Of a stretch of DNA of 64,000 bases, positions 1-64,000 are shown one piece after another. Made by a program: the position numbers and the translations under genes. The notes under the pieces are model-generated. The model worked only from the letters and a program-made list of their open reading frames with translations. It was not told where the DNA came from and made no database searches. Source of the DNA: Desulfovulcanus ferrireducens. Its GTDB lineage: Bacteria > Desulfobacterota > Desulfovibrionia > Desulfovibrionales > Desulfonatronovibrionaceae. The stretch is taken from contig NZ_JAGUQP010000012.1 in the NCBI RefSeq assembly GCF_018704065.1, positions 1-64,000 of the forward strand. The letters are read 5' to 3'. Numbering within the stretch: the first letter of the stretch is position 1; each line of letters begins with the position of its first letter.

Positions 1-64
1 AAAATTGTTCTTGAAAACAAAATAAACTAACCAATAAATTTTAACCATTAACTATTGACAAAAA

Positions 65-360
65 ACACAGTTGCTGAGTTAATTTGCGAGCGCATTTTCT
101 TCAATGCTAACAAAGAGTTGGACACATCTAAGGCTTGCTTGCGGACTGTGCATAATGGGGTTAGTCACTAGAATGTTACTTCATGCCTTTTCTGTTGTTA
201 TGATGGGTTTCGAAAGTTCGATGGAACAACCTCCCTATGCACAGCACTTCCGCAATCTTCGCCAAGATGTGTTACCCAACCCGTTTGTAATGCATTTCAG
301 AAAATGCTCTCTTCAATTGTGTAGTAATTTGAGGGTGTTAATCATGTCAGAAAGTTGAGT
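65..360. repeat. Family A palindromic MITE-like element, copy 1
   Basis: This is 296 bp, closely similar over its full length to 44578-44873, which is also 296 bp. The two halves form a long imperfect inverted repeat: the left arm containing GCTTGCGGACTGTGCATA pairs with a right arm containing TATGCACAGCACTTCCGC. The right end AAGTTGAGT is conserved; the left end is degenerate. The flanks CAAAAA (59-64) and CAAAAT (361-366) look like a worn 6-bp target duplication. It has no coding capacity, so it would be non-autonomous. Confidence 0.8.
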
Positions 361-411
361 CAAAATGTCCAAACTTAAGTCCTGTTTTTTGGGAGATAAT
401 ACCTTTAAGCT

Positions 412-474
412 TGTAGCCGAATCTTTTTAGAAACCAAGATTTTCAATTAGCGGCTAAAATGGAGTTTAGCAGCA
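412..474. repeat. Family B element, internally deleted remnant
   Basis: The left end TGTAGCCGAATCTTTTTA matches the left end of the 304-bp element at 15683, and the following bases match its right end (GAAACCAAGATTTTCAATTAGCGG against the AAACCAAGACTTTCAATCAGCGG of the copy at 57414). The roughly 240-bp centre is missing. It is best read as an internal-deletion derivative of family B. Confidence 0.6.
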
Positions 475-762
475 GAGTCTAAAAATTTTAGTTGCCTTAA
501 TTTCAAGATTAAATTTACATAATTTTTTTAAAAAATCAATATATAGTAAATAGTTGGTGGAACTTGCAGGTAATTGGGTGATGGGTGGGTAAGGTGAAGA
601 GCTGTTATTGAGGGGACAGGAAATCTCCTATTTGCCTGTTTTTGATAAACAAAGTAAAAGTTATGTAATTGGTTGGTCTAAAGAGTCTTAAACTCAGGAA
701 CTCCTTGCTAAAAACAGATTTTTGGTAACAACCTCAGTTGCTGGAGTACTTTTAACTTAACA

Positions 763-928
763 CCTAACTTGAGCGATTTTTTTGCAGTTCAAACTTAGAG
801 GTTGTCATTGCGAGGGCAGCGAAACTGGCCGTGTCAATCTATCCCACTGGGTGAAAATCGCTGGCTCAAAATCTACTTTATTCCAATATGCTTAATGTAA
901 AACTCAATTAAAAATCGCTCAACTTAGA
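763..928. repeat. Family D MITE-like element with target duplication, copy 1
   Basis: The 18-bp ends are inverted copies with one mismatch: CTAACTTGAGCGATTTTT (764-781) and AAAAATCGCTCAACTTAG (910-927). An exact TTAACA repeat flanks the element (757-762 and 929-934). The centre carries a TCATTGCGAGGGCAGCGAA stretch of the common REP-like type and is shared with 44144-44352. The element ends a few bases before the ATG at 937, so the promoter and ribosome site of that gene must lie in or be altered by it. Confidence 0.8.
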
Positions 929-936
929 TTAACAAA

Positions 937-3900
937 ATGACTGCGGGCATGAAGATAGAAGAGCCTGGGATAAAAAAGAAGGAAGTCAGGCGTATTTTCT
1001 GGATGGTCTGGATACTGGCCGCGATGGGCATCTTGGCCGGTGCCGTGATTACCGGTGTCATCGGTTGGGAGTTGAAGAAACTCCGCCACGAGCGTTCCAA
1101 ACTCCTTGTTCAGAATGCCCATCTTATTAAGATGGCAGAGACATTCGAACACTGGCTCTCAAAGGCAGATGACGATATCCAGGCTATTTTGGATCCCAAA
1201 TCACCTACTGCGATTACAAGTTACTGGATAAACGAGTTTATAAGTGAGATCGATAAGCACCGAAACTGTCCTTTATCCTTAGAAACACCTGAACTGTTTG
1301 CTGAACTGGAAAGTAAGGTGTCTGACCTGGCCCAATTTCGCGGCCAGTGTATCTTCTGGCGAACGCAATATAATGCCGTAATGGATGATGTCCGTCAGGA
1401 TCGAACACTTAAGCGGGCGCGTGGACTTATCAGTAGCTTCCTACATTCGATCGAAACCGCAGAGGCTGAAAATAATTCAAAAAAGGCTGTTTTGCTGCGC
1501 AAGTTTGAGGGTTCTCAAGGAAAAGAAGCCCTTTCGTTGCCCCGTCAGTTTATGTGTGAGGAAGTTATACAGCTTGAGCGTCATTTAGGGGCAGTAAAAA
1601 AAGAGTTGAATGAACTGGCCCTACTAATAGAACGTCTGGCCGGTGCCAGGGAGATAGAAGAGTTGGATAGCCTCAAAGATAAAAAAATTAAGCCCTGCTT
1701 AGAGCGGTTACGATACTCTATTAATGTTCTCTGGAATTCTACTGGGTTTTCGAGCATGCCAGGTTTTGAGGATATATCCAGACTGGAGAATATCATTTTT
1801 GGAGATGGGTACGTGTTCGATGAGGCCAAGCAAACTATAGTTCCGGGTAGCGGTGGGCTATATGCCTTGAAGCGCAGATTGATTCAACTGGAGCCGGAGA
1901 GAATGGCTTTAGTTATGGAGGCGTACGAGCGTTTTCAGGCTTTGCACAAGATTTGTGAACAATATAAGCTGGTCATTCGGAATAACGCCGATGCTTCAGC
2001 CAAACATATTGATAGACTTTTGGCCTCTACCTGGAACAGTTTTTTGATGATAGGGGTATTTTGTTGTGCAGGTTTTCTTTTTCTTGCTTGGAAGATTTCC
2101 ACTGCCATCAAACTGGAAGCCGCAGCTAGAATAAAAGCTGAGAGTAGCAGTAAATACACTCAGGCTCTGCTTGATAATCTTCCCTTTGGCGTAGTTGTGA
2201 TTGGGACTGATCGTAAGATTAGAGAGTTAAATAAGGCTGCCTTGCAAATGCTAGACTTTAAATCCCAAGAGCAGATTATTGGGCAGGATTGTGACCTTTT
2301 ATGTCCGGTAAAAATGGATCAAGCCTGTCCCGTATTAAATCTGGGGCAAAAGGTAGAATCATTGGAAACAACAATCCGCAATGCTCAGGGAGAGAAGATA
2401 CCTGTGTTAAAAACAGTGATCCCTATTCGTCTGTGGGGAGAAGCTGTACTTGTTGAGGCTTTTGTGGACATCTCTGCGCAAAAGAAGGCCATCGAAGCAG
2501 CAGAAGAGGCGGCGCGTGTGAAATCTGAGTTTCTAGCCAATATGAGTCATGAAATCCGGACACCTTTAAATGGGGTTATAGGCATGCTTGGTCTTCTCTT
2601 GGATACAAAACTCACCCCTGAGCAGCGGGATTTTGCCGAAACCGCCAGAAGATCAGGAAATGCCCTGCTTGGTATTATCAACGAAATACTTGATTTTTCA
2701 AAGATTGAGGCCGGGAAACTTGAACTGGAAGAGACCCCTTTTAATGTTCACCAGCTTGTGGAAGACGTGACCGAGATGTTTGCGGAAGCTGCTTATGCCA
2801 AAAAACTTGAACTGTCCTGCCTCATTTATTCGGATGTGCCGGATGTTTTGCAGGGAGATTCAGGCAGGCTGCGGCAGATATTGACCAACCTGCTAGGCAA
2901 TGCAGTAAAGTTTACCGAAAGGGGAGAGGTTGTAGTTCGGGCGCGTAAAGCACAAGAGGATGTGGGCAGTGTTTTGATTCATTTTGAGGTTTCAGATACC
3001 GGGATTGGAATAAGTCCTGAGGTTCAGACAAAGCTGTTTGATCCATTCGTTCAGGCTGATTCTTCAACAACGCGTAAGTACGGAGGCACAGGGCTTGGCT
3101 TGGCTATTTGCAAACAACTGGCCGAGATAATGGGGGGCGAAATTGGAGTTCAAAGCGAGCCCGGCAAGGGCTCTACATTTTGGTTTACAGCCAGGCTAAA
3201 AAAGGTGGATGAAAGAGAAGCAGGAACGTTGCGGAGAAAAGACCTTCGTGGCCTTAAATTACTTATCGTTGACGACAATGAGACCAACCGAATTATTTTA
3301 GAACACTATGCTAGCAATTGGGGCATGAAGAGTGTTTCGGTCTCCTCTGGCCCGAGCGCCCTTACTGCCCTGGAAGAGGCTCAGGCCAGAAGAGAACCTT
3401 TTGATATAGCTATCTTAGACTTTATGATGCCGGAAATGGAGGGTATGGATCTGGGCAAAACTATCAAGGCAAGGCCAGAGCTGGCTGAAGTCCGTTTGAT
3501 ACTCCTCACCTCTTTTGCCAAGCGAGGTCAGGCCAATGAAGCCAGGGAAGCAGGATTTTCTGGTTATTTGACCAAGCCCGTTCGTCAGTCCCAGCTTTAT
3601 GATTGTCTTGCCATTGTTATGGGCGAGATTCCTAACCAGGAATCAAAAGAACAAGAACAGGATAGTATTCAGAGTTCCCCCAGGGCCAGGTCCAAAGGGC
3701 GGATACTCCTTGTGGAAGACAATGTGGTCAATCAGAAGGTGGCAATGCTTATGCTGGAGAAAATGGGTTACCTTGTAGATGTGGCTGCTAATGGCAAAGA
3801 GGCAGTGGCTGCCGTTAAAAAGATACCTTATGATTTGATCTTTATGGATTGCCAGATGCCGGAGATGGACGGCTTTGAGGCTACAGCAGAGATCCGCAAT

Positions 3901-4074
3901 CTGGAAGGAGAAGACAGGCATACACCGATTATAGCTATGACCGCCCATGCCATGGCCGGAGATCGGGAACGCTGTCTTGCTGCGGGGATGGATGATTACG
4001 TAACCAAACCGGTGAAAAAAGATGAGCTGGCTAAGGTTGTTGAGCGATGGATAGGGAGGCAGGAGGTAGGTTGA
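937..4074 (+). CDS. Hybrid sensor histidine kinase, two receiver domains (BarA-like)
   Basis: This 1045-aa membrane protein senses an unknown signal and should pass phosphate along His-Asp-(His)-Asp. Order of parts: TM1 about 20-45; a long extracytoplasmic helical region about 46-365 with no recognised sensor fold; TM2 about 368-388; PAS about 406-520; HisKA with the H-box NMSHEIRTP (His538); HATPase with N-box near 650 and G-boxes DTGIGIS and GGTGLGLAI; receiver 1 (about 773-890, Asp828); receiver 2 (about 920-1035, Asp971). There is no C-terminal Hpt domain, so a separate Hpt protein is presumably needed. No response regulator is adjacent (orphan). There is no clear Shine-Dalgarno before ATG 937; ATG 949 is an alternative start. 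A repeat element abuts the start. Confidence 0.93.
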
Positions 4075-4138
4075 AAATGAAGAATGGCCAGAGATATTTG
4101 GCTTAGAAAGTTTATGGTTTAAATAGGTAAAAAGCTGG

Positions 4139-4166
4139 TAAGGGGGCTTAAATTGCCCCCCCCTTC
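4139..4166. terminator. Hairpin between convergent genes
   Basis: AGGGGGC, a short TTAAATT loop and GCCCCCC form a GC-rich stem between the converging kinase and adk genes. The following tract is only moderately T-rich, so it is a plausible bidirectional terminator, not a textbook one. Confidence 0.5.
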
Positions 4167-4178
4167 TAATTAATTTAA

Positions 4179-4850
4179 CTAATCTAATTGAGCCAGCAGG
4201 GTATTTTTGATATCTTCAATAGTGCCTTCACCATTTAATTCAATATATTTGAACCCGGCTTTTGGAGCTAAATCTTTGTAAAAGTAAGCTGCAGCCAGGG
4301 TGCCTGTCTCTGTATCATAATAGATGTCGTGTCTTTTGTTAATGGCTGCCTCATCCTGGTCATCAGAACGAGTTTTTAGTTCGCCGCCACAAACACGGCA
4401 TTTATCTCCGTCAGGTTTGATGGCATCAATGTAGATGTTGTTGGGATGGTTGGGGTCATTTACACACAAACGCCGACCCATGATTCTGTTTTTGGCTACT
4501 TCTCTGGGCAAAAGAATTTCAATAACATAGTCCAGTTTCATTCCAGCCTCTTGCAGGGCTTCCCACAATTTTTTCGCCTGGACAATATTGCGGGGAAATC
4601 CGTCCAGCAGCCATCCATCTTGGCCTTTTTCCTTTAGAGTTTCCAGAACCATAGGGATAGTGATTTCATCAGGAACCAGGTCTCCTCGATCAATATACTC
4701 TTTGGCCTTTTTTCCTAGCTCTGTGCCCTGGCCAATGTGCTCTCTGAAAATTGCGCCGGATTCAATATGGGCCAGATTGTATTTCTTTTTAACCAAAGAG
4801 CCTTGTGTGCCCTTACCACTACCGTTTGGTCCAAAAATCAAAATATTCAA
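4179..4850 (-). CDS. adk: Adenylate kinase with metal-binding lid
   Basis: Catalyses ATP + AMP = 2 ADP in the cytoplasm. The start is TTG at 4850: AAGGAGG lies 8 bases upstream and this gives the 223-aa product expected for Desulfovibrio-type Adk. Longer in-frame starts up to 5072 would add about 74 unrelated residues and are rejected. The P-loop GPNGSGKGT is at 7-15, the AMP-site DGFPRN at 83-88 and the LID near 125-165. The lid carries Cys129-X5-His135-X15-Cys151-X2-Cys154, the exact spacing and numbering of the Zn/Co/Fe site reported for Desulfovibrio gigas adenylate kinase. The gene stands alone, convergent with the kinase upstream in the window and divergent from pyrG. Confidence 0.96.
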   Translation of the reverse strand: MNILIFGPNGSGKGTQGSLVKKKYNLAHIESGAIFREHIGQGTELGKKAKEYIDRGDLVPDEITIPMVLETLKEKGQDGWLLDGFPRNIVQAKKLWEALQEAGMKLDYVIEILLPREVAKNRIMGRRLCVNDPNHPNNIYIDAIKPDGDKCRVCGGELKTRSDDQDEAAINKRHDIYYDTETGTLAAAYFYKDLAPKAGFKYIELNGEGTIEDIKNTLLAQLD

Positions 4851-5171
4851 TTGCCTGCCCTCCTTATGAAAAATTTCACAAACTATATCCCGGGCTTTGT
4901 TTTCTGTCAATGGTTGAGTCAGAATATTCACGGAAGTTTCAAATCTGACTTTGAAGCAAGCAGTGAACAATGGGCGTATCAGGATTAAATGAAAGAGCAA
5001 TGTTTTTAATATCAATATGTTATGGATAGCCATAATTTTGCCGTGCAGGATATTTGACTTGGCAATGCTCAAAGGTTCGGTTAATAAAGGAAGATATGAT
5101 GTTTTTGAGTTTTGTTTAATTTGTCTAATTGGTTAGATTGATTATAAAATTTAGGTAGCAGGCAGGTAATT

Positions 5172-8203
<3,032 letters not shown>

Positions 8204-8770
8204 ATGCTTAAAAAGATAATCCCCTTTTTTTTTATAGGCTTTTTCATGGTGTTTTTTATCTGGCGCTGGCCGTTTAGCTTTACGCCCGATAGACTAAAAA
8301 AAATTGATCTGGCAGTTGACCTTTCGCTGCAAGGCATTGCCCTCAAGCAGGGAAGAGATGGGCATATCACTTGGGAATTAATGGCCAAAAAAGGAACTTA
8401 CAGTGAAGAGACTAAAGAATTTTTTTTAGACGAACCAAAAATAACCTATTACTTTGGCCAGGATAGGAAAAAGTTGAATGTTTTGGCACCGCAGGGCAAG
8501 GTTAATCAGCAGAAAGATCAAGCTGAACTCTGGCCACAAGTTACAGCTTTTTATCAGGATTTGAGGGTGAAGGCTGAAAGGGTCGAGTATCGGGGGAGGT
8601 CTAGGAAAATATTTTTGCAAGGAAAAGTTGAGTTAGTTAAAAGAGATATGCGCATTAGCGCCGAGAGTGCAGTTATTGATCTGGATAAGGAGACCATTGA
8701 AGCTACCGGTGGAGTGAAGACAGTCGTTTTCAGGCAAGAGGCAAAAACAGAGGAGATTATGAGAAGATGA
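8204..8770 (+). CDS. lptC: LPS export protein LptC
   Basis: Bitopic inner-membrane component of the LptBFGC-A bridge that moves LPS to the outer membrane. The 188-aa product has one N-terminal membrane anchor (about residues 5-22, Phe-rich) followed by a periplasmic beta-jellyroll domain. Assignment rests on length, topology and position between kdsC and lptA; the sequence itself is weakly conserved, as is usual for LptC. It abuts the kdsC stop and overlaps lptA by ATGA. Confidence 0.88.
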   Translation: MLKKIIPFFFIGFFMVFFIWRWPFSFTPDRLKKIDLAVDLSLQGIALKQGRDGHITWELMAKKGTYSEETKEFFLDEPKITYYFGQDRKKLNVLAPQGKVNQQKDQAELWPQVTAFYQDLRVKAERVEYRGRSRKIFLQGKVELVKRDMRISAESAVIDLDKETIEATGGVKTVVFRQEAKTEEIMRR

Positions 8771-9309
8771 AAAAACAATTTATTTGCCTTGTATATATTT
8801 TTCTTTGTCTAAGCTCTGTATTATGGGCGAAGGAAATAAAAAAAGAGACGTCCACTAAAATTACCTCAGATAAAATGATTTATCAGAGTAAGACAAACAA
8901 GGTGATCTTTGAAGGCGATGTCTATGTCTGGCGGCCAGATTTTGAACTTTGGTCAGATAAACTTTTTGTGTATTTCAAGGCAAAAAAAGAGTCAGGGGAG
9001 AAGGTGAAAGGCCCAAGTCAGGAACTATTTGGGCAGGATTCTGGTGATATTGACAAGATTGTGGCCGAAGGTCGAGTACGTTTTATACGCCAGGGAAAAA
9101 AGGGAGAATGTGCCAGAATTACTTATGACCCAAACACAGAAAAGATAAAAATGGAAGGGAATCCAAAACTTATGGAAGGTAAGAACGAAATTAGTGGCCA
9201 AATTATCGTTTTGAACCTTCAAGATAACACCTCTGAAGTCATAGGTAGCTCCAAGCAGAGAGTTCAGGCCATATTTTTTACTCCCCCTGAGAAAGATGGG
9301 AGCCATTGA
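8767..9309 (+). CDS. lptA: LPS transport periplasmic protein LptA (OstA-like)
   Basis: This 180-aa secreted protein should form the periplasmic LPS bridge. An N-terminal signal peptide (about residues 1-20) precedes an OstA-type beta-jellyroll with the typical phrases ITSDKMIYQSKTNKVIFEGDV and AEGRVRFIRQGKKGECARITYD, each part of one repeat strand set. It overlaps lptC by four bases and shares one base with the lptB start. Function is assigned from family pattern and operon position. Confidence 0.9.
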   Translation: MKKQFICLVYIFLCLSSVLWAKEIKKETSTKITSDKMIYQSKTNKVIFEGDVYVWRPDFELWSDKLFVYFKAKKESGEKVKGPSQELFGQDSGDIDKIVAEGRVRFIRQGKKGECARITYDPNTEKIKMEGNPKLMEGKNEISGQIIVLNLQDNTSEVIGSSKQRVQAIFFTPPEKDGSH

Positions 9310-10034
9310 TGTCTGGTGAACTGAAAGCTCTGGATTTGCATAAGCAGTACGGCATGCGAGAAGTTGTGCGGGGTATTTCTTTGAGCCTGAAGCAAGGAGA
9401 GGTGGTAGGACTCTTGGGGCCTAATGGAGCCGGCAAGACCACAACCTTTTATATGTTGGTCGGTATAATCGCCCCGACCAAGGGGCAGGTATTTGTGGAC
9501 GACAAGGAAGTAACCAATTTGTCTCTGCCAAAAAGAGCAAAACTTGGTCTTAGCTACTTGCCTCAGGAAAGTTCAGTATTTAAAAAATTAACTGTGTTGG
9601 AAAATTTGAAACTTATTTTGGAATATACTCAACTAAGCGCTAGGGAGCAGGAACAAAAGGCCCGGCAACTGATGGAAGAGTTGGGTATTCAGAAGCTTGC
9701 AAGTCAAAAGGCCTCTTTTTTATCCGGTGGTGAGAGAAGAAGATTGGAGATAGCCCGGGCCCTGATCCAGGATCCTAAGTTTATGCTTCTTGATGAACCA
9801 TTTGCAGGCATAGATCCCATAGCTGTTGATGACATCCAGAAAATAATTTTGCGTTTGAAAAAAAAGAACATTGGAGTACTTATTTCAGACCACAATGTGC
9901 GTGAGACCTTGCGTATTTGTGATCGGGCTTACTTAGTCTATGACGGGCAGGTAATTTTGAATGGAACCCCAGAGGAAATTATTGCTGATTCAAAGGCCCG
10001 AAGAGTCTATCTAGGAGAATCTTTTTGCCTGTAG
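9309..10034 (+). CDS. lptB: LPS export ABC transporter ATP-binding protein
   Basis: ATPase that powers LPS extraction with LptFG, which are not in this window. At 241 aa: Walker A GPNGAGKT (37-44), Q-loop LPQESSVF, signature LSGGERRRLE, Walker B FMLLDEPFAGIDP and switch His in SDHNVRE. I choose ATG 9309, which overlaps the lptA TGA, over the TTG one codon earlier. A GGGAG lies upstream. Last gene of the KDO/LPS-export group, 167 bases before rpoN. Confidence 0.97.
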   Translation: MSGELKALDLHKQYGMREVVRGISLSLKQGEVVGLLGPNGAGKTTTFYMLVGIIAPTKGQVFVDDKEVTNLSLPKRAKLGLSYLPQESSVFKKLTVLENLKLILEYTQLSAREQEQKARQLMEELGIQKLASQKASFLSGGERRRLEIARALIQDPKFMLLDEPFAGIDPIAVDDIQKIILRLKKKNIGVLISDHNVRETLRICDRAYLVYDGQVILNGTPEEIIADSKARRVYLGESFCL

Positions 10035-10043
10035 GTTTTAAGT

Positions 10044-10078
10044 TGACTTTTTGTCATTTACACTAACTATTATCTTGG
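10044..10078 (+). promoter_or_regulatory. Possible promoter for rpoN
   Basis: TTGACT followed after 19 bases by TATTAT resembles a sigma-70 promoter with a long spacer, inside the 167-base lptB-rpoN gap. Weak evidence only; rpoN may also be read from the upstream operon. Confidence 0.25.
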
Positions 10079-10201
10079 GTAGATTAACAGAAAGTAAACA
10101 ATTCGTAGTTTGCGTATGAAATTTTGAATTTGAAAACGAGTATTACACTGCTATTCACTTAAACAAACAAATAATATTATCCATCGGTTACGCACGAGAT
10201 T

Positions 10202-11653
10202 ATGGCACTTGAGTTAAGACAGCAACTAAAGCTCTCTCAGCAGCTAGTCATGACACCGCAATTGCAGCAAGCAATTAAATTGTTGCAATTGTCCAGGGTG
10301 GAGCTTGTCGAGGTAGTTCAGAAGGAGCTATTGGAGAATCCCATGTTGGAAGAGGCAAATCATGAGGTTGCCTTGGAAGATGACAGTGAACTTTTAAAAA
10401 AGAACGACCAGCTGTCTGAACTCAATGTGGAAGAAAAGGAGTTGGTTAAAAACGCTGATTGGGAAGACTATCTAGGTCAATTTTCCAGCGCTTCCAAACA
10501 GGCTCTGGCTAGGGAAGTAGAGGTTCCAGAAGAAGTCCAGTCTCTTGAAGCAAGATATGCTACCAAGCCATCTCTGGAAGGTCACTTACTCTGGCAATTA
10601 CACTTGTCTGACTTTACCGAAAAGGAAATGGAAATCGGGGAAGAAATAATTGGTAATCTTGATTCCAGGGGGTATCTGGCGGCTTCTGTTGAAGAAATAG
10701 CAGAGACACTAGGTGTGCAGATAAAACAGGTAGAAGAGGTGCTGAGACGTATTCAACAATTTGATCCTGTTGGAGTAGCAGCAAGAAGTCCACAGGAATG
10801 CCTGCTGGTGCAGTTGGAAGCGTATGGTGAAACAGATCCAATATTAGTTAGTTTGGTTAAAGATCATCTGGAAGACATTGAAAAGAGAAGGTTCGCTCCT
10901 TTACTGAAGAAATTTAAGATCAGTAAAGAGTTGATGAAGGAATACCTGGACTTGTTACAACGTTTGGATCCATATCCTGGATCGAGTTATGGTGGAGAAG
11001 ATGTAGTTTATATTAGTCCGGATGTATTTGTATATAAGTATGAAGATGATTTTGTAATTGTTTTAAACGACGAAGGTCTGCCTAAACTACAGTTGAGCCC
11101 CTACTATACTGGAGATTTAAATTTAAGTCGCGGTAGGAAAAAGAGCAATATAAGCGCTGATGAAGAATATATGCAGGAAAAGATGCGTTCTGCCATGTGG
11201 TTGATGAAGAGTTTGCATCAAAGACAAAGTACCTTGTATAAGGTTATGGAGAGCATTGTCCGCTTTCAGCGTGATTTTTTTGAGCACGGAGTGAGTAAAT
11301 TAAAGCCCCTTATTTTAAGAGATGTGGCTGAAGATATTAATATGCATGAATCTACAGTAAGCAGGATTACTACGAATAAGTATGTAGCTACTCCGCATGG
11401 TATTTTTGAACTAAAATTTTTCTTTAATAGTGGATTGTCCACAGATGATGGCAGTCAGGTAGGGTCTGAGAGTATAAAAGCAGCGATTAAGAAGATAATT
11501 GAGTCCGAAGATTCTAAAAAGCCTTTGAGCGATGAAGCTATTGCCAAAAAATTAAAAGAGGAGATTGATGTCAATATTGCCCGTCGGACAGTGGCCAAAT
11601 ATAGGGCAGCTTTAAATATCCCTTCTTCTTCGAGGCGGAAGAAAATTTTTTAG
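10202..11653 (+). CDS. rpoN: RNA polymerase sigma-54 factor
   Basis: This 483-aa alternative sigma factor needs AAA+ activators for open-complex formation. Region I is glutamine-rich (LELRQQLKLSQQLVMTPQLQQ), followed by the core-binding domain and the HTH/RpoN box ARRTVAKYR near the C-terminus. The usual acidic linker follows region I. It is encoded in the same window as one of its likely activators (42765-44129). Followed by hpf and ptsN, the usual rpoN neighbourhood in proteobacteria. Confidence 0.97.
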   Translation: MALELRQQLKLSQQLVMTPQLQQAIKLLQLSRVELVEVVQKELLENPMLEEANHEVALEDDSELLKKNDQLSELNVEEKELVKNADWEDYLGQFSSASKQALAREVEVPEEVQSLEARYATKPSLEGHLLWQLHLSDFTEKEMEIGEEIIGNLDSRGYLAASVEEIAETLGVQIKQVEEVLRRIQQFDPVGVAARSPQECLLVQLEAYGETDPILVSLVKDHLEDIEKRRFAPLLKKFKISKELMKEYLDLLQRLDPYPGSSYGGEDVVYISPDVFVYKYEDDFVIVLNDEGLPKLQLSPYYTGDLNLSRGRKKSNISADEEYMQEKMRSAMWLMKSLHQRQSTLYKVMESIVRFQRDFFEHGVSKLKPLILRDVAEDINMHESTVSRITTNKYVATPHGIFELKFFFNSGLSTDDGSQVGSESIKAAIKKIIESEDSKKPLSDEAIAKKLKEEIDVNIARRTVAKYRAALNIPSSSRRKKIF

Positions 11654-11751
11654 TAAGTGATGTAGTGTTTATAATACGTGCTTTATGGAATTTGTAGTTG
11701 ATAGTCTTTATTGATGTGTCTACGAAAAAAAATTATTTTTATAATTTGATT

Positions 11752-11771
11752 GGACCCCGCCATAGCGGGAT
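11752..11771 (+). promoter_or_regulatory. Hairpin in hpf leader
   Basis: CCCGC, a CATA loop and GCGGG form a compact stem about 40 bases before the hpf ATG. No U-tract follows on the plus strand, so it is not an ordinary terminator; it may affect stability or translation of the hpf message. Confidence 0.35.
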
Positions 11772-11806
11772 AAAAAACCCAATAAACACCAAAAGGGGGG
11801 CTATTT

Positions 11807-12352
11807 ATGAAGATTAAGTTTAATTTCAAAAATTTTGAACCTTCTGAACATTTAAAAAAATATGCCCGGACAAGATTGGAAAAGATATCTAAATATATAA
11901 TTGATAGTGAAAATGCGGAATTGCAAGTCAATCTGGAAGTGGAAAAGTTCAGGCATATTGCGGAAGTAATTTTGACTGGAAAAAATTTACACATCTCCGC
12001 TAATGAAGAAAGCGAAGATATGTATTCAAGTATAGATTTAATAGTAGATAAAGTTGAAGCTCAGGTCAAAAAAATTAGGGACAAAGAAAAGGACAGACAT
12101 AAAAAGAAAAAAGGAAAGTCTGTCCGTATGGATGTCATTAGTTTCAGCCAGAGTGAATCCGGTCAAAAAGAACCTGTTATTGTTCAGACAGATCAGTACG
12201 AGCCAAAACCAATGTCAGTTGAAGAAGCAGCAATGCAACTGGATACTTTAAACTATGATTTTTTAGTTTTTCTTAATGCAGACACAGAAAGAGTAAATGT
12301 TATTTATAGACGGAAAAATGGTGATTTTGGCCTAATTGATCCAGGGATTTAA
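11807..12352 (+). CDS. hpf: Long-form ribosome hibernation promoting factor
   Basis: Binds 30S subunits and dimerises 70S ribosomes into inactive 100S particles during slow growth. The 181-aa product is the long form: an N-terminal S30AE domain (about 1-100), a charged linker rich in Lys (DKEKDRHKKKKGKS) and a C-terminal dimerisation domain ending VIYRRKNGDFGLIDPG. A strong purine-rich AAGGGGGG lies before ATG 11807. It ends five bases before ptsN. Confidence 0.95.
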   Translation: MKIKFNFKNFEPSEHLKKYARTRLEKISKYIIDSENAELQVNLEVEKFRHIAEVILTGKNLHISANEESEDMYSSIDLIVDKVEAQVKKIRDKEKDRHKKKKGKSVRMDVISFSQSESGQKEPVIVQTDQYEPKPMSVEEAAMQLDTLNYDFLVFLNADTERVNVIYRRKNGDFGLIDPGI

Positions 12353-12356
12353 AGAA

Positions 12357-12806
12357 ATGAAGTTAGTTCATTACTTAGATGAGGACTTAATCATTCCAAG
12401 CCTTACAGCCAGGACTAAATCTGAGGTCCTGGCTGAACTTATATCTCCATTGGCGGCCAAATTTACTTTTATTGATAAAGCTCATGTACATGAAGTCTTA
12501 CTTGACCGAGAGAAATTGGGCACCACGGGGATAGGAGACGGGGTTGCTATTCCCCACGGCAAACTGGAAGATCTCGAGGATGTACTTTTGGTTGCCGGTC
12601 GAAGTCTTGAAGGGGTTGACTTTGATGCCCTAGACCATAAACCAGTACATATCTTTTTTATGTTACTTGCTCCGGAAAAGAGCGCAGGCAAGCATCTTAA
12701 GGTTCTGGCTTTTGTGTCCAGACTTCTTCAGGACGTCACTTTTAAGGAGTCTTTTTTAGGAGCAAAGGACAAGCAGGAGCTATGGAGTTTTTTAAGTTCT
12801 GTTTAA
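12357..12806 (+). CDS. ptsN: PTS IIA-like nitrogen-regulatory protein (EIIA-Ntr)
   Basis: Phospho-acceptor regulatory protein of the nitrogen PTS branch, working at post-translational level rather than in sugar uptake. At 149 aa it has a fructose/mannitol-type EIIA fold with the active His67 in GVAIPHGKLED. ATG 12357 is chosen over a TTG 21 bases upstream that would overlap hpf. The rpoN-hpf-ptsN-rapZ order is the conserved setting. Confidence 0.94.
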   Translation: MKLVHYLDEDLIIPSLTARTKSEVLAELISPLAAKFTFIDKAHVHEVLLDREKLGTTGIGDGVAIPHGKLEDLEDVLLVAGRSLEGVDFDALDHKPVHIFFMLLAPEKSAGKHLKVLAFVSRLLQDVTFKESFLGAKDKQELWSFLSSV

Positions 12807-12861
12807 TCTATTGTAGAGATTAAGGTTCAGAAAATCAAAGCTCAGAAACCAGATTAGCACA

Positions 12862-13755
12862 TTGTCAAAAAATAGAAATTTTCCAATTATAATTATTACC
12901 GGTTTATCAGGGGCAGGGAAGAGTACAGTTTTAAAGGTTTTCGAAGACCTCGGATTTTTTAGTATTGACGGTCTGCCTGTCAGCCTGGTTCGATCATTAA
13001 TCGACCTCTTTGTTAAAGAAAATCCCAAGGATTACCGAGGGCTGGCATTAGGCATGGATTTGCGTCAGCAGGATTTTATCCAGCAGTGGGCAACGGTCAG
13101 GGATAGCTTGCAAAAAGATTGTCCTGCCTGGCAGTCGCATATGCTAATTTTTTTAGAAGCATCTATTCCGGTTCTCGTTCGTCGCTATGCCACTACCAGA
13201 CGGCCACATCCGCTGGCGGGGCAAAATCTAGGCTTGGAAGATGCTTTGAAAAAAGAAAAGAGCATTTTAGAGCCATTGCGCCAGGATGCTGACCTTGTTA
13301 TTGATACTTCCAGTTACTCCATTCACGATTTAAGGCGCGCTATCCAGGAAAAGTGGGAATGTCTGGAGCAGTCATGTTCAGGAATGAGAGTCCATCTGAT
13401 CTCATTTGGATTCAAATATGGGGTACCTTTGGAAGCAGACATGGTATTTGATCTCCGCTTTTTACCCAATCCTTATTTTCAACCAGAACTGCGTCCATTG
13501 TCCGGGAAGGAGCAGGTCGTGGCAGAGTTTGTTTTGCGACGGGATCCGGCTCCTTTCTTTATGGATCAGTTCAAGTCGTTTTTGGGCTTTGTTGTTCCCT
13601 TATATGCCCAGGAAGGTCGATACAGGCTAACTTTGGCCATGGGTTGTACCGGGGGCAGACATCGTTCTGTGGCTGTCACAGAAGAAATATATAAGTTTTT
13701 AGAAGACAAGGGCTTTATGGTGTCGATTGAACATCGGCATCTGGAGCTGGGTTAA
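12862..13755 (+). CDS. rapZ: RNase adapter protein RapZ / nucleotide-binding YvcJ family
   Basis: The 297-aa product has a P-loop at 14-21 (GLSGAGKS) and the C-terminal RapZ signature MGCTGGRHRSVAVTEEI. In E. coli RapZ binds sRNAs and controls glucosamine-6-P synthase; whether that holds here is unknown. The start is the TTG at 12862: no ATG or GTG lies early enough to keep the P-loop, although no clear Shine-Dalgarno precedes it. Member of the rpoN-ptsN group. Confidence 0.93.
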   Translation: MSKNRNFPIIIITGLSGAGKSTVLKVFEDLGFFSIDGLPVSLVRSLIDLFVKENPKDYRGLALGMDLRQQDFIQQWATVRDSLQKDCPAWQSHMLIFLEASIPVLVRRYATTRRPHPLAGQNLGLEDALKKEKSILEPLRQDADLVIDTSSYSIHDLRRAIQEKWECLEQSCSGMRVHLISFGFKYGVPLEADMVFDLRFLPNPYFQPELRPLSGKEQVVAEFVLRRDPAPFFMDQFKSFLGFVVPLYAQEGRYRLTLAMGCTGGRHRSVAVTEEIYKFLEDKGFMVSIEHRHLELG

Positions 13756-13979
13756 AGGCAGACAAGGCGTCAAGATATGTAGGTTGTGATAGCGCAGTCT
13801 CGGAAAAAGAAGTCGGGAGAACAAGAAGAAAGGGAAGATAAGATGGGTTGAAAGTAAAAGTGATGTAATGAGAAGGCTTATCCTCCTATTTCCTATTTTT
13901 TGCTGCTGGCTGTTGGATAAAAAGCTCAAGGCTGGAAGAAATTTTGAAATATCAGCTACGAGCTAAATAAGGGAAAGCA

Positions 13980-14396
13980 ATGATTGGAATCGTTTTAGTA
14001 ACGCATGGCGATTTTGGTGTTGGGTTGATTGAAGCAGCCCAAATGATTTTAGGAGACGTGAAAGCCTGCAAAAGTATTGGCATTGACGTCTCCAAACCTA
14101 TGGATGTTATCCTTGAAGAGTTAAAAGACACTGTCCAGGCTTTGGATGCTGGTAAGGGAGTATTGATTTTAACTGATATGTTTGGTGGCACTCCGACCAA
14201 TCTAAGCCTTTCTCTTTTGGGGGTAAAAAAGTTAGAAGTCATTACAGGGGTCAATTTGCCTATGCTCTTAAAGGCTTTGAGTAGCAGGGAGCTTCCCTTG
14301 GAGAAATTGGCTGCAGAGGTTAAATCAGCTGGTAGACAGGGGATTGTTGTTGCCGGAGAAGTATTGAAAAGGCCTGTGAGTAACCAAAAAGGTTGA
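13980..14396 (+). CDS. PTS mannose-family EIIA
   Basis: This 138-aa EIIA domain of the mannose class has phospho-acceptor His9 in VLVTHGDFG and the conserved LTDMFGGTPTNL. AGGGA stands before ATG 13980. A 224-base spacer of purine/pyrimidine-skewed sequence separates it from rapZ. The EIIB (14523) and EIIC (15052) genes follow. It may serve regulation more than uptake, because no EIID, HPr or EI gene follows in the window. Confidence 0.92.
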   Translation: MIGIVLVTHGDFGVGLIEAAQMILGDVKACKSIGIDVSKPMDVILEELKDTVQALDAGKGVLILTDMFGGTPTNLSLSLLGVKKLEVITGVNLPMLLKALSSRELPLEKLAAEVKSAGRQGIVVAGEVLKRPVSNQKG

Positions 14397-14522
14397 GAGG
14401 AGATAGACTAAGAGAGAAAAAATTTTTATTGGCAGCTTGTGGTTCTCACGGACACAACTTTTCATCTCTTGGCCTTTTTATTTTTTTGTTGTTTTACCTT
14501 TTAACTTTTTTATTTTACGAAA

Positions 14523-14987
14523 ATGCTTTGGGTGCGTATAGATAATCGTCTGGTACATGGTCAGGTTATTGAAACTTGGCTTCCATATACTAAGGCCAGG
14601 GTTATGATAGTGGTAAATGATGATTTGGCAGCTGATCCTTTGCGACAAGAAATAGTGAAATTGGCTATCCCACAGGAAGTGGAAATTATTTTTTCGTCTA
14701 TTGAGGATTCTTTAGCTTACGTGAAAAATAGGTTTGAGAGCCAGGAAGGATCGGTTTTTATTTTATTTGCTACCTGTGAAGACGCACGCATGGCCTATGA
14801 AAAAGGCCTAGATTTTGACTCCTTAAATGTTGGAAATCTCCACTATGGACCAGGTAAGAAACAGGTCTGTGCGCATATTGCCTTGAGCCAGGAAGATATC
14901 TCTTGCTTGAAGTTTTTTACCAAAAAGGGAGTTAAACTTGATTTTCGCTGCGTACCGCATAAACCTGTGCAGGTGAGTGAATGGTAG
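14523..14987 (+). CDS. PTS mannose-family EIIB
   Basis: The 154-aa IIB subunit of the mannose/sorbose class begins WVRIDNRLVHGQVIETW, with the phosphorylated His at residue 12. It would receive phosphate from the preceding EIIA and pass it to a sugar at EIIC/EIID. The 126-base gap from EIIA has T-rich tracts but no definite terminator. Confidence 0.92.
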   Translation: MLWVRIDNRLVHGQVIETWLPYTKARVMIVVNDDLAADPLRQEIVKLAIPQEVEIIFSSIEDSLAYVKNRFESQEGSVFILFATCEDARMAYEKGLDFDSLNVGNLHYGPGKKQVCAHIALSQEDISCLKFFTKKGVKLDFRCVPHKPVQVSEW

Positions 14988-15051
14988 AACTATCGTTATT
15001 ATCCACTCATAACATTGTTTTTCTGGGGAGTTTTTTTTTGCCTTATTTTCC

Positions 15052-15687
15052 TTGTTCAGGTTTGCTCTGAATTTTGGTTTTGTTGATCGGCCTCTGGTTG
15101 CTGCGCTTTTTTGGTCTTACATTACTGGTGAGTGGTCTGTAAGTCTTAATCTGGCTATATTTTTTGAGCTGTTCTGGCTTGATTTATTTCCAGCCGGAAC
15201 CTTTATCCCTCCACAGTCCTTATTTTCTACTTTTGCAAGTATAACCTTGATTCATATTCTGAATCTGAATTTAATAGAAGAGATTTTTTTTGCCATGATT
15301 TTGACCATACCTTTGGCCTTGTTTGGCTCTTGGCTAGAAGGACGACAAAGGGAGTGGCAGAATAAAAGTTATAACCAGTTACTAAAGCGTTGCAGACGTG
15401 GGTACCAGAACGAGAATAAATTTTGTCCGGGAAAATTAATTTCAGGGTCTATCCTTCAGATTTTGACCATAAATATTGTCTTTGCCTATCTTTCTATCCA
15501 TTTTCTTATTTTTATTTATGAAAAGATTGCACCCATTTTGCCTAGAAATTCTTTTTTGGCCTGGCCTTATTTATGGATTTTTGCCAGTATTGGGGGGATT
15601 CTTAGTCTTCGCATTCGCAGAGCTTACGCGGTGTTTTTTACCGGGGTTCTTACGGCTGGAGCTTATTTGATATTTAAGAGCTTGTAG
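15052..15687 (+). CDS. PTS mannose-family EIIC-like membrane protein
   Basis: This 211-aa multi-pass protein resembles sorbose/mannose EIIC permeases (FGFVDRPLVAALFWSYITG, then FFELFWLDLFPAGTFIPP, then several hydrophobic helices). It is somewhat short. The start is unsettled: TTG 15052 is the first legal start in frame, yet a good GGGGAG sits at 15025-15030 before a T9 run and a TTG (15038) that is in another frame and stops after ten codons. The frame is open back to 15013, reading hydrophobically. The last codons lie at the boundary of the family B repeat (15683 on). No EIID gene follows. Confidence 0.78.
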   Translation: MFRFALNFGFVDRPLVAALFWSYITGEWSVSLNLAIFFELFWLDLFPAGTFIPPQSLFSTFASITLIHILNLNLIEEIFFAMILTIPLALFGSWLEGRQREWQNKSYNQLLKRCRRGYQNENKFCPGKLISGSILQILTINIVFAYLSIHFLIFIYEKIAPILPRNSFLAWPYLWIFASIGGILSLRIRRAYAVFFTGVLTAGAYLIFKSL

Positions 15688-15986
15688 CCGAACCTTTTTA
15701 TCAGCTTAATTTCCATGGTTTATTCCAGTCTTGGTTTCTTGCATGCTGGTACAGAGACTTGGATACATCTAAAACTTGCTTGCGGACAGAGCATAATGGG
15801 ATATTTTGGGCAAACAGATTTTTTTATTGTCGATAGTTATGGTTAACATCGCAAAGTGTTTAGCCCATTCATCCCGATGCTCTGTTTTTCCGCAAGCTTC
15901 CCTAAGATGGGTTACCCAAGCCGTTTGTAATGAATTTCAGAAACCATGACTTTCAACCAGCGTTTAAAATTGAGGGGTTAGCCACA
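15683..15986. repeat. Family B palindromic MITE-like element, copy 1
   Basis: 304 bp, closely similar to 57414-57718. The ends are imperfect inverted copies of TGTAGCC(G/A)AACC. Inside, a long imperfect palindrome brings CTTGCGGACAGAGCAT opposite ATGCTCTGTTTTTCCGCAAG. The same stem theme occurs in family A, so the families look related. It fills nearly all of the EIIC-rsmE gap and starts at the EIIC stop codon. Confidence 0.8.
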
Positions 15987-16004
15987 TACATTTAAAGAAT
16001 TTGG

Positions 16005-16739
16005 CTAAACACCAGAGAGATGGTTCGCGTTTTCAAGTTCGAGATAATGTAGACTGAGACAGACGATAGCGGCTGTTTCCCAGCGTAGGATAGATGTACC
16101 CAGGGAAAAGGTCTTAAATCCATTTTGGGTCAATTCTTTTACTTCAGCTGCACTTAATCCCCCTTCAGGGCCTATAACTACCAGATTTTTCTCTTCTTTG
16201 CATATATCCTGGCCGGTTATAATGTTTTCAGGCGGACATTTTTCCCATAAAACGATTTTTTGTTTAAAATTTTGAGCGTAATGGATTAATTCCGAAAGGC
16301 CGGATAGGTTCAAAACTTCAGGCAGCCAGGGGTTTTGGCATTGTTTGGCTGCGGCAATAAGCCTGTTTCTCCAGTTTTCCTTTGGTGTCTGTCCGGGCCG
16401 GCCCTGGCTGAACTCTCCTGGCCAAAAGATTATTTTCCAGGCCTTGAGCTCCACAGCCTTTTCCAAAATCCATGCTCTGCGGGATGACTTGGTCCAGCCT
16501 ATAGCCAGGTAGAGTTTTTTGTTGGGCTTATCTTGGGTCCATATTTTAACTGGCTGTAAATACGCCTTTCTTTTTTTAACCTGTTCAAGTTTGAATAAGC
16601 CGAGCCGGCCCTGACCGTCCAGTACTTTAATTGTTGTCCCCGGTTTTGCGCGCAAGACTTTGATTAGATGGACAGCTTCCTGTCCATCTAGAAGATATGG
16701 AGGCTTCCAGTAGTGGGGGGCAAGAAAGAACGTGTGCAT
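16005..16739 (-). CDS. rsmE: 16S rRNA (uracil1498-N3)-methyltransferase
   Basis: The 244-aa SPOUT-class methylase modifies U1498 in the 30S subunit. An N-terminal PUA-like domain (MHTFFLAPHYWKPPYLL, HLIKVLRAKPGTTIKVLDGQG) is followed by the knotted SAM domain with VVIGPEGGLSAAEV and FSLGTSILRWETAA, both RsmE hallmarks. It follows gcvT by 35 bases on the same strand. No strong ribosome site is seen. Confidence 0.95.
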   Translation of the reverse strand: MHTFFLAPHYWKPPYLLDGQEAVHLIKVLRAKPGTTIKVLDGQGRLGLFKLEQVKKRKAYLQPVKIWTQDKPNKKLYLAIGWTKSSRRAWILEKAVELKAWKIIFWPGEFSQGRPGQTPKENWRNRLIAAAKQCQNPWLPEVLNLSGLSELIHYAQNFKQKIVLWEKCPPENIITGQDICKEEKNLVVIGPEGGLSAAEVKELTQNGFKTFSLGTSILRWETAAIVCLSLHYLELENANHLSGV

Positions 16740-16774
16740 TAATGTCTTGCGGAGGGGCTCAAAGTTTTGAGTCC

Positions 16775-17854
16775 CTACAATTTAATTCTGGCTGTTCCCT
16801 GTTTGTAAAAAGGAAGCTCTGCCTTCTCTGCTTTTAGTTCTGTCCTAGAACCCTTGATTATATATTCATTTTTATCAGCAAACTCTTTATCCACATAGGC
16901 CAGGGCGATGCAAAAACCTAAAGAGGGCGCAAAGGAACCGCTAGTTACCTGACCGACCTTTTCCCCCGCATAAAAGACCTGATCCCCATGCCTTGCACTC
17001 CTGCGGCCGGGGATTTTTAGAGGGATAAGTTTCTCTCTGACATCATTCACCTTGTCTCGACCAATATAGTTGGCCTCAGATTTGAGCATAAAACCGTATC
17101 CGGCTTCTACTGGTGTATGATGTTGATCCAGATCCTGACCATACAGAGGCAGGCCGGCTTCCAGGCGCAATGTGTCTCTTGCTCCTAAACCAGCCGGCTC
17201 AACTAACTTGTTTTCTAAAAGCATAGTCCAGAGGCTTTCAGCCTTGTTCCAGGGTAGATAAAATTCGTAGCCTAGTTCACCGGTGTAACCGGTCCGGCTG
17301 ATTATAAGATCATATCCGTTAAAATTAATCTGTCGGAAATTAAAGTAACCAAGGGTGCGCCATTGCCCCGGGATAGTTTCTTCCAGAACTTCAATGGACT
17401 TAGGCCCCTGAAGGTCAATTTTTGCCAGCTCAAGAGAAACATTGGTTATGGTTACGTTTTGGGGTAAATGGGTCTTTATCCACTCAAAGTCAGAATCAAT
17501 ACAGGCTCCGTTGACCACGAGCATAAACTTGTGCTCTTCCAAGCGATAGACAATGAGATCATCCAAAACTCCGCCACTTTCATTGAGCATAAAGCCGTAA
17601 CGACACTTACCCGGAGTCAATGTTTTTAAATTATGAGTCAAAATATTGCTTAAGGCTTGTTCTGCCTGGTCGCCGCTGATTATAAATTCCCCCATATGGG
17701 AAATGTCAAATATGGATGCAGCTGCTCGGGTGTGTTTATGTTCGGCCATTATCCCGGAGTATTGGACTGGCATTTCCCAGCCTGCAAAGGGTACCATTTT
17801 GGCTTTATTATCTTTGTGCCATTGATTTAAAGGGGTAGTTAATAAATCGTTCAT
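16775..17854 (-). CDS. gcvT: Glycine cleavage system aminomethyltransferase (T protein)
   Basis: Transfers the methylene group from aminomethyl-lipoyl H protein to tetrahydrofolate. At 359 aa it has full length and typical blocks: PLNQWHKDNKAKMVPFAGWEMPVQY, DISHMGEF, RTGYTGELGYEFY and GLGARDTLRLEAG. GGAGGAACAA precedes ATG 17854. No gcvH or gcvP genes are in the window, so the rest of the complex is elsewhere; no glycine riboswitch is visible upstream. Confidence 0.96.
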   Translation of the reverse strand: MNDLLTTPLNQWHKDNKAKMVPFAGWEMPVQYSGIMAEHKHTRAAASIFDISHMGEFIISGDQAEQALSNILTHNLKTLTPGKCRYGFMLNESGGVLDDLIVYRLEEHKFMLVVNGACIDSDFEWIKTHLPQNVTITNVSLELAKIDLQGPKSIEVLEETIPGQWRTLGYFNFRQINFNGYDLIISRTGYTGELGYEFYLPWNKAESLWTMLLENKLVEPAGLGARDTLRLEAGLPLYGQDLDQHHTPVEAGYGFMLKSEANYIGRDKVNDVREKLIPLKIPGRRSARHGDQVFYAGEKVGQVTSGSFAPSLGFCIALAYVDKEFADKNEYIIKGSRTELKAEKAELPFYKQGTARIKL

Positions 17855-17932
17855 TTGTTCCTCCAGAGATTAAAGTCTAAGAATACTGACAAATAGATAG
17901 AGTAAAAGGGTTAGGCATGTCCCTTCTTAGCT

Positions 17933-19645
17933 TTATGTTTGTTTGGTTTTGCGGATGGATTTTAATTCATCAACCAGCGTAACCAATCGTCCATATAATT
18001 TTTTTATTTTTTGACCATACTTAGACAATTCTTCGTCTTTTTTCTTAACATATCTCTTTAACAAGTATGAATCATTCAATATGTTCTCAGCTATAAATAT
18101 AGTTCTAAAGATTAGTTCGTCAAAGTAATTAACAACTTCAAATTTTAATTCATTGAGAATGTTATTTACCATCTCTAGCATTTGGAGATAATTTATACGT
18201 TGATTATTATATCTCCTTTTTTTAAGATCCTCGAGTATTTTTACTTTTCTGGCTTGCTGGATATAACTATATTTTTCCCAGACCTCTTGATAAAGTGAAT
18301 GATGTTCATTAAATTTATCAAAAAGATCAGAGTTTAAGAGATAGTTGTCCAAAACCTTCACCACATTAGCGTAAAACTCATCAGAATATCCAATAATTCG
18401 TCGTTGATGTTTATTTAGCCATGCGTATAAAAATTTGAGTCTTTTTTCATGTGTTTCTGTATTCTCTACAATTTCTCGCTTGTATTTAATCCTGCCAATA
18501 AATTCACCTTTAACTATATCATTGAGCTTCAGAGTCATTGAGTAAGTATCTTTGATTATATTAACTGAAGTGCAGATTTCTGTCGTATATGGGTTGATTA
18601 GTTCTTGGCGAAGAACAGAGAGTGCCCTGTCTTCACGAACATTATTGGGGTCATATTTGTGTTGACGGTAAATAACTCTAATCAAGACAACTTGATTTTC
18701 CGGATCAACAAAATAACCTTTCTCTTTAAGAAAGGTCAGAGTATCTTTTTTGGTCGTCTCAACTTTAACCAAGGCAATCTTTTCTACTCGGGGATAAAAT
18801 TTATTTTTAGGGTCGGCATACAGGGTGGTGATAGTTCTATCGGATTGCCCTAGGACTCGAATGAGAAAAGTTTCTCCTAATTTAAATAATCTTCGTGCAA
18901 ATAGGGCAGCGGACGTTCTTCTCTCCGAGACTATAGGGAACCCATATAACTCCATCAAAAATTGATAAACAAAATTTCTGTTTAGCTCGTATGTTACGTT
19001 GTCATTCGCTTTGAATTTTTTAATTCTTAATCCAAATCTTTTTAGTTCCGTATCTAAATCGGAGGGGAAAGAAGCATAGATGCCAGCAAGATAAAAGTCG
19101 TTATTGGCATCCAGAGCCATGACATGGCCTCGGTCCATTTGCAAAATATATTTAAAAAGTAGTCCATAATTTTTTAAATCGGCTATATCTTTTTGGGAAA
19201 AATCAGATTTAAATTGTTCGTGTAAATTTTTGGGTAATTTATTTAGAAAAGAGTTTAGGTTGTTGTAATGGATTGTTTCTGGTAAAGGGCAAGCGTCTTT
19301 ATGATCAATAATATTTTTTTCATAAGGTGTATGTATGATATCGAATTGAAAGATTTCGTTAAAGTAATCTATTGCTCTGGAAAAGGCTACGAGGCTAAAA
19401 CCAGGTAGATATTCGAATTCATATAAGTCAGTTTCAAATGAGGGTAAGAGATCTCTGGGGTCAACCAAAGGATAGTCTTTAGTTTCTATATATGGTTTTA
19501 AGAGACAGGATTTAATATGGACGATATCAAGATATTTTTTTAAAGCTAAAATATTATCAACTTTAAATCTGGGAAGAGGAGTTGCGGGATCTGACCAGTG
19601 AATATCATTCACATTGAGAAAAAAATCTTCCCATTTTGGGTTCAT
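17933..19645 (-). CDS. Unrecognised 570-aa protein
   Basis: No family is recognised. The sequence is hydrophilic, with no signal peptide or membrane segment. Residues 1-330 look mixed alpha/beta and rich in aromatic residues; the region after about 400 is strongly helical and Lys/Glu-rich, ending in probable coiled coil (about 500-570). AAAGGG precedes ATG 19645. Codon use is AT-richer than the adjacent gcvT. It sits 79 bases before gcvT on the same strand, with a 225-base AT-rich gap upstream, so it could head a gcvT-rsmE transcript. The gene itself is well supported by its length; the function is not known. Confidence 0.85.
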   Translation of the reverse strand: MNPKWEDFFLNVNDIHWSDPATPLPRFKVDNILALKKYLDIVHIKSCLLKPYIETKDYPLVDPRDLLPSFETDLYEFEYLPGFSLVAFSRAIDYFNEIFQFDIIHTPYEKNIIDHKDACPLPETIHYNNLNSFLNKLPKNLHEQFKSDFSQKDIADLKNYGLLFKYILQMDRGHVMALDANNDFYLAGIYASFPSDLDTELKRFGLRIKKFKANDNVTYELNRNFVYQFLMELYGFPIVSERRTSAALFARRLFKLGETFLIRVLGQSDRTITTLYADPKNKFYPRVEKIALVKVETTKKDTLTFLKEKGYFVDPENQVVLIRVIYRQHKYDPNNVREDRALSVLRQELINPYTTEICTSVNIIKDTYSMTLKLNDIVKGEFIGRIKYKREIVENTETHEKRLKFLYAWLNKHQRRIIGYSDEFYANVVKVLDNYLLNSDLFDKFNEHHSLYQEVWEKYSYIQQARKVKILEDLKKRRYNNQRINYLQMLEMVNNILNELKFEVVNYFDELIFRTIFIAENILNDSYLLKRYVKKKDEELSKYGQKIKKLYGRLVTLVDELKSIRKTKQT

Positions 19646-19870
19646 TTATTGCCCTTTAATTTGTCAGTTTATTGAAAAATGGTAAAAATATATTTTTAAA
19701 AAAAGAAATACACAAATCCCTAATAAATAAACAATTAAAACTAACACTATTCTTAAAAAATATCAACAGTTGTGAATAGAGAGAAGGTGTTGACACGCGA
19801 GGGCTCTATTCTTTAGAAAGAAATAGAATTAAGTGGCGAAATGAAAAGTTAAAAAAAGGGGAAGTGTGTT

Positions 19871-20080
19871 ATGCAAAAAATTGATAAATGTCCGCGGGCG
19901 AAGATCAATGCTGAATACTGCACCTGTACTTACCCCGGTTGCTCCAAACATGGTTTGTGTTGTGAGTGTCTGCATTATCACCGTCAGCGCGGGGAGCTTC
20001 CGGCTTGTTTCTTTACTGAGGAAGAGGAGAAAACATATAATCGAAGCTTGGAGTTTTATTTCCAACGCCATTTTAAATAA
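19871..20080 (+). CDS. Small Cys-rich protein, DUF6485-like
   Basis: This 69-aa protein has a dense cysteine cluster: C-x8-9-CTCTYPGC then [12 protein letters not shown] and later PACFF. This pattern of C/H-rich metal site followed by [15 protein letters not shown] is that of DUF6485 proteins, common in anaerobic Desulfobacterota and Firmicutes; I infer a zinc or Fe-S site. GGGGAAG stands before ATG 19871. It lies seven bases before the GAF-domain gene. Function unknown. Confidence 0.8.
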
Positions 20081-20086
20081 CTTTAT

Positions 20087-21040
20087 ATGAAAAATCATAG
20101 CCTGGACAGCATATTAGGCATTATATGCAGTGTTTTTGATGCCTATTCGGCTGTTCTTTTTTTGAAAAGTTCAGGCTCTCGTTATGCCGTGGCATCTTAT
20201 TTCAGTCTAGGCGATAATATTAGTCTGCACACGAGGATTAAACCGGGCACAGGCTTGGTGGGGTGGATAATTCGTAATAATAAACCGCTTTTGATTAATA
20301 AGTTTGACAGGAATGCAGGTTGTTTAGGTTATTACGATACTAAAGGAGAGTCAAAAATTAAGGCCTTTATGGGGTGTCCTTTATCCAGAGGATTGGGCGC
20401 CCTATGCCTGGACAGTAAAAAGACTTACTCTTTTAGTGAGAAGGATCAAAAGATTTTACATCAATTTGCCAAGTTGATAGAGTCTATAATAGTCGATTTC
20501 AGTCGGTTAGACTTAAATGTAAGAAAACAAAATTATTATCATTTTTTAAGTGTAGTTTATGAACTCAGAGAAAAATATCCCCGTTGGAGATGTTTTTTGG
20601 AAAAGTTGCTTAATGTCTTGTCCGAGGCCAGTGGGTTTGAATATGCTTTTTTAGTTGTGCGGGATGAGCTCGGAAAGGGTTTTTTCCTGGAGGGTTGGAA
20701 TAAAAAGATAGGGGATTTAAGTCCGGAGCGAAAGTTTAGTATTGATACTGGGCTTCTGGGCTGGGTCTTTAAAAATGGTTCGGCTATATTTTCCGGTGAG
20801 CAAACTGCTCCGAAAGGTCTTTCATTATTGGGTAAAGATCTAAATACCAGTCAGTTTAAATCAATTATCTGTTTACCTCTAATTGTTCATAAAAAGACTA
20901 GGGGGGTGCTAGTGTTGGCTGACTTGCACCTTATTGCCATTAGTGAAGAGCTGAAGATTTTTGTTCAAATGGTTGCTGAATACCTGGCCTTGTTTTTAGA
21001 AAATTTGTATTTGAAAAATAGGTTAAGACAGATGGGTTAA
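20087..21040 (+). CDS. Two-GAF-domain protein
   Basis: This 317-aa soluble protein has two GAF-like domains, about 10-145 and 165-310, each with the ligand-pocket motifs seen in GAF (GTGLVGWIIRNNKPLLI; DTGLLGWVFKNGSAIF). It has no output domain, so it may sense a small molecule or redox state and act through protein contacts. It lies between the Cys-rich protein and mreB; a role linked to cell-shape control is possible but only inferred from position. Confidence 0.85.
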   Translation: MKNHSLDSILGIICSVFDAYSAVLFLKSSGSRYAVASYFSLGDNISLHTRIKPGTGLVGWIIRNNKPLLINKFDRNAGCLGYYDTKGESKIKAFMGCPLSRGLGALCLDSKKTYSFSEKDQKILHQFAKLIESIIVDFSRLDLNVRKQNYYHFLSVVYELREKYPRWRCFLEKLLNVLSEASGFEYAFLVVRDELGKGFFLEGWNKKIGDLSPERKFSIDTGLLGWVFKNGSAIFSGEQTAPKGLSLLGKDLNTSQFKSIICLPLIVHKKTRGVLVLADLHLIAISEELKIFVQMVAEYLALFLENLYLKNRLRQMG

Positions 21041-21115
21041 TTGTTAGAGTGGTTTAATGGTTGAGTAGGGAAGTAGAGCGATTGATATCAATAGCAACTC
21101 AAGGTGAGATATTTT

Positions 21116-22141
21116 ATGTTTTTTAAAAAATTTTTTGGTTTTTTTGGCAAAAGCCTGGCCATGGATCTGGGAACGGCCAACACTCTACTATATACTCCAA
21201 AGGACGGAATCGTGCTCAATGAACCATCTGTAGTGGCTATAGACAGCCGTGATGAAAAAATTTTGGCTGTTGGTAAAGAGGCCAAAGAATTTTTAGGGAG
21301 GACTCCGCAGCGTATTACTGCTATAAGACCTTTAAAAGATGGTGTCATCGCTGATTTTGAGGTGACAAAATCTATGATCACCTACTTTATGCGCAAGGTC
21401 ATCAGCGGCCTGAATCTTGTTAAGCCAAAAGCTGTAATTTGTGTGCCTACGGGGATAACTCAGGTTGAAAAAAGAGCAGTGATAGAGTCCGGCCTGCAGT
21501 CAGGGGCCAGAGAAGTAAAGCTAGTGGAAGAGCCAATGGCCGCGGCTATTGGGGCTGGGCTTCCTATTGACCAACCTGTTGGGAATATGGTCGTTGATAT
21601 TGGCGGAGGAACTACCGAAGTCGCGGTTATTTCACTTTCTGCTGTGGCTTATGCAGAGTCAGTTCGTGTGGCGGGCGATGAAATGAATGAGGCCATCCAG
21701 CGTTACATACAAGATCAATTTCAGCTCCTGATTGGGGAAAACATGGCTGAAGCCGTAAAGATTAAAATTGGTTCAGCCTATCCCCTGCAAGAGTCTTTAA
21801 CTTATAGAGTTTCCGGGAAGAATCTGGTTAATGGTAATCCAAAGTCCATAGAAGTTACAGACGGGCATATCCGCGAGGCGATTCAGGAACCAGTGAACAC
21901 TATCGTTTTGGCTGTGCGCAGGGCACTTGAAAAAACACCGCCGGAATTGGTGTCAGATGTGGCTACTAATGGTTTGCTTTTGGCCGGGGGCGGGGCCTTG
22001 TTAAAAGGACTGGATAGACTGATTGCTAAAGAAATGCAGATAAAAGTAAGGATTGATGAAGACCCCCTGACCACAGTTGTCAGAGGCACAGGCATAGCCC
22101 TGGTGAATGAGAAAAAATATGCTCAAGTGTATATTAATTAA
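21116..22141 (+). CDS. mreB: Rod shape-determining protein MreB
   Basis: Bacterial actin that guides lateral wall synthesis. Start ATG 21116 (341 aa) is preferred over GTG 21104 because AAGGTGAG, which contains that GTG, is spaced correctly for ATG 21116. The N-terminal Phe/Lys-rich amphipathic stretch MFFKKFFGFFGKS suits membrane binding. Nucleotide-site motifs are MDLGTANTLLY, VVDIGGGTTEVAV and LLAGGGALLKG. No mreC, mreD, pbp2 or rodA gene follows, so mreB is separated from the usual mre operon here. Confidence 0.97.
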   Translation: MFFKKFFGFFGKSLAMDLGTANTLLYTPKDGIVLNEPSVVAIDSRDEKILAVGKEAKEFLGRTPQRITAIRPLKDGVIADFEVTKSMITYFMRKVISGLNLVKPKAVICVPTGITQVEKRAVIESGLQSGAREVKLVEEPMAAAIGAGLPIDQPVGNMVVDIGGGTTEVAVISLSAVAYAESVRVAGDEMNEAIQRYIQDQFQLLIGENMAEAVKIKIGSAYPLQESLTYRVSGKNLVNGNPKSIEVTDGHIREAIQEPVNTIVLAVRRALEKTPPELVSDVATNGLLLAGGGALLKGLDRLIAKEMQIKVRIDEDPLTTVVRGTGIALVNEKKYAQVYIN

Positions 22142-22146
22142 GGGTT

Positions 22147-22190
22147 AGAGGCGAAAAGGCTAACAAGTTAATTTTTTCTATTTTTTTACC
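22147..22190 (+). terminator. Possible mreB terminator
   Basis: GTTAG...CTAAC forms a short stem shortly after the mreB stop and is followed by a T-rich tract (AATTTTTTCTATTTTTTT). The stem is weak. Confidence 0.35.
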
Positions 22191-22221
22191 TTACCCCTGT
22201 GATAGTTTGATGAGTCATGTT

Positions 22222-22764
22222 TTATCTGGGGAATATCAATCCTTTTTGCCAAAAATAGACAACTCCCGGGGTTAAAAGTTCAGGGAACTCTTTGACCATT
22301 GTTGAAAGTTCCTCAGCGTCAACAAATTGTCCGTACTCAACCTCGCTAGGGTCTGGGCAGGGAGTGTCTAAAATTTTTCCCGCGGAAAACAAGTAGACAA
22401 ATTCGTTGTGTGTCTCTTTTGTCCCCTTTAGGGTGTGTATAAGTTTTAGTTGTCGTGGTACTATCCCCACTTCCTCTTTGAGCTCTCTAAGGGCTGCATC
22501 TTCAGCTGCTTCTCCTGCCTTTACGTGACCGGTGGCAGAGAGATCCCACCGGCCTGGATAGAGATTTTTGTTACGATGTCTTTTTTGTAAAAAGACTTTG
22601 CCTTCCTGATTATAGACCAGAACCAGCACAGAGCGATGAAAAAGTCCCTGGCGGTGGACTTCATTTCGGGACAGAACAGCTATGGGGTTGTTGTTTTCGT
22701 CCACAACCTCTATTCGTTCCTGTCCCGGGATAAATTCGTTTTTATTTTGAGAAGCAGAAAACAT
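22222..22764 (-). CDS. Nudix hydrolase (YfcD/IDI-like)
   Basis: The 180-aa Nudix-fold protein has the full Nudix box GHVKAGEAAEDAALRELKEEVGI (divided here as G-x5-E-x7-REL-x-EE-x-G-I), with the acidic residues for Mg present. The N-terminal part (RIEVVDENNNPIAVLSRNEVH) is that of the YfcD branch related to isopentenyl-diphosphate isomerase. Substrate unknown. Convergent with mreB. Confidence 0.9.
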   Translation of the reverse strand: MFSASQNKNEFIPGQERIEVVDENNNPIAVLSRNEVHRQGLFHRSVLVLVYNQEGKVFLQKRHRNKNLYPGRWDLSATGHVKAGEAAEDAALRELKEEVGIVPRQLKLIHTLKGTKETHNEFVYLFSAGKILDTPCPDPSEVEYGQFVDAEELSTMVKEFPELLTPGVVYFWQKGLIFPR

Positions 22765-23051
22765 AGAAGATACATCCTTTGTTTACACACTTTTAAGTAA
22801 AAATATTGCCTAATGCGGGATGACTAAAATTTCAAGAGAGGGTTTATTCTTGCCAGCTAGGACTCATCCCCCTTTTTACTGCTGGCATAACTCCATGATT
22901 ATAAATACGTTGTTAACCTTTACAGAATGACGTAATTCAAAAATTATTTGCAGGGGGTCGAGTGGAGGGAGTTTGATGCTAAGGAATTGAGATGAAGTAG
23001 TCTTTGAAACAACTTTAATAAACCTGTAAATTCAACAACTTGATTGTTCGA

Positions 23052-23507
23052 ATGGAAGAAAAAATTTTAAAATTGACTGCAAAAGATCTTGCCGAATTGG
23101 TGGCTCTTGAACGTCTTTGTTTTGCTACGCCTTGGACGGAAAAACAGTTCAGGCTTTGTTTAGCCCAGGACCACTTATATGTTTTAGGACTTAAATCCGG
23201 CGGTCGTTTGTTGGCCTATATTTCTTTTTTTTTAGTTGGTGAAGAGATGGAGATTTTAAATTTGGCTGTCCACCCTAAAAAAAGAAGGCAGGGTCTAGGG
23301 ACAAAACTCCTTTGTACGGCCTTAAATTTTTTTCGTCGAAAAAATGGCAAAAAAGTATTTCTTGAGGTCAGACCATCAAATGTGGCTGCTTTAAATCTTT
23401 ATAAACGTGCGGGCTTTATACAGGCAGGTCTAAGAAAAAATTACTATCCTGATAATGGAGAAGATGCCTTGGTAATGGTTCTGAAAATCACAAATAGAAG
23501 CATTTAA
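23052..23507 (+). CDS. GNAT acetyltransferase, RimI-like
   Basis: The 151-aa GNAT fold has the acetyl-CoA loop motif RRQGLGTKLL and the RimI-type phrase NLAVHPKKRRQGLG, with VRPSNVAALNLYKRAGF near the end. This is typical of ribosomal protein N-acetyltransferase RimI (substrate bS18 in E. coli); other peptide targets are possible. ATG 23052 is chosen over TTG 23040; neither has a convincing ribosome site. Confidence 0.85.
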   Translation: MEEKILKLTAKDLAELVALERLCFATPWTEKQFRLCLAQDHLYVLGLKSGGRLLAYISFFLVGEEMEILNLAVHPKKRRQGLGTKLLCTALNFFRRKNGKKVFLEVRPSNVAALNLYKRAGFIQAGLRKNYYPDNGEDALVMVLKITNRSI

Positions 23508-23601
23508 AGGTAAATTTATCCTTTAATATTATAGTGTGTTAATGCGCACGATTAAAGTCGTGAACTGGTACTATCCGTACAAATCTTCGCTTTGCATATT
23601 A

Positions 23602-26076
23602 TTATATCTTTTTTCTAGACGAAAAGATTACTTCATTTAAGGTTTTGCTTATTTCTTCGAGTTTGTAGGGTTTTACTAATAATCCTTTAAAACCGTATTT
23701 CCTAAAGTTTGCCATTACCGGATCATTTGCATATCCACTGGAAGCAATAGCTTTTGCTTCAGGATCGAATTCCAGTAGCTTTTCAACCGCTTCTTTTCCT
23801 CCCATTCCTCCAGGTATGGTCAGGTCCATAATAACTGCGTCAAAAGGACGACCTTTATGCTTGGCTGCCTTATACAACTCAAGCATCTGCTTCCCATCAC
23901 ATGCAGATACAGCATCATATCCTAAATAAGTTAGGATCTCCATGGAAACATCCCTGATGATATCTTCATCATCCATGACCAGCACCTTGGGTTTAGCTTT
24001 GCTATGATTTCTGATTTTCACCCCGGGCTGAGAAGAGAGCTTTACATCAGACGCGGGAAGAAAAATTGTGAATGTTGTTCCAATACCCTGCTCCGATTCC
24101 ACTTCAATATGGCCACCATGTTTCTGTATGATTGAATGTGATATGGCAAGGCCAAGACCACTTCCTTTTTCCTTCGTAGTAAAATAAGGATCAAAGATTC
24201 TGGGAAGGTATTTTTGGGAGATACCAATTCCGTTATCTTTAACCATTATCTTGATATATTTCCCTTCAGGTAAGGGCAGGGCTGTTTTGGTATCCTTTAT
24301 AAAATTTTCACATCTTATGGTTATAAGGCCACCATCCGGCATGGCATGATTGGCATTGATCACAAGGTTTTGGATTACCTGGCTTATCTGGCTCTTATCA
24401 ACCTCAACAGGCCAAAGATTATCTGGTATCTCAAACCTGCAGCTTACATTACTCCCGGAGAGTATAAACCTGGCCGAATCCTGTATCAAATCCGAGATAG
24501 AAGCACTCTCCTTGATGGGCTCGCCCCCCTTTGAAAAGGTAAGCAATTGCTGTGTCAAAGCCCTTGCCTGGGTGCATCCATTTTCAGCCGCAGATAACAG
24601 GTTGTATGCTTTATGTTCCGGGCTGATATACATCCTTGATAGGCCGATATTTCCGAGTATCGCCGTTAAAATATTATTAAAGTCGTGGGCAATGCCGCCG
24701 GCCAAGACACCCAGGGACTCTAGTCTACGGATTTTTTCTGTTTCTTCTTTTATCTTATTTTGTTCAGTAATATCACGGGCAACGTAGATTAGTCCGAGAA
24801 AATTACCTTCTCCATCACAATAAGGGGACACAATTATATGGAAAAGAGCCTTGCGTCCGTCAGGATATGAAAGCCATTCCTCAAAATTTACTGGTACACC
24901 AGTATCTAAAACTTGTTGATCCTTTTCCTTAAACAGATTGATTATTTTTTTATTATTGGGAAATAGGTCTGGATCAGAAACACCAATAATTTTACTTTCG
25001 TCGCATCCAGTAAACTTGATAAAAGCATCATTACACAAGACATACTTGAGGTCTCTAGATTTTGCAAAAATAAGGTCAGGGATGGAATTAATTAATTTTT
25101 TTATGAGAGCATGTGCATTTTTCAAATCGGCGGTGCGTTTGTTAACGAGTTTTTCGATTTTGGTTGTCCGTCGACGGTTTTCAAGCATATAGCTTATGAA
25201 CCATAAGAAGAGAGTACTCCCTACAAGGGTAACGGCCGCGGAGACTGAAAGAGATACTAGTCTGGCTGCTGCCCGACCCTGTGCCATTATGTCACGGGGA
25301 AGTTCTGCTTTAATCAGAAGGGCCGGATGTCCTCTTAGATCCGGTAACATGCCATAAGCCAATAAAAGGTCCTCTTTTTGGGCCTGAGATACAAAATTTC
25401 TCTGAGCCAGACGTGCTAGTATGGCTTGCTCTTCTTGGCTGAGATTTTCTTTGGTGCAGTCTTTAACAGAAAAATTAATCGAGGTTTGTTTCCTCAGAGA
25501 ATCAAGTAAATTTTCATTTAAAAACTTCCCCATAATAAGGAACCCATTGGTTGGCCCCTCTCCTGAACTTTTAACAATAGGCCTGGAGCCAATCAGCATT
25601 GGTCCTTTGGAGGTAAGGACAATTCCTTCAAGACCGTTTTTTGATTTGCCAGATTTTAAATAATTTTTATCAAGAAAGGTCTCGGGGAACTCCCTCAGAG
25701 TTATAAGACCTTGATCTGGCACGTATATTTTGCCCCATACAACCTCGCCGTTGAGCTTGCAGATATATATGAGGTTAATTCCTGTACTCTCATAAAGACC
25801 TTGCTCCTCCAGGTTTGATTTTATGTAAGCTTCATTGCGATCTTGCACAAAGTGATAAGTATCATCCCATTGTGCCCAATCGGATGCCACCTGGGCAACA
25901 TGATGAATTTCCCGTCGGATTGCGTCTGTAACGCGAGAGATATCTTTTTTGGCTTGATTTAGTTCCAGAGATGAAAATTTTGGCAGTATGACAAAATGCT
26001 GCAGGGCATAGTTTCCCAGACCGTAAAATATAATAAGAGGTATTAGGTACAGGATATATTTTCTTATCTTACTCAT
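23602..26076 (-). CDS. CHASE4-PAS hybrid sensor histidine kinase
   Basis: This 824-aa membrane sensor has TM1 about 8-28; an extracytoplasmic CHASE4-type domain about 40-225 (SDWAQWDDTYHFV is characteristic); TM2 about 272-297; PAS about 318-440; HisKA with GGIAHDFNNIL (His464, the NtrB-like DFN variant); HATPase (DNGIGIS, GSGLGLAI); and a C-terminal receiver with Asp751 in VIMDLTIPGG. The terminal receiver suggests phosphate storage or feedback. No separate response regulator gene is adjacent, so the output is unknown. Confidence 0.93.
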   Translation of the reverse strand: MSKIRKYILYLIPLIIFYGLGNYALQHFVILPKFSSLELNQAKKDISRVTDAIRREIHHVAQVASDWAQWDDTYHFVQDRNEAYIKSNLEEQGLYESTGINLIYICKLNGEVVWGKIYVPDQGLITLREFPETFLDKNYLKSGKSKNGLEGIVLTSKGPMLIGSRPIVKSSGEGPTNGFLIMGKFLNENLLDSLRKQTSINFSVKDCTKENLSQEEQAILARLAQRNFVSQAQKEDLLLAYGMLPDLRGHPALLIKAELPRDIMAQGRAAARLVSLSVSAAVTLVGSTLFLWFISYMLENRRRTTKIEKLVNKRTADLKNAHALIKKLINSIPDLIFAKSRDLKYVLCNDAFIKFTGCDESKIIGVSDPDLFPNNKKIINLFKEKDQQVLDTGVPVNFEEWLSYPDGRKALFHIIVSPYCDGEGNFLGLIYVARDITEQNKIKEETEKIRRLESLGVLAGGIAHDFNNILTAILGNIGLSRMYISPEHKAYNLLSAAENGCTQARALTQQLLTFSKGGEPIKESASISDLIQDSARFILSGSNVSCRFEIPDNLWPVEVDKSQISQVIQNLVINANHAMPDGGLITIRCENFIKDTKTALPLPEGKYIKIMVKDNGIGISQKYLPRIFDPYFTTKEKGSGLGLAISHSIIQKHGGHIEVESEQGIGTTFTIFLPASDVKLSSQPGVKIRNHSKAKPKVLVMDDEDIIRDVSMEILTYLGYDAVSACDGKQMLELYKAAKHKGRPFDAVIMDLTIPGGMGGKEAVEKLLEFDPEAKAIASSGYANDPVMANFRKYGFKGLLVKPYKLEEISKTLNEVIFSSRKKI

Positions 26077-26664
26077 TGGCGAATCTCATTATTTTTTTAA
26101 GATGTTTTATTTATACCGTGTTTCAAATTTGATTATTCTCAGTGCTATTCTTATGAAGGCCAAATATGGCTTTGAAGACAAATCAATGGTTTGTTGCCAG
26201 GATTATGGTGTTTGCTTACTAGCTAGTCTGCAATAGCACGCGTCTAAGACAAAGTGCGCCGGGCTATTTGTGAGGATAACAGCTAGTAATGACATAGAAA
26301 TTTTATCTCGAATTTTATATTTTTACAACTCGAATTAGTCGATGATATTGTCTAACACTTTGGATTTGTTGCATTTTACAAAATTGTATTTCGTACAAGC
26401 GGAGCCAGTTCGTTTCAAAAATGCTCTGAGCAAAGTAATATTAATCTTCGTCCAAAAGGATACACGGTGTGCCTTAAGCTTCGAGCGTGCGCTCTGGATC
26501 TTTGAGGACCAGCAGGTGGATGGTCTTTTAACCCATCGCATGGGTGATATTAGCCAGACTTCAGAGAGAGTTCATGCTGTCCTGGATTGGGCGCTATCAT
26601 GAGTAAAAAAGATTAAAGGATGAAGGCGATTATGGGATGGGGGGAGATTGAAGTTGGTGGCTGT
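26077..26664. other. 588-base gap, possible decayed gene
   Basis: There is no confident gene. A plus-strand open frame at 26342-26602 (86 codons) reads protein-like in its second half (SFERALWIFEDQQVDGLLTH), vaguely like the C-terminus of zinc-type alcohol dehydrogenases, but the first half looks random and it has no good ribosome site. It may be the tail of a decayed gene. The rest is AT-rich. Confidence 0.3.
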
Positions 26665-27315
26665 CTAGTCCAAAAATTGGGCCAGGGGGCAGTCGGAACA
26701 AAGAGATTTTTTCTTCAGGCACCACTTTTTGGCTGTGCGTACTATCAGGGCATGAAATTCATTATAAAGTTGTACGTCCGGGGGTAGGACATCCATAAAA
26801 AACGAACGCAATTCTTCATAAGTTACATCTTCCACCACTAGGCCGTGACGGTTGAACATTCTTCTGGTGTAGGCGTCAACCACAAAAGAGGGTTTCTCCA
26901 GGGCATATAGGAGGATGCTGTCTGCTGTTTCTGGGCCAATTCCATTGATTTGCAATAATTTTGGCCTCAGTTCCTGCATGTCCTGTTTTTTGAGCATGTC
27001 AAAGTTTAAATCACATTCATAATATAAGAAGCTGAGAAAATTTTTTAGTCTTTTAGTCTTGATCCGGAAGTAGCCAGCCGGACGGATTAGTTGGGCCAGT
27101 TTTTGGTCGGATAGAGTATAGAGTTTGTGTGGGGTGAGTAAATTTTCCTGTTTTAGATTAAAAATAGCCTTTTCTACATTTTGCCAATTAGTATTTTGTG
27201 TTAAAATTGTGCCCACAGCCACTTCAAAGGGGGTTTCTCCCGGCCACCAATGGCTTGGCCCAAGCGAGCTAGACAAGGCGCTGAAGATATTTAAAAGAAG
27301 AGTCTGGCGGTCCAT
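26665..27315 (-). CDS. Endonuclease III-like DNA glycosylase
   Basis: The 216-aa HhH-GPD protein for base excision repair contains the helix-hairpin-helix LLQINGIGPETADSILLYAL and the catalytic Asp region FVVDAYTRRMF. The usual EndoIII Lys position before the HhH is not Lys here. The C-terminal cluster has C-x6-C-x2-C (CLKKKSLCSDC), but the chain ends PLAQFLD without the fourth cysteine of the classical 4Fe-4S loop. AGGATAA precedes the ATG. Substrate range is unknown. Confidence 0.9.
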   Translation of the reverse strand: MDRQTLLLNIFSALSSSLGPSHWWPGETPFEVAVGTILTQNTNWQNVEKAIFNLKQENLLTPHKLYTLSDQKLAQLIRPAGYFRIKTKRLKNFLSFLYYECDLNFDMLKKQDMQELRPKLLQINGIGPETADSILLYALEKPSFVVDAYTRRMFNRHGLVVEDVTYEELRSFFMDVLPPDVQLYNEFHALIVRTAKKWCLKKKSLCSDCPLAQFLD

Positions 27316-27345
27316 TTATCCTGCTTGTCTCGTTTTAAAGATAGT

Positions 27346-27476
27346 AAGATAAGAAGTTGAGAAGTTTAGAAGCCAGGAAAAGGAGGATGTGGCTTCGCAA
27401 TTATTTTTTTCAGTCCTCCTAATCAATATGCCAAAAGTATCTTGGTGCTCGATAGGTTGTCTCAACTTCTTATCTT
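27346..27476. repeat. 131-bp palindrome with 17-bp perfect arms
   Basis: AAGATAAGAAGTTGAGA (27346-27362) is matched exactly in reverse complement at 27460-27476. The left side is purine-rich and the right pyrimidine-rich. It fills the gap between two minus-strand genes, so the transcript could fold into a long hairpin. Similar skewed palindromes occur at 48066-48172 and 60822-60925. Confidence 0.8.
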
Positions 27477-27481
27477 CCCAA

Positions 27482-28351
27482 CTACTTAACCTCTTTTTTT
27501 ACCTGGCTCCAGACCAGGCATGACCATTCATTTTTGTGTTTTATCTGTGGGTCACCCAGACCCTGTCGTTTATAGGCGTTTGCTACTTCCCGTTCTTGTT
27601 CAATCAAAATCCCTGATAAAATAAGTACACCATTTTTCTGTAAATGACATACTATTTGCGGAGCCAGATTAATGAGTGGTTTGGCCAGGATATTGGCTAG
27701 AATGAGATCAAATTTTTTTTCCTTGTTTACCCGGTCGATACTACCCAAATTAGGGGTAAACTTATGTTGAGTGTTGTTGGCCAGGATATTTTCCTGGGCA
27801 TTGTCTATGGCTACCGGGTCGATATCGAGGCCTATACCGCTTAGGCCCAATTTGGCACAGGCTATACCAAGGATTCCTGAGCCAGTCCCCAGGTCAAGAA
27901 AATTCTGACCAGGCTGAATAATGTTTCGGTCAAAAAGGGAAATAATGGCTTCCAGGCAAAGGGTTGTTGTAGCATGATGGCCAGTCCCAAAAGCCATTTT
28001 GGGTTCAATAAAAATTGGAATGAGATCCGGGTGCTTATTTTTTTCCCAAGAAGGCAGAACAATAAATCTGTCCAGGATGTTTATGGGAGTGAAAAATTGT
28101 TTCCAGTTTTCAGTCCAGTCCTGGTCCTGTCTTTTCTTTAAGGTTAACTTTAGAGGTGTGAATTTACTTTTGATCAGAGCGGCAAATTCATTGGCCAGGA
28201 CAGTATTTGTGAAATAGATGGTAAAATTTATCTCTTCGTTTAGGTCAGTTTCTTCCCAGCCCCACTTTACTTGTTCAAAAAGAAAACCCTGGACAGACTC
28301 CGCCAGGGTTTTTGGGCAGTTAATATTTACGGCCAAAAGTTTATTGTCCAC
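27482..28351 (-). CDS. prmA: Ribosomal protein L11 methyltransferase
   Basis: Methylates ribosomal protein uL11 using SAM. At 289 aa: an N-terminal substrate-recognition domain (1-110) and a Rossmann methylase domain with FLDLGTGSGILGIACAKLG and the post-motif DLILANILAKPL, which fits the PrmA N-I-L-A signature. The preceding block PKMAFGTGHHATT is also diagnostic. GTG start at 28351 overlaps the upstream permease stop by 11 bases, so it is probably translated from the transporter message. Confidence 0.96.
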   Translation of the reverse strand: MDNKLLAVNINCPKTLAESVQGFLFEQVKWGWEETDLNEEINFTIYFTNTVLANEFAALIKSKFTPLKLTLKKRQDQDWTENWKQFFTPINILDRFIVLPSWEKNKHPDLIPIFIEPKMAFGTGHHATTTLCLEAIISLFDRNIIQPGQNFLDLGTGSGILGIACAKLGLSGIGLDIDPVAIDNAQENILANNTQHKFTPNLGSIDRVNKEKKFDLILANILAKPLINLAPQIVCHLQKNGVLILSGILIEQEREVANAYKRQGLGDPQIKHKNEWSCLVWSQVKKEVK

Positions 28352-29036
28352 GAGCCTGATACCTAGCTAATTGTTTTTCGAGTTTACGGCTGGTTGCAGT
28401 AAGTACATAACAGACAATAAAATAGAGCACTGCAATGGCAAGAAAAATTTCCGTGGGTGCGATCAGAGTCCTGTTGTTAACCTGAGTGGCGGCCCTCGTG
28501 AGTTCGTTGACCCCAATAATATAGGCCAGAGATGTATCTTTGGTCAGGCTGACAAACTGGTTTACAAAAGAAGGAATCATATTGCGCAGGGCCTGGGGCA
28601 AGATAACATAGCGCATGGCCTGGTAGTGAGAGAGACCTGAACCTCTGGCAGCTTCCATCTGGCCCTTGGGCAAGCCCTGTACTCCTGCACGGACAATTTC
28701 AGCAATATAGGCACTGGTAAAGACAATAAAGGATATCAGGGCACTTGTGGCTTCGGGCAGGGTCTTCCCTAAAAGGATTGGAGCCAGGAAATAAAACCAA
28801 AATATAACCATTAACAGGGGAGTTCCCCTGATGATTTCAATATAAACAACAGCTACCCATTTTATCCAGGGCTTGGAGGACAGACGCATCAGTCCAAAAA
28901 GTAGCCCCAGCCAAAAGGCCCCAAAGATACCGCCAATGGCTAGGAGAATACTCATGGCCAGGCCACCTAGAGGGCCTTGTGGGTAGGCACCTATTAAAAA
29001 GTAATCTAGATTATTCCAGACGACATCCCAATGCAC
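28341..29036 (-). CDS. Polar amino-acid ABC transporter permease (second)
   Basis: The 231-aa inner-membrane permease of the HisMQ/GlnP class has about five helices and the EAA-type coupling loop EAARGSGLSHYQAMRYVILPQALR. Start GTG 29036 has TGAGG upstream. It forms a heterodimer with the permease at 29052-29753, which lies 15 bases upstream in the operon. Confidence 0.94.
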   Translation of the reverse strand: MHWDVVWNNLDYFLIGAYPQGPLGGLAMSILLAIGGIFGAFWLGLLFGLMRLSSKPWIKWVAVVYIEIIRGTPLLMVIFWFYFLAPILLGKTLPEATSALISFIVFTSAYIAEIVRAGVQGLPKGQMEAARGSGLSHYQAMRYVILPQALRNMIPSFVNQFVSLTKDTSLAYIIGVNELTRAATQVNNRTLIAPTEIFLAIAVLYFIVCYVLTATSRKLEKQLARYQARGQ

Positions 29037-29051
29037 TAAAACTACCTCACT

Positions 29052-29753
29052 TTAATATTTTATGGTCCTTAAGAAATGTTTGTTGTACTGGGTTACAAGC
29101 AGAGAGATGACCAGAGAGATACATATGTAGATCAAGGTGGAAACAGTAAAGGCTTCAAAGCCATGGAAAGTATAGGACTCGATTTGTCTGGCCATATATG
29201 TCAGCTCCATGACACCAATGGTCATGACTAAAGATGAGTTCTTGGTTAAATTCAAAAACTGGGAAATAAGGGGAGGAATAATGATCCGAAAGGCTTGGGG
29301 TAAAATAACGTAAGCCATGGCCTGAATAAAGCTAAGTCCACAAGCTCTGGAGGCTTCTAATTGTGTCCTGGGGATAGAGAAAATTCCAGAGCGGATTTCT
29401 TCGGCAATAAAGGCTGATGTATATACTGTTAGAGATATGACCCCTGCGGCAAACTCAAAGTCCTGGGCATAAAGCCATTCATTTACGGATTTGGGCAGGA
29501 CTGCATCAGAGCCAAAATACCAAAAAAATATTTGAACGAGTAATGGAGTGTTGCGAAAGAATTCTGTGTAAGCCAGACTAAACCATTCTAACGGTTTTAT
29601 TCTCGATAGTCTGAAGACCGCTATTATAGTGCCTACGATTAAAGAAAAGACAATAGATATGGCAGATATTTTTAAAGTGGTGATAAGGCCTTCAACAATC
29701 CATTGGCCGTATTCTCCACTTAATACCAGATTCCAATCAAATTGATAATTCAA
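29052..29753 (-). CDS. Polar amino-acid ABC transporter permease (first)
   Basis: The 233-aa permease of the same class has the coupling loop EASRACGLSFIQAMAYVILPQAFR and a NTPLLVQIFFWYF segment typical of glutamate/glutamine systems. The start is uncertain: TTG 29753 (AAGAGG eight bases before, product begins LNYQFDWN as in relatives) is preferred to TTG 29780. A strong stem-loop separates it from the binding-protein gene. Confidence 0.92.
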   Translation of the reverse strand: MNYQFDWNLVLSGEYGQWIVEGLITTLKISAISIVFSLIVGTIIAVFRLSRIKPLEWFSLAYTEFFRNTPLLVQIFFWYFGSDAVLPKSVNEWLYAQDFEFAAGVISLTVYTSAFIAEEIRSGIFSIPRTQLEASRACGLSFIQAMAYVILPQAFRIIIPPLISQFLNLTKNSSLVMTIGVMELTYMARQIESYTFHGFEAFTVSTLIYICISLVISLLVTQYNKHFLRTIKY

Positions 29754-29899
29754 AGCCTTAACCTCTTGGTAACCTTGCAAGCCTCGCCACCAGGGCGGGA
29801 TGCAGGAATTTTTAGGTTTTAAGATTTAAGTTTTAATTTTTCACCTGTTGTTTTGTTGATTTTTATAGTCGTCTCTATTCTCAACTTATCAATCACTAT

Positions 29900-29947
29900 C
29901 AGACGATGGGACAACAGGCGGGAAGCCCGCCCATTGCCCATCGTCTG
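29900..29947 (-). promoter_or_regulatory. Strong nested stem-loop between binding protein and permease genes
   Basis: CAGACGATGGG (29900-29910) pairs perfectly with CCCATCGTCTG (29937-29947), enclosing an inner GGCGGG-AAG-CCCGCC stem. It lies about 12 bases after the binding-protein stop in the transcript. Such intercistronic hairpins can protect the upstream message or partly stop transcription, so that binding protein is made in excess over permease. No U-run follows directly. Confidence 0.7.
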
Positions 29948-29959
29948 TTAATAACCCTC

Positions 29960-30787
29960 TTAGTAAGGCCAGATTTCCATCTTCCAGTTCAGGGGCAGAT
30001 AGAATTTTGTGTTCGGACCAAACCATTTGTTGTAGATTTTTTGATATTCGCCACTGTTCCACATGTCAGCCAGACACCGGTTTACAAAATCACGAAAGTC
30101 AGAGTCATTTTCTGGAACACCTAAGCCATAAGGCTCGGAAGAAATATAGTCGCCAACTATTTCGTAGTCATTTGGGTTAGGAGAGCTGTTTTTCAGACCG
30201 AGCAAGATAGTTGAGTCTGTGGTCACAGCAGCCACTTTACCTTGCTGTAATGCCAAGAAGGCTTGAGGATAACCTTCAAAGGAGAGTACCCTACATTTTG
30301 GCTGGGCAGCTTTGATATTTTTTTCAGAAGTGGAGCCCTTTGCTGTACCAACTTTTTTGCCTGCCAGATCAGCTGCAGATTTAATCCCTGAGCCTTTTTT
30401 GACCAATAGTTTTTGACCATCCATGAAATAGGTAATGGAGAAGTCAATGGAGTCTTCACGGGAGAATTTGTGGGTCATGGTTGCGGCCACAATGTCCACG
30501 GAACCTTGTGCAAGCATTGGGATACGTGTGGCTGAGGTTACTGGCTTGAGCTCCAGCTTTACGCCCAATTTTTTGGCAATATAGCGGCAAATATCAATAT
30601 CAAAGCCGACCAGTTGGTTTGTTTTTTCATCCACAAAACCAAAGGGGACAACAGCATCCTTGACTCCGGCAATAAGTTTGCCTCTGGCCTTGATTTTTTC
30701 AATTTTACCGGCCCATGCAGTCATCTGTCCCAGAACAAGAGTTAAAGCTGCAAGCACGAGTAAACTTTTAAGCCATAACTTACGCAT
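29960..30787 (-). CDS. Polar amino-acid ABC transporter substrate-binding protein
   Basis: The 275-aa periplasmic protein has a signal peptide (about 1-26, ending in AWA) and family 3 solute-binding lobes. Visible features are GFDIDICRYIAKKLGVKLEL, an AATMTHKFSRE ligand-site region and KGSTSEKNI. Resemblance is to glutamate/aspartate or glutamine binders; the exact ligand cannot be told. It lies between the ATPase and permease genes in one minus-strand operon. Confidence 0.94.
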   Translation of the reverse strand: MRKLWLKSLLVLAALTLVLGQMTAWAGKIEKIKARGKLIAGVKDAVVPFGFVDEKTNQLVGFDIDICRYIAKKLGVKLELKPVTSATRIPMLAQGSVDIVAATMTHKFSREDSIDFSITYFMDGQKLLVKKGSGIKSAADLAGKKVGTAKGSTSEKNIKAAQPKCRVLSFEGYPQAFLALQQGKVAAVTTDSTILLGLKNSSPNPNDYEIVGDYISSEPYGLGVPENDSDFRDFVNRCLADMWNSGEYQKIYNKWFGPNTKFYLPLNWKMEIWPY

Positions 30788-30820
30788 ACAAGCCTCCTTG
30801 GAAAAAGGTTTTAGGGTTGA

Positions 30821-31549
30821 TTATAAAATTTCTTTTAAAAAGGCCTTTGTCCGTTCATGTTGGGGATTGGTAAAAAAGTGTTCCGGGGTTCCTCTTTCCA
30901 GGATTTCCCCTCCATCCATAAAGATAATCCGGTCAGCAACTTCTCTGGCAAAACCCATTTCATGGGTGACGCAGAGCATGGTCATCCCAGCCCGAGCCAG
31001 ATCCTTCATTACATTTAAAACTTCGTTGATCATCTCTGGGTCCAGGGCTGAAGTAGGTTCGTCAAAAAGGATGGCCTTGGGCCGCATGGCCAGGGCCCTG
31101 GCTATAGCCACACGTTGTTGCTGTCCACCGGATAACTCGACGGGATATTTGTGGGCCTGATCCTTGATGCCAACTCGATCTAAAAGCTCCAGTGCGATGG
31201 TTTCGGCTTCGTCTTTGGGCATTTTTTTTACCTTTATGGGAGCCAATGTGACATTTTTTAGAACAGTGAGATGGGGATAGAGGTTAAATTGTTGAAAAAC
31301 AATGCCGATTTCAGAACGAAGATGATTAATATCCACTGATTTATCGTGGATGTCTTTTCCTTCAAAAAGTATTTGGCCTTTATCAATTTCTTCCAGTCTG
31401 TTTATGCAGCGGATAAGAGTACTTTTTCCTGAACCACTGGGTCCGCAGATAACTAGCACTTCGCCTTTTTCCACTTGCTCGTTGATGTTTTTTAAGACGT
31501 GAAAATCACCAAACCACTTGTTCACGTTGTGAAGTTCGATCATGGCCAT
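30821..31549 (-). CDS. Polar amino-acid ABC transporter ATP-binding protein
   Basis: The 242-aa GlnQ/GltL-type ATPase has Walker A GPSGSGKS, signature [15 protein letters not shown] and Walker [16 protein letters not shown]. Start ATG 31549 ([14 protein letters not shown]) is preferred because AGGTGA lies about nine bases upstream; the frame is open further but the extra residues are not family-like. First gene of the transporter operon that ends in prmA. Confidence 0.96.
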
Positions 31550-31804
31550 ATTCAGTTCACCTTTAGACTTTTTTAAATTTTGAAAATGAGAAAAAGCCAA
31601 GAGTTACAAACGAAAACAAATAATCCTTAGTTGAGAAGATTTTTTTTGTCAAACAGATAAGCCAGTTAGGGGGTGGATTGACAAATTATGACAAAAGGAT
31701 TGGCGAGGGGTTACATTTTTGAAAACTAAATGAAAAGTTTATAGAATTTGAGAGGATTGAAGAAAGGATGTTTTTTGTCAAAAAAGTTAATAAAAAAATA
31801 TAGA

Positions 31805-31825
31805 GGCGCATTTTAAAAATGCGCC
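31805..31825 (-). terminator. argD terminator
   Basis: GGCGCATT...AATGCGCC forms a perfect stem directly after the argD stop, followed on the minus strand by CTATATTTTTTT. A good intrinsic terminator for argD. Confidence 0.8.
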
Positions 31826-33025
31826 CTAAACAGTTTCTGCCAGAATCCCTTTTAGAGCCTGTGCAAATCCCACAAGTTCTTCTTCGGGGATGATGAGAGG
31901 GGGTAAAAGGCGAAGGACTTTCTCCTGGGTCAGGTTGAGGACAAAGCCCTTTTTAAGCAGTTTGTTCCAGATCTCATGGCCGGGGATGGTGAGTTCTATG
32001 CCCAACATGAGGCCTGCGCCCCGAACTTCGGCTATTAAATCTGGAAATTCGTCTTTAATCTCTGAAAAGATGTTCAGGCAAAATTGTCCCTTATCCTTGG
32101 TTTGTTCTGCAAGGTTATCTCGAAGAATAATTTCAACAACCTTCTCTGCCACCTTGCAAATTAGGGCATTGCCCCCAAAAGTTGTCCCGTGACTGCCTGG
32201 GCCAAATGCCTCACTTATTTCTTGCGTGGTGAGCAGGGCCCCGATTGGCAGGCCGTTGCCTAGCGCTTTGGCTGAAGTAACAATGTCCGGTTTCAAATTG
32301 TAATGCTGATGCGCCCAGAATTTGCCGGTTCTGGCCAACCCTGTCTGCACTTCGTCAATAATAAAGAGCAAATCATTTTCACGGCAGATATTCTGAACCT
32401 GCACAAGGTATTCAGAGTGTAGCGGCCTAACTCCACCCTCCCCCTGAATGACTTCCAGCATAATGGCCGCAGTGTGTTCACTTATGCCATTTTTCAAAGC
32501 CGTAATGTCATTAAAAGGAACGATTTTAAATCCTGTAGGGTAGGGTGAAAACCCTTCTTTTAGTTTGTCCTGGCCTGTAGCGGTCAAAGTGGCCAGGGTC
32601 CGGCCGTGAAAGGAGCCAGCTAAGGTTATGATTTCAAATTTATCCTTGTTTTTTATTTTTTGCATGTATCGCCTGGCCAGCTTAATGGCCCCTTCATTGG
32701 CCTCTGCCCCGGAATTACAGAAAAAGGCTCGGTTCAGATGAGTTGTACCCAGTAATCTTTCCGCCAGGCCTAATTGTTCTTCTTGATAAAACAAGTTGCT
32801 AACGTGGATGAGCTTTTCAGCCTGTTCTTTTATCACCTGCACAATTTCAGGGTGACTGTGGCCTAAATTGCACACAGAGATGCCAGCCAGCAGGTCAATA
32901 TACTCCTGACCATCAAAATCATACAACTTATATCCTTTGGCTTTTTTTACAGCCAGTGGATAGCGTCCATAGGTGGGACAATGAAGTTTTTTTTCTTTGG
33001 TTTTTATTATGTTAAATTTGTTCAT
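31826..33025 (-). CDS. argD: Acetylornithine aminotransferase
   Basis: The 399-aa class-III PLP aminotransferase converts N-acetylglutamate semialdehyde to N-acetylornithine in arginine synthesis, and may also act in lysine synthesis. Key parts: FFCNSGAEANEGAIKLAR (phosphate-binding loop), FIIDEVQTGLARTGKFWA and the PLP Lys253 in SAKALGNGLPIG. Single-gene unit with its own terminator; divergent from the accessory cluster to its right. Confidence 0.95.
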   Translation of the reverse strand: MNKFNIIKTKEKKLHCPTYGRYPLAVKKAKGYKLYDFDGQEYIDLLAGISVCNLGHSHPEIVQVIKEQAEKLIHVSNLFYQEEQLGLAERLLGTTHLNRAFFCNSGAEANEGAIKLARRYMQKIKNKDKFEIITLAGSFHGRTLATLTATGQDKLKEGFSPYPTGFKIVPFNDITALKNGISEHTAAIMLEVIQGEGGVRPLHSEYLVQVQNICRENDLLFIIDEVQTGLARTGKFWAHQHYNLKPDIVTSAKALGNGLPIGALLTTQEISEAFGPGSHGTTFGGNALICKVAEKVVEIILRDNLAEQTKDKGQFCLNIFSEIKDEFPDLIAEVRGAGLMLGIELTIPGHEIWNKLLKKGFVLNLTQEKVLRLLPPLIIPEEELVGFAQALKGILAETV

Positions 33026-33589
33026 AGGTGAGTGTTTAAGCCCATCAATTTATATGGTCAAGCTGAATTTTAGCGGCTTTCCTGGTTGTGCTGGGCTGTA
33101 TGTGGGTTTCATATTGAAACATCTTTGATGCATGATGTTTGAGGCTTAGCCGTAAGGGATTACGCTATTTTTATTTTTTCTCCTTTTCAAAATGAACTTT
33201 ATCTTTTTGTCGGTCGAGAGAGGGGGATAGGTTTCTTGTTTTAGTCTGGTTGCTGAAAGACGCAGCTTGTAATTTGTTTCAAGGTTCGACATAACGAAGT
33301 CACTGTAAAAAAATGCTTTTGACAGCATACTTTACTTTTAAGGGCTGATGAAGCTCAGAGGCTTAAATACGTTATTTGGTTTTAAGCTATTTAGAGGTTC
33401 AGCATTAAAGGGACGCAAACAAGCCTGTCTGTGTATTGTACGCGGACAGGCTTTATTTGTTGGCGTTGATCCGTTTCAAAATGAAAAAAAAATGCGTCCA
33501 GACAAGTTGTTGTAGGATAAAAATAGATATTATTGTTAATATTTTCAGTTAATTATGAGCATGGCATGTTGTATGCTTATAGGGTGTTC
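33026..33589. other. Divergent intergenic region before the accessory cluster
   Basis: A 564-base AT-rich region lies between argD (minus) and the Usp-like gene (plus). It holds a strong hairpin at 33421-33453 (described separately) and no gene. A short minus-strand open frame at 33146-33328 has no ribosome site or recognisable content. Confidence 0.5.
33421..33465 (+). terminator. Terminator-like hairpin in leader region
   Basis: AAGCCTGTC (33421-33429) and GACAGGCTT (33445-33453) pair exactly, extended by two further pairs, and are followed by TTTATTTGTT. There is no plus-strand gene upstream for it to end, so it may close a small RNA or act as an attenuator ahead of the 33590 gene. Confidence 0.5.
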
Positions 33590-34000
33590 ATGGAAAAAAT
33601 TTTAGTCCCTATTTGGCCGAATCAGGATGATATATGGGTGACTGTCCATGGAATGCAGCTTGCCAGAAGGATCAATGCCCAGCTTTTTTTGTTGGAATTT
33701 TTGGACAGTAAACAGACAACGCATACATTGCCCGATAATAATGGCGGTGATAGAGCTGTCATTATTAAATCTCTGGTTATGGATGCAAAAAAGGGGGGAG
33801 TAAGAAGTGTATATTATAATGTGAATGGAGAATTTCATACTGAAGTCATAAAATATATTAAGGAGCATAACATTAGTATAGTAGTACTGGAGTTGCCTGA
33901 AAGAAAAGTCGGTAAACATGCTAATGATATCTTGATGTTGGTTAAAAAACTGATGGAAACTAATGAATGTAAAATTGAATTTGTCAAGCATCATTGTTGA
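33590..34000 (+). CDS. Single-domain universal stress protein-like
   Basis: The 136-aa product starts MEKILVPIWPNQDD, the usual beta-strand opening of a UspA fold, and ends with a strand after a Lys-rich helix. The canonical Usp ATP-loop G-x2-G-x9-G(S/T) is not evident. ATG 33590 is preferred over a longer frame from 33533 because of the family start; AGGGTG precedes it closely. Overlap or short spacing with the following exporter gene (18 bases) indicates an operon. Confidence 0.75.
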   Translation: MEKILVPIWPNQDDIWVTVHGMQLARRINAQLFLLEFLDSKQTTHTLPDNNGGDRAVIIKSLVMDAKKGGVRSVYYNVNGEFHTEVIKYIKEHNISIVVLELPERKVGKHANDILMLVKKLMETNECKIEFVKHHC

Positions 34001-34018
34001 AAAGGAGGGAAAAAAGGA

Positions 34019-34954
34019 ATGCTTCACATGTATTTGCCCATTGCTGGAAACAGCGTGAATGTTTTTTTGATTTTTGGTCTGGGTGGATTGGTAGGGCTAC
34101 TTTCTGGTATTTTTGGTGTTGGGGGAGGTTTTTTGATGACTCCCTTGCTTATTATGTTTGGTATTCCTCCAACTGTGGCTGCAGCATCCGATTCCAATCA
34201 GATCGTGGGCGCGTCAACTTCAGGTACATTAGCACACTATCGTCTGGGTAATGTTGATATGAAAATGGGGGTGTTGCTGCTTATTGGTGGTGTGTTGGGA
34301 GGTGCTATAGGCGTTCAGGTTATTAAAGTGCTCAGGGCTCTCGGTAATGCTGATTTTTTGATCAATATTACTTATGTTATTATGCTTGGCTTTGTTGGAA
34401 CGTACATGTTTATTGAGAGCTTGCAAAATTTACGCAAAAGTAAAGTTAAGACATCCGACAAGTCTTTGGAAAGCACTCCAAAAGAATCTATTTATATAAA
34501 ATTTATGAAAACACTCCCTTTTCAAACTACTTTTGAAAAATCAGGCGTGACAATGTCAATGTTAATGCCTCTCATCTTAGGAACGTTTGTTGGTATTCTG
34601 GCTGCCATAATGGGAGTTGGTGGTGGTTTTATCATGGTTCCTGTCATGGTTTATCTGCTCAGAATGCCGATGCATGTAGTCGTAGGAACAAGTCTGTTTC
34701 AGATTTTATTTACATGTATTAATGTTACGATTATGCAATCATATACAAACCATACGGTTGATTTTGTTCTAGCGTTGCTTTTATTACTTGGTTCCACGGT
34801 AGGAGCACAATTTGGTACAAGGATTAGTAAAAAATTGAAGGGTGACCAATTAAAAATTATTTTGGCATCGCTTGTATTGCTTGTTATGGTAAAGATGTTG
34901 TTCAGTTTGTTGTTGCCACCTTCAATGCTTTTGTCATATGCAGGAGGTCATTAA
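34019..34954 (+). CDS. TauE/SafE-family sulfite/anion exporter (first)
   Basis: The 311-aa polytopic protein has about eight membrane helices in two homologous halves, each with a GVGGGF motif (LLSGIFGVGGGFLMTPLL near 30 and ILAAIMGVGGGFIMVPVM near 200), the mark of the family. Members are proposed to export sulfite, sulfoacetate or related organosulfonates; the substrate here is unknown. AAGGAGG precedes ATG 34019. The next gene starts two bases after its stop. Confidence 0.92.
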   Translation: MLHMYLPIAGNSVNVFLIFGLGGLVGLLSGIFGVGGGFLMTPLLIMFGIPPTVAAASDSNQIVGASTSGTLAHYRLGNVDMKMGVLLLIGGVLGGAIGVQVIKVLRALGNADFLINITYVIMLGFVGTYMFIESLQNLRKSKVKTSDKSLESTPKESIYIKFMKTLPFQTTFEKSGVTMSMLMPLILGTFVGILAAIMGVGGGFIMVPVMVYLLRMPMHVVVGTSLFQILFTCINVTIMQSYTNHTVDFVLALLLLLGSTVGAQFGTRISKKLKGDQLKIILASLVLLVMVKMLFSLLLPPSMLLSYAGGH

Positions 34955-34956
34955 TT

Positions 34957-35733
34957 ATGAAAGATATAAAGATTATAAAATATATTTTGTTGTTTATGTT
35001 TGTAACAATATTTTTAAGTCAATCTTCAGTGTTTGCTTTTCATTTTAGCCCTGAAGTAATTAAGGTTGGAGTAACATACAAGGGCGCCAAACTGTATGTT
35101 TCAGGAGAAGTTGAAGATGACCGGGATGTTGTGGTGCAGGTTGTGGGGAGTGGGGAGATTGCTCACTTTAAACAAAAAGGCAAAGTCGGCGGCATATTGT
35201 GGATGACCGTTGGCCATGTGACTTTTGAAAATGCTCCCTCTGTGTACTTTACTTATCTACCTGAAAAGATAAGCAAATGGGCTGATGAAAATAATCAATC
35301 CTGGAAGTCTCTTGGCCTGGGCTTTGACGCTTTGTTCCATAAAATTGAAATTTTGCCCGCTTCTAAGGACAAGAAATTATTGTTTGATAATTTCTTAAAG
35401 TTAAAATCTCAGGACAATCTCTATCAATTGGTAAAAAAGGGTGTTTCTTATAAGGCATTGCAGGAGGGTAAAAAGAAATTTATGGCTTCAATTAACATTC
35501 CTGCTAAAATGCCTCTGGGTACGTATGAATTGCGGGTTATTAAAGTAAAAGGGGAGCATATCCAGTCTATAGAGAAGGAGCATTTTAAGCTAGAGGAGGT
35601 CGGTTTTCCCTTATTCCTGAGTAAGCTGGCGTTTGAGCATAGTTTGCTTTATGGAATTATGGCAGTTGTTGTAGCTATTTTTGCTGGTTTATTTATGGGC
35701 GTTCTTTTTAAAGATAGGGGTGGAGCCCATTAA
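34957..35733 (+). CDS. TIGR02186/Alph_Pro_TM-like anchored protein
   Basis: The 258-aa product has an N-terminal signal sequence (about 1-28), an extracytoplasmic domain and a C-terminal membrane helix (about 230-250) followed by FKDRGGAH. The pattern SPEVIKVGVTYKGAKLYVSGEV and GGILWMTVGHVTFENAPSVYF matches what I know of TIGR02186 proteins, which are regularly encoded beside TauE/SafE exporters. It is probably an accessory subunit of the exporter; the biochemical role is undescribed as far as I know. Confidence 0.78.
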   Translation: MKDIKIIKYILLFMFVTIFLSQSSVFAFHFSPEVIKVGVTYKGAKLYVSGEVEDDRDVVVQVVGSGEIAHFKQKGKVGGILWMTVGHVTFENAPSVYFTYLPEKISKWADENNQSWKSLGLGFDALFHKIEILPASKDKKLLFDNFLKLKSQDNLYQLVKKGVSYKALQEGKKKFMASINIPAKMPLGTYELRVIKVKGEHIQSIEKEHFKLEEVGFPLFLSKLAFEHSLLYGIMAVVVAIFAGLFMGVLFKDRGGAH

Positions 35734-35755
35734 ATTAAATAAATGTATCTAACTG

Positions 35756-35895
35756 ACGCAGTTGCAAAAATTAGCGCCGTTAATTGGCAGAACAGACGAA
35801 CGCTGATAAGCTTAACTATAATTCATAAAATTTACTTATCTCACCTGCCACTCCCAATAAACTTTGCGGTACAAAATGATTTTTTGCAGCTGTGT
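35756..35895. repeat. Family E inverted repeat, upstream copy
   Basis: ACGCAGTTGCAAAAATT (35756-35772) and ATTTTTTGCAGCTGTGT (35879-35895) are imperfect inverted copies. The same arm sequence recurs at 38635-38695 on the other side of the dikinase-like gene. The rest of the 290-base gap is AT-rich without a gene; a 64-codon frame at 35743 spans the repeat and is not credible. Confidence 0.55.
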
Positions 35896-36023
35896 CCTAA
35901 ATTAATAAATTTTTCTGCTAGACTATATTACCTTTAATTTTGTATTCTCCAAAAGATAATTGCTGAATGATGTACTGAAAAATGTTTTTAAAAGAGCACT
36001 GGTTTAATTGTTAACATTTCAAA

Positions 36024-38624
36024 ATGGGTTTATCTGTGCCTTATAGTAATCTAAAACAATTTATTTGCGGATTGTCTGAAAAGCTTTGCTCTTTTTTTGT
36101 TTTTGGCAATAAGCAAAAGCATTCCCTCATTGATTTGTTCGAGCATTTTCAAAAATTGATAGCTCAAAATAATACTTCTCTCGAGATAATGTCTGATTTA
36201 GGTGAAAAATTGAGCGGGGAATATGTTTTTGATCGTCACTATATAGAAGATAGCGTTTCGCAATTGACAGATAGTATTTATAAAATGATATATCATCTTG
36301 ATTGTATGGCGCCTAAAAAGTATCTTCAGCTCTTTAGTATTTATAATAGAATAAGATCTGAAATAGATATGGAGTTAAAAGGAAAGGTGTGTGTTCCTGA
36401 TGGTGATCTTATTGTGCCTTATGCAAAGATAGATGATACATTGGAAGATTTAGTAGGAGGAAAAAATGCATCTCTCTGCATTGTTGGGAATGTTCTGGGA
36501 TTTAATATCCCTCCTGGCTTTGCTGTTACAACCAGAGCGTTTGAATTGATATTGAGGGAGGGTATTCTTACCGATAAAATACAGGATTATCTTGCTCAAT
36601 GGCAGCAAGATAAAATTTCTACTGAAGAAGTATCAGCGAAATTGCAGAACATAATTTTAGATGCAAAGTTGCCGGATGAACTTGCAAAGGAAATTCTAAA
36701 AGGCATTGCAGAATTAAAAAAAGAGGTGAGCAAGCAAAATTTGACATTTGCCGTGCGTAGCAGCGCCCTGGGAGAAGACAGCGAACATAGTTTTGCGGGA
36801 CAATACTCCAGTTTCCTTAATGTGCCGGAAGCAAAGGTCTTGGATGCCTATAAACGGGTAGTGGCCAGTACTTATTCCAGAAGAGCGATGGAGTATAGAA
36901 GGGAAAAGGGGATTTTAGAGTCTGAAATTGCTATGGCTGTTGGTTGTCAGGTTATTGTTCCTGCCAGAGTGAGCGGAGTGGTTTATACCCTGGATGCGTT
37001 TAATTTAGAAAAGGAGAGGCTGGTGATTTCGGCCTTGCCGGGGATGGGAGAAAAGTTGGTTGCCGGGCAAAGAGAGGCGGATCGATATTTTGTCTCCAGA
37101 ACGCCGCCTTATTCTATTTTAGGTATGGATATAGTTCATAAAAAAGACATGTTGATTGCAGCCGGAAAGCAGGAAGAAGGGCTAAGTCAAGTTAAGGTCG
37201 ATGAAGAGACTGCGGATCGCCCCTGCCTTACGTCGAACCAGGTATTGGAACTTGCAAAAGCAGCACTGCAACTAGAAAAATATTTTAAACATCCACAGGA
37301 TATAGAGTTCGCCTTTGATGATCAGAACAGATTGGTTATTTTGCAGAGCAGGCCATTAAATTTGCAGCAGAGCAAACCAAGATTATTCTGTGATCTGACA
37401 AAATTGGCTAAAAAATTTCCGGTTATTTTTGAGCAGAAGGGGGAGATTGTCCAGGAAGGAGTGGCGATGGGCAAAGTTTGTCTCATTAAGGATGACAAAG
37501 ACCTTGAGAATGTTTCTGAAGGAGCAATTTTGGTCGCGCATTTTTCCTCCCCTAATCTTGCCAGGGCCATTAAACAGGTAAATGGGATTATTACGGATAT
37601 AGGATCACCATTTGGACATATGGCTACTATAGCAAGAGAATTTAGAGTACCGATGATTGTTAATACTAAAATCGCTACAAAAATTTTACATCAGGGTCAG
37701 GAGATAACTTTGGATGCTACGGAGAATGTTGTTTACGCTGGTTTTATGAAAGAACTTTGTTTTTATAATTTTACAGAGACAAAATTTGGAGAAACTTATG
37801 AATACAGGTTGTTGCGCAGGATTTTAAAAAAGATATCTCCATTAAATTTAGTGGATCCTGATAGCAAAAATTTTTCACCGTCTTTTTGTAAGTCTTTTCA
37901 TGATTTAATCCGTTATATTCATGAACAGGCAGTAAGAGAATTAATAGACCAAAATTATTTTACACATTTTTTTGTACGCAAGCGGGCTGTTAAGGTTAAC
38001 TTAACTATTCCGCTTGGTCTTGTTGTAATTGATATTTCCAATAAGTCTGATTTTAATCTGCAAAAAATAGAGCCGGAGGAATTGGTTTCGTTGCCTTTGA
38101 GAAAGTTTCTCAAAGGAGTAAGTGCTCCTGGCATTTGGGCCAGGGAGCCAGTGCCTGTAGATTTTAAAAGTTTTGTTTCCAGCATGACTAAAACATTTTC
38201 TTCTGATGTTGCGGACCCCAGGTTTGTCGGTCAGAATCTGGCAGTAATTTCTCCTGAATATGCCAATATTAGTTTACGGCTAGGTTATCATTTTACCATG
38301 ATCGATACTTTTGCAACTTCTAATGCGAGGGATAATTATATTTATTTCAGATTTTTTGGTGGAGTTACAGACGATACACGCAAAACCAGGCGGGCCAGGT
38401 TGATTGGCAAGTTACTGGCAGAGAGCGATTTTTTTGTAAGCATTAAGGGAGACTTAGTCATAGGGAGATTAAAGGGTTTGTCAAAGGAAGAAATTCTGGA
38501 AAAGATGTTTGTTCTTGGCGTATTGGTAGCATACACAAGGCAGCTTGATGTGCAGATGGGCGACGAACGAAAAGTAGATTATTTTTTAAGCGAGTTTCAT
38601 AATATTTTGATGAGTTTGAATTAG
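36024..38624 (+). CDS. PEP/pyruvate-binding dikinase-like protein without TIM barrel
   Basis: An 866-aa cytoplasmic protein. Residues 1-135 are a helical region of unknown type. Residues about 140-450 are a pyruvate,phosphate dikinase/PEP synthase ATP-grasp domain (VGGKNASLCIVGN, FAVRSSALGEDSEHSFAGQYSS, IEFAFDDQNRLVILQSRPL). Residues about 470-580 are the swivelling phospho-His domain with His532 in GSPFGHMATIAREFRVP. The C-terminal 290 residues are not the PEP-utilising TIM barrel and match no fold I recognise. It probably makes a phospho-His from ATP and passes phosphate to an unknown acceptor. The ribosome site is weak. It is flanked by family E hairpins. Confidence 0.88.
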   Translation: MGLSVPYSNLKQFICGLSEKLCSFFVFGNKQKHSLIDLFEHFQKLIAQNNTSLEIMSDLGEKLSGEYVFDRHYIEDSVSQLTDSIYKMIYHLDCMAPKKYLQLFSIYNRIRSEIDMELKGKVCVPDGDLIVPYAKIDDTLEDLVGGKNASLCIVGNVLGFNIPPGFAVTTRAFELILREGILTDKIQDYLAQWQQDKISTEEVSAKLQNIILDAKLPDELAKEILKGIAELKKEVSKQNLTFAVRSSALGEDSEHSFAGQYSSFLNVPEAKVLDAYKRVVASTYSRRAMEYRREKGILESEIAMAVGCQVIVPARVSGVVYTLDAFNLEKERLVISALPGMGEKLVAGQREADRYFVSRTPPYSILGMDIVHKKDMLIAAGKQEEGLSQVKVDEETADRPCLTSNQVLELAKAALQLEKYFKHPQDIEFAFDDQNRLVILQSRPLNLQQSKPRLFCDLTKLAKKFPVIFEQKGEIVQEGVAMGKVCLIKDDKDLENVSEGAILVAHFSSPNLARAIKQVNGIITDIGSPFGHMATIAREFRVPMIVNTKIATKILHQGQEITLDATENVVYAGFMKELCFYNFTETKFGETYEYRLLRRILKKISPLNLVDPDSKNFSPSFCKSFHDLIRYIHEQAVRELIDQNYFTHFFVRKRAVKVNLTIPLGLVVIDISNKSDFNLQKIEPEELVSLPLRKFLKGVSAPGIWAREPVPVDFKSFVSSMTKTFSSDVADPRFVGQNLAVISPEYANISLRLGYHFTMIDTFATSNARDNYIYFRFFGGVTDDTRKTRRARLIGKLLAESDFFVSIKGDLVIGRLKGLSKEEILEKMFVLGVLVAYTRQLDVQMGDERKVDYFLSEFHNILMSLN

Positions 38625-38634
38625 TGTATGGGCG

Positions 38635-38695
38635 TAACTGCAAAAAATCAAAATTTGAGAAACACACATTTGTGCCAAATAATTTTTTGCAGTTA
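38635..38695. repeat. Family E inverted repeat, downstream copy
   Basis: TAACTGCAAAAAAT (38635-38648) pairs exactly with ATTTTTTGCAGTTA (38682-38695) around a 33-base loop. It begins 11 bases after the dikinase-like gene and could act as a bidirectional AT-rich terminator. Related arms lie at 35756-35895. Confidence 0.7.
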
Positions 38696-38837
38696 TGTAG
38701 GTATGCAAGGATAAATACAATTTGGATGGGATAAAACAATTGTACAGCTGTAAAATGTATTTGTCTAGACGATTATGAAATTCTAGTTGGCTTATTAAAG
38801 TCGCCGTAACCGTATAAATTTGTTGGAGGAGAGTGTG

Positions 38838-39230
38838 ATGTGCAAGAAAAGGTTCAATATTTTAATTGTGGATGATGAACCAATAGTAAGTAAACGACTG
38901 AAGCCGTCTCTGGAGAGGAAAGGGTATGAAGTAGAGACCTTTGTCAGAGCGGTAGATGCATTGGATAGATTTAAGAATTGTCCATTCGATATTGTTATTA
39001 CAGATTTAAAAATGGAGGAAGAGCTGGACGGAATGAAATTTTTGACTGAGGTCAAATCGTTAAGACCAGCAACCGAGGTTATTGTAATTACCGGCTTTGC
39101 TACAATGGAGACGGCGAAAGAATCATTTAAAAAAGGTGTGTTAGATTTTTTGGCCAAGCCTTTTAAATTAAAGGAGATACATAACGCGGTAGCCAAGGCG
39201 GTGGATAAGATTAAATCGAGAGTAGAGTAA
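38838..39230 (+). CDS. Single-domain response regulator
   Basis: The 130-aa product is one receiver domain with no output domain. Acidic pair DDE near residue 12, phosphoacceptor Asp56 in VITDLKME, conserved Thr in VIVITGFAT and Lys in FLAKPFKLKE. GGAGG lies eight bases before ATG 38838. It may be a CheY/Spo0F-like relay for the kinase at 41280 or interact with the dikinase-like or Usp proteins beside it. Confidence 0.93.
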   Translation: MCKKRFNILIVDDEPIVSKRLKPSLERKGYEVETFVRAVDALDRFKNCPFDIVITDLKMEEELDGMKFLTEVKSLRPATEVIVITGFATMETAKESFKKGVLDFLAKPFKLKEIHNAVAKAVDKIKSRVE

Positions 39231-39317
39231 AAGTTATTTTTGTGTGTGAGGAGTAATGTGTTCGGATTGTTGGAGTATGTGATATTTTAAATAAAAATTT
39301 GTGGAGGAAAGATAGAT

Positions 39318-40124
39318 ATGAATGTTTTACTGACTGTAGATAATAACCTGGCTTCCAGTATCGCTTTGCGTTATATATGCAGGCAGGCACGTGTAATCCC
39401 TATGACGATCCAGCCCATTCATGTTCAGTACCCCGGGCAGAAGCATTATCCTTTGGGATCAGGGTGGGTTCGGCATACATGGGAAGATAGTATTGCAATG
39501 TCAAGTGCTGATGAAATAAATGCTTTTATTTATAGTGAAATAGAGTATTGCCATGGTCTTGTTGGTCCAAAAGTTGTTGTTGGAGATAAAACAGATGAAC
39601 TATTAAAGGAACTGGATACAGGATTTTATGATTTTTATGTTGAAGGCATTTTATTGACATATGAAATTAACAGATTTTATAATTTGTTAAAAGATAAGTT
39701 ATTTAAAAAAATTCAATGTCCTGTTTTACTAGTAAAAAATTTAGTACATTTTAATTCAGCTGTATTGCTTATAAATGACGACATTGACGTGGACTATATG
39801 ATTGCCTTTTATTTAAAATTATATGCTGAGGCAGATATACCCCTGAATGTCGTATATTATTCTGCAAAGAGTACTGAAAAGGCTGTCTTTAAAGAAGTGG
39901 AGCGGGGCCCTTCATGTCTGGAAAAGGCTAAAGATTTGTTGTCGGCTGCCGGGAGGTCACCGAACAAGCTGATTATGGCTGAAGGGAGGTCTGAAGAAAT
40001 AGCTGAAAAATTAAAAGGTTCAGGATTAGTAGTATCCACATTTAGACGCGACAAGGTTGTAAGAAATTCTCTTATAGATATTGTAGCGCAAACGCCGTCT
40101 CCTGTTTTGCTTTTGTGGAGTTGA
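39318..40124 (+). CDS. Tandem universal stress protein-like (first)
   Basis: The 268-aa product is made of two Usp-like halves (about 1-135 and 136-268), each opening with a strand such as MNVLLTVDNNLAS or FNSAVLLINDD and closing with PVLLVKN or SPVLLLWS. Nucleotide-binding glycine motifs are poorly conserved, so it may bind other ligands or act as an adaptor. GGAGGAAAG stands before ATG 39318. Part of the signalling cluster. Confidence 0.75.
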   Translation: MNVLLTVDNNLASSIALRYICRQARVIPMTIQPIHVQYPGQKHYPLGSGWVRHTWEDSIAMSSADEINAFIYSEIEYCHGLVGPKVVVGDKTDELLKELDTGFYDFYVEGILLTYEINRFYNLLKDKLFKKIQCPVLLVKNLVHFNSAVLLINDDIDVDYMIAFYLKLYAEADIPLNVVYYSAKSTEKAVFKEVERGPSCLEKAKDLLSAAGRSPNKLIMAEGRSEEIAEKLKGSGLVVSTFRRDKVVRNSLIDIVAQTPSPVLLLWS

Positions 40125-40247
40125 GATGTGCCTGGATTTTAAAATTAAAAAAAATATAACAAAGTGTTGATTAAGTGGAACTAAACTAGATAGTATGTTT
40201 AGGAGATGTTGAATTCTTAGATAAACTATTTAAATGGGAGATATATA

Positions 40248-41102
40248 ATGAGAATAATGCTTGCTGTAGATGATAACCCATATAGTTTGGATCTTGTTAA
40301 TGAAGTAAGCAAAATTATTTTCAATACATGGGCTGATATTACTATTGTAGGCATTGATGCCTCCAGTAATGCTAAATCAGGTCAACCTGATGATTTGATA
40401 AGATTATTGTTAGAGTATAGGGATACATTGTTGTCCTCATATAAGCAAGATGATGAATGCCCCTATTCACGTAGTAGTATAGAAAAAATTGTCGAAAAGA
40501 GGAAAGGAGTTTATGAAGGATATGTGGAAGGAGGGCTAAAAGAATGTAAAATTGTTGCTCGACAGGGTACTGTTTATAAGGAAATTTTAAAACAAGCAAA
40601 TGAAGACGAAACTGATTTGATAATACTTGGCTGCAATAAGAAAAGTGGTTGCCAATGGGATAAACATGACGTTCCTCTTAAGGTGGTTAACAATGCTTTA
40701 TGTTCTGTGTTAGTTGTTAAAGAAAATAAAGCGCCCGATAATATTGTTTGTTGTCTCGATCATGATAAGATTACTCAGGATTCATTGGAATTGATTAATC
40801 AGATGGCAACAGTATATAATGCTGAATTAAAAGTGGTTGGAATATCAGACGGCGATGTGCTTAAGTCAAAAGTTGAAAAAACTATGCAGCAACTTTTTGA
40901 ATATTATACTCATCGTAATATTACTTCCTGGTTGGAAGTAGTGGACAGATCAATACTTTTTGCTTTTATTAACCAGGCAGCTCAAAAGGATCTGGTTGCT
41001 TTATGGGTTGGGGCAAATTCTTTTTTAAACCGTATTTTTCCACATGAGCGTGTTAGTCATTTGTTAAAGAATTCGTATTCGTCATTACTCTTTTTGAGAT
41101 GA
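40248..41102 (+). CDS. Tandem universal stress protein-like (second)
   Basis: The 284-aa protein has two Usp-like halves. The first (1-160) has MRIMLAVDDNPYS and DLIILGCNKKSG followed by CSVLVVKE; the second (161-284) opens NIVCCLDHDK and ends YSSLLFLR. A GGGAGATATATA ribosome site precedes ATG 40248. It is similar in plan to the preceding gene, which suggests duplication and divergence. Function unknown. Confidence 0.78.
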   Translation: MRIMLAVDDNPYSLDLVNEVSKIIFNTWADITIVGIDASSNAKSGQPDDLIRLLLEYRDTLLSSYKQDDECPYSRSSIEKIVEKRKGVYEGYVEGGLKECKIVARQGTVYKEILKQANEDETDLIILGCNKKSGCQWDKHDVPLKVVNNALCSVLVVKENKAPDNIVCCLDHDKITQDSLELINQMATVYNAELKVVGISDGDVLKSKVEKTMQQLFEYYTHRNITSWLEVVDRSILFAFINQAAQKDLVALWVGANSFLNRIFPHERVSHLLKNSYSSLLFLR

Positions 41103-41279
41103 GAGCTTTTGCGTAATTGTCATGTGTGATATTTGTTCCATCTGTTAAAAAAATGCAGGGTTGAACAAAAACGTTAAATTTATATTGCTACATTTATTTA
41201 CATGAAATTTAACATTCATTATCTGGCTGCTAATAGGATTATATTTTTTAATTTCATACGATAATAGTGATAAGATATA

Positions 41280-42677
41280 ATGGAATCATTAAGAAATAAG
41301 ATTATTATTTTTACTGTTTTGGCAGTTATATTTTTGTCATTACATTTAGTTAGCTATATCCATAATATTAATATTTTTAAAAGAGAGTTAAACACTCTTG
41401 AAGTCGCCCATGATTTTATGGAAGACGTTTTGGAGTTACGTAGATATGAAAAAAATTTTGTTTATAGAATTGACTCTAAGGATATACAGGAAGTTTTAGA
41501 TTATTTAAAAAAGATTAAGGACAAAATCAATCTAATTGCGTCTAATCTGGAACTGGCTGATGACGAAAAAGTCAAAGCTTTTCATAGGGATATAACTCAG
41601 TATGAGCGTTTGATCAATTTGGCCAGAGAGCGCAAAGAGTTTCGATTTAATGAAATAAGGCGTTATGGTAAAAATATGGTGATGATTGCTCAAAATTTTT
41701 TAGATGTCAGCAAAAGCTATATCAACCGCAGATTGAATAAAATTTTAATTATCCCTACACTCGTTGTATTTTTGTTTGGTTTGATTTTAATCGTCCTTTT
41801 GATTGTTTTAACTTTTATTATTTTAAAGCAAATGGCGTTTATACAGAGGGCAACTAAAAAAATTGCTCAAGGAAATTTTTCTTATATTCCTGTTAGAAAT
41901 CACTCTTTTGCTTTAATTGTTGAGGCATTTAACCGTATGATAAAAGAGTTGGAGTTAAGGCAAGAGCAATTACTTAAAGAAAGAAAATTGGCAGCTGTTG
42001 GGACTCTAACTTCTGGAATTGCGCATGAATTGAATAATCCATTGAATAATATTTCTTTGATAGTTGAATCGCTTCTTGAAGAGTTCGATGAGCTAAATAA
42101 AGAAGAATGTATAGAAATGCTTAACGAGGTGTTGGGAGAAGTGGATCGGGCTAGTTCTGTAGTGAAAAATTTACTTGAGTTTTCACGAAGAAAAAAATCG
42201 CAAGCATTTGAATTAATAGATTTGGCTGACATAATTGATGTTACTATCAGGCTTGTACAGAATCAATTGACGCTTTCAAATATTAAGCTTAAAAAGCATA
42301 TACCTGAAAACATACCTAAAATTAATGGAAATTCGGATAGCTTGAAGCAGGTTTTTGTTAATTTATTTCTTAATGCTATCCAGGCTATGCCTGAAGGTGG
42401 CTCTTTAACTGTAGTTGTTTCTCCCGATGCCAAGGGCTTTGTTAGTGTCCAAGTCGCAGACACAGGAGTGGGGATCCCGCAGGATGTGATGGAACGTATT
42501 TTTGACCCTTTTTATACGACAAAGCCTGTTGGCATCGGGACTGGACTGGGGTTGTCTATCGTGTATGGAATTGTAAAAAAGCATGGCGGCTACATAGAAG
42601 TTCAGAGCGAACAAGGCAAGGGCACAACTTTCACGGTTTTTTTGCCAGCCGCAGACTTGTCGCCAGAGTCTGATTAA
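41280..42677 (+). CDS. Membrane sensor histidine kinase
   Basis: This 465-aa kinase has TM1 (about 7-27), a short helical extracytoplasmic domain (about 28-150, four-helix-like), TM2 (about 154-181), HAMP (182-230), HisKA with SGIAHELNNPLNN (His249, NtrB/ZraS-like) and HATPase (DTGVGIPQ, GTGLGLSIVYG). The AtoS/ZraS-like catalytic core typically pairs with a sigma-54 response regulator, and one follows at 42765. No clear ribosome site before ATG 41280. Confidence 0.93.
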   Translation: MESLRNKIIIFTVLAVIFLSLHLVSYIHNINIFKRELNTLEVAHDFMEDVLELRRYEKNFVYRIDSKDIQEVLDYLKKIKDKINLIASNLELADDEKVKAFHRDITQYERLINLARERKEFRFNEIRRYGKNMVMIAQNFLDVSKSYINRRLNKILIIPTLVVFLFGLILIVLLIVLTFIILKQMAFIQRATKKIAQGNFSYIPVRNHSFALIVEAFNRMIKELELRQEQLLKERKLAAVGTLTSGIAHELNNPLNNISLIVESLLEEFDELNKEECIEMLNEVLGEVDRASSVVKNLLEFSRRKKSQAFELIDLADIIDVTIRLVQNQLTLSNIKLKKHIPENIPKINGNSDSLKQVFVNLFLNAIQAMPEGGSLTVVVSPDAKGFVSVQVADTGVGIPQDVMERIFDPFYTTKPVGIGTGLGLSIVYGIVKKHGGYIEVQSEQGKGTTFTVFLPAADLSPESD

Positions 42678-42764
42678 TTTATTTTTCCTCCTATATTTTC
42701 TTCTGAGGATCCGCTACTTAAATTACAGCAGGTATTTTTGCCTGTTATCCAGGAGGATTTTGAT

Positions 42765-44129
42765 TTGCCTTTCCTGAATAGTAAAAATACACCTTTTAAT
42801 GTCGCACTCGTCGATGACGAGGTAATTTTTTGTAAGAGGATACGTAATTTCTTATTAAAAAAATCATATTCCATTGATACATTCTTAACAGGAAAGGATT
42901 TTTTACACGCTACATCTTCCAAGATATTTGATTTAGTTTTTCTGGATTTGAATTTACCTGATATAAATGGTCTTAAGATTTTTGATTATTTGAGGCGCGT
43001 AAGCCCCGAAACAAATATAGTTATAATTACAGGATATGGTAGTGTTGATTCTGCTGTCCGTGCAATGAAAGAAGGAGCAGTTAATTACTTATGTAAACCT
43101 GTTCGTCTGAACGATATTCTATTGACAGTATCTTCTATTAAGGAGCAGGTAATTCTGCGTAAAAATAGTAAATTGCTTCAAGAATCGCTTAAGAAAGATA
43201 ATGTTTGGGACGGCTTTATAGCCTGTTGCGCAGACATGCAGAATCTTCTGGCTACAATAAAGAAGGTTGCGCCTTTAAATTGTACTGTATTATTGCAGGG
43301 AGATACAGGCACTGGCAAAAGAATGGTTGCGCAGGCTATTCATGGCTTAAGTGACCGTAGGCACAAAAAATTTGTTTCGTTTAATTGCGGCGCTTTTTCT
43401 GAGGAATTGATTGCCAATGAGCTTTTTGGACATGAAAAGGGGGCATTTACAGGCGCTGTAGGCGCAAAAACCGGTTTGTTAGAAGCTGCTGACAAGGGTA
43501 CTGTTTTTTTGGACGAAATAGGCGAGATGCCGCTTTCAATGCAGGTGAAACTTTTGCATGTTATAGAGGAAAAGCGTATTTTGCGTCTGGGTTCTGTAAA
43601 ACCTATTGAACTGGATATTAGAATTATTGCGGCGACTAATCGGGACTTGAGAAAAATGGTACAGGAAGGGAGCTTTAGGGAAGATTTATTTTTCAGATTA
43701 AATGTGGTCACAATATCTTTGCCTAGATTGACCGACAGGAAAGACGATATTCCTTTACTGATCGCGCATTTCATAGATAAATATAATAGACAGTTTTCTA
43801 AAAACGTGGCTTCAATTTCTCCGGATGCGCTTACCATTTTAATGAATTATGATTTTCCCGGTAATGTGAGGGAACTTGAAAATATAATCCAGCGCGCAAT
43901 TGCTTTAAGTGATACGGATGTAATAATGCCGGAACATTTGCCTGCTGATATCCAGCATTTTTCTTTTGAAAGCGTGGATGCCAATTCTCTGATTTCCTTG
44001 GAGGAGATGGAAAAGCGGCATATAGCCAGGGTGCTTGAACTTACAGGCTATGATCGTCAAATGACCTCCGCAATTTTGGGTCTTCCAAGGACTACATTGT
44101 GGAGGAAGATGAAAAAATATGGACTTTAA
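42765..44129 (+). CDS. Sigma-54-dependent response regulator (NtrC family)
   Basis: This 454-aa activator has an N-terminal receiver (Asp61 in LVFLDLNLPD), a central AAA+ domain with Walker A GDTGTGKR near 180, the sigma-54 contact loop GAFTGA near 227 and FLDEIGEM, and a C-terminal Fis-type HTH (ILGLPRTTLWRKMKKYG). Start TTG 42765 has AGGAGG eight bases upstream and is preferred over TTG 42738. The partner kinase is the preceding gene. Target promoters are unknown; RpoN itself is at 10202. Confidence 0.94.
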   Translation: MPFLNSKNTPFNVALVDDEVIFCKRIRNFLLKKSYSIDTFLTGKDFLHATSSKIFDLVFLDLNLPDINGLKIFDYLRRVSPETNIVIITGYGSVDSAVRAMKEGAVNYLCKPVRLNDILLTVSSIKEQVILRKNSKLLQESLKKDNVWDGFIACCADMQNLLATIKKVAPLNCTVLLQGDTGTGKRMVAQAIHGLSDRRHKKFVSFNCGAFSEELIANELFGHEKGAFTGAVGAKTGLLEAADKGTVFLDEIGEMPLSMQVKLLHVIEEKRILRLGSVKPIELDIRIIAATNRDLRKMVQEGSFREDLFFRLNVVTISLPRLTDRKDDIPLLIAHFIDKYNRQFSKNVASISPDALTILMNYDFPGNVRELENIIQRAIALSDTDVIMPEHLPADIQHFSFESVDANSLISLEEMEKRHIARVLELTGYDRQMTSAILGLPRTTLWRKMKKYGL

Positions 44130-44143
44130 GATGTAATCTTTGC

Positions 44144-44352
44144 CTAAATTGTGCGTTTTTTTTGCAGTTTAAAGTTTGAGATTGCATCAAGCCCAACGCT
44201 CCTCGCAATGGCTTAGCGTTCATCCTGTCATTGCGAGGGCAGCGAAGCTGTCCGTGGCAACCTCACCCATTGAGTGAAAATCGCTGGCTCAAAATCTACT
44301 TTTATTCCAATACGTTTAATGTAAAACTCGATTAAAAAACGCCTAATTTAGG
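44144..44352. repeat. Family D MITE-like element, copy 2
   Basis: 209 bp with ends CCTAAATTGTGCGTTTTTT and AAAAAACGCCTAATTTAGG as imperfect inverted copies. It shares the core (TCATTGCGAGGGCAGCGAA through TTAATGTAAAACTC) with 763-928 but has about 43 extra bases containing a perfect CCTCGCAATG/CATTGCGAGG hairpin (about 44204-44240). A target duplication is not clear. Confidence 0.75.
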
Positions 44353-44577
44353 TTTTGAAAAGTACCCTGAGTCCGTGAACTATTTAACCACCTTCAGGGG
44401 ACAAGCCCCGTCCATATGAATTCTTGAAAAGCCACGATAAACGTATGGACAATTTCATTCGTCCACCCTTTACAAACTCTGTGCAGTCCAGCTCTTGAAT
44501 TGTCCGAATAATGACGTGTTCGTGCAATCAGCAAATCAGAAGAAAGCTCCCCCAGGGGGCTATGCATAATTTATTAT

Positions 44578-44873
44578 ACTCAACTTTCTTAGTTAATTTG
44601 CGAGCGCATTTTCTTCAATGCTAACAAAGACTTGGACACATCTAAGGCTTGCTTGCGGGCTGTGCATAATGGGGTTAGTCAATAGAATATTACTTAATGC
44701 CTTTTCTGTTGTTATGATGGGTTTCGAAAGTTCGATGGAATAACCTCCCTATGCACAGCACTTCCGCAATCTTCGCCAAGATGTGTTACCCAAGCCGTTT
44801 GTAATGCATTTCAGAAAATGCTCTCTTCAATTGTGTAGTAATTTTAAGGTGTTAATCATGTCAGAAGTTGAGT
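44578..44873. repeat. Family A palindromic MITE-like element, copy 2
   Basis: 296 bp with inverted ends ACTCAACTT and AAGTTGAGT, flanked by exact TATTAT repeats (44572-44577 and 44874-44879). The right-hand duplication includes the dut stop codon, so insertion occurred exactly at the 3' end of dut without changing its protein. Full-length similarity to 65-360. Confidence 0.88.
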
Positions 44874-44875
44874 TA

Positions 44876-45343
44876 TTATATTTTGCCGGTGTGCCCAAAT
44901 CCCCCAGCGCCTCTCTGGGTAGGAGTTAGATTGTTTACGGGAACAATATTTGCCGTATAAACAGGCATAAACACCAATTGAGCTATGCGCTGGCCCCTGG
45001 ACACGACTCTTAGTTCCGGCGAGGTATTGAGAAGAGAGACAATTATTTCTCCACGATAATCCGGGTCAATAACCCCGACTCCCTGGCTAACAACCAGCCC
45101 TTCCTTTGTGCCTAGACCACTTCTGGAAAAAACAAAACCAGCAATGCCAGGCTGGGTGATTTCAATGGCTATGCCAGTGGGAAAAGCATATCTGTCCCCA
45201 GGCTCAAGAATAATTTGAGCCTGGTCGATACAGGCCCGCAGATCAATTCCGGCAGAATAAGGGGTGGCATAGCGGAAGTTTTCACTGGAGCAAAGTTCAC
45301 TCAAAAATTTGACTTTAACATCAATTTTGCAATTTTTGGTCAT
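44876..45343 (-). CDS. dut: dUTP diphosphatase
   Basis: Hydrolyses dUTP to dUMP, keeping uracil out of DNA and feeding thymidylate synthesis. At 155 aa it has the five trimeric dUTPase motifs, including AGIDLRA, SRSGLGTKEGL, GVGVIDPDYRGEI and the C-terminal RGAGGFGHTG arm. AAGGTAAA precedes ATG 45343. Its stop codon lies inside the 6-bp target duplication of element A2. Confidence 0.96.
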   Translation of the reverse strand: MTKNCKIDVKVKFLSELCSSENFRYATPYSAGIDLRACIDQAQIILEPGDRYAFPTGIAIEITQPGIAGFVFSRSGLGTKEGLVVSQGVGVIDPDYRGEIIVSLLNTSPELRVVSRGQRIAQLVFMPVYTANIVPVNNLTPTQRGAGGFGHTGKI

Positions 45344-45494
45344 TGTTTTTTTACCTTTTTAAGTTGTTTTTTTTGAATACTCGTAATACGTAAGTTTTAG
45401 ATAATTTTTATTGTAATTTTTAGCAAGAGCGTGCCAGAGCTTGACGTGGCCTTGTAATGGCTGGCAAGAGATTATAAAAGATAAGGAGAAGGCT

Positions 45495-48059
45495 ATGCGC
45501 CCTTTAAAAGTCTATAGTGTAATTCCAAGACTGCCGGAAGAATTAATGCCTTTATGGGATTTGGCTTATAACTTCTGGTTTACCTGGAAGCATGAAATAG
45601 CTGAGCTTTTCAGTCAGATAGATTACGGTTTGTGGAGAAGAAGTCAGCAGAATCCTGTCTGGTTTTTAAATCATCTGGAGCAGGAGAAACTGGAAACCCT
45701 CGCCAAAGACGTTTTCTTTTTAGAAAGACTTAGGCATATTAAAAACAGTCTGGCTGAATATAGACACAGTTCAGACAAGGGATTATCGAAGTTCTTTGAT
45801 CCTGAATATCCCGTGATTGCTTATTTTAGTGCGGAATACGGACTTGCCCTTTGTTTACCTATTTACTCAGGCGGACTTGGTGTTTTAGCTGGCGATCATT
45901 TAAAGTCAGCCAGTGATTTGAATTTGCCCCTGGTGGGAGTGGGGCTTTGTTACCAACAGGGCTACTTCAGGCAATACTTGACCCACGATAGCTGGCAGCA
46001 GGAAAAATATCCCATAAATGACTTTGAGCAGATGCCTCTTGTTCTGGAAAAAAATGAACAAGGACACCCATTGAACGTTCAAGTGCAGTTAGCCGGACGT
46101 GTGGTCAATGCCCGGATTTGGCGTGCGGATGTTGGACGGGTAAACCTGTATCTTCTGGACACCAATGTGCCTGAAAATGATCCTCTCGACAGGAAAATTA
46201 CCAGCCAGCTTTACGGCGGTGATCTTGAAATGCGTTTAAAGCAGGAGATTGTTTTGGGCATTGGCGGGGTCAGGGCCTTAAAGGCTTTGGGCCTGGCCCC
46301 GAGGGTCATCCATATGAATGAAGGACACTCAGCTTTTGCCGTTCTGGAGCGGATCAGGGTCTTTATGCATGATTTTGGTTTGTCTTTTGAATCTGCCCAG
46401 GAACTTGTAGCCTCAAGTAGTATATTTACCACGCATACTCCTGTTCCGGCTGGAAATGATCGCTTCCCCCCCGACCTGATGCAAAAATATTTTGAAGATT
46501 ATGCTCAGGAATTAGGTCTGGCGTTTAAAGTTTTTCTGGCCCTGGGTCGTGAAGATCAGCACGATGATCAGGAGTCTTTTTGCATGACTGTTCTGGCTCT
46601 TCGCCTGTCTCGTTTCAACAATGGGGTGAGCAAGTTACACGGTCAAGTGTCCAGAAATATGTGGAAGAAAGTCTGGCCCCAGTATCCTGTAGATGATGTC
46701 CCTATTGGGTCCATTACCAATGGAGTGCATATTCCTTCTTGGGTGGCTCCGGATATTTCTTACCTGTATGACCGCTACTTGGGCTCAAACTGGCGTGAGG
46801 ATCCTGATTGTGAGCGGGTCTGGCAACAGTCTGAAGCAATCCCTGACGCAGAGCTATGGCGGACCCATGAGCGATTAAGGGAAAGGCTGGTAGATTTTGT
46901 CCGTTATCGTTTGAGAGAGCAGATTCTGGCCAGGGGAGGGCGCAGGTATGAGCTGGAACTGGCAGAAGACGTCCTTGACCCTGCAGCTTTGACTATTGGT
47001 TTTGCCCGCAGGTTTGCTGCGTATAAAAGGGCCAATCTTATTTTAAGGGATGTGCAACGGTTTTTGAATATTATCCAGGATACAAAACATCCGGTCCAGT
47101 TTATTTTTGCCGGCAAGGCCCATCCCAAAGATGAGGAAGGCAAGAAGATTATTCAGCAAATTGTTCAACTCTGTCAGAGAGTGGACTGTCGCTTTAGTGT
47201 TGTTTTTTTGGAAGACTATGATTTAGAGATTGCCCGGTACATGCTCCAGGGGTGCGATGTATGGTTGAATACCCCACGGCGACCTCTGGAAGCCTGTGGA
47301 ACAAGTGGAATGAAAGCAGTGGCCAATGGAGTGCTTCATTTTAGTACACTGGATGGATGGTGGGCCGAGGCTTACCAGCCCGGTAACAGTGTGGGCTGGG
47401 CCATTGGTAGCGGAGAAGAATATGAAGACAGCGACTATCAGGACTTTGTAGAAAGTCAGATCTTATATAATATTTTAGAAAAAGAAATTATTCCTCTTTT
47501 TTACAATCGAGGCCATGGTAATTTGCCTCGTGAGTGGATCAAGAAGATGAAAAATGGACTTAAGCTTTTGGCTCCAATGTATAATGCTCATCGCATGGTG
47601 GAAGACTATGCGCGGTTTGCTTATTTGCCAGCTTATAAAAATTATTTGGCACTTTCTCGTAACGGTTTTGCCCCGGCCAAAGATCTGGCTGCCTGGAGAA
47701 TGGAGTTAATGACCAAGTGGAGTGATGTGAAAATCAGGAATGTGCGCTCTCAAAGCTTTGACGAAATTTTTGCCGACGATAGGGTCCGGGTCGAGGCGGA
47801 ACTCTTTATCAATGGCTTGCGCCCAGAGGATGTCAGGATGGAGATTTATGCCGGGGCAGTGGATGTGGAAGGCAATTTCACTGATCGCAAAACAGAAACC
47901 ATGCAGTCCAAGAGTCAGACCGGTGATGGCTGGATTCTCTATGAAGGGTACATAACACCTGATAATACCGGCAGATTTGGCTTTACAGTCAGGGTCCTTC
48001 CTTCTCATCCACTTCTTTTAGACCCCCATTGCCTGGGCCTGATTCATTGGGCACAGTGA
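45495..48059 (+). CDS. glgP: Alpha-glucan (glycogen) phosphorylase, short form
   Basis: The 854-aa GT35 enzyme releases glucose-1-phosphate from alpha-1,4-glucan. It is the short alpha-glucan phosphorylase branch found in Thermotoga and archaea, with an N-terminal DUF3417-type region (RLPEELMPLWDLAYNFWFTW) and PLP Lys607 in GTSGMKAVANG. Start ATG 45495 follows AAGGAGAAGG; the open frame from 45441 would add unrelated residues. Single gene; no other glycogen genes nearby. Confidence 0.94.
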   Translation: MRPLKVYSVIPRLPEELMPLWDLAYNFWFTWKHEIAELFSQIDYGLWRRSQQNPVWFLNHLEQEKLETLAKDVFFLERLRHIKNSLAEYRHSSDKGLSKFFDPEYPVIAYFSAEYGLALCLPIYSGGLGVLAGDHLKSASDLNLPLVGVGLCYQQGYFRQYLTHDSWQQEKYPINDFEQMPLVLEKNEQGHPLNVQVQLAGRVVNARIWRADVGRVNLYLLDTNVPENDPLDRKITSQLYGGDLEMRLKQEIVLGIGGVRALKALGLAPRVIHMNEGHSAFAVLERIRVFMHDFGLSFESAQELVASSSIFTTHTPVPAGNDRFPPDLMQKYFEDYAQELGLAFKVFLALGREDQHDDQESFCMTVLALRLSRFNNGVSKLHGQVSRNMWKKVWPQYPVDDVPIGSITNGVHIPSWVAPDISYLYDRYLGSNWREDPDCERVWQQSEAIPDAELWRTHERLRERLVDFVRYRLREQILARGGRRYELELAEDVLDPAALTIGFARRFAAYKRANLILRDVQRFLNIIQDTKHPVQFIFAGKAHPKDEEGKKIIQQIVQLCQRVDCRFSVVFLEDYDLEIARYMLQGCDVWLNTPRRPLEACGTSGMKAVANGVLHFSTLDGWWAEAYQPGNSVGWAIGSGEEYEDSDYQDFVESQILYNILEKEIIPLFYNRGHGNLPREWIKKMKNGLKLLAPMYNAHRMVEDYARFAYLPAYKNYLALSRNGFAPAKDLAAWRMELMTKWSDVKIRNVRSQSFDEIFADDRVRVEAELFINGLRPEDVRMEIYAGAVDVEGNFTDRKTETMQSKSQTGDGWILYEGYITPDNTGRFGFTVRVLPSHPLLLDPHCLGLIHWAQ

Positions 48060-48065
48060 CGCGTG

Positions 48066-48172
48066 AAAGAGGAAGTTAGGAAGTTGAGAAGAAAAGAAGT
48101 AAAGGCAGGCACAATACATAGCTTCTTTTCAACTACCAATCATCCTGGCTTCCCAGCCTCATAACCTCTTAG
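48066..48172. repeat. Purine/pyrimidine-skewed palindrome
   Basis: The purine-rich half (GGAAGTTGAGAAGAAAAGAAG) mirrors a pyrimidine-rich half (CTTCTTTTCAACTACC) across about 20 bases. It lies in the gap between glgP and tlyA. Related to 27346-27476 by the shared AGAAGTTGAGAAG / CTTCTTTTCAAC theme. Confidence 0.5.
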
Positions 48173-48191
48173 CTTTATCAAAATCAAAGTC

Positions 48192-48947
48192 GTGAGTGTG
48201 AAAAAGAAGATCAGGGCAGATATTTTATTATATGAACAGGGCTTGGCTGAATCCAGAGAAAAAGCCAAGCGACTGATTATGGCTGGCCAGGTTTTTATGG
48301 AAAAGGATGGCCGGCAGGTGCTTGTTGCCAAGCCTGGCCAGAGCGTTGATCCTGGAGTTCGTTTAAGACTCAAAGAACAGGATCGATTTGTCAGCCGAGG
48401 AGGCTATAAGCTGTTAACAGCCATAGAGCATTTTAAGGTGGAGGTTGACGGTAAAATCTGTCTGGATGTAGGCGCGTCAACCGGGGGGTTTACTGATTGT
48501 TTGCTCCAGATGGGCGCACAGAAAGTTTACGCTCTGGATGTAGGGCATGGTCAGTTGCACTGGAAGCTGCGGCAAGACCCGCGGGTGATCAACTTGGAAA
48601 AGATAAATATTCGGTATGCCCCGGCAGATTTGCTTCCAGAGCCGGTACATTTGATTGTTCTGGATTGTTCCTTTATTTCCTTACGCCTGACTTTGCCTGC
48701 GAGTCTGAAGTTTCTGGCTCCAGGAGGCGAGGTTATTGCCCTGGTTAAGCCTCAGTTTGAGGTGGGCCGGGGACAGACCGTTAAAGGTGTTGTCAAATCT
48801 CAGGAAAAGATAAATGAAGTTTTGAATGGTCTGGTTCATTTTGCACAAAATGAGCTTGGCCTTGAATTCTTGGGCTCTGTTCCGGCCATGATCAAGGGCC
48901 CAAAAGGGAATCAAGAATATTTGGTTTATTTTAAAGCAAAAGTATAG
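48192..48947 (+). CDS. tlyA: TlyA-family rRNA 2'-O-methyltransferase
   Basis: The 251-aa protein has an N-terminal S4 RNA-binding domain (RADILLYEQGLAESREKAKRLI, then RFVSRGGYKLL) and an FtsJ-type methylase domain with LDVGASTGGFTDCLLQMGA and VKPQFEVGR. Family members methylate 16S and 23S rRNA ribose. Two GTG starts (48192 and 48198) are possible; no clear ribosome site. Confidence 0.93.
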   Translation: MSVKKKIRADILLYEQGLAESREKAKRLIMAGQVFMEKDGRQVLVAKPGQSVDPGVRLRLKEQDRFVSRGGYKLLTAIEHFKVEVDGKICLDVGASTGGFTDCLLQMGAQKVYALDVGHGQLHWKLRQDPRVINLEKINIRYAPADLLPEPVHLIVLDCSFISLRLTLPASLKFLAPGGEVIALVKPQFEVGRGQTVKGVVKSQEKINEVLNGLVHFAQNELGLEFLGSVPAMIKGPKGNQEYLVYFKAKV

Positions 48948-49120
48948 TGTGTGGATGTTAAACATTAGATGTTGGAGGTTAGGTAAAACAACTCAATAAA
49001 GCTGAAGCTCGGAGCTGAAAGCTTTTCTTTGGGTGGCAGTTAGTTTCAGTCATGACTCACGATTAAAAGCTTTGGGCCGCGATTTAAATTGAGCTTTTAC
49101 TTAATAGAAGAGGGTAAGAT

Positions 49121-49747
49121 ATGCATAAAGTTTGTCTTACGAATCCAGAAACCAGAATCCAGAAGCCAAGAACAGAAAAGAGACTCAATAGAATCAGTCA
49201 GGTGCTGGCCAGACGGCAGAAAGATTTGACCCTGATTATTAATAATGTCCATGATCCGCATAATGTCTCAGCGATTTTACGCAGTTGTGATGCCTTTGGA
49301 GTGCAGAAGGTCCACCTTTATTATTCTCAGGAGGCCTTCCCTTGTCTGGGGAAAAAGTCTTCGGCTTCAGCCAAGAAATGGGTGGATTGTATAAGGCACA
49401 GACAAGCAGAGAAAATGGTTACCGAGCTCAAAGAACAGGGATTTAAACTGGTGGGCACCGGTTTTAGTGAGCGGGCTGTTCCCTTGACCGAATGGGATTT
49501 TACAAAACCCACAGCCGTTATTCTTGGCAACGAGCATAGAGGCATGGATGAAGAGTTGCTTGCTCTTGTACCTAATGAACTTTATATCCCCATGCAGGGC
49601 ATGGTGCAAAGTTTGAATGTTTCTGTGGCTGCAGCCATAATCTTGTACGAGGCCTGGAGACAGAGACAGGCCAAGGGAATGTATGGCCAGCCGTCTTTTT
49701 CTGAAGAAGAACTTAAAGAGTTGTTTGAGCAATGGGCCATGAAGTGA
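49121..49747 (+). CDS. TrmH/SpoU-family RNA methyltransferase
   Basis: The 208-aa SPOUT methylase has the three family motifs: NVHDPHNVSAILRSCDAFG, AVILGNEHRGMDEELL and MVQSLNVSVAAAIILYE. This fits tRNA Gm18 methylase TrmH or a 23S rRNA homologue; the exact target is not deducible. GAGGGTAAG precedes ATG 49121. Confidence 0.92.
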   Translation: MHKVCLTNPETRIQKPRTEKRLNRISQVLARRQKDLTLIINNVHDPHNVSAILRSCDAFGVQKVHLYYSQEAFPCLGKKSSASAKKWVDCIRHRQAEKMVTELKEQGFKLVGTGFSERAVPLTEWDFTKPTAVILGNEHRGMDEELLALVPNELYIPMQGMVQSLNVSVAAAIILYEAWRQRQAKGMYGQPSFSEEELKELFEQWAMK

Positions 49748-49805
49748 CGGAAGTTGGGAAAATGAGAAGTTAAGAAGATGGGGAAAAGATTGAAGGTAAC
49801 AAGGG

Positions 49806-50324
49806 ATGAATAAGGAAAATATTTATCTGATCGGGCCAAGGGCATGCGGGAAGACCACATTAGGCCAAGCCCTGGCTCATCGGCTTGATTTACCTTTTGT
49901 GGATACTGATATTTATATTCAAGATAAGATGGGCCAAAATATTTCGGAGATAGTGGCTGAGAAGGGATGGGACTATTTTCGAGATATAGAGGAACGATCG
50001 TTTAAGGAGATAAGTAGTCGTGGACCGCAGGTGGTTTCTACTGGCGGAGGGATAGTCTTACGCCCGGCCAACAGGGAGATTTTAAAGAGTTCCAGGTATG
50101 TATTTTATTTACATGGTCAGGTGGAGCTTCTGGCGCAAAGACTGAGAAAGGATAATGATAGCAATTTGCGCCCGGCTTTAACTGACCTCTCTCTGGAACA
50201 GGAGATAGAGGAAGTTTTAAGAGAAAGAGAGCCGCTTTATCGGCAATGTGCCAAGCTGGTTCTAGATGCCAGCCTGAATATTTCTGAACTTGTGGAGACG
50301 TGTGTAAAACAACTAAAAGGCTAA
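49806..50324 (+). CDS. aroL: Shikimate kinase
   Basis: Phosphorylates shikimate in the aromatic pathway. At 172 aa: P-loop GPRACGKT (10-17), substrate motif DTDIYIQDKMG, VSTGGGIVLRP and an LID near 115-125 (LRKDNDSNLRPAL). The PRACGK P-loop is that of the AroL form; AroK is an equally acceptable name. It ends 9 bases before aroC. Confidence 0.95.
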   Translation: MNKENIYLIGPRACGKTTLGQALAHRLDLPFVDTDIYIQDKMGQNISEIVAEKGWDYFRDIEERSFKEISSRGPQVVSTGGGIVLRPANREILKSSRYVFYLHGQVELLAQRLRKDNDSNLRPALTDLSLEQEIEEVLREREPLYRQCAKLVLDASLNISELVETCVKQLKG

Positions 50325-50333
50325 GAGGCGAAA

Positions 50334-51398
50334 ATGGGTGATACGTTCGGTCGCTTTTTTACTTTGACTACGTTTGGGGAATCTCATGGTCCGGGCCTGG
50401 GTGGAGTAGTCCAGGGTTGTCCTGCAGGGATCCCTTTGTCTGAGGAAATAATTCAAAAGGAGCTGGATAAAAGAAAGCCCGGTCAGGGGATTTCTTCTAC
50501 GACCAGAAAAGAAAAGGATCGGGTCAGGCTGCTCTCTGGTGTTTTTGAAGGGAAAACCACGGGGACGGCCATTGGTTTTTATATTGCTAACGAAGACCAA
50601 AGGTCCAGGGACTACAGCAAGATAAAAGATGTATTCAGGCCAGGCCATGGCGATTATACTTATACGCAAAAATTTGGAATCAGAGATTATCGGGGTGGAG
50701 GCAGGTCTTCAGGACGAGAGACAGTATCCCGAGTGGTAGGCGGAGCTATTGCTCAGGAAGTATTGCGTACCAGGGGAATCCATGTTTTTGCCTATACTGT
50801 AGAATTGGGAGGTATTTCTGTAGAGATAAAAGATATCCGGGCTGCAGAGACTTTACCATTTTTTAGTGCTGACAAAAACGTGGTCCCCAGGTGGGAGCAA
50901 AGGGTCAAGGAAGTTCGTGCAGACGGTGATACATTGGGCGGAATTGTAGAGATAATGGCCACGGGGGTCCCAGTGGGGTTGGGCGAGCCTGTGTTTGATA
51001 AATTGGATGCACGGCTGGCCTACGCTTTGATGAGTGTTGGGGCTGTAAAAGGGGTTGAGATCGGACAAGGGTTTCAGGCCCCAAGACTTCTGGGCAGTGA
51101 AAATAATGACCCTATTACCCCTGATGGTTTCGCAAGCAATAACAGCGGGGGGATATTGGCGGGCATTTCTTCTGGCCAGCCCATTATTTGCCGGGCAGCA
51201 GTAAAACCTATTCCTTCTATTGCCAAGCCACAGCAAACCATCAATAAGGATAATCAGCCTGTAGAGATCAATATTGGAGGTCGTCACGATATTTGCGCCA
51301 TTCCCCGTATTGTTCCGGTACTTAAAGCTATGGTTCTCATGACTCTGGCTGACATGCTTCTTTTACATGAAGCAAGGCGTAGGTGGGTGAGTGGATAG
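50334..51398 (+). CDS. aroC: Chorismate synthase
   Basis: Converts EPSP to chorismate with reduced FMN. At 354 aa: signatures GESHGPGLGGVVQGCPAG, YRGGGRSSGRETVSRVVGGA and NNSGGILAGISSGQPI. GAGGCGAAA precedes ATG 50334, and it is coupled with the shikimate kinase gene. No oddities. Confidence 0.97.
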   Translation: MGDTFGRFFTLTTFGESHGPGLGGVVQGCPAGIPLSEEIIQKELDKRKPGQGISSTTRKEKDRVRLLSGVFEGKTTGTAIGFYIANEDQRSRDYSKIKDVFRPGHGDYTYTQKFGIRDYRGGGRSSGRETVSRVVGGAIAQEVLRTRGIHVFAYTVELGGISVEIKDIRAAETLPFFSADKNVVPRWEQRVKEVRADGDTLGGIVEIMATGVPVGLGEPVFDKLDARLAYALMSVGAVKGVEIGQGFQAPRLLGSENNDPITPDGFASNNSGGILAGISSGQPIICRAAVKPIPSIAKPQQTINKDNQPVEINIGGRHDICAIPRIVPVLKAMVLMTLADMLLLHEARRRWVSG

Positions 51399-51529
51399 TT
51401 AGCGTGTGGCTAAGTATTCTATGTCATTAACACAAGGCGTGCGGGAGATAACAAATTTTAGCGAACGCAGCAGACGAATAGCAGCGAGAGAATAATTTTT
51501 AAGTCAATGGAAAAGTTTATTGGGGCAAG

Positions 51530-52288
51530 ATGATTTTTTTGTTTAAGAAGATAGTTTCCCGTCTGTTATTTCCCCTTCCTTTATGTGTGGAAATTTTGGG
51601 CCTGGGCCTATTGTGCCTGCTATTCAATAAAAAGCGAGCCGGCAAGATATTTATTTTTGTGGGCTTAAGTTTACTTACGGCAATGAGTGTAGGACCTGTA
51701 GCTGACAAGCTTCTTAGCCCTTTGGAGCATAAATATCGTCCGTTACAGGAAGTTCCTGAGGGTGTGGAATTCATAGTTGTTCTGGGGGGAGGTCATGATT
51801 CTGACCCTGCTCTGCCGCCTAACTCTCAGATTGGCCGTTCAGCATTGGCCAGGGTGGTGGAAGCCCTGCGTTTAAAAAACAAACTCCCCAAGGCAAAAAT
51901 TATATTCTCCGGAGGCAGGTTAAACGACCCCCAGTCCAATGCTTTGGTTATGGCCCGGGTGGCCAGGATCTTGGGTTTGAAAGAACAGGACATCATTTTA
52001 GAAATAGAGTCTAAAGACACCAAAGACGAGGCCAGGTTGTTAAAAAACATGCTTCAAAACAAATCATTTGTCCTGGTTACCTCTGCTTCACATATGCATC
52101 GGTCCATGCTTTTATTTCAGGCCCAGGGCCTAAACCCCATTCCTTCTCCAACAGATTATTTAGCCAAGGAGAAGAAAAGATATAACCTCTGGGACTATTT
52201 CCCCAGTAGTGATGGCCTGGAAAAGATGGAACGAGTTTTTTATGAGTATTTAGGTATGGCCTGGGCCAGACTTAGAGGACAGATCTGA
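51530..52288 (+). CDS. DUF218 / ElyC-SanA-like membrane protein
   Basis: The 252-aa protein has two N-terminal membrane helices (about 10-30 and 38-58) and a DUF218 domain (EFIVVLGGGH, LPKAKIIFSGGR, TKDEARLLKNML, LVTSASHMHRSMLLF). ElyC of E. coli acts in envelope/undecaprenyl-phosphate metabolism; that role is inferred here. The TauE/SafE gene follows after one base. Confidence 0.9.
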   Translation: MIFLFKKIVSRLLFPLPLCVEILGLGLLCLLFNKKRAGKIFIFVGLSLLTAMSVGPVADKLLSPLEHKYRPLQEVPEGVEFIVVLGGGHDSDPALPPNSQIGRSALARVVEALRLKNKLPKAKIIFSGGRLNDPQSNALVMARVARILGLKEQDIILEIESKDTKDEARLLKNMLQNKSFVLVTSASHMHRSMLLFQAQGLNPIPSPTDYLAKEKKRYNLWDYFPSSDGLEKMERVFYEYLGMAWARLRGQI

Positions 52289-52289
52289 T

Positions 52290-53240
52290 ATGCTTTTCTC
52301 TTCCGGGGTACAAACTCCAATCTGGCTGCCGCCCTTGGTGGCCTCAATCATATCCTTTTTTACCTCTATGGGGGGTGTCTCCGGTGCTTTCCTTCTTCTT
52401 CCCTTTCAGATGAGTTTTCTTGGCTTTACTTCGCCGGCAGTGAGCGCGACTAATCAGCTTTTTAACATTGTGGCCATACCTCCTGGGGTCTATCGCTACC
52501 TTCAAGAAGGGCGGATGGTTTGGCCCCTGGCCTGGGTGGTTGTGCTGGGAACCTTGCCCGGTGTGTTTATCGGAGCCATTGTCCGGGTAGTATATCTGCC
52601 AGATCCCAAAAGTTTTAAGTTTTTTGTCGGGCTGGTGCTTCTCTATATCGGGGTTAAGATGATTAAAGAGTTGCTCAGGACCGGGGACGGGATGAAAAAG
52701 AGCAGCGAACAAAAGTTTGAGCAGTTGGTTAGGGAATTCAGGCAGAAAAAAAGAAACCTGGGAAGGGACTTGCCCATTGTTAAAGTACAAAAATTTTCTT
52801 TGAATAAAATCTGCTATGAATTTTACGGACAAAAATTTGAGTTTTCAACTTTAGGCATTTTTAGTTTGAGTTTTGCTGTGGGTATTATCGGAGGAGTCTA
52901 TGGTATTGGCGGTGGCTCTATAGTTGCCCCGTTTTTTGTTTCATTTTTTCGCCTACCTGTTTATACCATCGCCGGGGCATCCCTGATGGGTACTTTTGTC
53001 ACCTCCATTGCAGGGGTGATTTTTTATCAGGCTATTGCCCCTTTTTATCCTCACCAAGCAGTTTCTCCAGACTGGCTTTTGGGGCTTTTGTTTGGCCTTG
53101 GTGGCATGGTTGGGATGTACTTGGGAGCTCGTTGCCAGAAGTATGTTCCAGCCAGTTGGATCAAAGCTATGCTCAGCGTAATAATTTTCTTTACAGCCCT
53201 GAAATATGTCTGGGGATTTTTGAGGACGCTGGGAACTTAA
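52290..53240 (+). CDS. TauE/SafE-family anion exporter (second)
   Basis: The 316-aa membrane protein has two halves separated by a basic, soluble loop (about 125-185, rich in Lys/Arg). The glycine motif YGIGGGSIVAPFF is in the second half, and the first half has the degenerate GGVSGAFLLLPF. AGAGGACAG precedes ATG 52290, coupled to the DUF218 gene. It converges with a tandem Usp gene, paralleling the first TauE at 34019. Substrate unknown. Confidence 0.9.
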   Translation: MLFSSGVQTPIWLPPLVASIISFFTSMGGVSGAFLLLPFQMSFLGFTSPAVSATNQLFNIVAIPPGVYRYLQEGRMVWPLAWVVVLGTLPGVFIGAIVRVVYLPDPKSFKFFVGLVLLYIGVKMIKELLRTGDGMKKSSEQKFEQLVREFRQKKRNLGRDLPIVKVQKFSLNKICYEFYGQKFEFSTLGIFSLSFAVGIIGGVYGIGGGSIVAPFFVSFFRLPVYTIAGASLMGTFVTSIAGVIFYQAIAPFYPHQAVSPDWLLGLLFGLGGMVGMYLGARCQKYVPASWIKAMLSVIIFFTALKYVWGFLRTLGT

Positions 53241-53254
53241 ACTTTAAAATACGG

Positions 53255-54124
53255 TTATTTGCATACCCATAGGGATACTTTGTCTAGATTTTTAAATATG
53301 TAAGAGCTGGTTGAGCCCATAAATAGTTTAGACATGGTGTTTTGATGCCCTCCTGTTCTACCCATGGCAATAACCGCATAATTATTGTTCAGGGCATGTT
53401 TTAGGATTGTATGGCCGGTGTTTTTGCCCCGGACGACCTTTACTTCTATCATATCCTCGGGATAGTGGTTACTTACCAGTTGTTTTTTGGTTTTGTTGAT
53501 AATTTCACTAACAGCGGTGGAAGAATTGTTTTGAACATGGAAAATTGTAATCTTATGCTCTGTATGTTTTTGCATGATAAAACCTACATGGTCGGCCACG
53601 CAAAGGCTTTCTGGAGTCCCATCAGTGCACAAGAGAATGTTTTGACGATTTTTTTCTGGTTTACGACAGATCCAGAGGGGGAAGTCAATTTTTTTATTAA
53701 GGACCTGCTTACTTACACTATCTTCAATCAATTCTTCCAGAAGAGATATGCCTCTGCGTCCCAATAAGAGTGCATCATAGAAACCACTTCGGGCATAATA
53801 TACAATATCCTGCGCAGTCGATGTTTGTCTGAATTGAAGGTCTTCTTTTATTTGTTCTGCACAAAATCCATATTCCAGCAACATGTTTTGGGCCTTGTGC
53901 AAGGTTTCAAAACCATGACGTTTATAGGTTGCGGCCAAGTGTTTGGCTTCTGTTACATTTTGTCCTGCGCTTGAATCCAGCACAATATTTTTCCTGGGAT
54001 TAGGGGCAATATACAATAGATCTATAAGCAAATCTTTTTTGTTTTTAAAAAAATAAGCTAGAAAACATATGGCATATTGAACAGTGTAATCTTTACTGAC
54101 AGTTATGAGTAGGTGTTTCTTCAT
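53255..54124 (-). CDS. Tandem universal stress protein
   Basis: The 289-aa protein has two Usp domains (about 1-155 and 160-289). Both keep glycine-rich loops at the nucleotide site: LLLGRRGISLLEELIEDS and AMGRTGGHQNT...FMGSTSSYIF. It is closer to classical ATP-binding Usps than the tandem proteins at 39318 and 40248. It is convergent with the second TauE gene, 14 bases from its stop. Confidence 0.88.
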   Translation of the reverse strand: MKKHLLITVSKDYTVQYAICFLAYFFKNKKDLLIDLLYIAPNPRKNIVLDSSAGQNVTEAKHLAATYKRHGFETLHKAQNMLLEYGFCAEQIKEDLQFRQTSTAQDIVYYARSGFYDALLLGRRGISLLEELIEDSVSKQVLNKKIDFPLWICRKPEKNRQNILLCTDGTPESLCVADHVGFIMQKHTEHKITIFHVQNNSSTAVSEIINKTKKQLVSNHYPEDMIEVKVVRGKNTGHTILKHALNNNYAVIAMGRTGGHQNTMSKLFMGSTSSYIFKNLDKVSLWVCK

Positions 54125-54181
54125 GAGCTTTTTAGGTACGGGCCTTTAATGTGGCGTTGTTTTCGGCCTTTATCTGTTTGA

Positions 54182-54391
54182 CTAAACGAGTTTATTAATC
54201 ATAGTGCCGCGGCCTTCGTAGGCTGCACGCAAAATCGATGTCTGAAATTCCTGGTCTTGATTAACCAGGCTGTTTTGATATTGATTAGAATCCATACGGT
54301 CCAGTGTTTTCTGGATCAGTTGTGCCCCAAATTGATTTTGTTTGAGGCTTTGAGTGAACATCTCCATGGAGAAACTGGTTTGTACGTCCAT
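54182..54391 (-). CDS. Small helical protein, possibly motility-linked (YjfB-like)
   Basis: This 69-aa helical protein is Gln/Met-rich (MDVQTSFSMEMFTQSL, QFGAQLIQKTLDRM). It resembles YjfB-type small putative motility proteins in length and pattern, but the match is loose. The gene is supported by an excellent GGGAGGAG before ATG 54391 and by a possible sigma-28 promoter at 54433-54459. Confidence 0.65.
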   Translation of the reverse strand: MDVQTSFSMEMFTQSLKQNQFGAQLIQKTLDRMDSNQYQNSLVNQDQEFQTSILRAAYEGRGTMINKLV

Positions 54392-54432
54392 ATTCTCCTC
54401 CCAACTCAGGCCGAAAACAACACCTATTCTAT

Positions 54433-54459
54433 TAATCGGATGATTTCACTAAATCAGTA
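54433..54459 (-). promoter_or_regulatory. Possible sigma-28 (flagellar) promoter
   Basis: On the minus strand TACTGATT, an 11-base spacer and TCCGATTA resemble TAAAGTTT-N11-GCCGATAA, with 5/8 and 6/8 matches and exact spacing, 42 bases before the ATG of the small gene. Confidence 0.35.
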
Positions 54460-54565
54460 GGGGAAAAAATCAGTTCTTGTCAAACCAGGTCCTTTGCGTT
54501 TAATGGATTCCAGATCTCAATTGTCCAATCTTGAAACCCTCCAAATCTTCTAACCATCTAATAAT

Positions 54566-56563
54566 ATGCAACGATTTAAGCTTGTTAGTGAATTTAAACC
54601 ACAGGGAGATCAGCCCAAGGCTATTGATACTCTGGTTAGAAATATTGAGCAAGGGATTTCAGACCAGATTCTTTTAGGTGTGACTGGCTCTGGAAAGACT
54701 TTTACCATGGCCAATGTAATTGCCAGGTGCAACAGGCCCGCCTTGATTATGGCCCCGAACAAGACCTTGGCTGCTCAATTATTTAATGAGTTCAAGGAAC
54801 TTTTTCCGCATAATGCCGTGGAATATTTTGTCAGCTACTATGATTATTATCAGCCAGAAGCCTATTTGCCTCACACGGACGTTTATATTGAAAAGGATTC
54901 CTCTATTAACGAGGATATTGATAAACTTCGCCACTCGGCCACCCATGCCCTGCTTACCCGGCGAGATGTGATTATTGTTGCTTCGGTTTCCTGCATTTAC
55001 GGGCTGGGATCACCAGAATATTATGCTCAGATGGTCATCCCCGTTGAAGAGGGACAAAAAATTGGCCTGGAAGAGCTCATGTCCAGATTGATTGAAGTGC
55101 ATTATGAGCGTAATGACTATGATTTTCATCGGGGCACTTTTAGGGTCAGGGGAGATGTATTGGAGATCATTCCCGCGTACAGGCATGAACAGGCTCTGCG
55201 TATTGAGTTCTTTGGAGATGAAATTGATGGTATATACGAGACAGATCCTTTGACCGGCGAGATAAAGGGGCAGATAAAAAAGACAATGATTTTCCCGGCC
55301 AGTCATTATGTATCAGACCAGGCCAATCTCAAGCGAGCCATGACCGCCATAAGGGAGGAACTCAGGGAAAGACTTCTCTGGTTCAAGAAACAAAACAAAT
55401 TAGTAGAAGCCCAGCGTTTGGAGCAAAGGACACAGCTTGATCTGGAAATGATTGAGGAGATGGGCTATTGTAATGGGATAGAAAATTATTCAAGGCATCT
55501 GGATGGCCGAAAACCCGGTCAGCCTCCAGCCTGTTTGCTGGATTATTTTCCAAAGGATTTCCTTTTGTTTGTTGACGAATCGCATATCACCATCCCTCAG
55601 ATAGGGGGGATGTATAGTGGGGATCGCTCCAGAAAGAAAACTTTAGTTGAATTTGGTTTTCGCTTGCCTTCAGCTTTGGATAACAGACCCTTAAACTTTG
55701 ACGAATTTTTAGCCAGAATAGGCCAGACCGTTTATGTCTCAGCTACGCCTGGAGACTGGGAGTTGGAGAGGTGTGCAGGGGTTGTGGTCGAGCAGATTAT
55801 TCGACCCACAGGATTGGTGGACCCGGAAGTGGAGGTTAGACCTACAAAAGGACAGATGGATGACCTGATGCATGAGTGTTTGATGCGAGCACAAAGAGAT
55901 GAACGTGTGCTGGTGACTACACTGACAAAAAGGATGGCCGAAGACCTGACCGAATATTTGCAGGAAAGGGGTATCAAAAGCAAATACATGCACTCTGATA
56001 TTGATACTCTGGAAAGGGTGGCCATTATCCAAGCCTTAAGACAGGGGGAATTTACGGTATTAGTGGGTATAAATCTTTTGCGTGAAGGTTTGGATTTGCC
56101 AGAGGTGTCACTGGTGGCTATTCTAGATGCAGATAAAGAGGGATTTTTACGCTCTTACCGTTCCCTTATCCAGACTTTTGGCAGGGCAGCAAGAAATATT
56201 TCAGGAAAAGTTATCATGTATGCTGACACCATTACCCGATCTATGCAAAAGGCTATGGAGGAGACAGAGCGGAGGCGTAATAAACAGATAGAATTTAATA
56301 AAGAGCACAATATTATTCCGCAGACCATTAGCAAGAAGAAAAGCAATGTCCTTTATGATTTTTATCATCAGGGTACGGATGTTTCTCAGGCTAGTGTAGC
56401 TGAAAATCTAACAGGGTATAATCTGACTCCGGAAGAAATAGAAAGGCGGATTAAAAATCTGGAAAAGCAGATGCGTCAACTTGCCAAAAATCTGGAATTC
56501 GAACAGGCTGCAAAGGTGAGGGATGAAATTTTTAGATTGAGGCAGATGTTGTTGGAGCTGTAA
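54566..56563 (+). CDS. uvrB: Excinuclease ABC subunit B
   Basis: The 665-aa DNA-damage helicase of nucleotide excision repair. Walker A GVTGSGKT (38-45), beta-hairpin [13 protein letters not shown], helicase motifs DESH and TFGRAARN, and a C-terminal UVR domain ([23 protein letters not shown]), each as expected. Full length. No strong ribosome site before ATG 54566. Single gene. Confidence 0.97.
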
Positions 56564-56676
56564 AATCGATTTATCAGTTAGGGACAAAAGACCAGGGGGC
56601 AAGAAGTTTGTATTTGGTTGGCTGTTCAAACATTAAACCATTTAATAAACTGCTCAACTATCAACAAGGATAGAGA

Positions 56677-57330
56677 TTGAAAAAAATTGGTTTACTTGGC
56701 GGAAGTTTCAACCCAGTGCACATTGGGCATTTGCGTCTGGCTCTGGAAGTGGGAGAAAAAATGCATCTGGATGAGGTCCATCTGGTCCCGGCGTATATTC
56801 CTCCCCATAAACAGACGAAAAATGTTCTGCCTTTTGAGTGGCGGGTAAAGATGCTCGAACAGTCTATTTTGGGCGTGGACGGGCTAAAGTTAAACCTGAT
56901 GGAAAAGGAAAGGCCGGAAGCATCCTATACTTATGTTACGTTAGAGAGCTTCTTGCGCCGTGAACCTGAAACTGAGCTTTTTTTTATCCTGGGCAGTCTT
57001 GATTTATTGACAGTCCCTCAATGGTTTAAAGGAAGAGAACTTCCCTATCTGGCCAATTTTGTTGTTGTCGACAGGCATGGTCAGACTGAAGATGAGATAC
57101 ATGAGTTTGTGACCAGCTTTTGGCCGGTGGACAAAATCATTTCTGGAGGATGGAGTTTACACCGGGGGAAGAAAATATATTTTCTCTCTCTACCCCGCTT
57201 AGATATAAGTTCATCCCTGGTTCGCCGCAAATGGTTGCATGGTGAAAACATCACCTTTCTCGTACCCGGGCCAGTGGAAAAGTTTTTGGATGAGAACAGG
57301 GAAGACGTTGTTTTCTATTGGAAAGGTTGA
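56677..57330 (+). CDS. nadD: Nicotinate-nucleotide adenylyltransferase
   Basis: The 217-aa enzyme makes deamido-NAD from NaMN and ATP. It has the nucleotidyltransferase motifs GGSFNPVHIGHLRLA and ISSSLVRR near the end, plus PPHK. Start TTG 56677 has AAGGATAGAG upstream and gives the usual N-terminus MKKIGLLGGSFNP. Follows uvrB by 113 bases. Confidence 0.95.
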   Translation: MKKIGLLGGSFNPVHIGHLRLALEVGEKMHLDEVHLVPAYIPPHKQTKNVLPFEWRVKMLEQSILGVDGLKLNLMEKERPEASYTYVTLESFLRREPETELFFILGSLDLLTVPQWFKGRELPYLANFVVVDRHGQTEDEIHEFVTSFWPVDKIISGGWSLHRGKKIYFLSLPRLDISSSLVRRKWLHGENITFLVPGPVEKFLDENREDVVFYWKG

Positions 57331-57413
57331 GAGGTTAAAAGATTAAGAGGTAAAGATGTTAGGAGAAAATTAAGGACTTTCTATTAACATTTACATTTTA
57401 GCCTGTTAAAGCC

Positions 57414-57718
57414 TGTGAGCAAATCTTTTTATCAACTTAATTCCCATGCTTTATTCCAGTCTTGGTTCCTTTCATGCTGGTACAAAAACTTGGACCCATC
57501 TAAAACTTGCTTGCGGACAGAGCATAATGGGATATTTTAGGTAAACAAATATTCTTTTTATTATCGATAGTTATGGTTAATATCGCAAAGTATTTAGTCC
57601 AATCATCCCGATGCTCTGCTTTTCCGCAAGCTTTGTCAAGATGGGTTACCCAAGCCGTTTGTAATGCATTTCAGAAACCAAGACTTTCAATCAGCGGTGA
57701 AAATAGGGTTTGGCTACA
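57414..57718. repeat. Family B palindromic MITE-like element, copy 2
   Basis: 305 bp, closely similar to 15683-15986. The right end GGTTTGGCTACA is the reverse complement of the family left end TGTAGCCAAACC; the left end of this copy is degenerate. The inner stem CTTGCGGACAGAGCAT / ATGCTCTGCTTTTCCGCAAG is preserved. It fills the convergent gap between nadD and glpX. Confidence 0.8.
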
Positions 57719-57740
57719 GGCCTTCTAACCTTTTTTCCCT

Positions 57741-58724
57741 CTAATCATACTTGACTGCGCTAATGCGCATGAGTTTTTCCCATTTATGAAAGGCCTGGAT
57801 ACGTCTAACTGTGCCGGTTTTACCGCGAATCACCAGGGAATGGGTCACAGCGCCATCTCCGGTATAGCGCACGCCCTTTAAGAAAGTTCCCCCGGATATG
57901 CCTGTTGCCGCAAAGAAGACATCTTCACTTTTGATCAGGGAATCAACAGTGAAGATCTGATTCAGATCATATCCAAGCTCTGCCAGAGCCTTTTTTTCGT
58001 GCTCTTTTTGAGGGTCAAGCTTGGCCAGAATCTGTCCTCCCAGGGCCTTAATAGCACAAGCAGCCAGCACGCCTTCTGGGGTACCACCCGTACCCATCAT
58101 TATGTCGACTTCAGCCAAGGGGTCTACTGCCATGAGTGCACCAGCCACATCGCCATCTGTGTGCAGTTGGATTCTTGCTCCGGCCTGGCGGATTTCCTGG
58201 ATCAGGTTTTTGTGCCTGGGTTTATCCAGGACAAAGACTACCAGGTCATCTACGTCTTTGCCCAGGGCCTTGGCTGTATTTTTCAGGTTTTCTTCAACCG
58301 GGGCATTGATATCGACCACATCTTTTGCCTCGTGGGGGACGACTAATTTTTTCATGTAATAACTTGGACCCGGATCATACATGGTCCCTTCAGGTGCTAC
58401 TCCCACTACTGAAATGGCATTAGGCCGCCCAAAGGCCAGGAGATTGGTTCCTTCTACAGGGTCAACTGCCACATCAACCCTTGGTCCCATGCCTGTGCCC
58501 AAAGTTTCCCCGTTGTAAAGCATCGGGGCCTCGTCCTTTTCTCCTTCACCAATTATAACTTTGCCTGCGATGTCTATACTATCAAAGGACAGGCGCATGG
58601 CATCCACAGCAGCCTGATCTCCGGCATTCTTATCTCCTTTACCCAGCCATCGGGCTGAAGCCAGGGCTGCTGATTCTGTAACTCGCACCAGATCAAGGGC
58701 TAAATTTTTTTGCGGGGCTTCCAT
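57741..58724 (-). CDS. glpX: Fructose-1,6-bisphosphatase, class II
   Basis: The 327-aa GlpX-type enzyme of gluconeogenesis or the Calvin/ribulose cycle. Metal-site motifs GEGEKDEAPMLYNGE and VDPVEGTNLLAFG, with the later GTGGTPEGVLAACAIKALGG, are all present. GAGAGGCAGAA precedes ATG 58724. It follows tkt on the same strand by 84 bases, forming a carbohydrate operon. Confidence 0.96.
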   Translation of the reverse strand: MEAPQKNLALDLVRVTESAALASARWLGKGDKNAGDQAAVDAMRLSFDSIDIAGKVIIGEGEKDEAPMLYNGETLGTGMGPRVDVAVDPVEGTNLLAFGRPNAISVVGVAPEGTMYDPGPSYYMKKLVVPHEAKDVVDINAPVEENLKNTAKALGKDVDDLVVFVLDKPRHKNLIQEIRQAGARIQLHTDGDVAGALMAVDPLAEVDIMMGTGGTPEGVLAACAIKALGGQILAKLDPQKEHEKKALAELGYDLNQIFTVDSLIKSEDVFFAATGISGGTFLKGVRYTGDGAVTHSLVIRGKTGTVRRIQAFHKWEKLMRISAVKYD

Positions 58725-58808
58725 TTCTGCCTCTCGGATTGAATTATAAAGTGGTTTGTAAATTAATTCTAGCAGTTAATATTTAATTTAACCATTCAAT
58801 CATTCAAT

Positions 58809-60794
58809 TTAATCAACAAGCTTACTTTTCACAAATTCAACAATGTTTTCAGGAGTGAAACCATATTTTTGGGCCAGTTCTTTGGCCGGGGCAGAAGCTC
58901 CAAAATGGTCGAGGCCAAAGACTGCTCCAGCTAAACCAACGTATTTGTACCAGATATCTGCGCGTCCGGCCTCAATGGCAAATCTTTGCCGGACATTATC
59001 CGGAAGAAGAGTTTGTTTATACTCTTCGTCTTGCTCGTCAAACAGCTCCATGCACGGGACACTGATAACCCGAACTTTTTTGGGCTTCAATAGCTGCGCT
59101 ACTGACATGGCCAGGTGGACTTCTGAACCGCTGGCCATGAGGATAATTTCCGGGTCGTGATCAGGTGGGTCGAGTAATATATAGGCTCCTCTTTTTACCC
59201 CATCTTCTATCTGTGGATACTGCTTTAGATCCAGTATGGGTAAACCCTGACGTGTAAACAAAAGAACACTCGGGCGATTATCCTGTTTTAATGCCAGAGA
59301 AAAACAGAATTTACTTTCGTTAGCATCAGCAGGTCTGAAAACCAGGAGATTAGGGATAAGACGCAATGAGCTGATATGTTCTACTGGCTGGTGAGTAGGG
59401 CCATCCTCGCCCACATAAAAGGAGTCGTGAGTAAAGATATGCAGGACAGGCAGTTTTTGCAGAGCGGACATGCGAATGGCACTGCGTTCATAGTCAGAAA
59501 AGACCAGAAAGGTGGCCCCCAGGGGAATTATTCCGCCATGCAAAGCCAGGCCGTTTAAAATTGCGCCCATGGGAAACTCTCTGACTCCAAATGCTAGATA
59601 TCTTCCCTGTGGGTTAGTATTACTATTAAAAATGCCTGCTGTTTCCCTGAAATGAACAGTCTGGTTTGATGGATCAAGATCGGCTGAACCGCCCATTAGA
59701 TTAGGTATTTGGTCTATGAGCTTGTTAAGGCATTGACCAAATGCCTTGCGTGTGGCCAGAGGTTTGTCCGGATCAAATTCGGGCCAGGAGAAGTTTCTCT
59801 CATTAGCCGGAGTGTGGATAAATTCCCAGAAGTTGGCTAGCTCGCGGTTTTTGTTCAAGTTGTTTTTTAAAGTTTCTTCCCATTCTTTTGCCTGTTCGCG
59901 CAAGCTGGGAAAGCGGCTCCGGAAATGGTCTGTAATTTCATCTGGCAGGTAAAATTCTTTATCCACGGGCAGGCCGAGTTTCTCTTTGGTTGCCTTGATC
60001 TCTTCTGGGGAGAACGGAGAGCCATGAGTGGCCTCACTGCCTTCTAAAGTGGCACTGCCTTTGGCCATTGTAGTATGGCCTATAATCAGGGTAGGTCTGT
60101 TTTTTTCTTCTCTGGCTTGCCTGATCGCCGTACGAATTTGTTCGTGATCGTGTCCGTCAATTTCAATTACCTGCCAGCAAAAACCTTCAAAAATCTTTTT
60201 GTAGTTGGAACCGTCGCATCTGGAAGTTGGGCCGGCGAGCTGTATTTTGTTACTGTCATAAAAAACAATCAGTTTGTTTAGTGCCCAAAGTCCTGCCAGA
60301 GCAGCACTGCCAAGGGCAATGGGTTCTTGCAGGTCTCCATCTGATGCAAGAACATAGGTGAAGTGATCACAGGTATCTGAGCCAAGTTTGGCCCGCAAAA
60401 AGGATTCGGCAACAGCCATGCCTACGGCCATGGCAAAACCCTGTCCAAGTGGACCGGTCGTGGCTTCCACTCCAGGGGTCAGGTCGTGTTCAGGGTGTCC
60501 TGGAGTACGGCTACCCAGTTGACGGAAATTTTTCAGGTCATCTATCTTTAAGAAGCCGCAAAGGGTGAGCAGACTGTACAGGAGCATGGACTCATGTCCA
60601 GCGGAAAGGATAAAGCGGTCTCGATTGAACCATTCAGGGTTATCCGGATCGAAATTTAAAAATTCTTTGTACAAAATATAGGCAAAATCAGCTGATGACA
60701 TCGCCCCTCCAGGATGACCTGAGTTGGCCTTCCTGGTAGCATCCATAATCAGACCTTTGATAATGTTTACTGTTTTTTGATCTAATGTGCTCAT
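58809..60794 (-). CDS. tkt: Transketolase
   Basis: The 661-aa TPP-dependent enzyme interconverts pentose and triose/hexose phosphates. TPP motif region DGDLQEP...NKLIVFYDSNKI, start ANSGHPGGAMSSAD, and the pyrimidine-domain catalytic His in HDSFYVGEDGPTHQPVEH are complete. Between rpiB (upstream) and glpX (downstream) on the same strand. No clear Shine-Dalgarno before ATG 60794. Confidence 0.97.
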   Translation of the reverse strand: MSTLDQKTVNIIKGLIMDATRKANSGHPGGAMSSADFAYILYKEFLNFDPDNPEWFNRDRFILSAGHESMLLYSLLTLCGFLKIDDLKNFRQLGSRTPGHPEHDLTPGVEATTGPLGQGFAMAVGMAVAESFLRAKLGSDTCDHFTYVLASDGDLQEPIALGSAALAGLWALNKLIVFYDSNKIQLAGPTSRCDGSNYKKIFEGFCWQVIEIDGHDHEQIRTAIRQAREEKNRPTLIIGHTTMAKGSATLEGSEATHGSPFSPEEIKATKEKLGLPVDKEFYLPDEITDHFRSRFPSLREQAKEWEETLKNNLNKNRELANFWEFIHTPANERNFSWPEFDPDKPLATRKAFGQCLNKLIDQIPNLMGGSADLDPSNQTVHFRETAGIFNSNTNPQGRYLAFGVREFPMGAILNGLALHGGIIPLGATFLVFSDYERSAIRMSALQKLPVLHIFTHDSFYVGEDGPTHQPVEHISSLRLIPNLLVFRPADANESKFCFSLALKQDNRPSVLLFTRQGLPILDLKQYPQIEDGVKRGAYILLDPPDHDPEIILMASGSEVHLAMSVAQLLKPKKVRVISVPCMELFDEQDEEYKQTLLPDNVRQRFAIEAGRADIWYKYVGLAGAVFGLDHFGASAPAKELAQKYGFTPENIVEFVKSKLVD

Positions 60795-61166
60795 TGTTTA
60801 TGTAGGGTTAATGGTTTTAAAAAATGAAACGGAGAGACGGGGAAACGGAGAAGAGGAGAGTAGGGTAAGGTCTTCATAGCTTCTTCCTTCCCGGTTCCTC
60901 CGATTCTCCTTTTCACCTTTTCAATAATAATTTATGTGGCCCGGTACAAGCTGCCCCTGCTGTCAACAATAAAAATGGTTTTAGTCAAGTAAAAATTTTC
61001 CGTTTTACCTGAATCCGTGAATTTTTTTCTTGGCATTGACCGGAGGACAGCACCGAAGCAGCCTTCAGGTCGCCGGCTGCTTCCGGTCTCCGGCGTCTGC
61101 GGTTAAGAAAGAAAAGGCAAAATCCTAAATCCCGAGAAGCATAAATTGCATGTACAGCTGCACTAA
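60795..61166. other. Gap with skewed palindrome and REP-like hairpin
   Basis: A 372-base gap between rpiB and tkt. It holds an imperfect purine/pyrimidine palindrome (60822-60925) and a GC-rich hairpin GAAGCAGCC (61055-61063) / GGCTGCTTC (61075-61083), flanked by CCTGAATCCGTGAA, which also occurs in similar form near 44364. No gene is visible. Confidence 0.6.
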
Positions 61167-61604
61167 CTATTCTAAAGAATCAATAAGCTGGATGCGGCGC
61201 AAGTGTCTTCCTCCCTCGAAGTTGGCCTCTAAAAAGACGTCCACAATGCTTTTGGCCAGCTCCACCCCGATAATTCTGTCTCCAAGGCAGAGAACATTGG
61301 CATCATTGTGCATTCTGGCCATTCTGGCCATATACTCGTTGAGACAAAGCGCAGCCCTTATGCCCTGAAAACGATTGGCAGTTATAGACATCCCAATGCC
61401 TGAACCACAGATAAGAATTCCCAGGGTCTGTCTATCCAGGACCTCCTGGCAGAGTTTGCGGGCATAGACAGGATAGTCGCAGCTGTTTTCATCTTTGGTG
61501 CCAACATCAATTAATTCATATTTGGGGCTTAAATAAGCTATCAGCTCTTTTTTTAAACCCAGTCCTGCGTGATCAGAGCCAAAAATTATGGGTTTGGAAG
61601 TCAT
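61167..61604 (-). CDS. rpiB: Ribose-5-phosphate isomerase B
   Basis: The 145-aa RpiB/LacAB isomerase. SDHAGLGLKKEL, LICGSGIGMSITANR (active Cys) and HNDANVLCLG are characteristic. Start ATG 61604 has AAGGAGAACAAA just before it; the open frame from 61655 adds a spurious leader. It shares strand with tkt and glpX, but a 372-base gap with hairpins intervenes. Confidence 0.96.
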   Translation of the reverse strand: MTSKPIIFGSDHAGLGLKKELIAYLSPKYELIDVGTKDENSCDYPVYARKLCQEVLDRQTLGILICGSGIGMSITANRFQGIRAALCLNEYMARMARMHNDANVLCLGDRIIGVELAKSIVDVFLEANFEGGRHLRRIQLIDSLE

Positions 61605-61712
61605 TTTGTTCTCCTTTTGTGATTTACAATGCGGTAAGTTGCCCCTTCCTGGCATTAGGAAATATCAGGCAGCCAGTATGGAATAAGGCGATATCCGTTA
61701 AAGTCAATAATT

Positions 61713-62099
61713 TTAGGCAAGTTGGTCTTCTTCAAATTTTTGCTTCCTGCGTTGAATCAATTCTTGCCTGATTTCTACAAGCTCCTTTTCTAAATGGGCA
61801 ATTTCGTCCTTTAAAAAAGATATTTGTTTAAGCGCAAGGTCTGTCTCTGGCTCAGAGGTGTCAAGAGAGCCCGGAGGAAATCCCTGAATTTGGTCATAGA
61901 TACAGCGGCCAAGATTGGTGTATTCTTGATCCAGCCGTTTTTTTAGTTGTTTAATTTCCCACTGCCGGCAGATTTTTATAACTGACCATTTTAGTTCAGC
62001 AAAGAGTACTTTCCATCCGGTTAGTATAATCCTTGTTATTTCCCTTAACGACGGTACGTTTCCTTTTTCAGAGCTACCTTCACCTGGTACTTTTTCCAT
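61713..62099 (-). CDS. Hypothetical coiled-coil protein
   Basis: A 128-aa charged protein. The first 50 residues include a predicted amphipathic helix (ITRIILTGWKVLFAELKWSVIKICRQW) and the last 50 a clear heptad coiled coil (KQISFLKDEIAHLEKELVEI). ATG 62099 is chosen because AAGGAGGAAATT directly precedes it. No family recognised; 108 bases before rpiB in the same direction. Confidence 0.75.
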   Translation of the reverse strand: MEKVPGEGSSEKGNVPSLREITRIILTGWKVLFAELKWSVIKICRQWEIKQLKKRLDQEYTNLGRCIYDQIQGFPPGSLDTSEPETDLALKQISFLKDEIAHLEKELVEIRQELIQRRKQKFEEDQLA

Positions 62100-62256
62100 A
62101 ATTTCCTCCTTGCTCCCACAGTGCAAAAATGATTTTTTTGCATGGGAGTCTTAATATTTAAGTTTTAAGTTGTTTTAATGAGTTGGATGAGTTAATTTGT
62201 TGCCAAAGTTGCAAAATTTGTTTTTACATAGACCTTCTCCTTGTTAGACCTAAAAC

Positions 62257-63012
62257 TTAAAACTTAATAAATTTTTTCTGCGTATCTCCTGGCAGGTTAA
62301 GAGCCAGTTGTTGCTTCTCCCAGGGTGTTTCTTTTACTAGCAAGGATTTGATTCTGATGACTGCCTGTTCGGACTTCGGTAAGAGAAGGATTATTTTTCT
62401 GGCGTAAGCATCGTTTTGTTCCTGAGTATATTGGTTGAGTTTTGCCTGCCATACGTCACCTGCTAAGAAAATTGGCCGGGCCTGGTCATTTAAAGCCAGT
62501 TTTTTTACTTTGCTCATGGTGTTGAAGCTAAATATCCAAAGTCCGTTTTTAAATTCGACTTTATCAAATTGGCTGGGAATAATTTCACTATAATGGCCCA
62601 GAAGGATCATGGACAACTCTTTAAGGTTGAACGGGGTTGGATACCCCAGGGCAGTAGCTCCTTTTTGGCCATCAGGATGAAAGTAAAGAGTTTTAAGGGC
62701 TGGAAAATAAGCTTGCCAAAGGTATTTATCTTCTCGCCAAAGAGAAAGTGTTTGGCCTATTCCTGCTTCTATATTCATGCGAATGGGATAATTCAGATTT
62801 CCCCATATTGTAGCCAGGATCCGGTTTTTGCGGCGGGCAGAAAAATAATTAATGCTGGTTTTAATTTTAAAGGAAAGGCCAGCTTGTGTCTGATTCCTCC
62901 AGAACCTGGACCAGAGTGTAGAAGGAGATTGTTCTGGAACCGGTTTTTTAGGGGCGCAACCTAAAAAAAGAATTAGAAATAGGAGGATAACTGATTGTAG
63001 TCTGTGTTTCAT
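62257..63012 (-). CDS. LolB-like outer-membrane lipoprotein
   Basis: The 251-aa product has a lipoprotein signal with lipobox LFLGC (Cys about residue 19), then a beta-rich domain with pattern SFKIKTSINYFSARRKNRILATIWG and LPGDTQKKFIKF. This resembles LolB / DUF4292-type carriers acting in lipoprotein insertion; identity is uncertain. ATG 63012 gives a proper signal peptide. The frame extends to ATG 63063 through an odd low-complexity stretch (GCTTGTGGCTCGTGG-like) that is probably not translated. Downstream of the TPR gene. Confidence 0.72.
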   Translation of the reverse strand: MKHRLQSVILLFLILFLGCAPKKPVPEQSPSTLWSRFWRNQTQAGLSFKIKTSINYFSARRKNRILATIWGNLNYPIRMNIEAGIGQTLSLWREDKYLWQAYFPALKTLYFHPDGQKGATALGYPTPFNLKELSMILLGHYSEIIPSQFDKVEFKNGLWIFSFNTMSKVKKLALNDQARPIFLAGDVWQAKLNQYTQEQNDAYARKIILLLPKSEQAVIRIKSLLVKETPWEKQQLALNLPGDTQKKFIKF

Positions 63013-63065
63013 GGCCCGTGGCTTGTGGCTCGTGGTACGCAGCTTGTAGTTGTCAGTTTCCATCT

Positions 63066-64000
63066 CTAATTTGACTTCCTGTCCCCCTGGTTATTGTCTC
63101 GCGCGTCTTGCTCCCTGCTTGCAGACAATTCATCAATTTTTTTCTTGATGGCTTCTCTGTTGCTGGGTTTAAGTTCCAAGGCTTTTTTATAGCCCCGCAG
63201 GGCTAGGTCTGGCTTGTTTAGAGCTTTGGCAATATCTCCGTAATGCTCCCAGATGGTCGGGTCCGGGTTGTCTTGAGCAAATTGAATGGCCCTATTTATT
63301 TCTTGCCAGGCCTTTTTAATCTTATGTTGTTTAAAATAGACCCAGGCCAGCGAATCCAGGTAATAACCATTGTCAGGGTCAATTTTTAAGGCGTTTTGAA
63401 TCAGAACGAGTGCCCGCTCCAGGTCCTTGCCCATCTCTGCCAGAGTGTAGCCGACGTAATTGAGGGCCTGATCATGGTCAGGATGACTGGCAATGATTTT
63501 TTCCATTGTTGCTATGGCCTGATCGCGCTTACCCATTTTATCAAGAATTACTCCCCGGCGAAATAAAAGTTCTGGTTCATTGGGCCATTTTTTTAAAGCC
63601 TTATCCAGAGTTTTCATGGCCTGTGTAAATTTGTTTTTGTTCTCATAAATGTTAGCCTGCAAAAGCCAGAACTGATTTTGGCGGGGGAATTTTTTTTGCC
63701 CCATGCGAGTTAAGCTCATGGCCTGTTCGAGTTTGTTCAGTTGCATTAATAACTGGATGCGAAAGAGGAGGGCCTGATGGAAAAATTTATTATCCTCTGG
63801 AATTTTGTTTAAAAAATCCACTGCCTTTTGTGCGTCTTGGTCTTTTTCATAAGCCAGAATAGCCAGATAAAAATAAGTACGGGCCGGGAAATCTTTTCGG
63901 GACATGATTTCGGCAAGAACTTTTTGTGCATAGGAGTAGAATTTATTGGAGATGAATTTGTTTACTGCCTCCAGCTTGAACTGTTCATGTTTTGGGCCTT
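63066..64000 (-). CDS. TPR-repeat protein (5' end beyond window)
   Basis: The reading frame stays open to the window edge at 64000, so at least 311 residues are present and the N-terminus is missing. It is made of TPR-type helix pairs (for example ALKKWPNEPELLFRRGVILDKMGKRDQAIATMEKI and NALKIDPDNGYYLDSLAWVYFKQ), ending in a short charged tail. Probably a protein-interaction or envelope-assembly protein; the LolB-like gene follows by 53 bases. Confidence 0.85.
   Translation of the reverse strand, partial: GPKHEQFKLEAVNKFISNKFYSYAQKVLAEIMSRKDFPARTYFYLAILAYEKDQDAQKAVDFLNKIPEDNKFFHQALLFRIQLLMQLNKLEQAMSLTRMGQKKFPRQNQFWLLQANIYENKNKFTQAMKTLDKALKKWPNEPELLFRRGVILDKMGKRDQAIATMEKIIASHPDHDQALNYVGYTLAEMGKDLERALVLIQNALKIDPDNGYYLDSLAWVYFKQHKIKKAWQEINRAIQFAQDNPDPTIWEHYGDIAKALNKPDLALRGYKKALELKPSNREAIKKKIDELSASREQDARDNNQGDRKSN

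What the first reader, a model, noticed from the sequence alone, without database searches (positions are those of the whole stretch)
65..360. Family A: 296-bp palindromic element, equal-length copies 44 kb apart
65-360 and 44578-44873 are both exactly 296 bp and alike throughout. Each half folds on the other (GCTTGCGGACTGTGCATA against TATGCACAGC...TTCCGC), so the single strand would form one very long hairpin. Ends are ACTCAACTT/AAGTTGAGT. No transposase is present, so mobilisation would be in trans.
Basis: seen in the sequence. Interest (0 to 1): 0.5.

Follow-up and report, generated by a model that had tools for sequence, protein, structure and literature searches.

The report
Hairpin mini-transposon targeted by another transposon
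The repeat is a small transposon without its own enzyme, present about fifty times in this bacterial genome, whose long hairpin is kept by paired mutations and whose end is the landing site of a second mobile element that appears to find it with a guide RNA.

Summary
The repeat is real, but the two copies are not equivalent. Window 44579-44872 is an intact non-autonomous transposon (MITE "A": 294 bp, ends CTCAACTTTC, 8-bp target duplication TTATTATA). The copy at 65-360 is only A's last ~286 bp; bases 1-73 are the end of a different element, "T", at the contig edge. The equal length is a coincidence. The genome holds about 54 A copies, 25 of them with T at one exact place in the left terminal repeat. 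T splits a single CT dinucleotide, and its far end holds a hairpin whose two inner strands match both halves of that target (10 and 8 nt, both with the core; 0 of 20,000 shuffles have both). T therefore looks like an IS110/IS1111-type element, although its transposase was not seen. A's hairpin is not incidental: across A, a second MITE family B (other ends, 4-bp duplications) and relatives, 96% of pair cells pair and 21 of 56 pairs show compensatory change. IS1111 in Coxiella QMITE2 is a close precedent for T in A. One hairpin core carried by two MITE families with different ends is the unusual part. A's own transposase was not found; what the hairpin does is inferred.

The parts
44579..44872 (+). 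Intact MITE A (solo copy), 294 bp
   Evidence: ends CTCAACTTTC / AGAAGTTGAG
44571..44578 (.). Target-site duplication TTATTATA, left
   Evidence: 8 of 8 identical
44873..44880 (.). Target-site duplication TTATTATA, right
44602..44825 (+). Conserved hairpin core of A (56-pair consensus)
   Evidence: 244.8 bits; this copy is a member of the model
1..73 (-). End of element T (putative IS110/IS1111-type element), cut by the contig start; strand inferred from the C1 remnant and the guide hairpin
   Evidence: the same 70 bases in 24 of 24 composites longer than 270 bp
74..75 (.). CT core dinucleotide at the T-A junction (single CT in empty copies)
   Evidence: by comparison with empty copies
74..359 (+). 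Rest of the MITE A copy that T interrupts
88..311 (+). Hairpin core in this A copy
   Evidence: 237.6 bits; member of the model
360..367 (.). Target-site duplication TCAAAATG; the same 8 bases abut the other T end at the start of contig C41 (L124)
15678..15991 (+). MITE B copy, ends GAGCTTGTAGCC.., 4-bp duplication TTAA (ends and duplication read by eye)
   Evidence: core 15727-15951, 208.2 bits, not a member of the model
57409..57723 (+). MITE B copy; no exact 4-bp duplication left
   Evidence: core 57458-57685 (member of the model)
409..470 (+). MITE B remnant with the hairpin core deleted (read by eye)

Best explanation
Family A is a MITE: a ~294-bp element with no gene, moved by a transposase acting in trans that recognises CTCAACTTTC(T/G)GA ends and makes 7-8 bp target duplications. 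Between the ends lies a ~224-nt imperfect hairpin that is maintained as a hairpin. The same hairpin core, with different outer ends, also forms MITE family B, which uses another end (GAGCCTGTGGCC) and 4-bp duplications, so two different transposition machineries have carried it. About half of the A copies, including the one at the window's left edge, have in addition been entered by element T at one fixed dinucleotide of A's left terminal repeat, in one orientation. T behaves like an IS110/IS1111-family element whose bridge RNA (seekRNA) is programmed to A's end. Shown: copy number, ends, duplications, covariation, the site and orientation of T, T more uniform than the A copies it sits in, guide-target match. 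Inferred: both transposases (neither seen), expression of the guide RNA, and that the hairpin is selected, most likely as a folded DNA or RNA feature that helps the element persist or move.
For: 54 core matches, control 0. Exact 8-bp duplication in 8 and exact 7-bp in 10 of 25 scored solo copies, 19 of 25 with at least 7 of 8 or 7 of 7. In 20 of 20 solo loci examined (of 25) no ORF of 100 aa or more spans the element. Composites: 17 of 22 right flanks find a T left-end contig with the same 7-8 bp duplication, 0-2 of 22 at seven shifted offsets. T tip identical over 70 bp in 24 of 24 composites; the other T end is one identical 124-base string in 26 of 30, two more differ by one base, one has an internal duplication, one is an old remnant. 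The A parts of the composites differ by 3.7% on average (solos 3.5%, between 3.6%, A positions 11-289), and nearest neighbours mix the two classes as shuffled labels do (25.8 same-label against 24.4, 173 of 500 shuffles as high). Guide matches of 10 and 8 nt, both beginning at the core dinucleotide: 15 and 454 of 20,000 shuffles have one, 0 have both. Hairpin: 96.0% of 1115 cells paired against 30-45% when slid by 1-3 columns, 21 of 56 pairs with change on both sides (14.6 in shuffles), covariation score above 500 of 500 shuffles. Arms vary less than the terminal loop in A (2.4% vs 5.2%, 50 copies) and in B (6.7% vs 11.5%, 26 copies), column permutation p about 0.004 each. B: exact 4-bp duplication in 18 of 26 scored, 30 loci looked at.
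Against: No transposase for A or T was seen: no PF01548 hit in the held G000, no paired-end element of 0.4-3 kb with duplications in the loci held; six contigs under 3 kb (C55-C60) read N throughout. The number of further standard pair types is not above shuffles (316 of 500), so much of the covariation may be a few A-versus-B differences rather than many independent events. With one short composite (L051) and one cut solo (L149) left out, the mixing of composites and solos is weaker (27.5 same-label against 23.3, 48 of 500 shuffles as high). One of 26 T tips lies in the right, not the left, terminal repeat of a divergent A copy, where the site reads CT-GACTTA, one mismatch to the guide. In the predicted fold the two guide strands pair with each other over four bases.
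Confidence: 0.78

Rival explanations
1. T and A together are one autonomous transposon (A being its long right end), and the 294-bp solos are its internal-deletion derivatives; T carries A's transposase.
For: Composites carry the same kind of 7-8 bp duplications as solos; both outer ends read CTCAACTTTC.
Against: T's tip is invariant in 24 of 24 where the A parts of the same copies differ by 3.7%, and by 3.1% in the A bases nearest to T; composites and solos mix by nearest neighbour at A positions 11-289 (over 8-296 they separate, 41.2 against 24.6, but three of those columns are T's own bases in composites); removing T leaves a single CT where composites have two; T's hairpin strands match the site; one T sits in the other end of a divergent A.
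Confidence: 0.1
2. The hairpin arms match only because quasi-palindromes are corrected by template switching (one arm copied from the other), with no selection for the fold.
For: Paired changes often come in neighbouring positions (e.g. CTGTG/CACAG against CAGAG/CTCTG), as templated correction would give; few distinct pair types beyond shuffles.
Against: Fixed one-sided bulges (four unpaired bases after column 221, and part of GTTACCC at columns 255-257) are kept in A, B and relatives, although correction should erase them; arms are less diverse than the loop in both families.
Confidence: 0.25
3. The core is a non-coding RNA gene of a known class (for example an omega RNA of an IscB/TnpB system) spread as MITE cargo.
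For: Structured, conserved, multi-copy, shared by two MITE families.
Against: No Rfam family reaches gathering over the window; at relaxed threshold only two chance-like hits with E 1.5 and 3.5; the flanking genes of 20 solos show no single arrangement (8 ++, 4 +-, 4 -+, 4 --).
Confidence: 0.12

Closest known systems
QMITE2 and IS1111 of Coxiella burnetii (PMC5896051; title, abstract parts and passages seen)
   Same: A 150-190 bp MITE with 7-11 nt direct repeats and a palindromic stem that its authors suggest is under purifying selection; 20 of 21 annotated IS1111 copies are linked to a QMITE2 lacking 10-20 bp at its 5' end, those bases lying on the other side of the IS: the same architecture as T in A.
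   Different: A is longer (294 bp), T enters the terminal repeat itself, the guide strands matching the site can be pointed out here, and A's hairpin core is shared with a second MITE family with other ends.
IS4321/IS5075 (IS1111 family) in Tn21-family terminal inverted repeats (Partridge and Hall 2003; seen only as a reference title in PMC11208160)
   Same: An IS1111-type element that targets the terminal inverted repeats of another transposon.
   Different: The target here is a MITE with 7-8 bp duplications, and 25 of 26 T tips seen use one of the two ends.
IS621 bridge RNA (PMC11208160, passages) and seekRNA (PMC11187229, abstract and passages)
   Same: Core dinucleotide included in the guide pairings (CT in IS621); short sequences matching both strands of the target in one RNA.
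   Different: Transposase and donor loop not seen. That the guide lies near the far end fits the IS1111 arrangement better than IS621's (inferred).
Bacterial MITEs in general (review PMC10969869, passages)
   Same: Under 500 bp, TIRs, direct repeats, mobilised in trans.
   Different: One structured core in two MITE families with different ends and duplication lengths; not described in the passages seen.

Membership tests
MITE (family A) | Length under ~500 bp, no transposase gene | tested here: met
   294 bp; longest ORF lying wholly inside 41 aa
MITE (family A) | Terminal inverted repeats | tested here: met
   CTCAACTTTCTGA / TCAGAAAGTTGAG in most solos
MITE (family A) | Target-site duplications | tested here: met
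   7-8 bp in 19 of 25 scored solo copies
MITE (family A) | Autonomous partner with the same ends | tested here: inconclusive
   None in the loci held; contigs C55-C60 read N
IS110/IS1111 (element T) | DEDD transposase | tested here: inconclusive
   PF01548 absent from held G000, but T's interior is not in the held contigs
IS110/IS1111 (element T) | Fixed target site and orientation | tested here: met
   26 of 26 tips seen stand next to an A end: 25 left end, 1 right end of a divergent copy (one search scored 40 of 73 candidates)
IS110/IS1111 (element T) | Two-base core shared by both junctions and the empty site | tested here: met
   ACTCAACTTT-CT-[T]-CT-GAGTTA against ACTCAACTTTCTGAGTTA
IS110/IS1111 (element T) | Non-coding end with an RNA loop matching both strands of the target | tested here: met
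   Sequence match 10 and 8 nt, 0 of 20,000 shuffles with both; fold with 8 bases borrowed from the C1 remnant; expression not tested
IS1111 (element T) | Subterminal inverted repeats of 11-13 bp | tested here: inconclusive
   Only an imperfect TGTTTACATCA / TGTTTTTTGTCA by eye; alignment of the two ends is weak (score 24)
REP/REPIN | 20-40 bp palindromes served by RAYT transposases | tested here: not met
   A is 294 bp with TIRs and duplications; a RAYT gene was not searched for
Known Rfam RNA family (core) | Score above gathering threshold | tested here: not met

The most novel reading that the evidence does not exclude
The ~224-nt hairpin is an independently functional module (structured RNA, or hairpin DNA bound by a host or transposon factor) that has been moved onto two unrelated MITE chassis (A: 7-8 bp duplications; B: 4 bp) and is kept folded by selection for that function, not for either transposase.
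Probability: 0.3. Interest if true: 0.7.

Novelty: new variant of a known kind. Interest (0 to 1): 0.48.

Why it matters
The T/A pair gives a natural series, within one genome, of a probably RNA-guided insertion element spreading through the ends of another mobile element: one site, 25 insertions, plus one at a near-miss site. It allows guide tolerance to be read from nature. Separately, a hairpin kept by compensatory change while the transposon ends differ suggests that some MITEs carry a functional folded core, which a transcript or protein-binding assay could test directly.

Tried and rejected
Plasmid collection, distant search with A: no match. Rfam at gathering and relaxed thresholds: nothing convincing for A or for the T remnant. 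IUPAC core pattern: in genome contigs only three contigs of one Desulfohalobiaceae MAG (the window's own genome may be left out there), in viral contigs none. Covariance model over 150 genomes: hits in G000, G001 and G004 only, with the stricter filters and 15 candidates scored per genome, so weak or truncated copies are missed (G007 holds a truncated A). IS3-type OrfA next to an old T end in contig C1 was considered as T's transposase and dropped: one copy in G000; best relative elsewhere 43% identical (G006), 10 of 30 other genomes with a weak hit. IS110 loci of relatives: 12 compared with T's hairpin; three score 2-3 points above the best of ten shuffles, none more. A group II intron for T was rejected on its ends, by eye. 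IS607/IS605-type for T was not tested. End patterns in seven family genomes gave 34 places; the loci held contain no pair of ends 0.4-3 kb apart with a duplication.

Rows left out: second match of L022, L156 and L159 (under 88% identity) from the A list; three of 25 composites without a clean right end. L149 is listed as a solo but is cut by a contig end on the left, so 25 of those 26 are certain. At least three of the six failures (L033, L044, L055) are end-finding errors of my script (compare). The T left-end pattern included A's own first bases and is biased; the 26 of 26 count rests on the other end. My first nearest-neighbour reading was confounded by three T bases at A positions 8-10 and was redone.

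Full report
What was checked. The window is G000:C12:1-64000 of a 60-contig, 2.59-Mb genome. In the named genome collection an exact IUPAC core pattern is found in three contigs only, all of a MAG called 'uncultured Desulfohalobiaceae bacterium' (the window's own genome may be left out there); their lengths (3799, 3912, 11877) equal those of G001 contigs C222, C213 and C9, and the genome tool gives G001 as the same genus. The repeat D1 (71-352 against 44585-44866, 96%) is real, folds strongly on both strands and is one of 54 places in the genome (28 forward, 26 reverse) that match a 30-base core pattern with up to 3 mismatches, against none for the reversed pattern.

The two copies are different things. 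44579-44872 is complete, with ends CTCAACTTTC/AGAAGTTGAG and an 8-bp direct repeat TTATTATA outside. The first copy lacks the first bases of A; instead bases 1-73 belong to a sequence whose tip stands at 26 contig ends (40 of 73 candidates scored), each time running into an A copy. A different 124-base sequence, T's other end, which starts with CTCAACTTTCT and then departs from A, is found at 30 places by pattern: contig ends except for one old remnant inside C1. I take these as the two ends of one repeated element, T, that the assembly did not cross; its interior was not seen.

A is a MITE. Among 25 solo copies scored, 8 have an exact 8-bp and 10 an exact 7-bp duplication, 19 in all with at least 7 of 8 or 7 of 7. 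In 20 of these loci no ORF of 100 aa or more spans the element. The longest ORF wholly inside is 41 aa. G001 carries A-type elements, two nearly full-length ones at 70 and 73% identity, one with flanks TGATTTAA/TGGTTTAA (L085, read), and a further element type with the same ends and another interior (e.g. L218, flanks TAATTTGA/TAATCTGA). A pattern that catches both types has 136 places in G001. So one trans-acting system seems to move several MITEs; its gene was not found.

T inserted into A. Of A copies longer than 270 bp, 24 carry T and 26 do not show it, one of the latter being cut by a contig end; a 25th T-carrying copy is shorter. Matching right flanks to the T-left-end contigs, 17 of 22 find a partner with the same 7-8 bp duplication; seven shifted controls give 0-2 of 22. 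The window copy pairs with contig C41 by TCAAAATG. T's 70-base tip is identical in 24 of 24; its other end is identical in 26 of 30, with two one-base variants, one internal duplication and the old remnant. The A parts of composites differ by 3.7%, solos by 3.5%, between the two 3.6% (positions 11-289); even A positions 11-54, nearest to T, differ by 3.1% in composites (4.5% in solos). Over those positions nearest neighbours mix composites and solos no less than shuffled labels (173 of 500 as high; 48 of 500 with two doubtful copies left out). So T is probably a recent arrival in older, already diverged A copies. The empty site ACTCAACTTT-CT-GAGTTA becomes ACTCAACTTT-CT-[T]-CT-GAGTTA. A two-base core of this kind, CT in IS621, is a feature of the IS110 recombinases (PMC11208160, passages).

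The guide. T's far end, read inwards, ends with GACCAAAAGCTGAGTTACGGTGTCTTGATGCACCAGAAAGTTGAACGGTC. Between an outer stem and an inner GGTGT/GCACC hairpin two strands face each other: CTGAGTTA (core plus right half of the target) and AGAAAGTTGA (reverse complement of left half plus core) (the outer stem's 5' part was borrowed from the C1 remnant, and the fold pairs four bases of the two strands). The target halves match in the other orientation over at most 5 nt. Of 20,000 dinucleotide shuffles 15 hold the first match, 454 the second, none both. A's other end reads CT-GACATG or CT-GACACG in most copies, which fits the finding that 25 of 26 T tips are in the left end; the single exception (C9) lies in the right end of a divergent copy that reads CT-GACTTA. 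The old T remnant in C1 has CTGACTTA in its own loop. The transposase was not seen: PF01548 gives no hit in the held G000, though it does in 11 of the 41 genomes searched.

The hairpin. B (15678-15991, 57409-57723; 40 places scored of 237 candidates) has ends GAGCCTGTGGCC and exact 4-bp duplications in 18 of 26 scored, so a different machinery, yet shares the core with A (71 and 74% over 217 and 201 bp). In an alignment of 20 copies that I chose (7 A, 10 B, 2 G001, 1 G004) 96.0% of pair cells are standard pairs, against 30-45% when partners are slid by 1-3 columns; 21 of 56 pairs have compensatory change (14.6 in shuffles, 0 of 500 as high); but the number of further pair types equals the shuffles (316 of 500), which points to few independent events. 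One-sided bulges keep their place in A, B and relatives. Diversity is lower in arms than in the terminal loop for A (50 copies) and B (26 copies); columns were treated as independent there. A covariance model finds the core in 3 of 150 genomes searched: own, same genus, and one of a neighbouring genus.

How it most likely works. A moves by a transposase acting in trans (inferred from ends and duplications). The folded core is kept either because extrusion or transcription of the hairpin helps the element (favoured), or by arm-to-arm correction. T finds A's end by its guide RNA and inserts by a two-base exchange (inferred from site and guide). The T insertion leaves the outermost 10-12 bases of A's end in place, so a composite might still be carried by A's transposase; the data do not decide this.

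Known and new. IS1111 in the MITE QMITE2 of Coxiella (PMC5896051, abstract parts and passages) is the same architecture, with a stem whose authors suggest purifying selection; IS4321/IS5075 in Tn21 ends is another precedent (reference title only). T in A is a new example. One hairpin core in two MITE families with different ends I did not find described, with the searches only (open-access library; listings, plus passages of two papers), so this is a limited claim.

Noticed in passing
window 803-937 and 44226-44361: A different repeat (TGTCATTGCGAGGGCAGCGAA..., about 135 bp, 82-90% identical in two pieces) lies near both A copies; a similar sequence sits in the terminal loop of a B-like element in contig C50 (L070, by eye).
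   Followed up: no
L082 (G007:C94) against L059 (G000:C32): 1493 bp at 97.5% identity between two different genera of the family, ending at an A copy that is truncated in G007; recent transfer or a binning error.
   Followed up: partly
L133/L134 (G000:C1 about 234.2-234.8 kb): Old T end with guide strand CTGACTTA near an IS3-like OrfA reading frame; the guide differs by one base from the present T and equals the right-end site of the divergent A copy in C9.
   Followed up: partly
L218, L214, L215 (G001): High-copy small elements with the same CTCAACTTTC ends, often starting with two ends back to back (CTCAACTTTCGGAGTTCCGAAAGTTGAG), and an unrelated interior.
   Followed up: partly
L063, L064, L065 contig ends (C43, C44, C45): Another repeat at contig ends with CACTAGTGTCCGGTT, perhaps a separate insertion sequence; C43's other end reads like an IS3 OrfB C-terminus by eye.
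   Followed up: no
L053 (G000:C21 start): A T-carrying A copy inserted inside a B copy (flank TAATTTCCATGGTT), so B is older there.
   Followed up: no

Follow-up and report, generated by a model that had tools for sequence, protein, structure and literature searches.

Results

Gene content of the locus

The window analysed here is a 64,000-nt stretch of DNA from Desulfovulcanus ferrireducens. It contains a gene for an 866-aa dikinase-like protein, located in a module of plus-strand genes that also encodes a TauE/SafE permease, a membrane-anchored TIGR02186 protein, a stand-alone receiver, and a histidine kinase with an NtrC-type regulator. The features of the module and of the dikinase-like protein are as follows:

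33562..33577, + strand: candidate sigma54-type promoter-like site, TGGCATGTTGTATGCT (10/11 match)
33590..34000, + strand: small Usp-like protein, encoded by the module's first gene (no Pfam match of its own)
34019..34954, + strand: TauE/SafE (TSUP) permease (PF01925, E 2e-51)
34957..35733, + strand: TIGR02186 / Alph_Pro_TM membrane-anchored protein (PF09608, E 5e-43)
36024..38624, + strand: dikinase-like protein, 866 aa (ORF, Pfam, family alignment)
36024..36428, + strand: predicted N-terminal helical domain, residues 1–135, conserved core about 36–120 (low-confidence prediction; conservation)
36447..37373, + strand: ATP-grasp domain, residues 142–450 (PPDK_N, PF01326, E 3.6e-84)
37443..37748, + strand: swivel phosphohistidine domain, residues 474–575 (PEP-utilizers, PF00391, E 3e-18, residues 498–567)
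37617–37619, + strand: His532 codon, within the swivel domain
37749..38621, + strand: novel C-terminal domain, residues 576–866 (no Pfam or PDB sequence match)
38820..39230, + strand: stand-alone receiver domain, CheY-like (PF00072, E 6e-27)
39318..40124, + strand: 268-aa protein, probably tandem Usp-like (no Pfam match; one orthologue weakly Usp, E 0.044)
40248..41102, + strand: universal stress protein (PF00582, E 6e-9)
41280..42677, + strand: membrane histidine kinase (HisKA and HATPase_c)
42738..44129, + strand: NtrC-type sigma54 response regulator (receiver, Sigma54_activat, and HTH_8)

ORFs similar to the first gene of the module precede TauE in about a dozen loci, and one of them matches Usp (E 9e-7).

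Catalytic domains of the dikinase-like protein

The only Pfam matches in the 866-aa protein are PPDK_N (residues 142–450) and PEP-utilizers (residues 498–567). All of the ATP-grasp catalytic positions are occupied as expected (K147, R245, D426, E428, Q441, and R443). In particular, K147, R245, E428, Q441, and R443 are equivalent to positions that PPDK and RPH require, and this set of five is intact in 101 of 111 family members. In the swivel domain, His532, which lies in GSPFGHMATIAREF, is invariant across 66 aligned family members. The Pfam matches, the catalytic residues, and the invariance of His532 agree with the original prediction that the ATP-grasp and swivel His domains are intact, and from their sequences both domains look functional.

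A 135-residue helical domain had also been proposed at the N-terminus. The N-terminus is indeed predicted to be helical, at low confidence; its length had been set slightly too generously, since conservation among homologues spans about residues 36–120. A profile search with the N-terminal domain returned mostly coiled-coil matches, none of them convincing.

A C-terminal domain in place of the TIM barrel

The C-terminal domain is real and is under constraint. Across 65 sequences, its invariant residues include L607, H626, D627, H633, D670, P691, H756, N771, F775, F777, G779, G780, and R790. The claim that about 290 residues of another kind replace the TIM barrel stands: PF02896 (PEP-utilizers_C, the TIM barrel) is absent from all 65 family C-termini, even at E 1; a C-terminal profile has no match among PDB sequences; and when this profile is compared by hhalign with L079, the canonical 1192-aa PEP synthase that the genome also encodes, the probability is 0.1. 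L079 itself matches PF02896 with an E of 2e-44, showing that the barrel test is able to detect a barrel. A diverged TIM barrel, named at the outset as the outcome that would speak against the replacement, is ruled out by the Pfam search of the 65 C-termini, the hhalign comparison, and the L079 control.

The structure prediction that had been suggested for the C-terminus gave a weak model. With a five-sequence alignment, AlphaFold yielded a pLDDT of 49.6 for the full-length protein and, for the C-terminal domain alone, a mean pLDDT of 56.7 and a pTM of 0.63. In this weak model, the domain would adopt a non-alternating alpha/beta arrangement, not an alternating beta/alpha barrel; the model thus points to a non-barrel arrangement but does not assign a fold. 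Searches with the model returned nothing at E ≤ 0.001 in Foldseek (best match, the YbjN-like 2plg, E 0.009, TM 0.24) and Z scores of at most 6, to unrelated folds, in VIA-align. Searches for the C-terminal domain in plasmids, in phages, and in viral contigs (the last by pattern and by single protein) found no match, and none of the PADLOC defence models matches the dikinase.

Comparison with known dikinases and phosphotransferases

Like PEP synthase and PPDK (PpsA, PpdK), the window protein has an ATP-grasp domain with its catalytic residues, followed by a swivel domain with a phospho-His. Unlike these enzymes, it has no TIM barrel, and it carries a 290-aa C-terminal domain and an extra helical N-terminal domain. 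It falls short of the NCBIfam PEP synthase/PPDK equivalogs (331 bits against a cut-off of 598, and 319 against 740), so that of the features that define PEP synthase and PPDK, it has the ATP-grasp domain and the swivel His and lacks the TIM barrel and a score above the cut-off. PTS enzyme I is likewise excluded as an identity (EI equivalog, 31.5 against 341.7 bits), with a match in the swivel only and no TIM barrel.

The likeness to rifampin phosphotransferase (RPH) drawn in the original prediction does not hold. RPH has the order ATP-grasp domain, acceptor (RIF-binding) domain, and C-terminal swivel domain (PMC4844700), whereas the window dikinase keeps the PEP synthase order, with the swivel in mid-protein (498–567) and 290 aa after it. 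Domain order, together with an NF041857 score of 231 against a cut-off of 999, excludes an RPH identity. RPH and HpeHI do resemble the window protein in that an ATP-grasp domain and a swivel His occur together with an acceptor domain of a non-PEP type, but their acceptor domains have no detectable relation to the C-terminal domain described here. HpeHI is split over two proteins (PMC12167813), whereas the window dikinase is one chain, and even the eight paralogues with a dead ATP-grasp site (see below) still carry the ATP-grasp region, so the split build of HpeHI is not found. HpeH, which comprises the swivel and acceptor domains, transfers phosphate between substrates without its ATP-grasp partner HpeI (PMC12167813); the dead-ATP-grasp paralogues are comparable to HpeH acting without HpeI.

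VadK (Rv1127c) of Mycobacterium tuberculosis, a PPDK derivative proposed to be a regulatory kinase, no longer has a pyruvate site and autophosphorylates on its swivel His; its only domains are the ATP-binding and the phospho-His domain, and its target is the methylcitrate cycle (PMC13400623). The window protein likewise is PPDK-derived, has the ATP-grasp and swivel residues, and has no pyruvate domain, and it would be expected to autophosphorylate. Unlike VadK, it has extra N- and C-terminal domains, both conserved, instead of a truncated build, and it belongs to a transporter/receiver module. The PTS(Ntr) chain of EI-Ntr, NPr, and EIIA-Ntr is a swivel-His phosphotransfer chain that regulates transporters and sensor kinases and does not serve sugar transport; the donor of EI is PEP, and EI has a TIM barrel. 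Unlike PTS(Ntr), the presumed donor for the window dikinase is ATP, and the module contains no HPr-like gene. By analogy, the closest functional parallels to the window dikinase may be VadK and the PTS(Ntr) regulators. Regulatory PPDK-derived kinases are already known (VadK); the C-terminal domain and the coupling to a transporter and a receiver appear to be new.

Conservation of the gene module

Gene context was called by HMMs on six-frame ORFs. We chose 41 window-type loci as those in which the dikinase gene follows a TIGR02186 gene, and the position of TIGR02186 is therefore a criterion and not a result. TauE lies upstream of the dikinase, and a stand-alone receiver lies directly downstream of it, in 41/41 loci; of the 41-locus counts, only these two are independent, and the genomes are related by descent. 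A histidine kinase is present within 8 kb of the dikinase in 41/41 loci, a sigma54 regulator within 8 kb in 35, and Usp-type genes downstream in 22. The phosphorylation-site residues of the receiver (DDE, D62, T91, and K113) are invariant in the 41 receivers. TauE is the most conserved component of the module, with a mean orthologue identity of 71%, as compared with 42% for the dikinase; this high conservation suggests that TauE may carry one conserved cargo. In 23 of the 41 loci, the 900 bp ahead of TauE contain a sigma54-type promoter-like site, as compared with 0.5 expected from shuffles and 2 of 82 coding controls. The candidate site in the window lies only 13–28 bp before the first ATG (33590), leaving almost no leader.

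TauE as the recurring partner of the dikinase family

For 37 paralogues outside the window-type group, enough flanking sequence was available. Of these, 19 have a single receiver no more than 1 kb away, where the background would predict about 0.04 per locus, and 25 have a histidine kinase no more than 3 kb away. TauE recurs in TauE-X-dikinase clusters (L059, L116, and L076) and in a TauE-X-PtxB-HK-receiver-dikinase cluster (L114). Specifically, a paralogue from the same genome as the window (G000:C22, L059 3699–11410) has the order dCache HK-receiver-receiver-receiver-TauE-234 aa-dikinase, while L114 shows the whole order TauE-255 aa-PtxB-HK-receiver-dikinase-DSP phosphatase and L112 shows the stretch from PtxB to the phosphatase. 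In both L112 and L114, which are clusters of the nitrate type described below, the DSP-type phosphatase gene lies directly 3′ of the dikinase gene. Position X holds three non-homologous small proteins (TIGR02186, the 234-aa protein, and the 255-aa protein), the latter two having no detectable similarity to TIGR02186. Because X differs from one cluster type to another, the constant pair is TauE and the dikinase, and TauE is the recurring partner of the dikinase family.

Relation to the Desulfovibrio nitrate cluster

In gene order and domain content, the L114-type arrangement corresponds to the nitrate cluster DVU0251-0245 of D. vulgaris and Dde_0597-0605 of D. alaskensis. In transposon mutants of DVU0246, DVU0247, DVU0250, and DVU0251, 100 mM nitrate leaves growth unaffected, whereas a mutant of the phosphatase DVU0245 remains nitrate-sensitive (PMC4001038); polar effects of the transposons are possible. 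DVU0246 is annotated there as a PPDK-type dikinase, DVU0247 as a receiver, and DVU0251 as TauE. The authors could assign no roles to the genes of the cluster, and they propose a leaky thiosulfate transporter; they also describe the D. alaskensis mutants as mildly sick when grown on thiosulfate (PMC4001038). The interpretation recurs, as "putative thiosulfate transporters", in a later paper (PMC9723548).

The link of the family to the DVU0246 phenotype is made through gene order, annotation, and a sister subfamily, and not through comparison with the DVU0246 sequence. The dikinases of nitrate-type clusters fall into a single six-member clade (support 1.0) that is sister to the window group, with about 30% identity to the window protein. 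The nitrate cluster and the window module are alike in bringing together TauE, a receiver, a histidine kinase, and a dikinase or dikinase-annotated gene. They differ in that the window module has neither the PtxB nor the DSP phosphatase of the nitrate cluster, and the nitrate cluster has none of the TIGR02186, Usp, and sigma54-regulator genes of the window module; the window thus does not have the nitrate-cluster gene order (TauE, small protein, PtxB, HK, receiver, dikinase, DSP phosphatase). The phenotype of the DVU0245 mutant, opposite to that of the dikinase mutant (PMC4001038), suggests that the dikinase and the DSP phosphatase are a kinase/phosphatase pair.

In Desulfolithobacter dissulfuricans, the Usp GF1_10800, the response regulator GF1_10760, and the Usp-like GF1_10730 are among the ten most abundant thiosulfate-disproportionation-only proteins (PMC9751629). 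The spacing of these locus tags, between which the text leaves the intervening genes unnamed, would fit the order Usp-TauE-TIGR02186-dikinase-receiver seen in the relative L008.

Distribution of the family and paralogues with degenerate ATP-grasp domains

The C-terminal domain is present in 107 of 297 genomes of the phylum, often in several copies per genome, and in 101 of 120 genomes of the order. dsrA is present in 102 of the 107 genomes with the family; the five family-bearing genomes in which dsrA was not found are 62–80% complete, and 148 genomes have neither the family nor dsrA. The association has a Fisher p of about 3e-38, uncorrected for shared ancestry, and it also tracks phylogeny. 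Within the sampled phylum, the family is almost confined to dsrA-bearing genomes. Neither this large, multi-paralogue family of sulfate reducers nor the mutant phenotype known for a related cluster had been part of the original prediction. A scan of a genome collection with a single protein as query reached three close relatives.

Eight tandem paralogues, found in loci that also hold an intact window-type copy, no longer have the tested ATP-grasp residues but retain both His532 and the C-terminal residues; the eight group in a single clade (support 0.98). Mean identity among the eight is 28% in the ATP-grasp domain, as compared with 56% in the N-terminal, 57% in the swivel, and 48% in the C-terminal domain. 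Because the dead paralogues keep these domains conserved, the swivel and the C-terminus, together with the N-terminus, make up a putative functional unit able to outlast its own ATP site. Strongly degraded paralogues of 767, 545, and 634 aa are present at L065 453–4394 and L067 15227–17131; in these, the ATP-grasp residues and the swivel His are gone, and part of the C-terminal domain is kept.

Discussion

Proposed function and alternatives

On balance, and judging from sequence and gene context, we favour the view that the dikinase is a PPDK-derived signalling or regulatory phosphotransferase on which a TauE-family transport system for sulfur oxyanions depends, and not a metabolic enzyme. The ATP-grasp domain would charge His532 on the swivel from ATP, as expected from the intact residues and from the chemistry of PPDK, RPH, and VadK. 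The charged swivel may then dock on the C-terminal domain, either passing its phosphate to a non-pyruvate acceptor or having its charged state read; conservation of the swivel and the C-terminus as a unit points to such docking. The output would be control of the co-encoded TauE permease and its TIGR02186 partner, as suggested by the constant genomic coupling and by the mutant phenotype published for the related cluster. As cargo of TauE, a sulfur oxyanion (for instance, thiosulfate or sulfite) would be most likely. The stand-alone receiver may be a regulator, partner, or recipient of the dikinase, and the membrane histidine kinase and sigma54 regulator would set expression of the module.

An acceptor other than pyruvate, as originally predicted, is supported: a canonical PEP synthase (L079) is encoded separately in the genome, so the window dikinase is not needed for PEP production, and pyruvate is an unlikely acceptor. 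The prediction had further placed the acceptor within the cluster. As a direction this is the best one, given the fixed module of TauE, TIGR02186, receiver, and two-component genes.

Co-localization does not distinguish between a regulator and a metabolite-making enzyme. The protein could instead be a small-molecule dikinase of the RPH, HpeHI, or phenylphosphate-synthase type, in which the C-terminus binds a carbon or sulfur metabolite, His532~P phosphorylates it, and the module uses or senses the product. The characterized members with a swapped acceptor domain, RPH (PMC4844700) and HpeHI (PMC12167813), do phosphorylate small molecules; transfer between substrates by HpeH alone offers a precedent that would explain the dead-ATP-grasp paralogues; and the invariant H, D, N, R, and GG of the C-terminus resemble an active site. 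We nevertheless regard such a function as possible rather than probable, because the several paralogues per genome, each beside two-component genes, resemble signalling expansions, because the conserved neighbourhood has no catabolic genes, and because the mutant phenotype in the related cluster is common to receiver and permease genes (PMC4001038).

Direct phosphorelay from His532~P to the Asp of the adjacent receiver, which would make the dikinase a non-canonical histidine kinase, could account for the canonical receiver directly downstream in all 41 loci, with its invariant phosphorylation site, and for the phenotype shared by DVU0246 and DVU0247 mutants (PMC4001038); the dead-ATP-grasp paralogues could then act as Hpt-like phosphotransfer modules. 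We consider this relay improbable, since every window-type locus also has a canonical histidine kinase able to phosphorylate the receiver, 18 of the 37 paralogues outside the group lack a single receiver in the surrounding 1 kb, and the large conserved C-terminus would need a different role. Far less credible still is a diverged PEP synthase or PPDK that continues to convert pyruvate to PEP: although the ATP-grasp and swivel domains score well on PEP synthase models (331 bits) and stand in PEP synthase order, the TIM barrel is absent by Pfam and by profile comparison, the cut-offs are missed by far (331/598 and 319/740 bits), and a canonical PEP synthase is encoded elsewhere in the genome.

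Sulfate reducers govern sulfide production in sediments, guts, and oil fields, and the regulation of their sulfur-oxyanion uptake is poorly known. The dikinase family, read as a regulatory phosphotransferase of TauE modules, may explain the Desulfovibrio nitrate-resistance cluster in biochemical terms. If the dikinase were a phosphorelay kinase, the few known regulatory PPDK derivatives would be joined by a signalling family that is both widespread and multi-copy and that has a new output domain. A bolder and doubtful extension is that the family represents a novel class of bacterial signalling kinase, in which an ATP-grasp/swivel-His dikinase with its own output domain would pair with stand-alone receivers and control the gating of TSUP permeases in sulfate reducers; the dead tandem paralogues would serve as separate phosphotransfer modules of the same relay.

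Other features of the window

Positions 17933–19645 (− strand) hold a 570-aa ORF with no Pfam match at E 1e-5. A second TauE/SafE permease gene is present at 52290–53240 (PF01925, E 7e-40), its product being weakly similar to the TauE of the module. The segment 10202–14984 contains, in succession, genes for RpoN (sigma54), a hibernation factor, PTS EIIA, RapZ, and PTS IIB; the sigma54 gene thus lies in the same window as the sigma54-linked module, about 22 kb from it.
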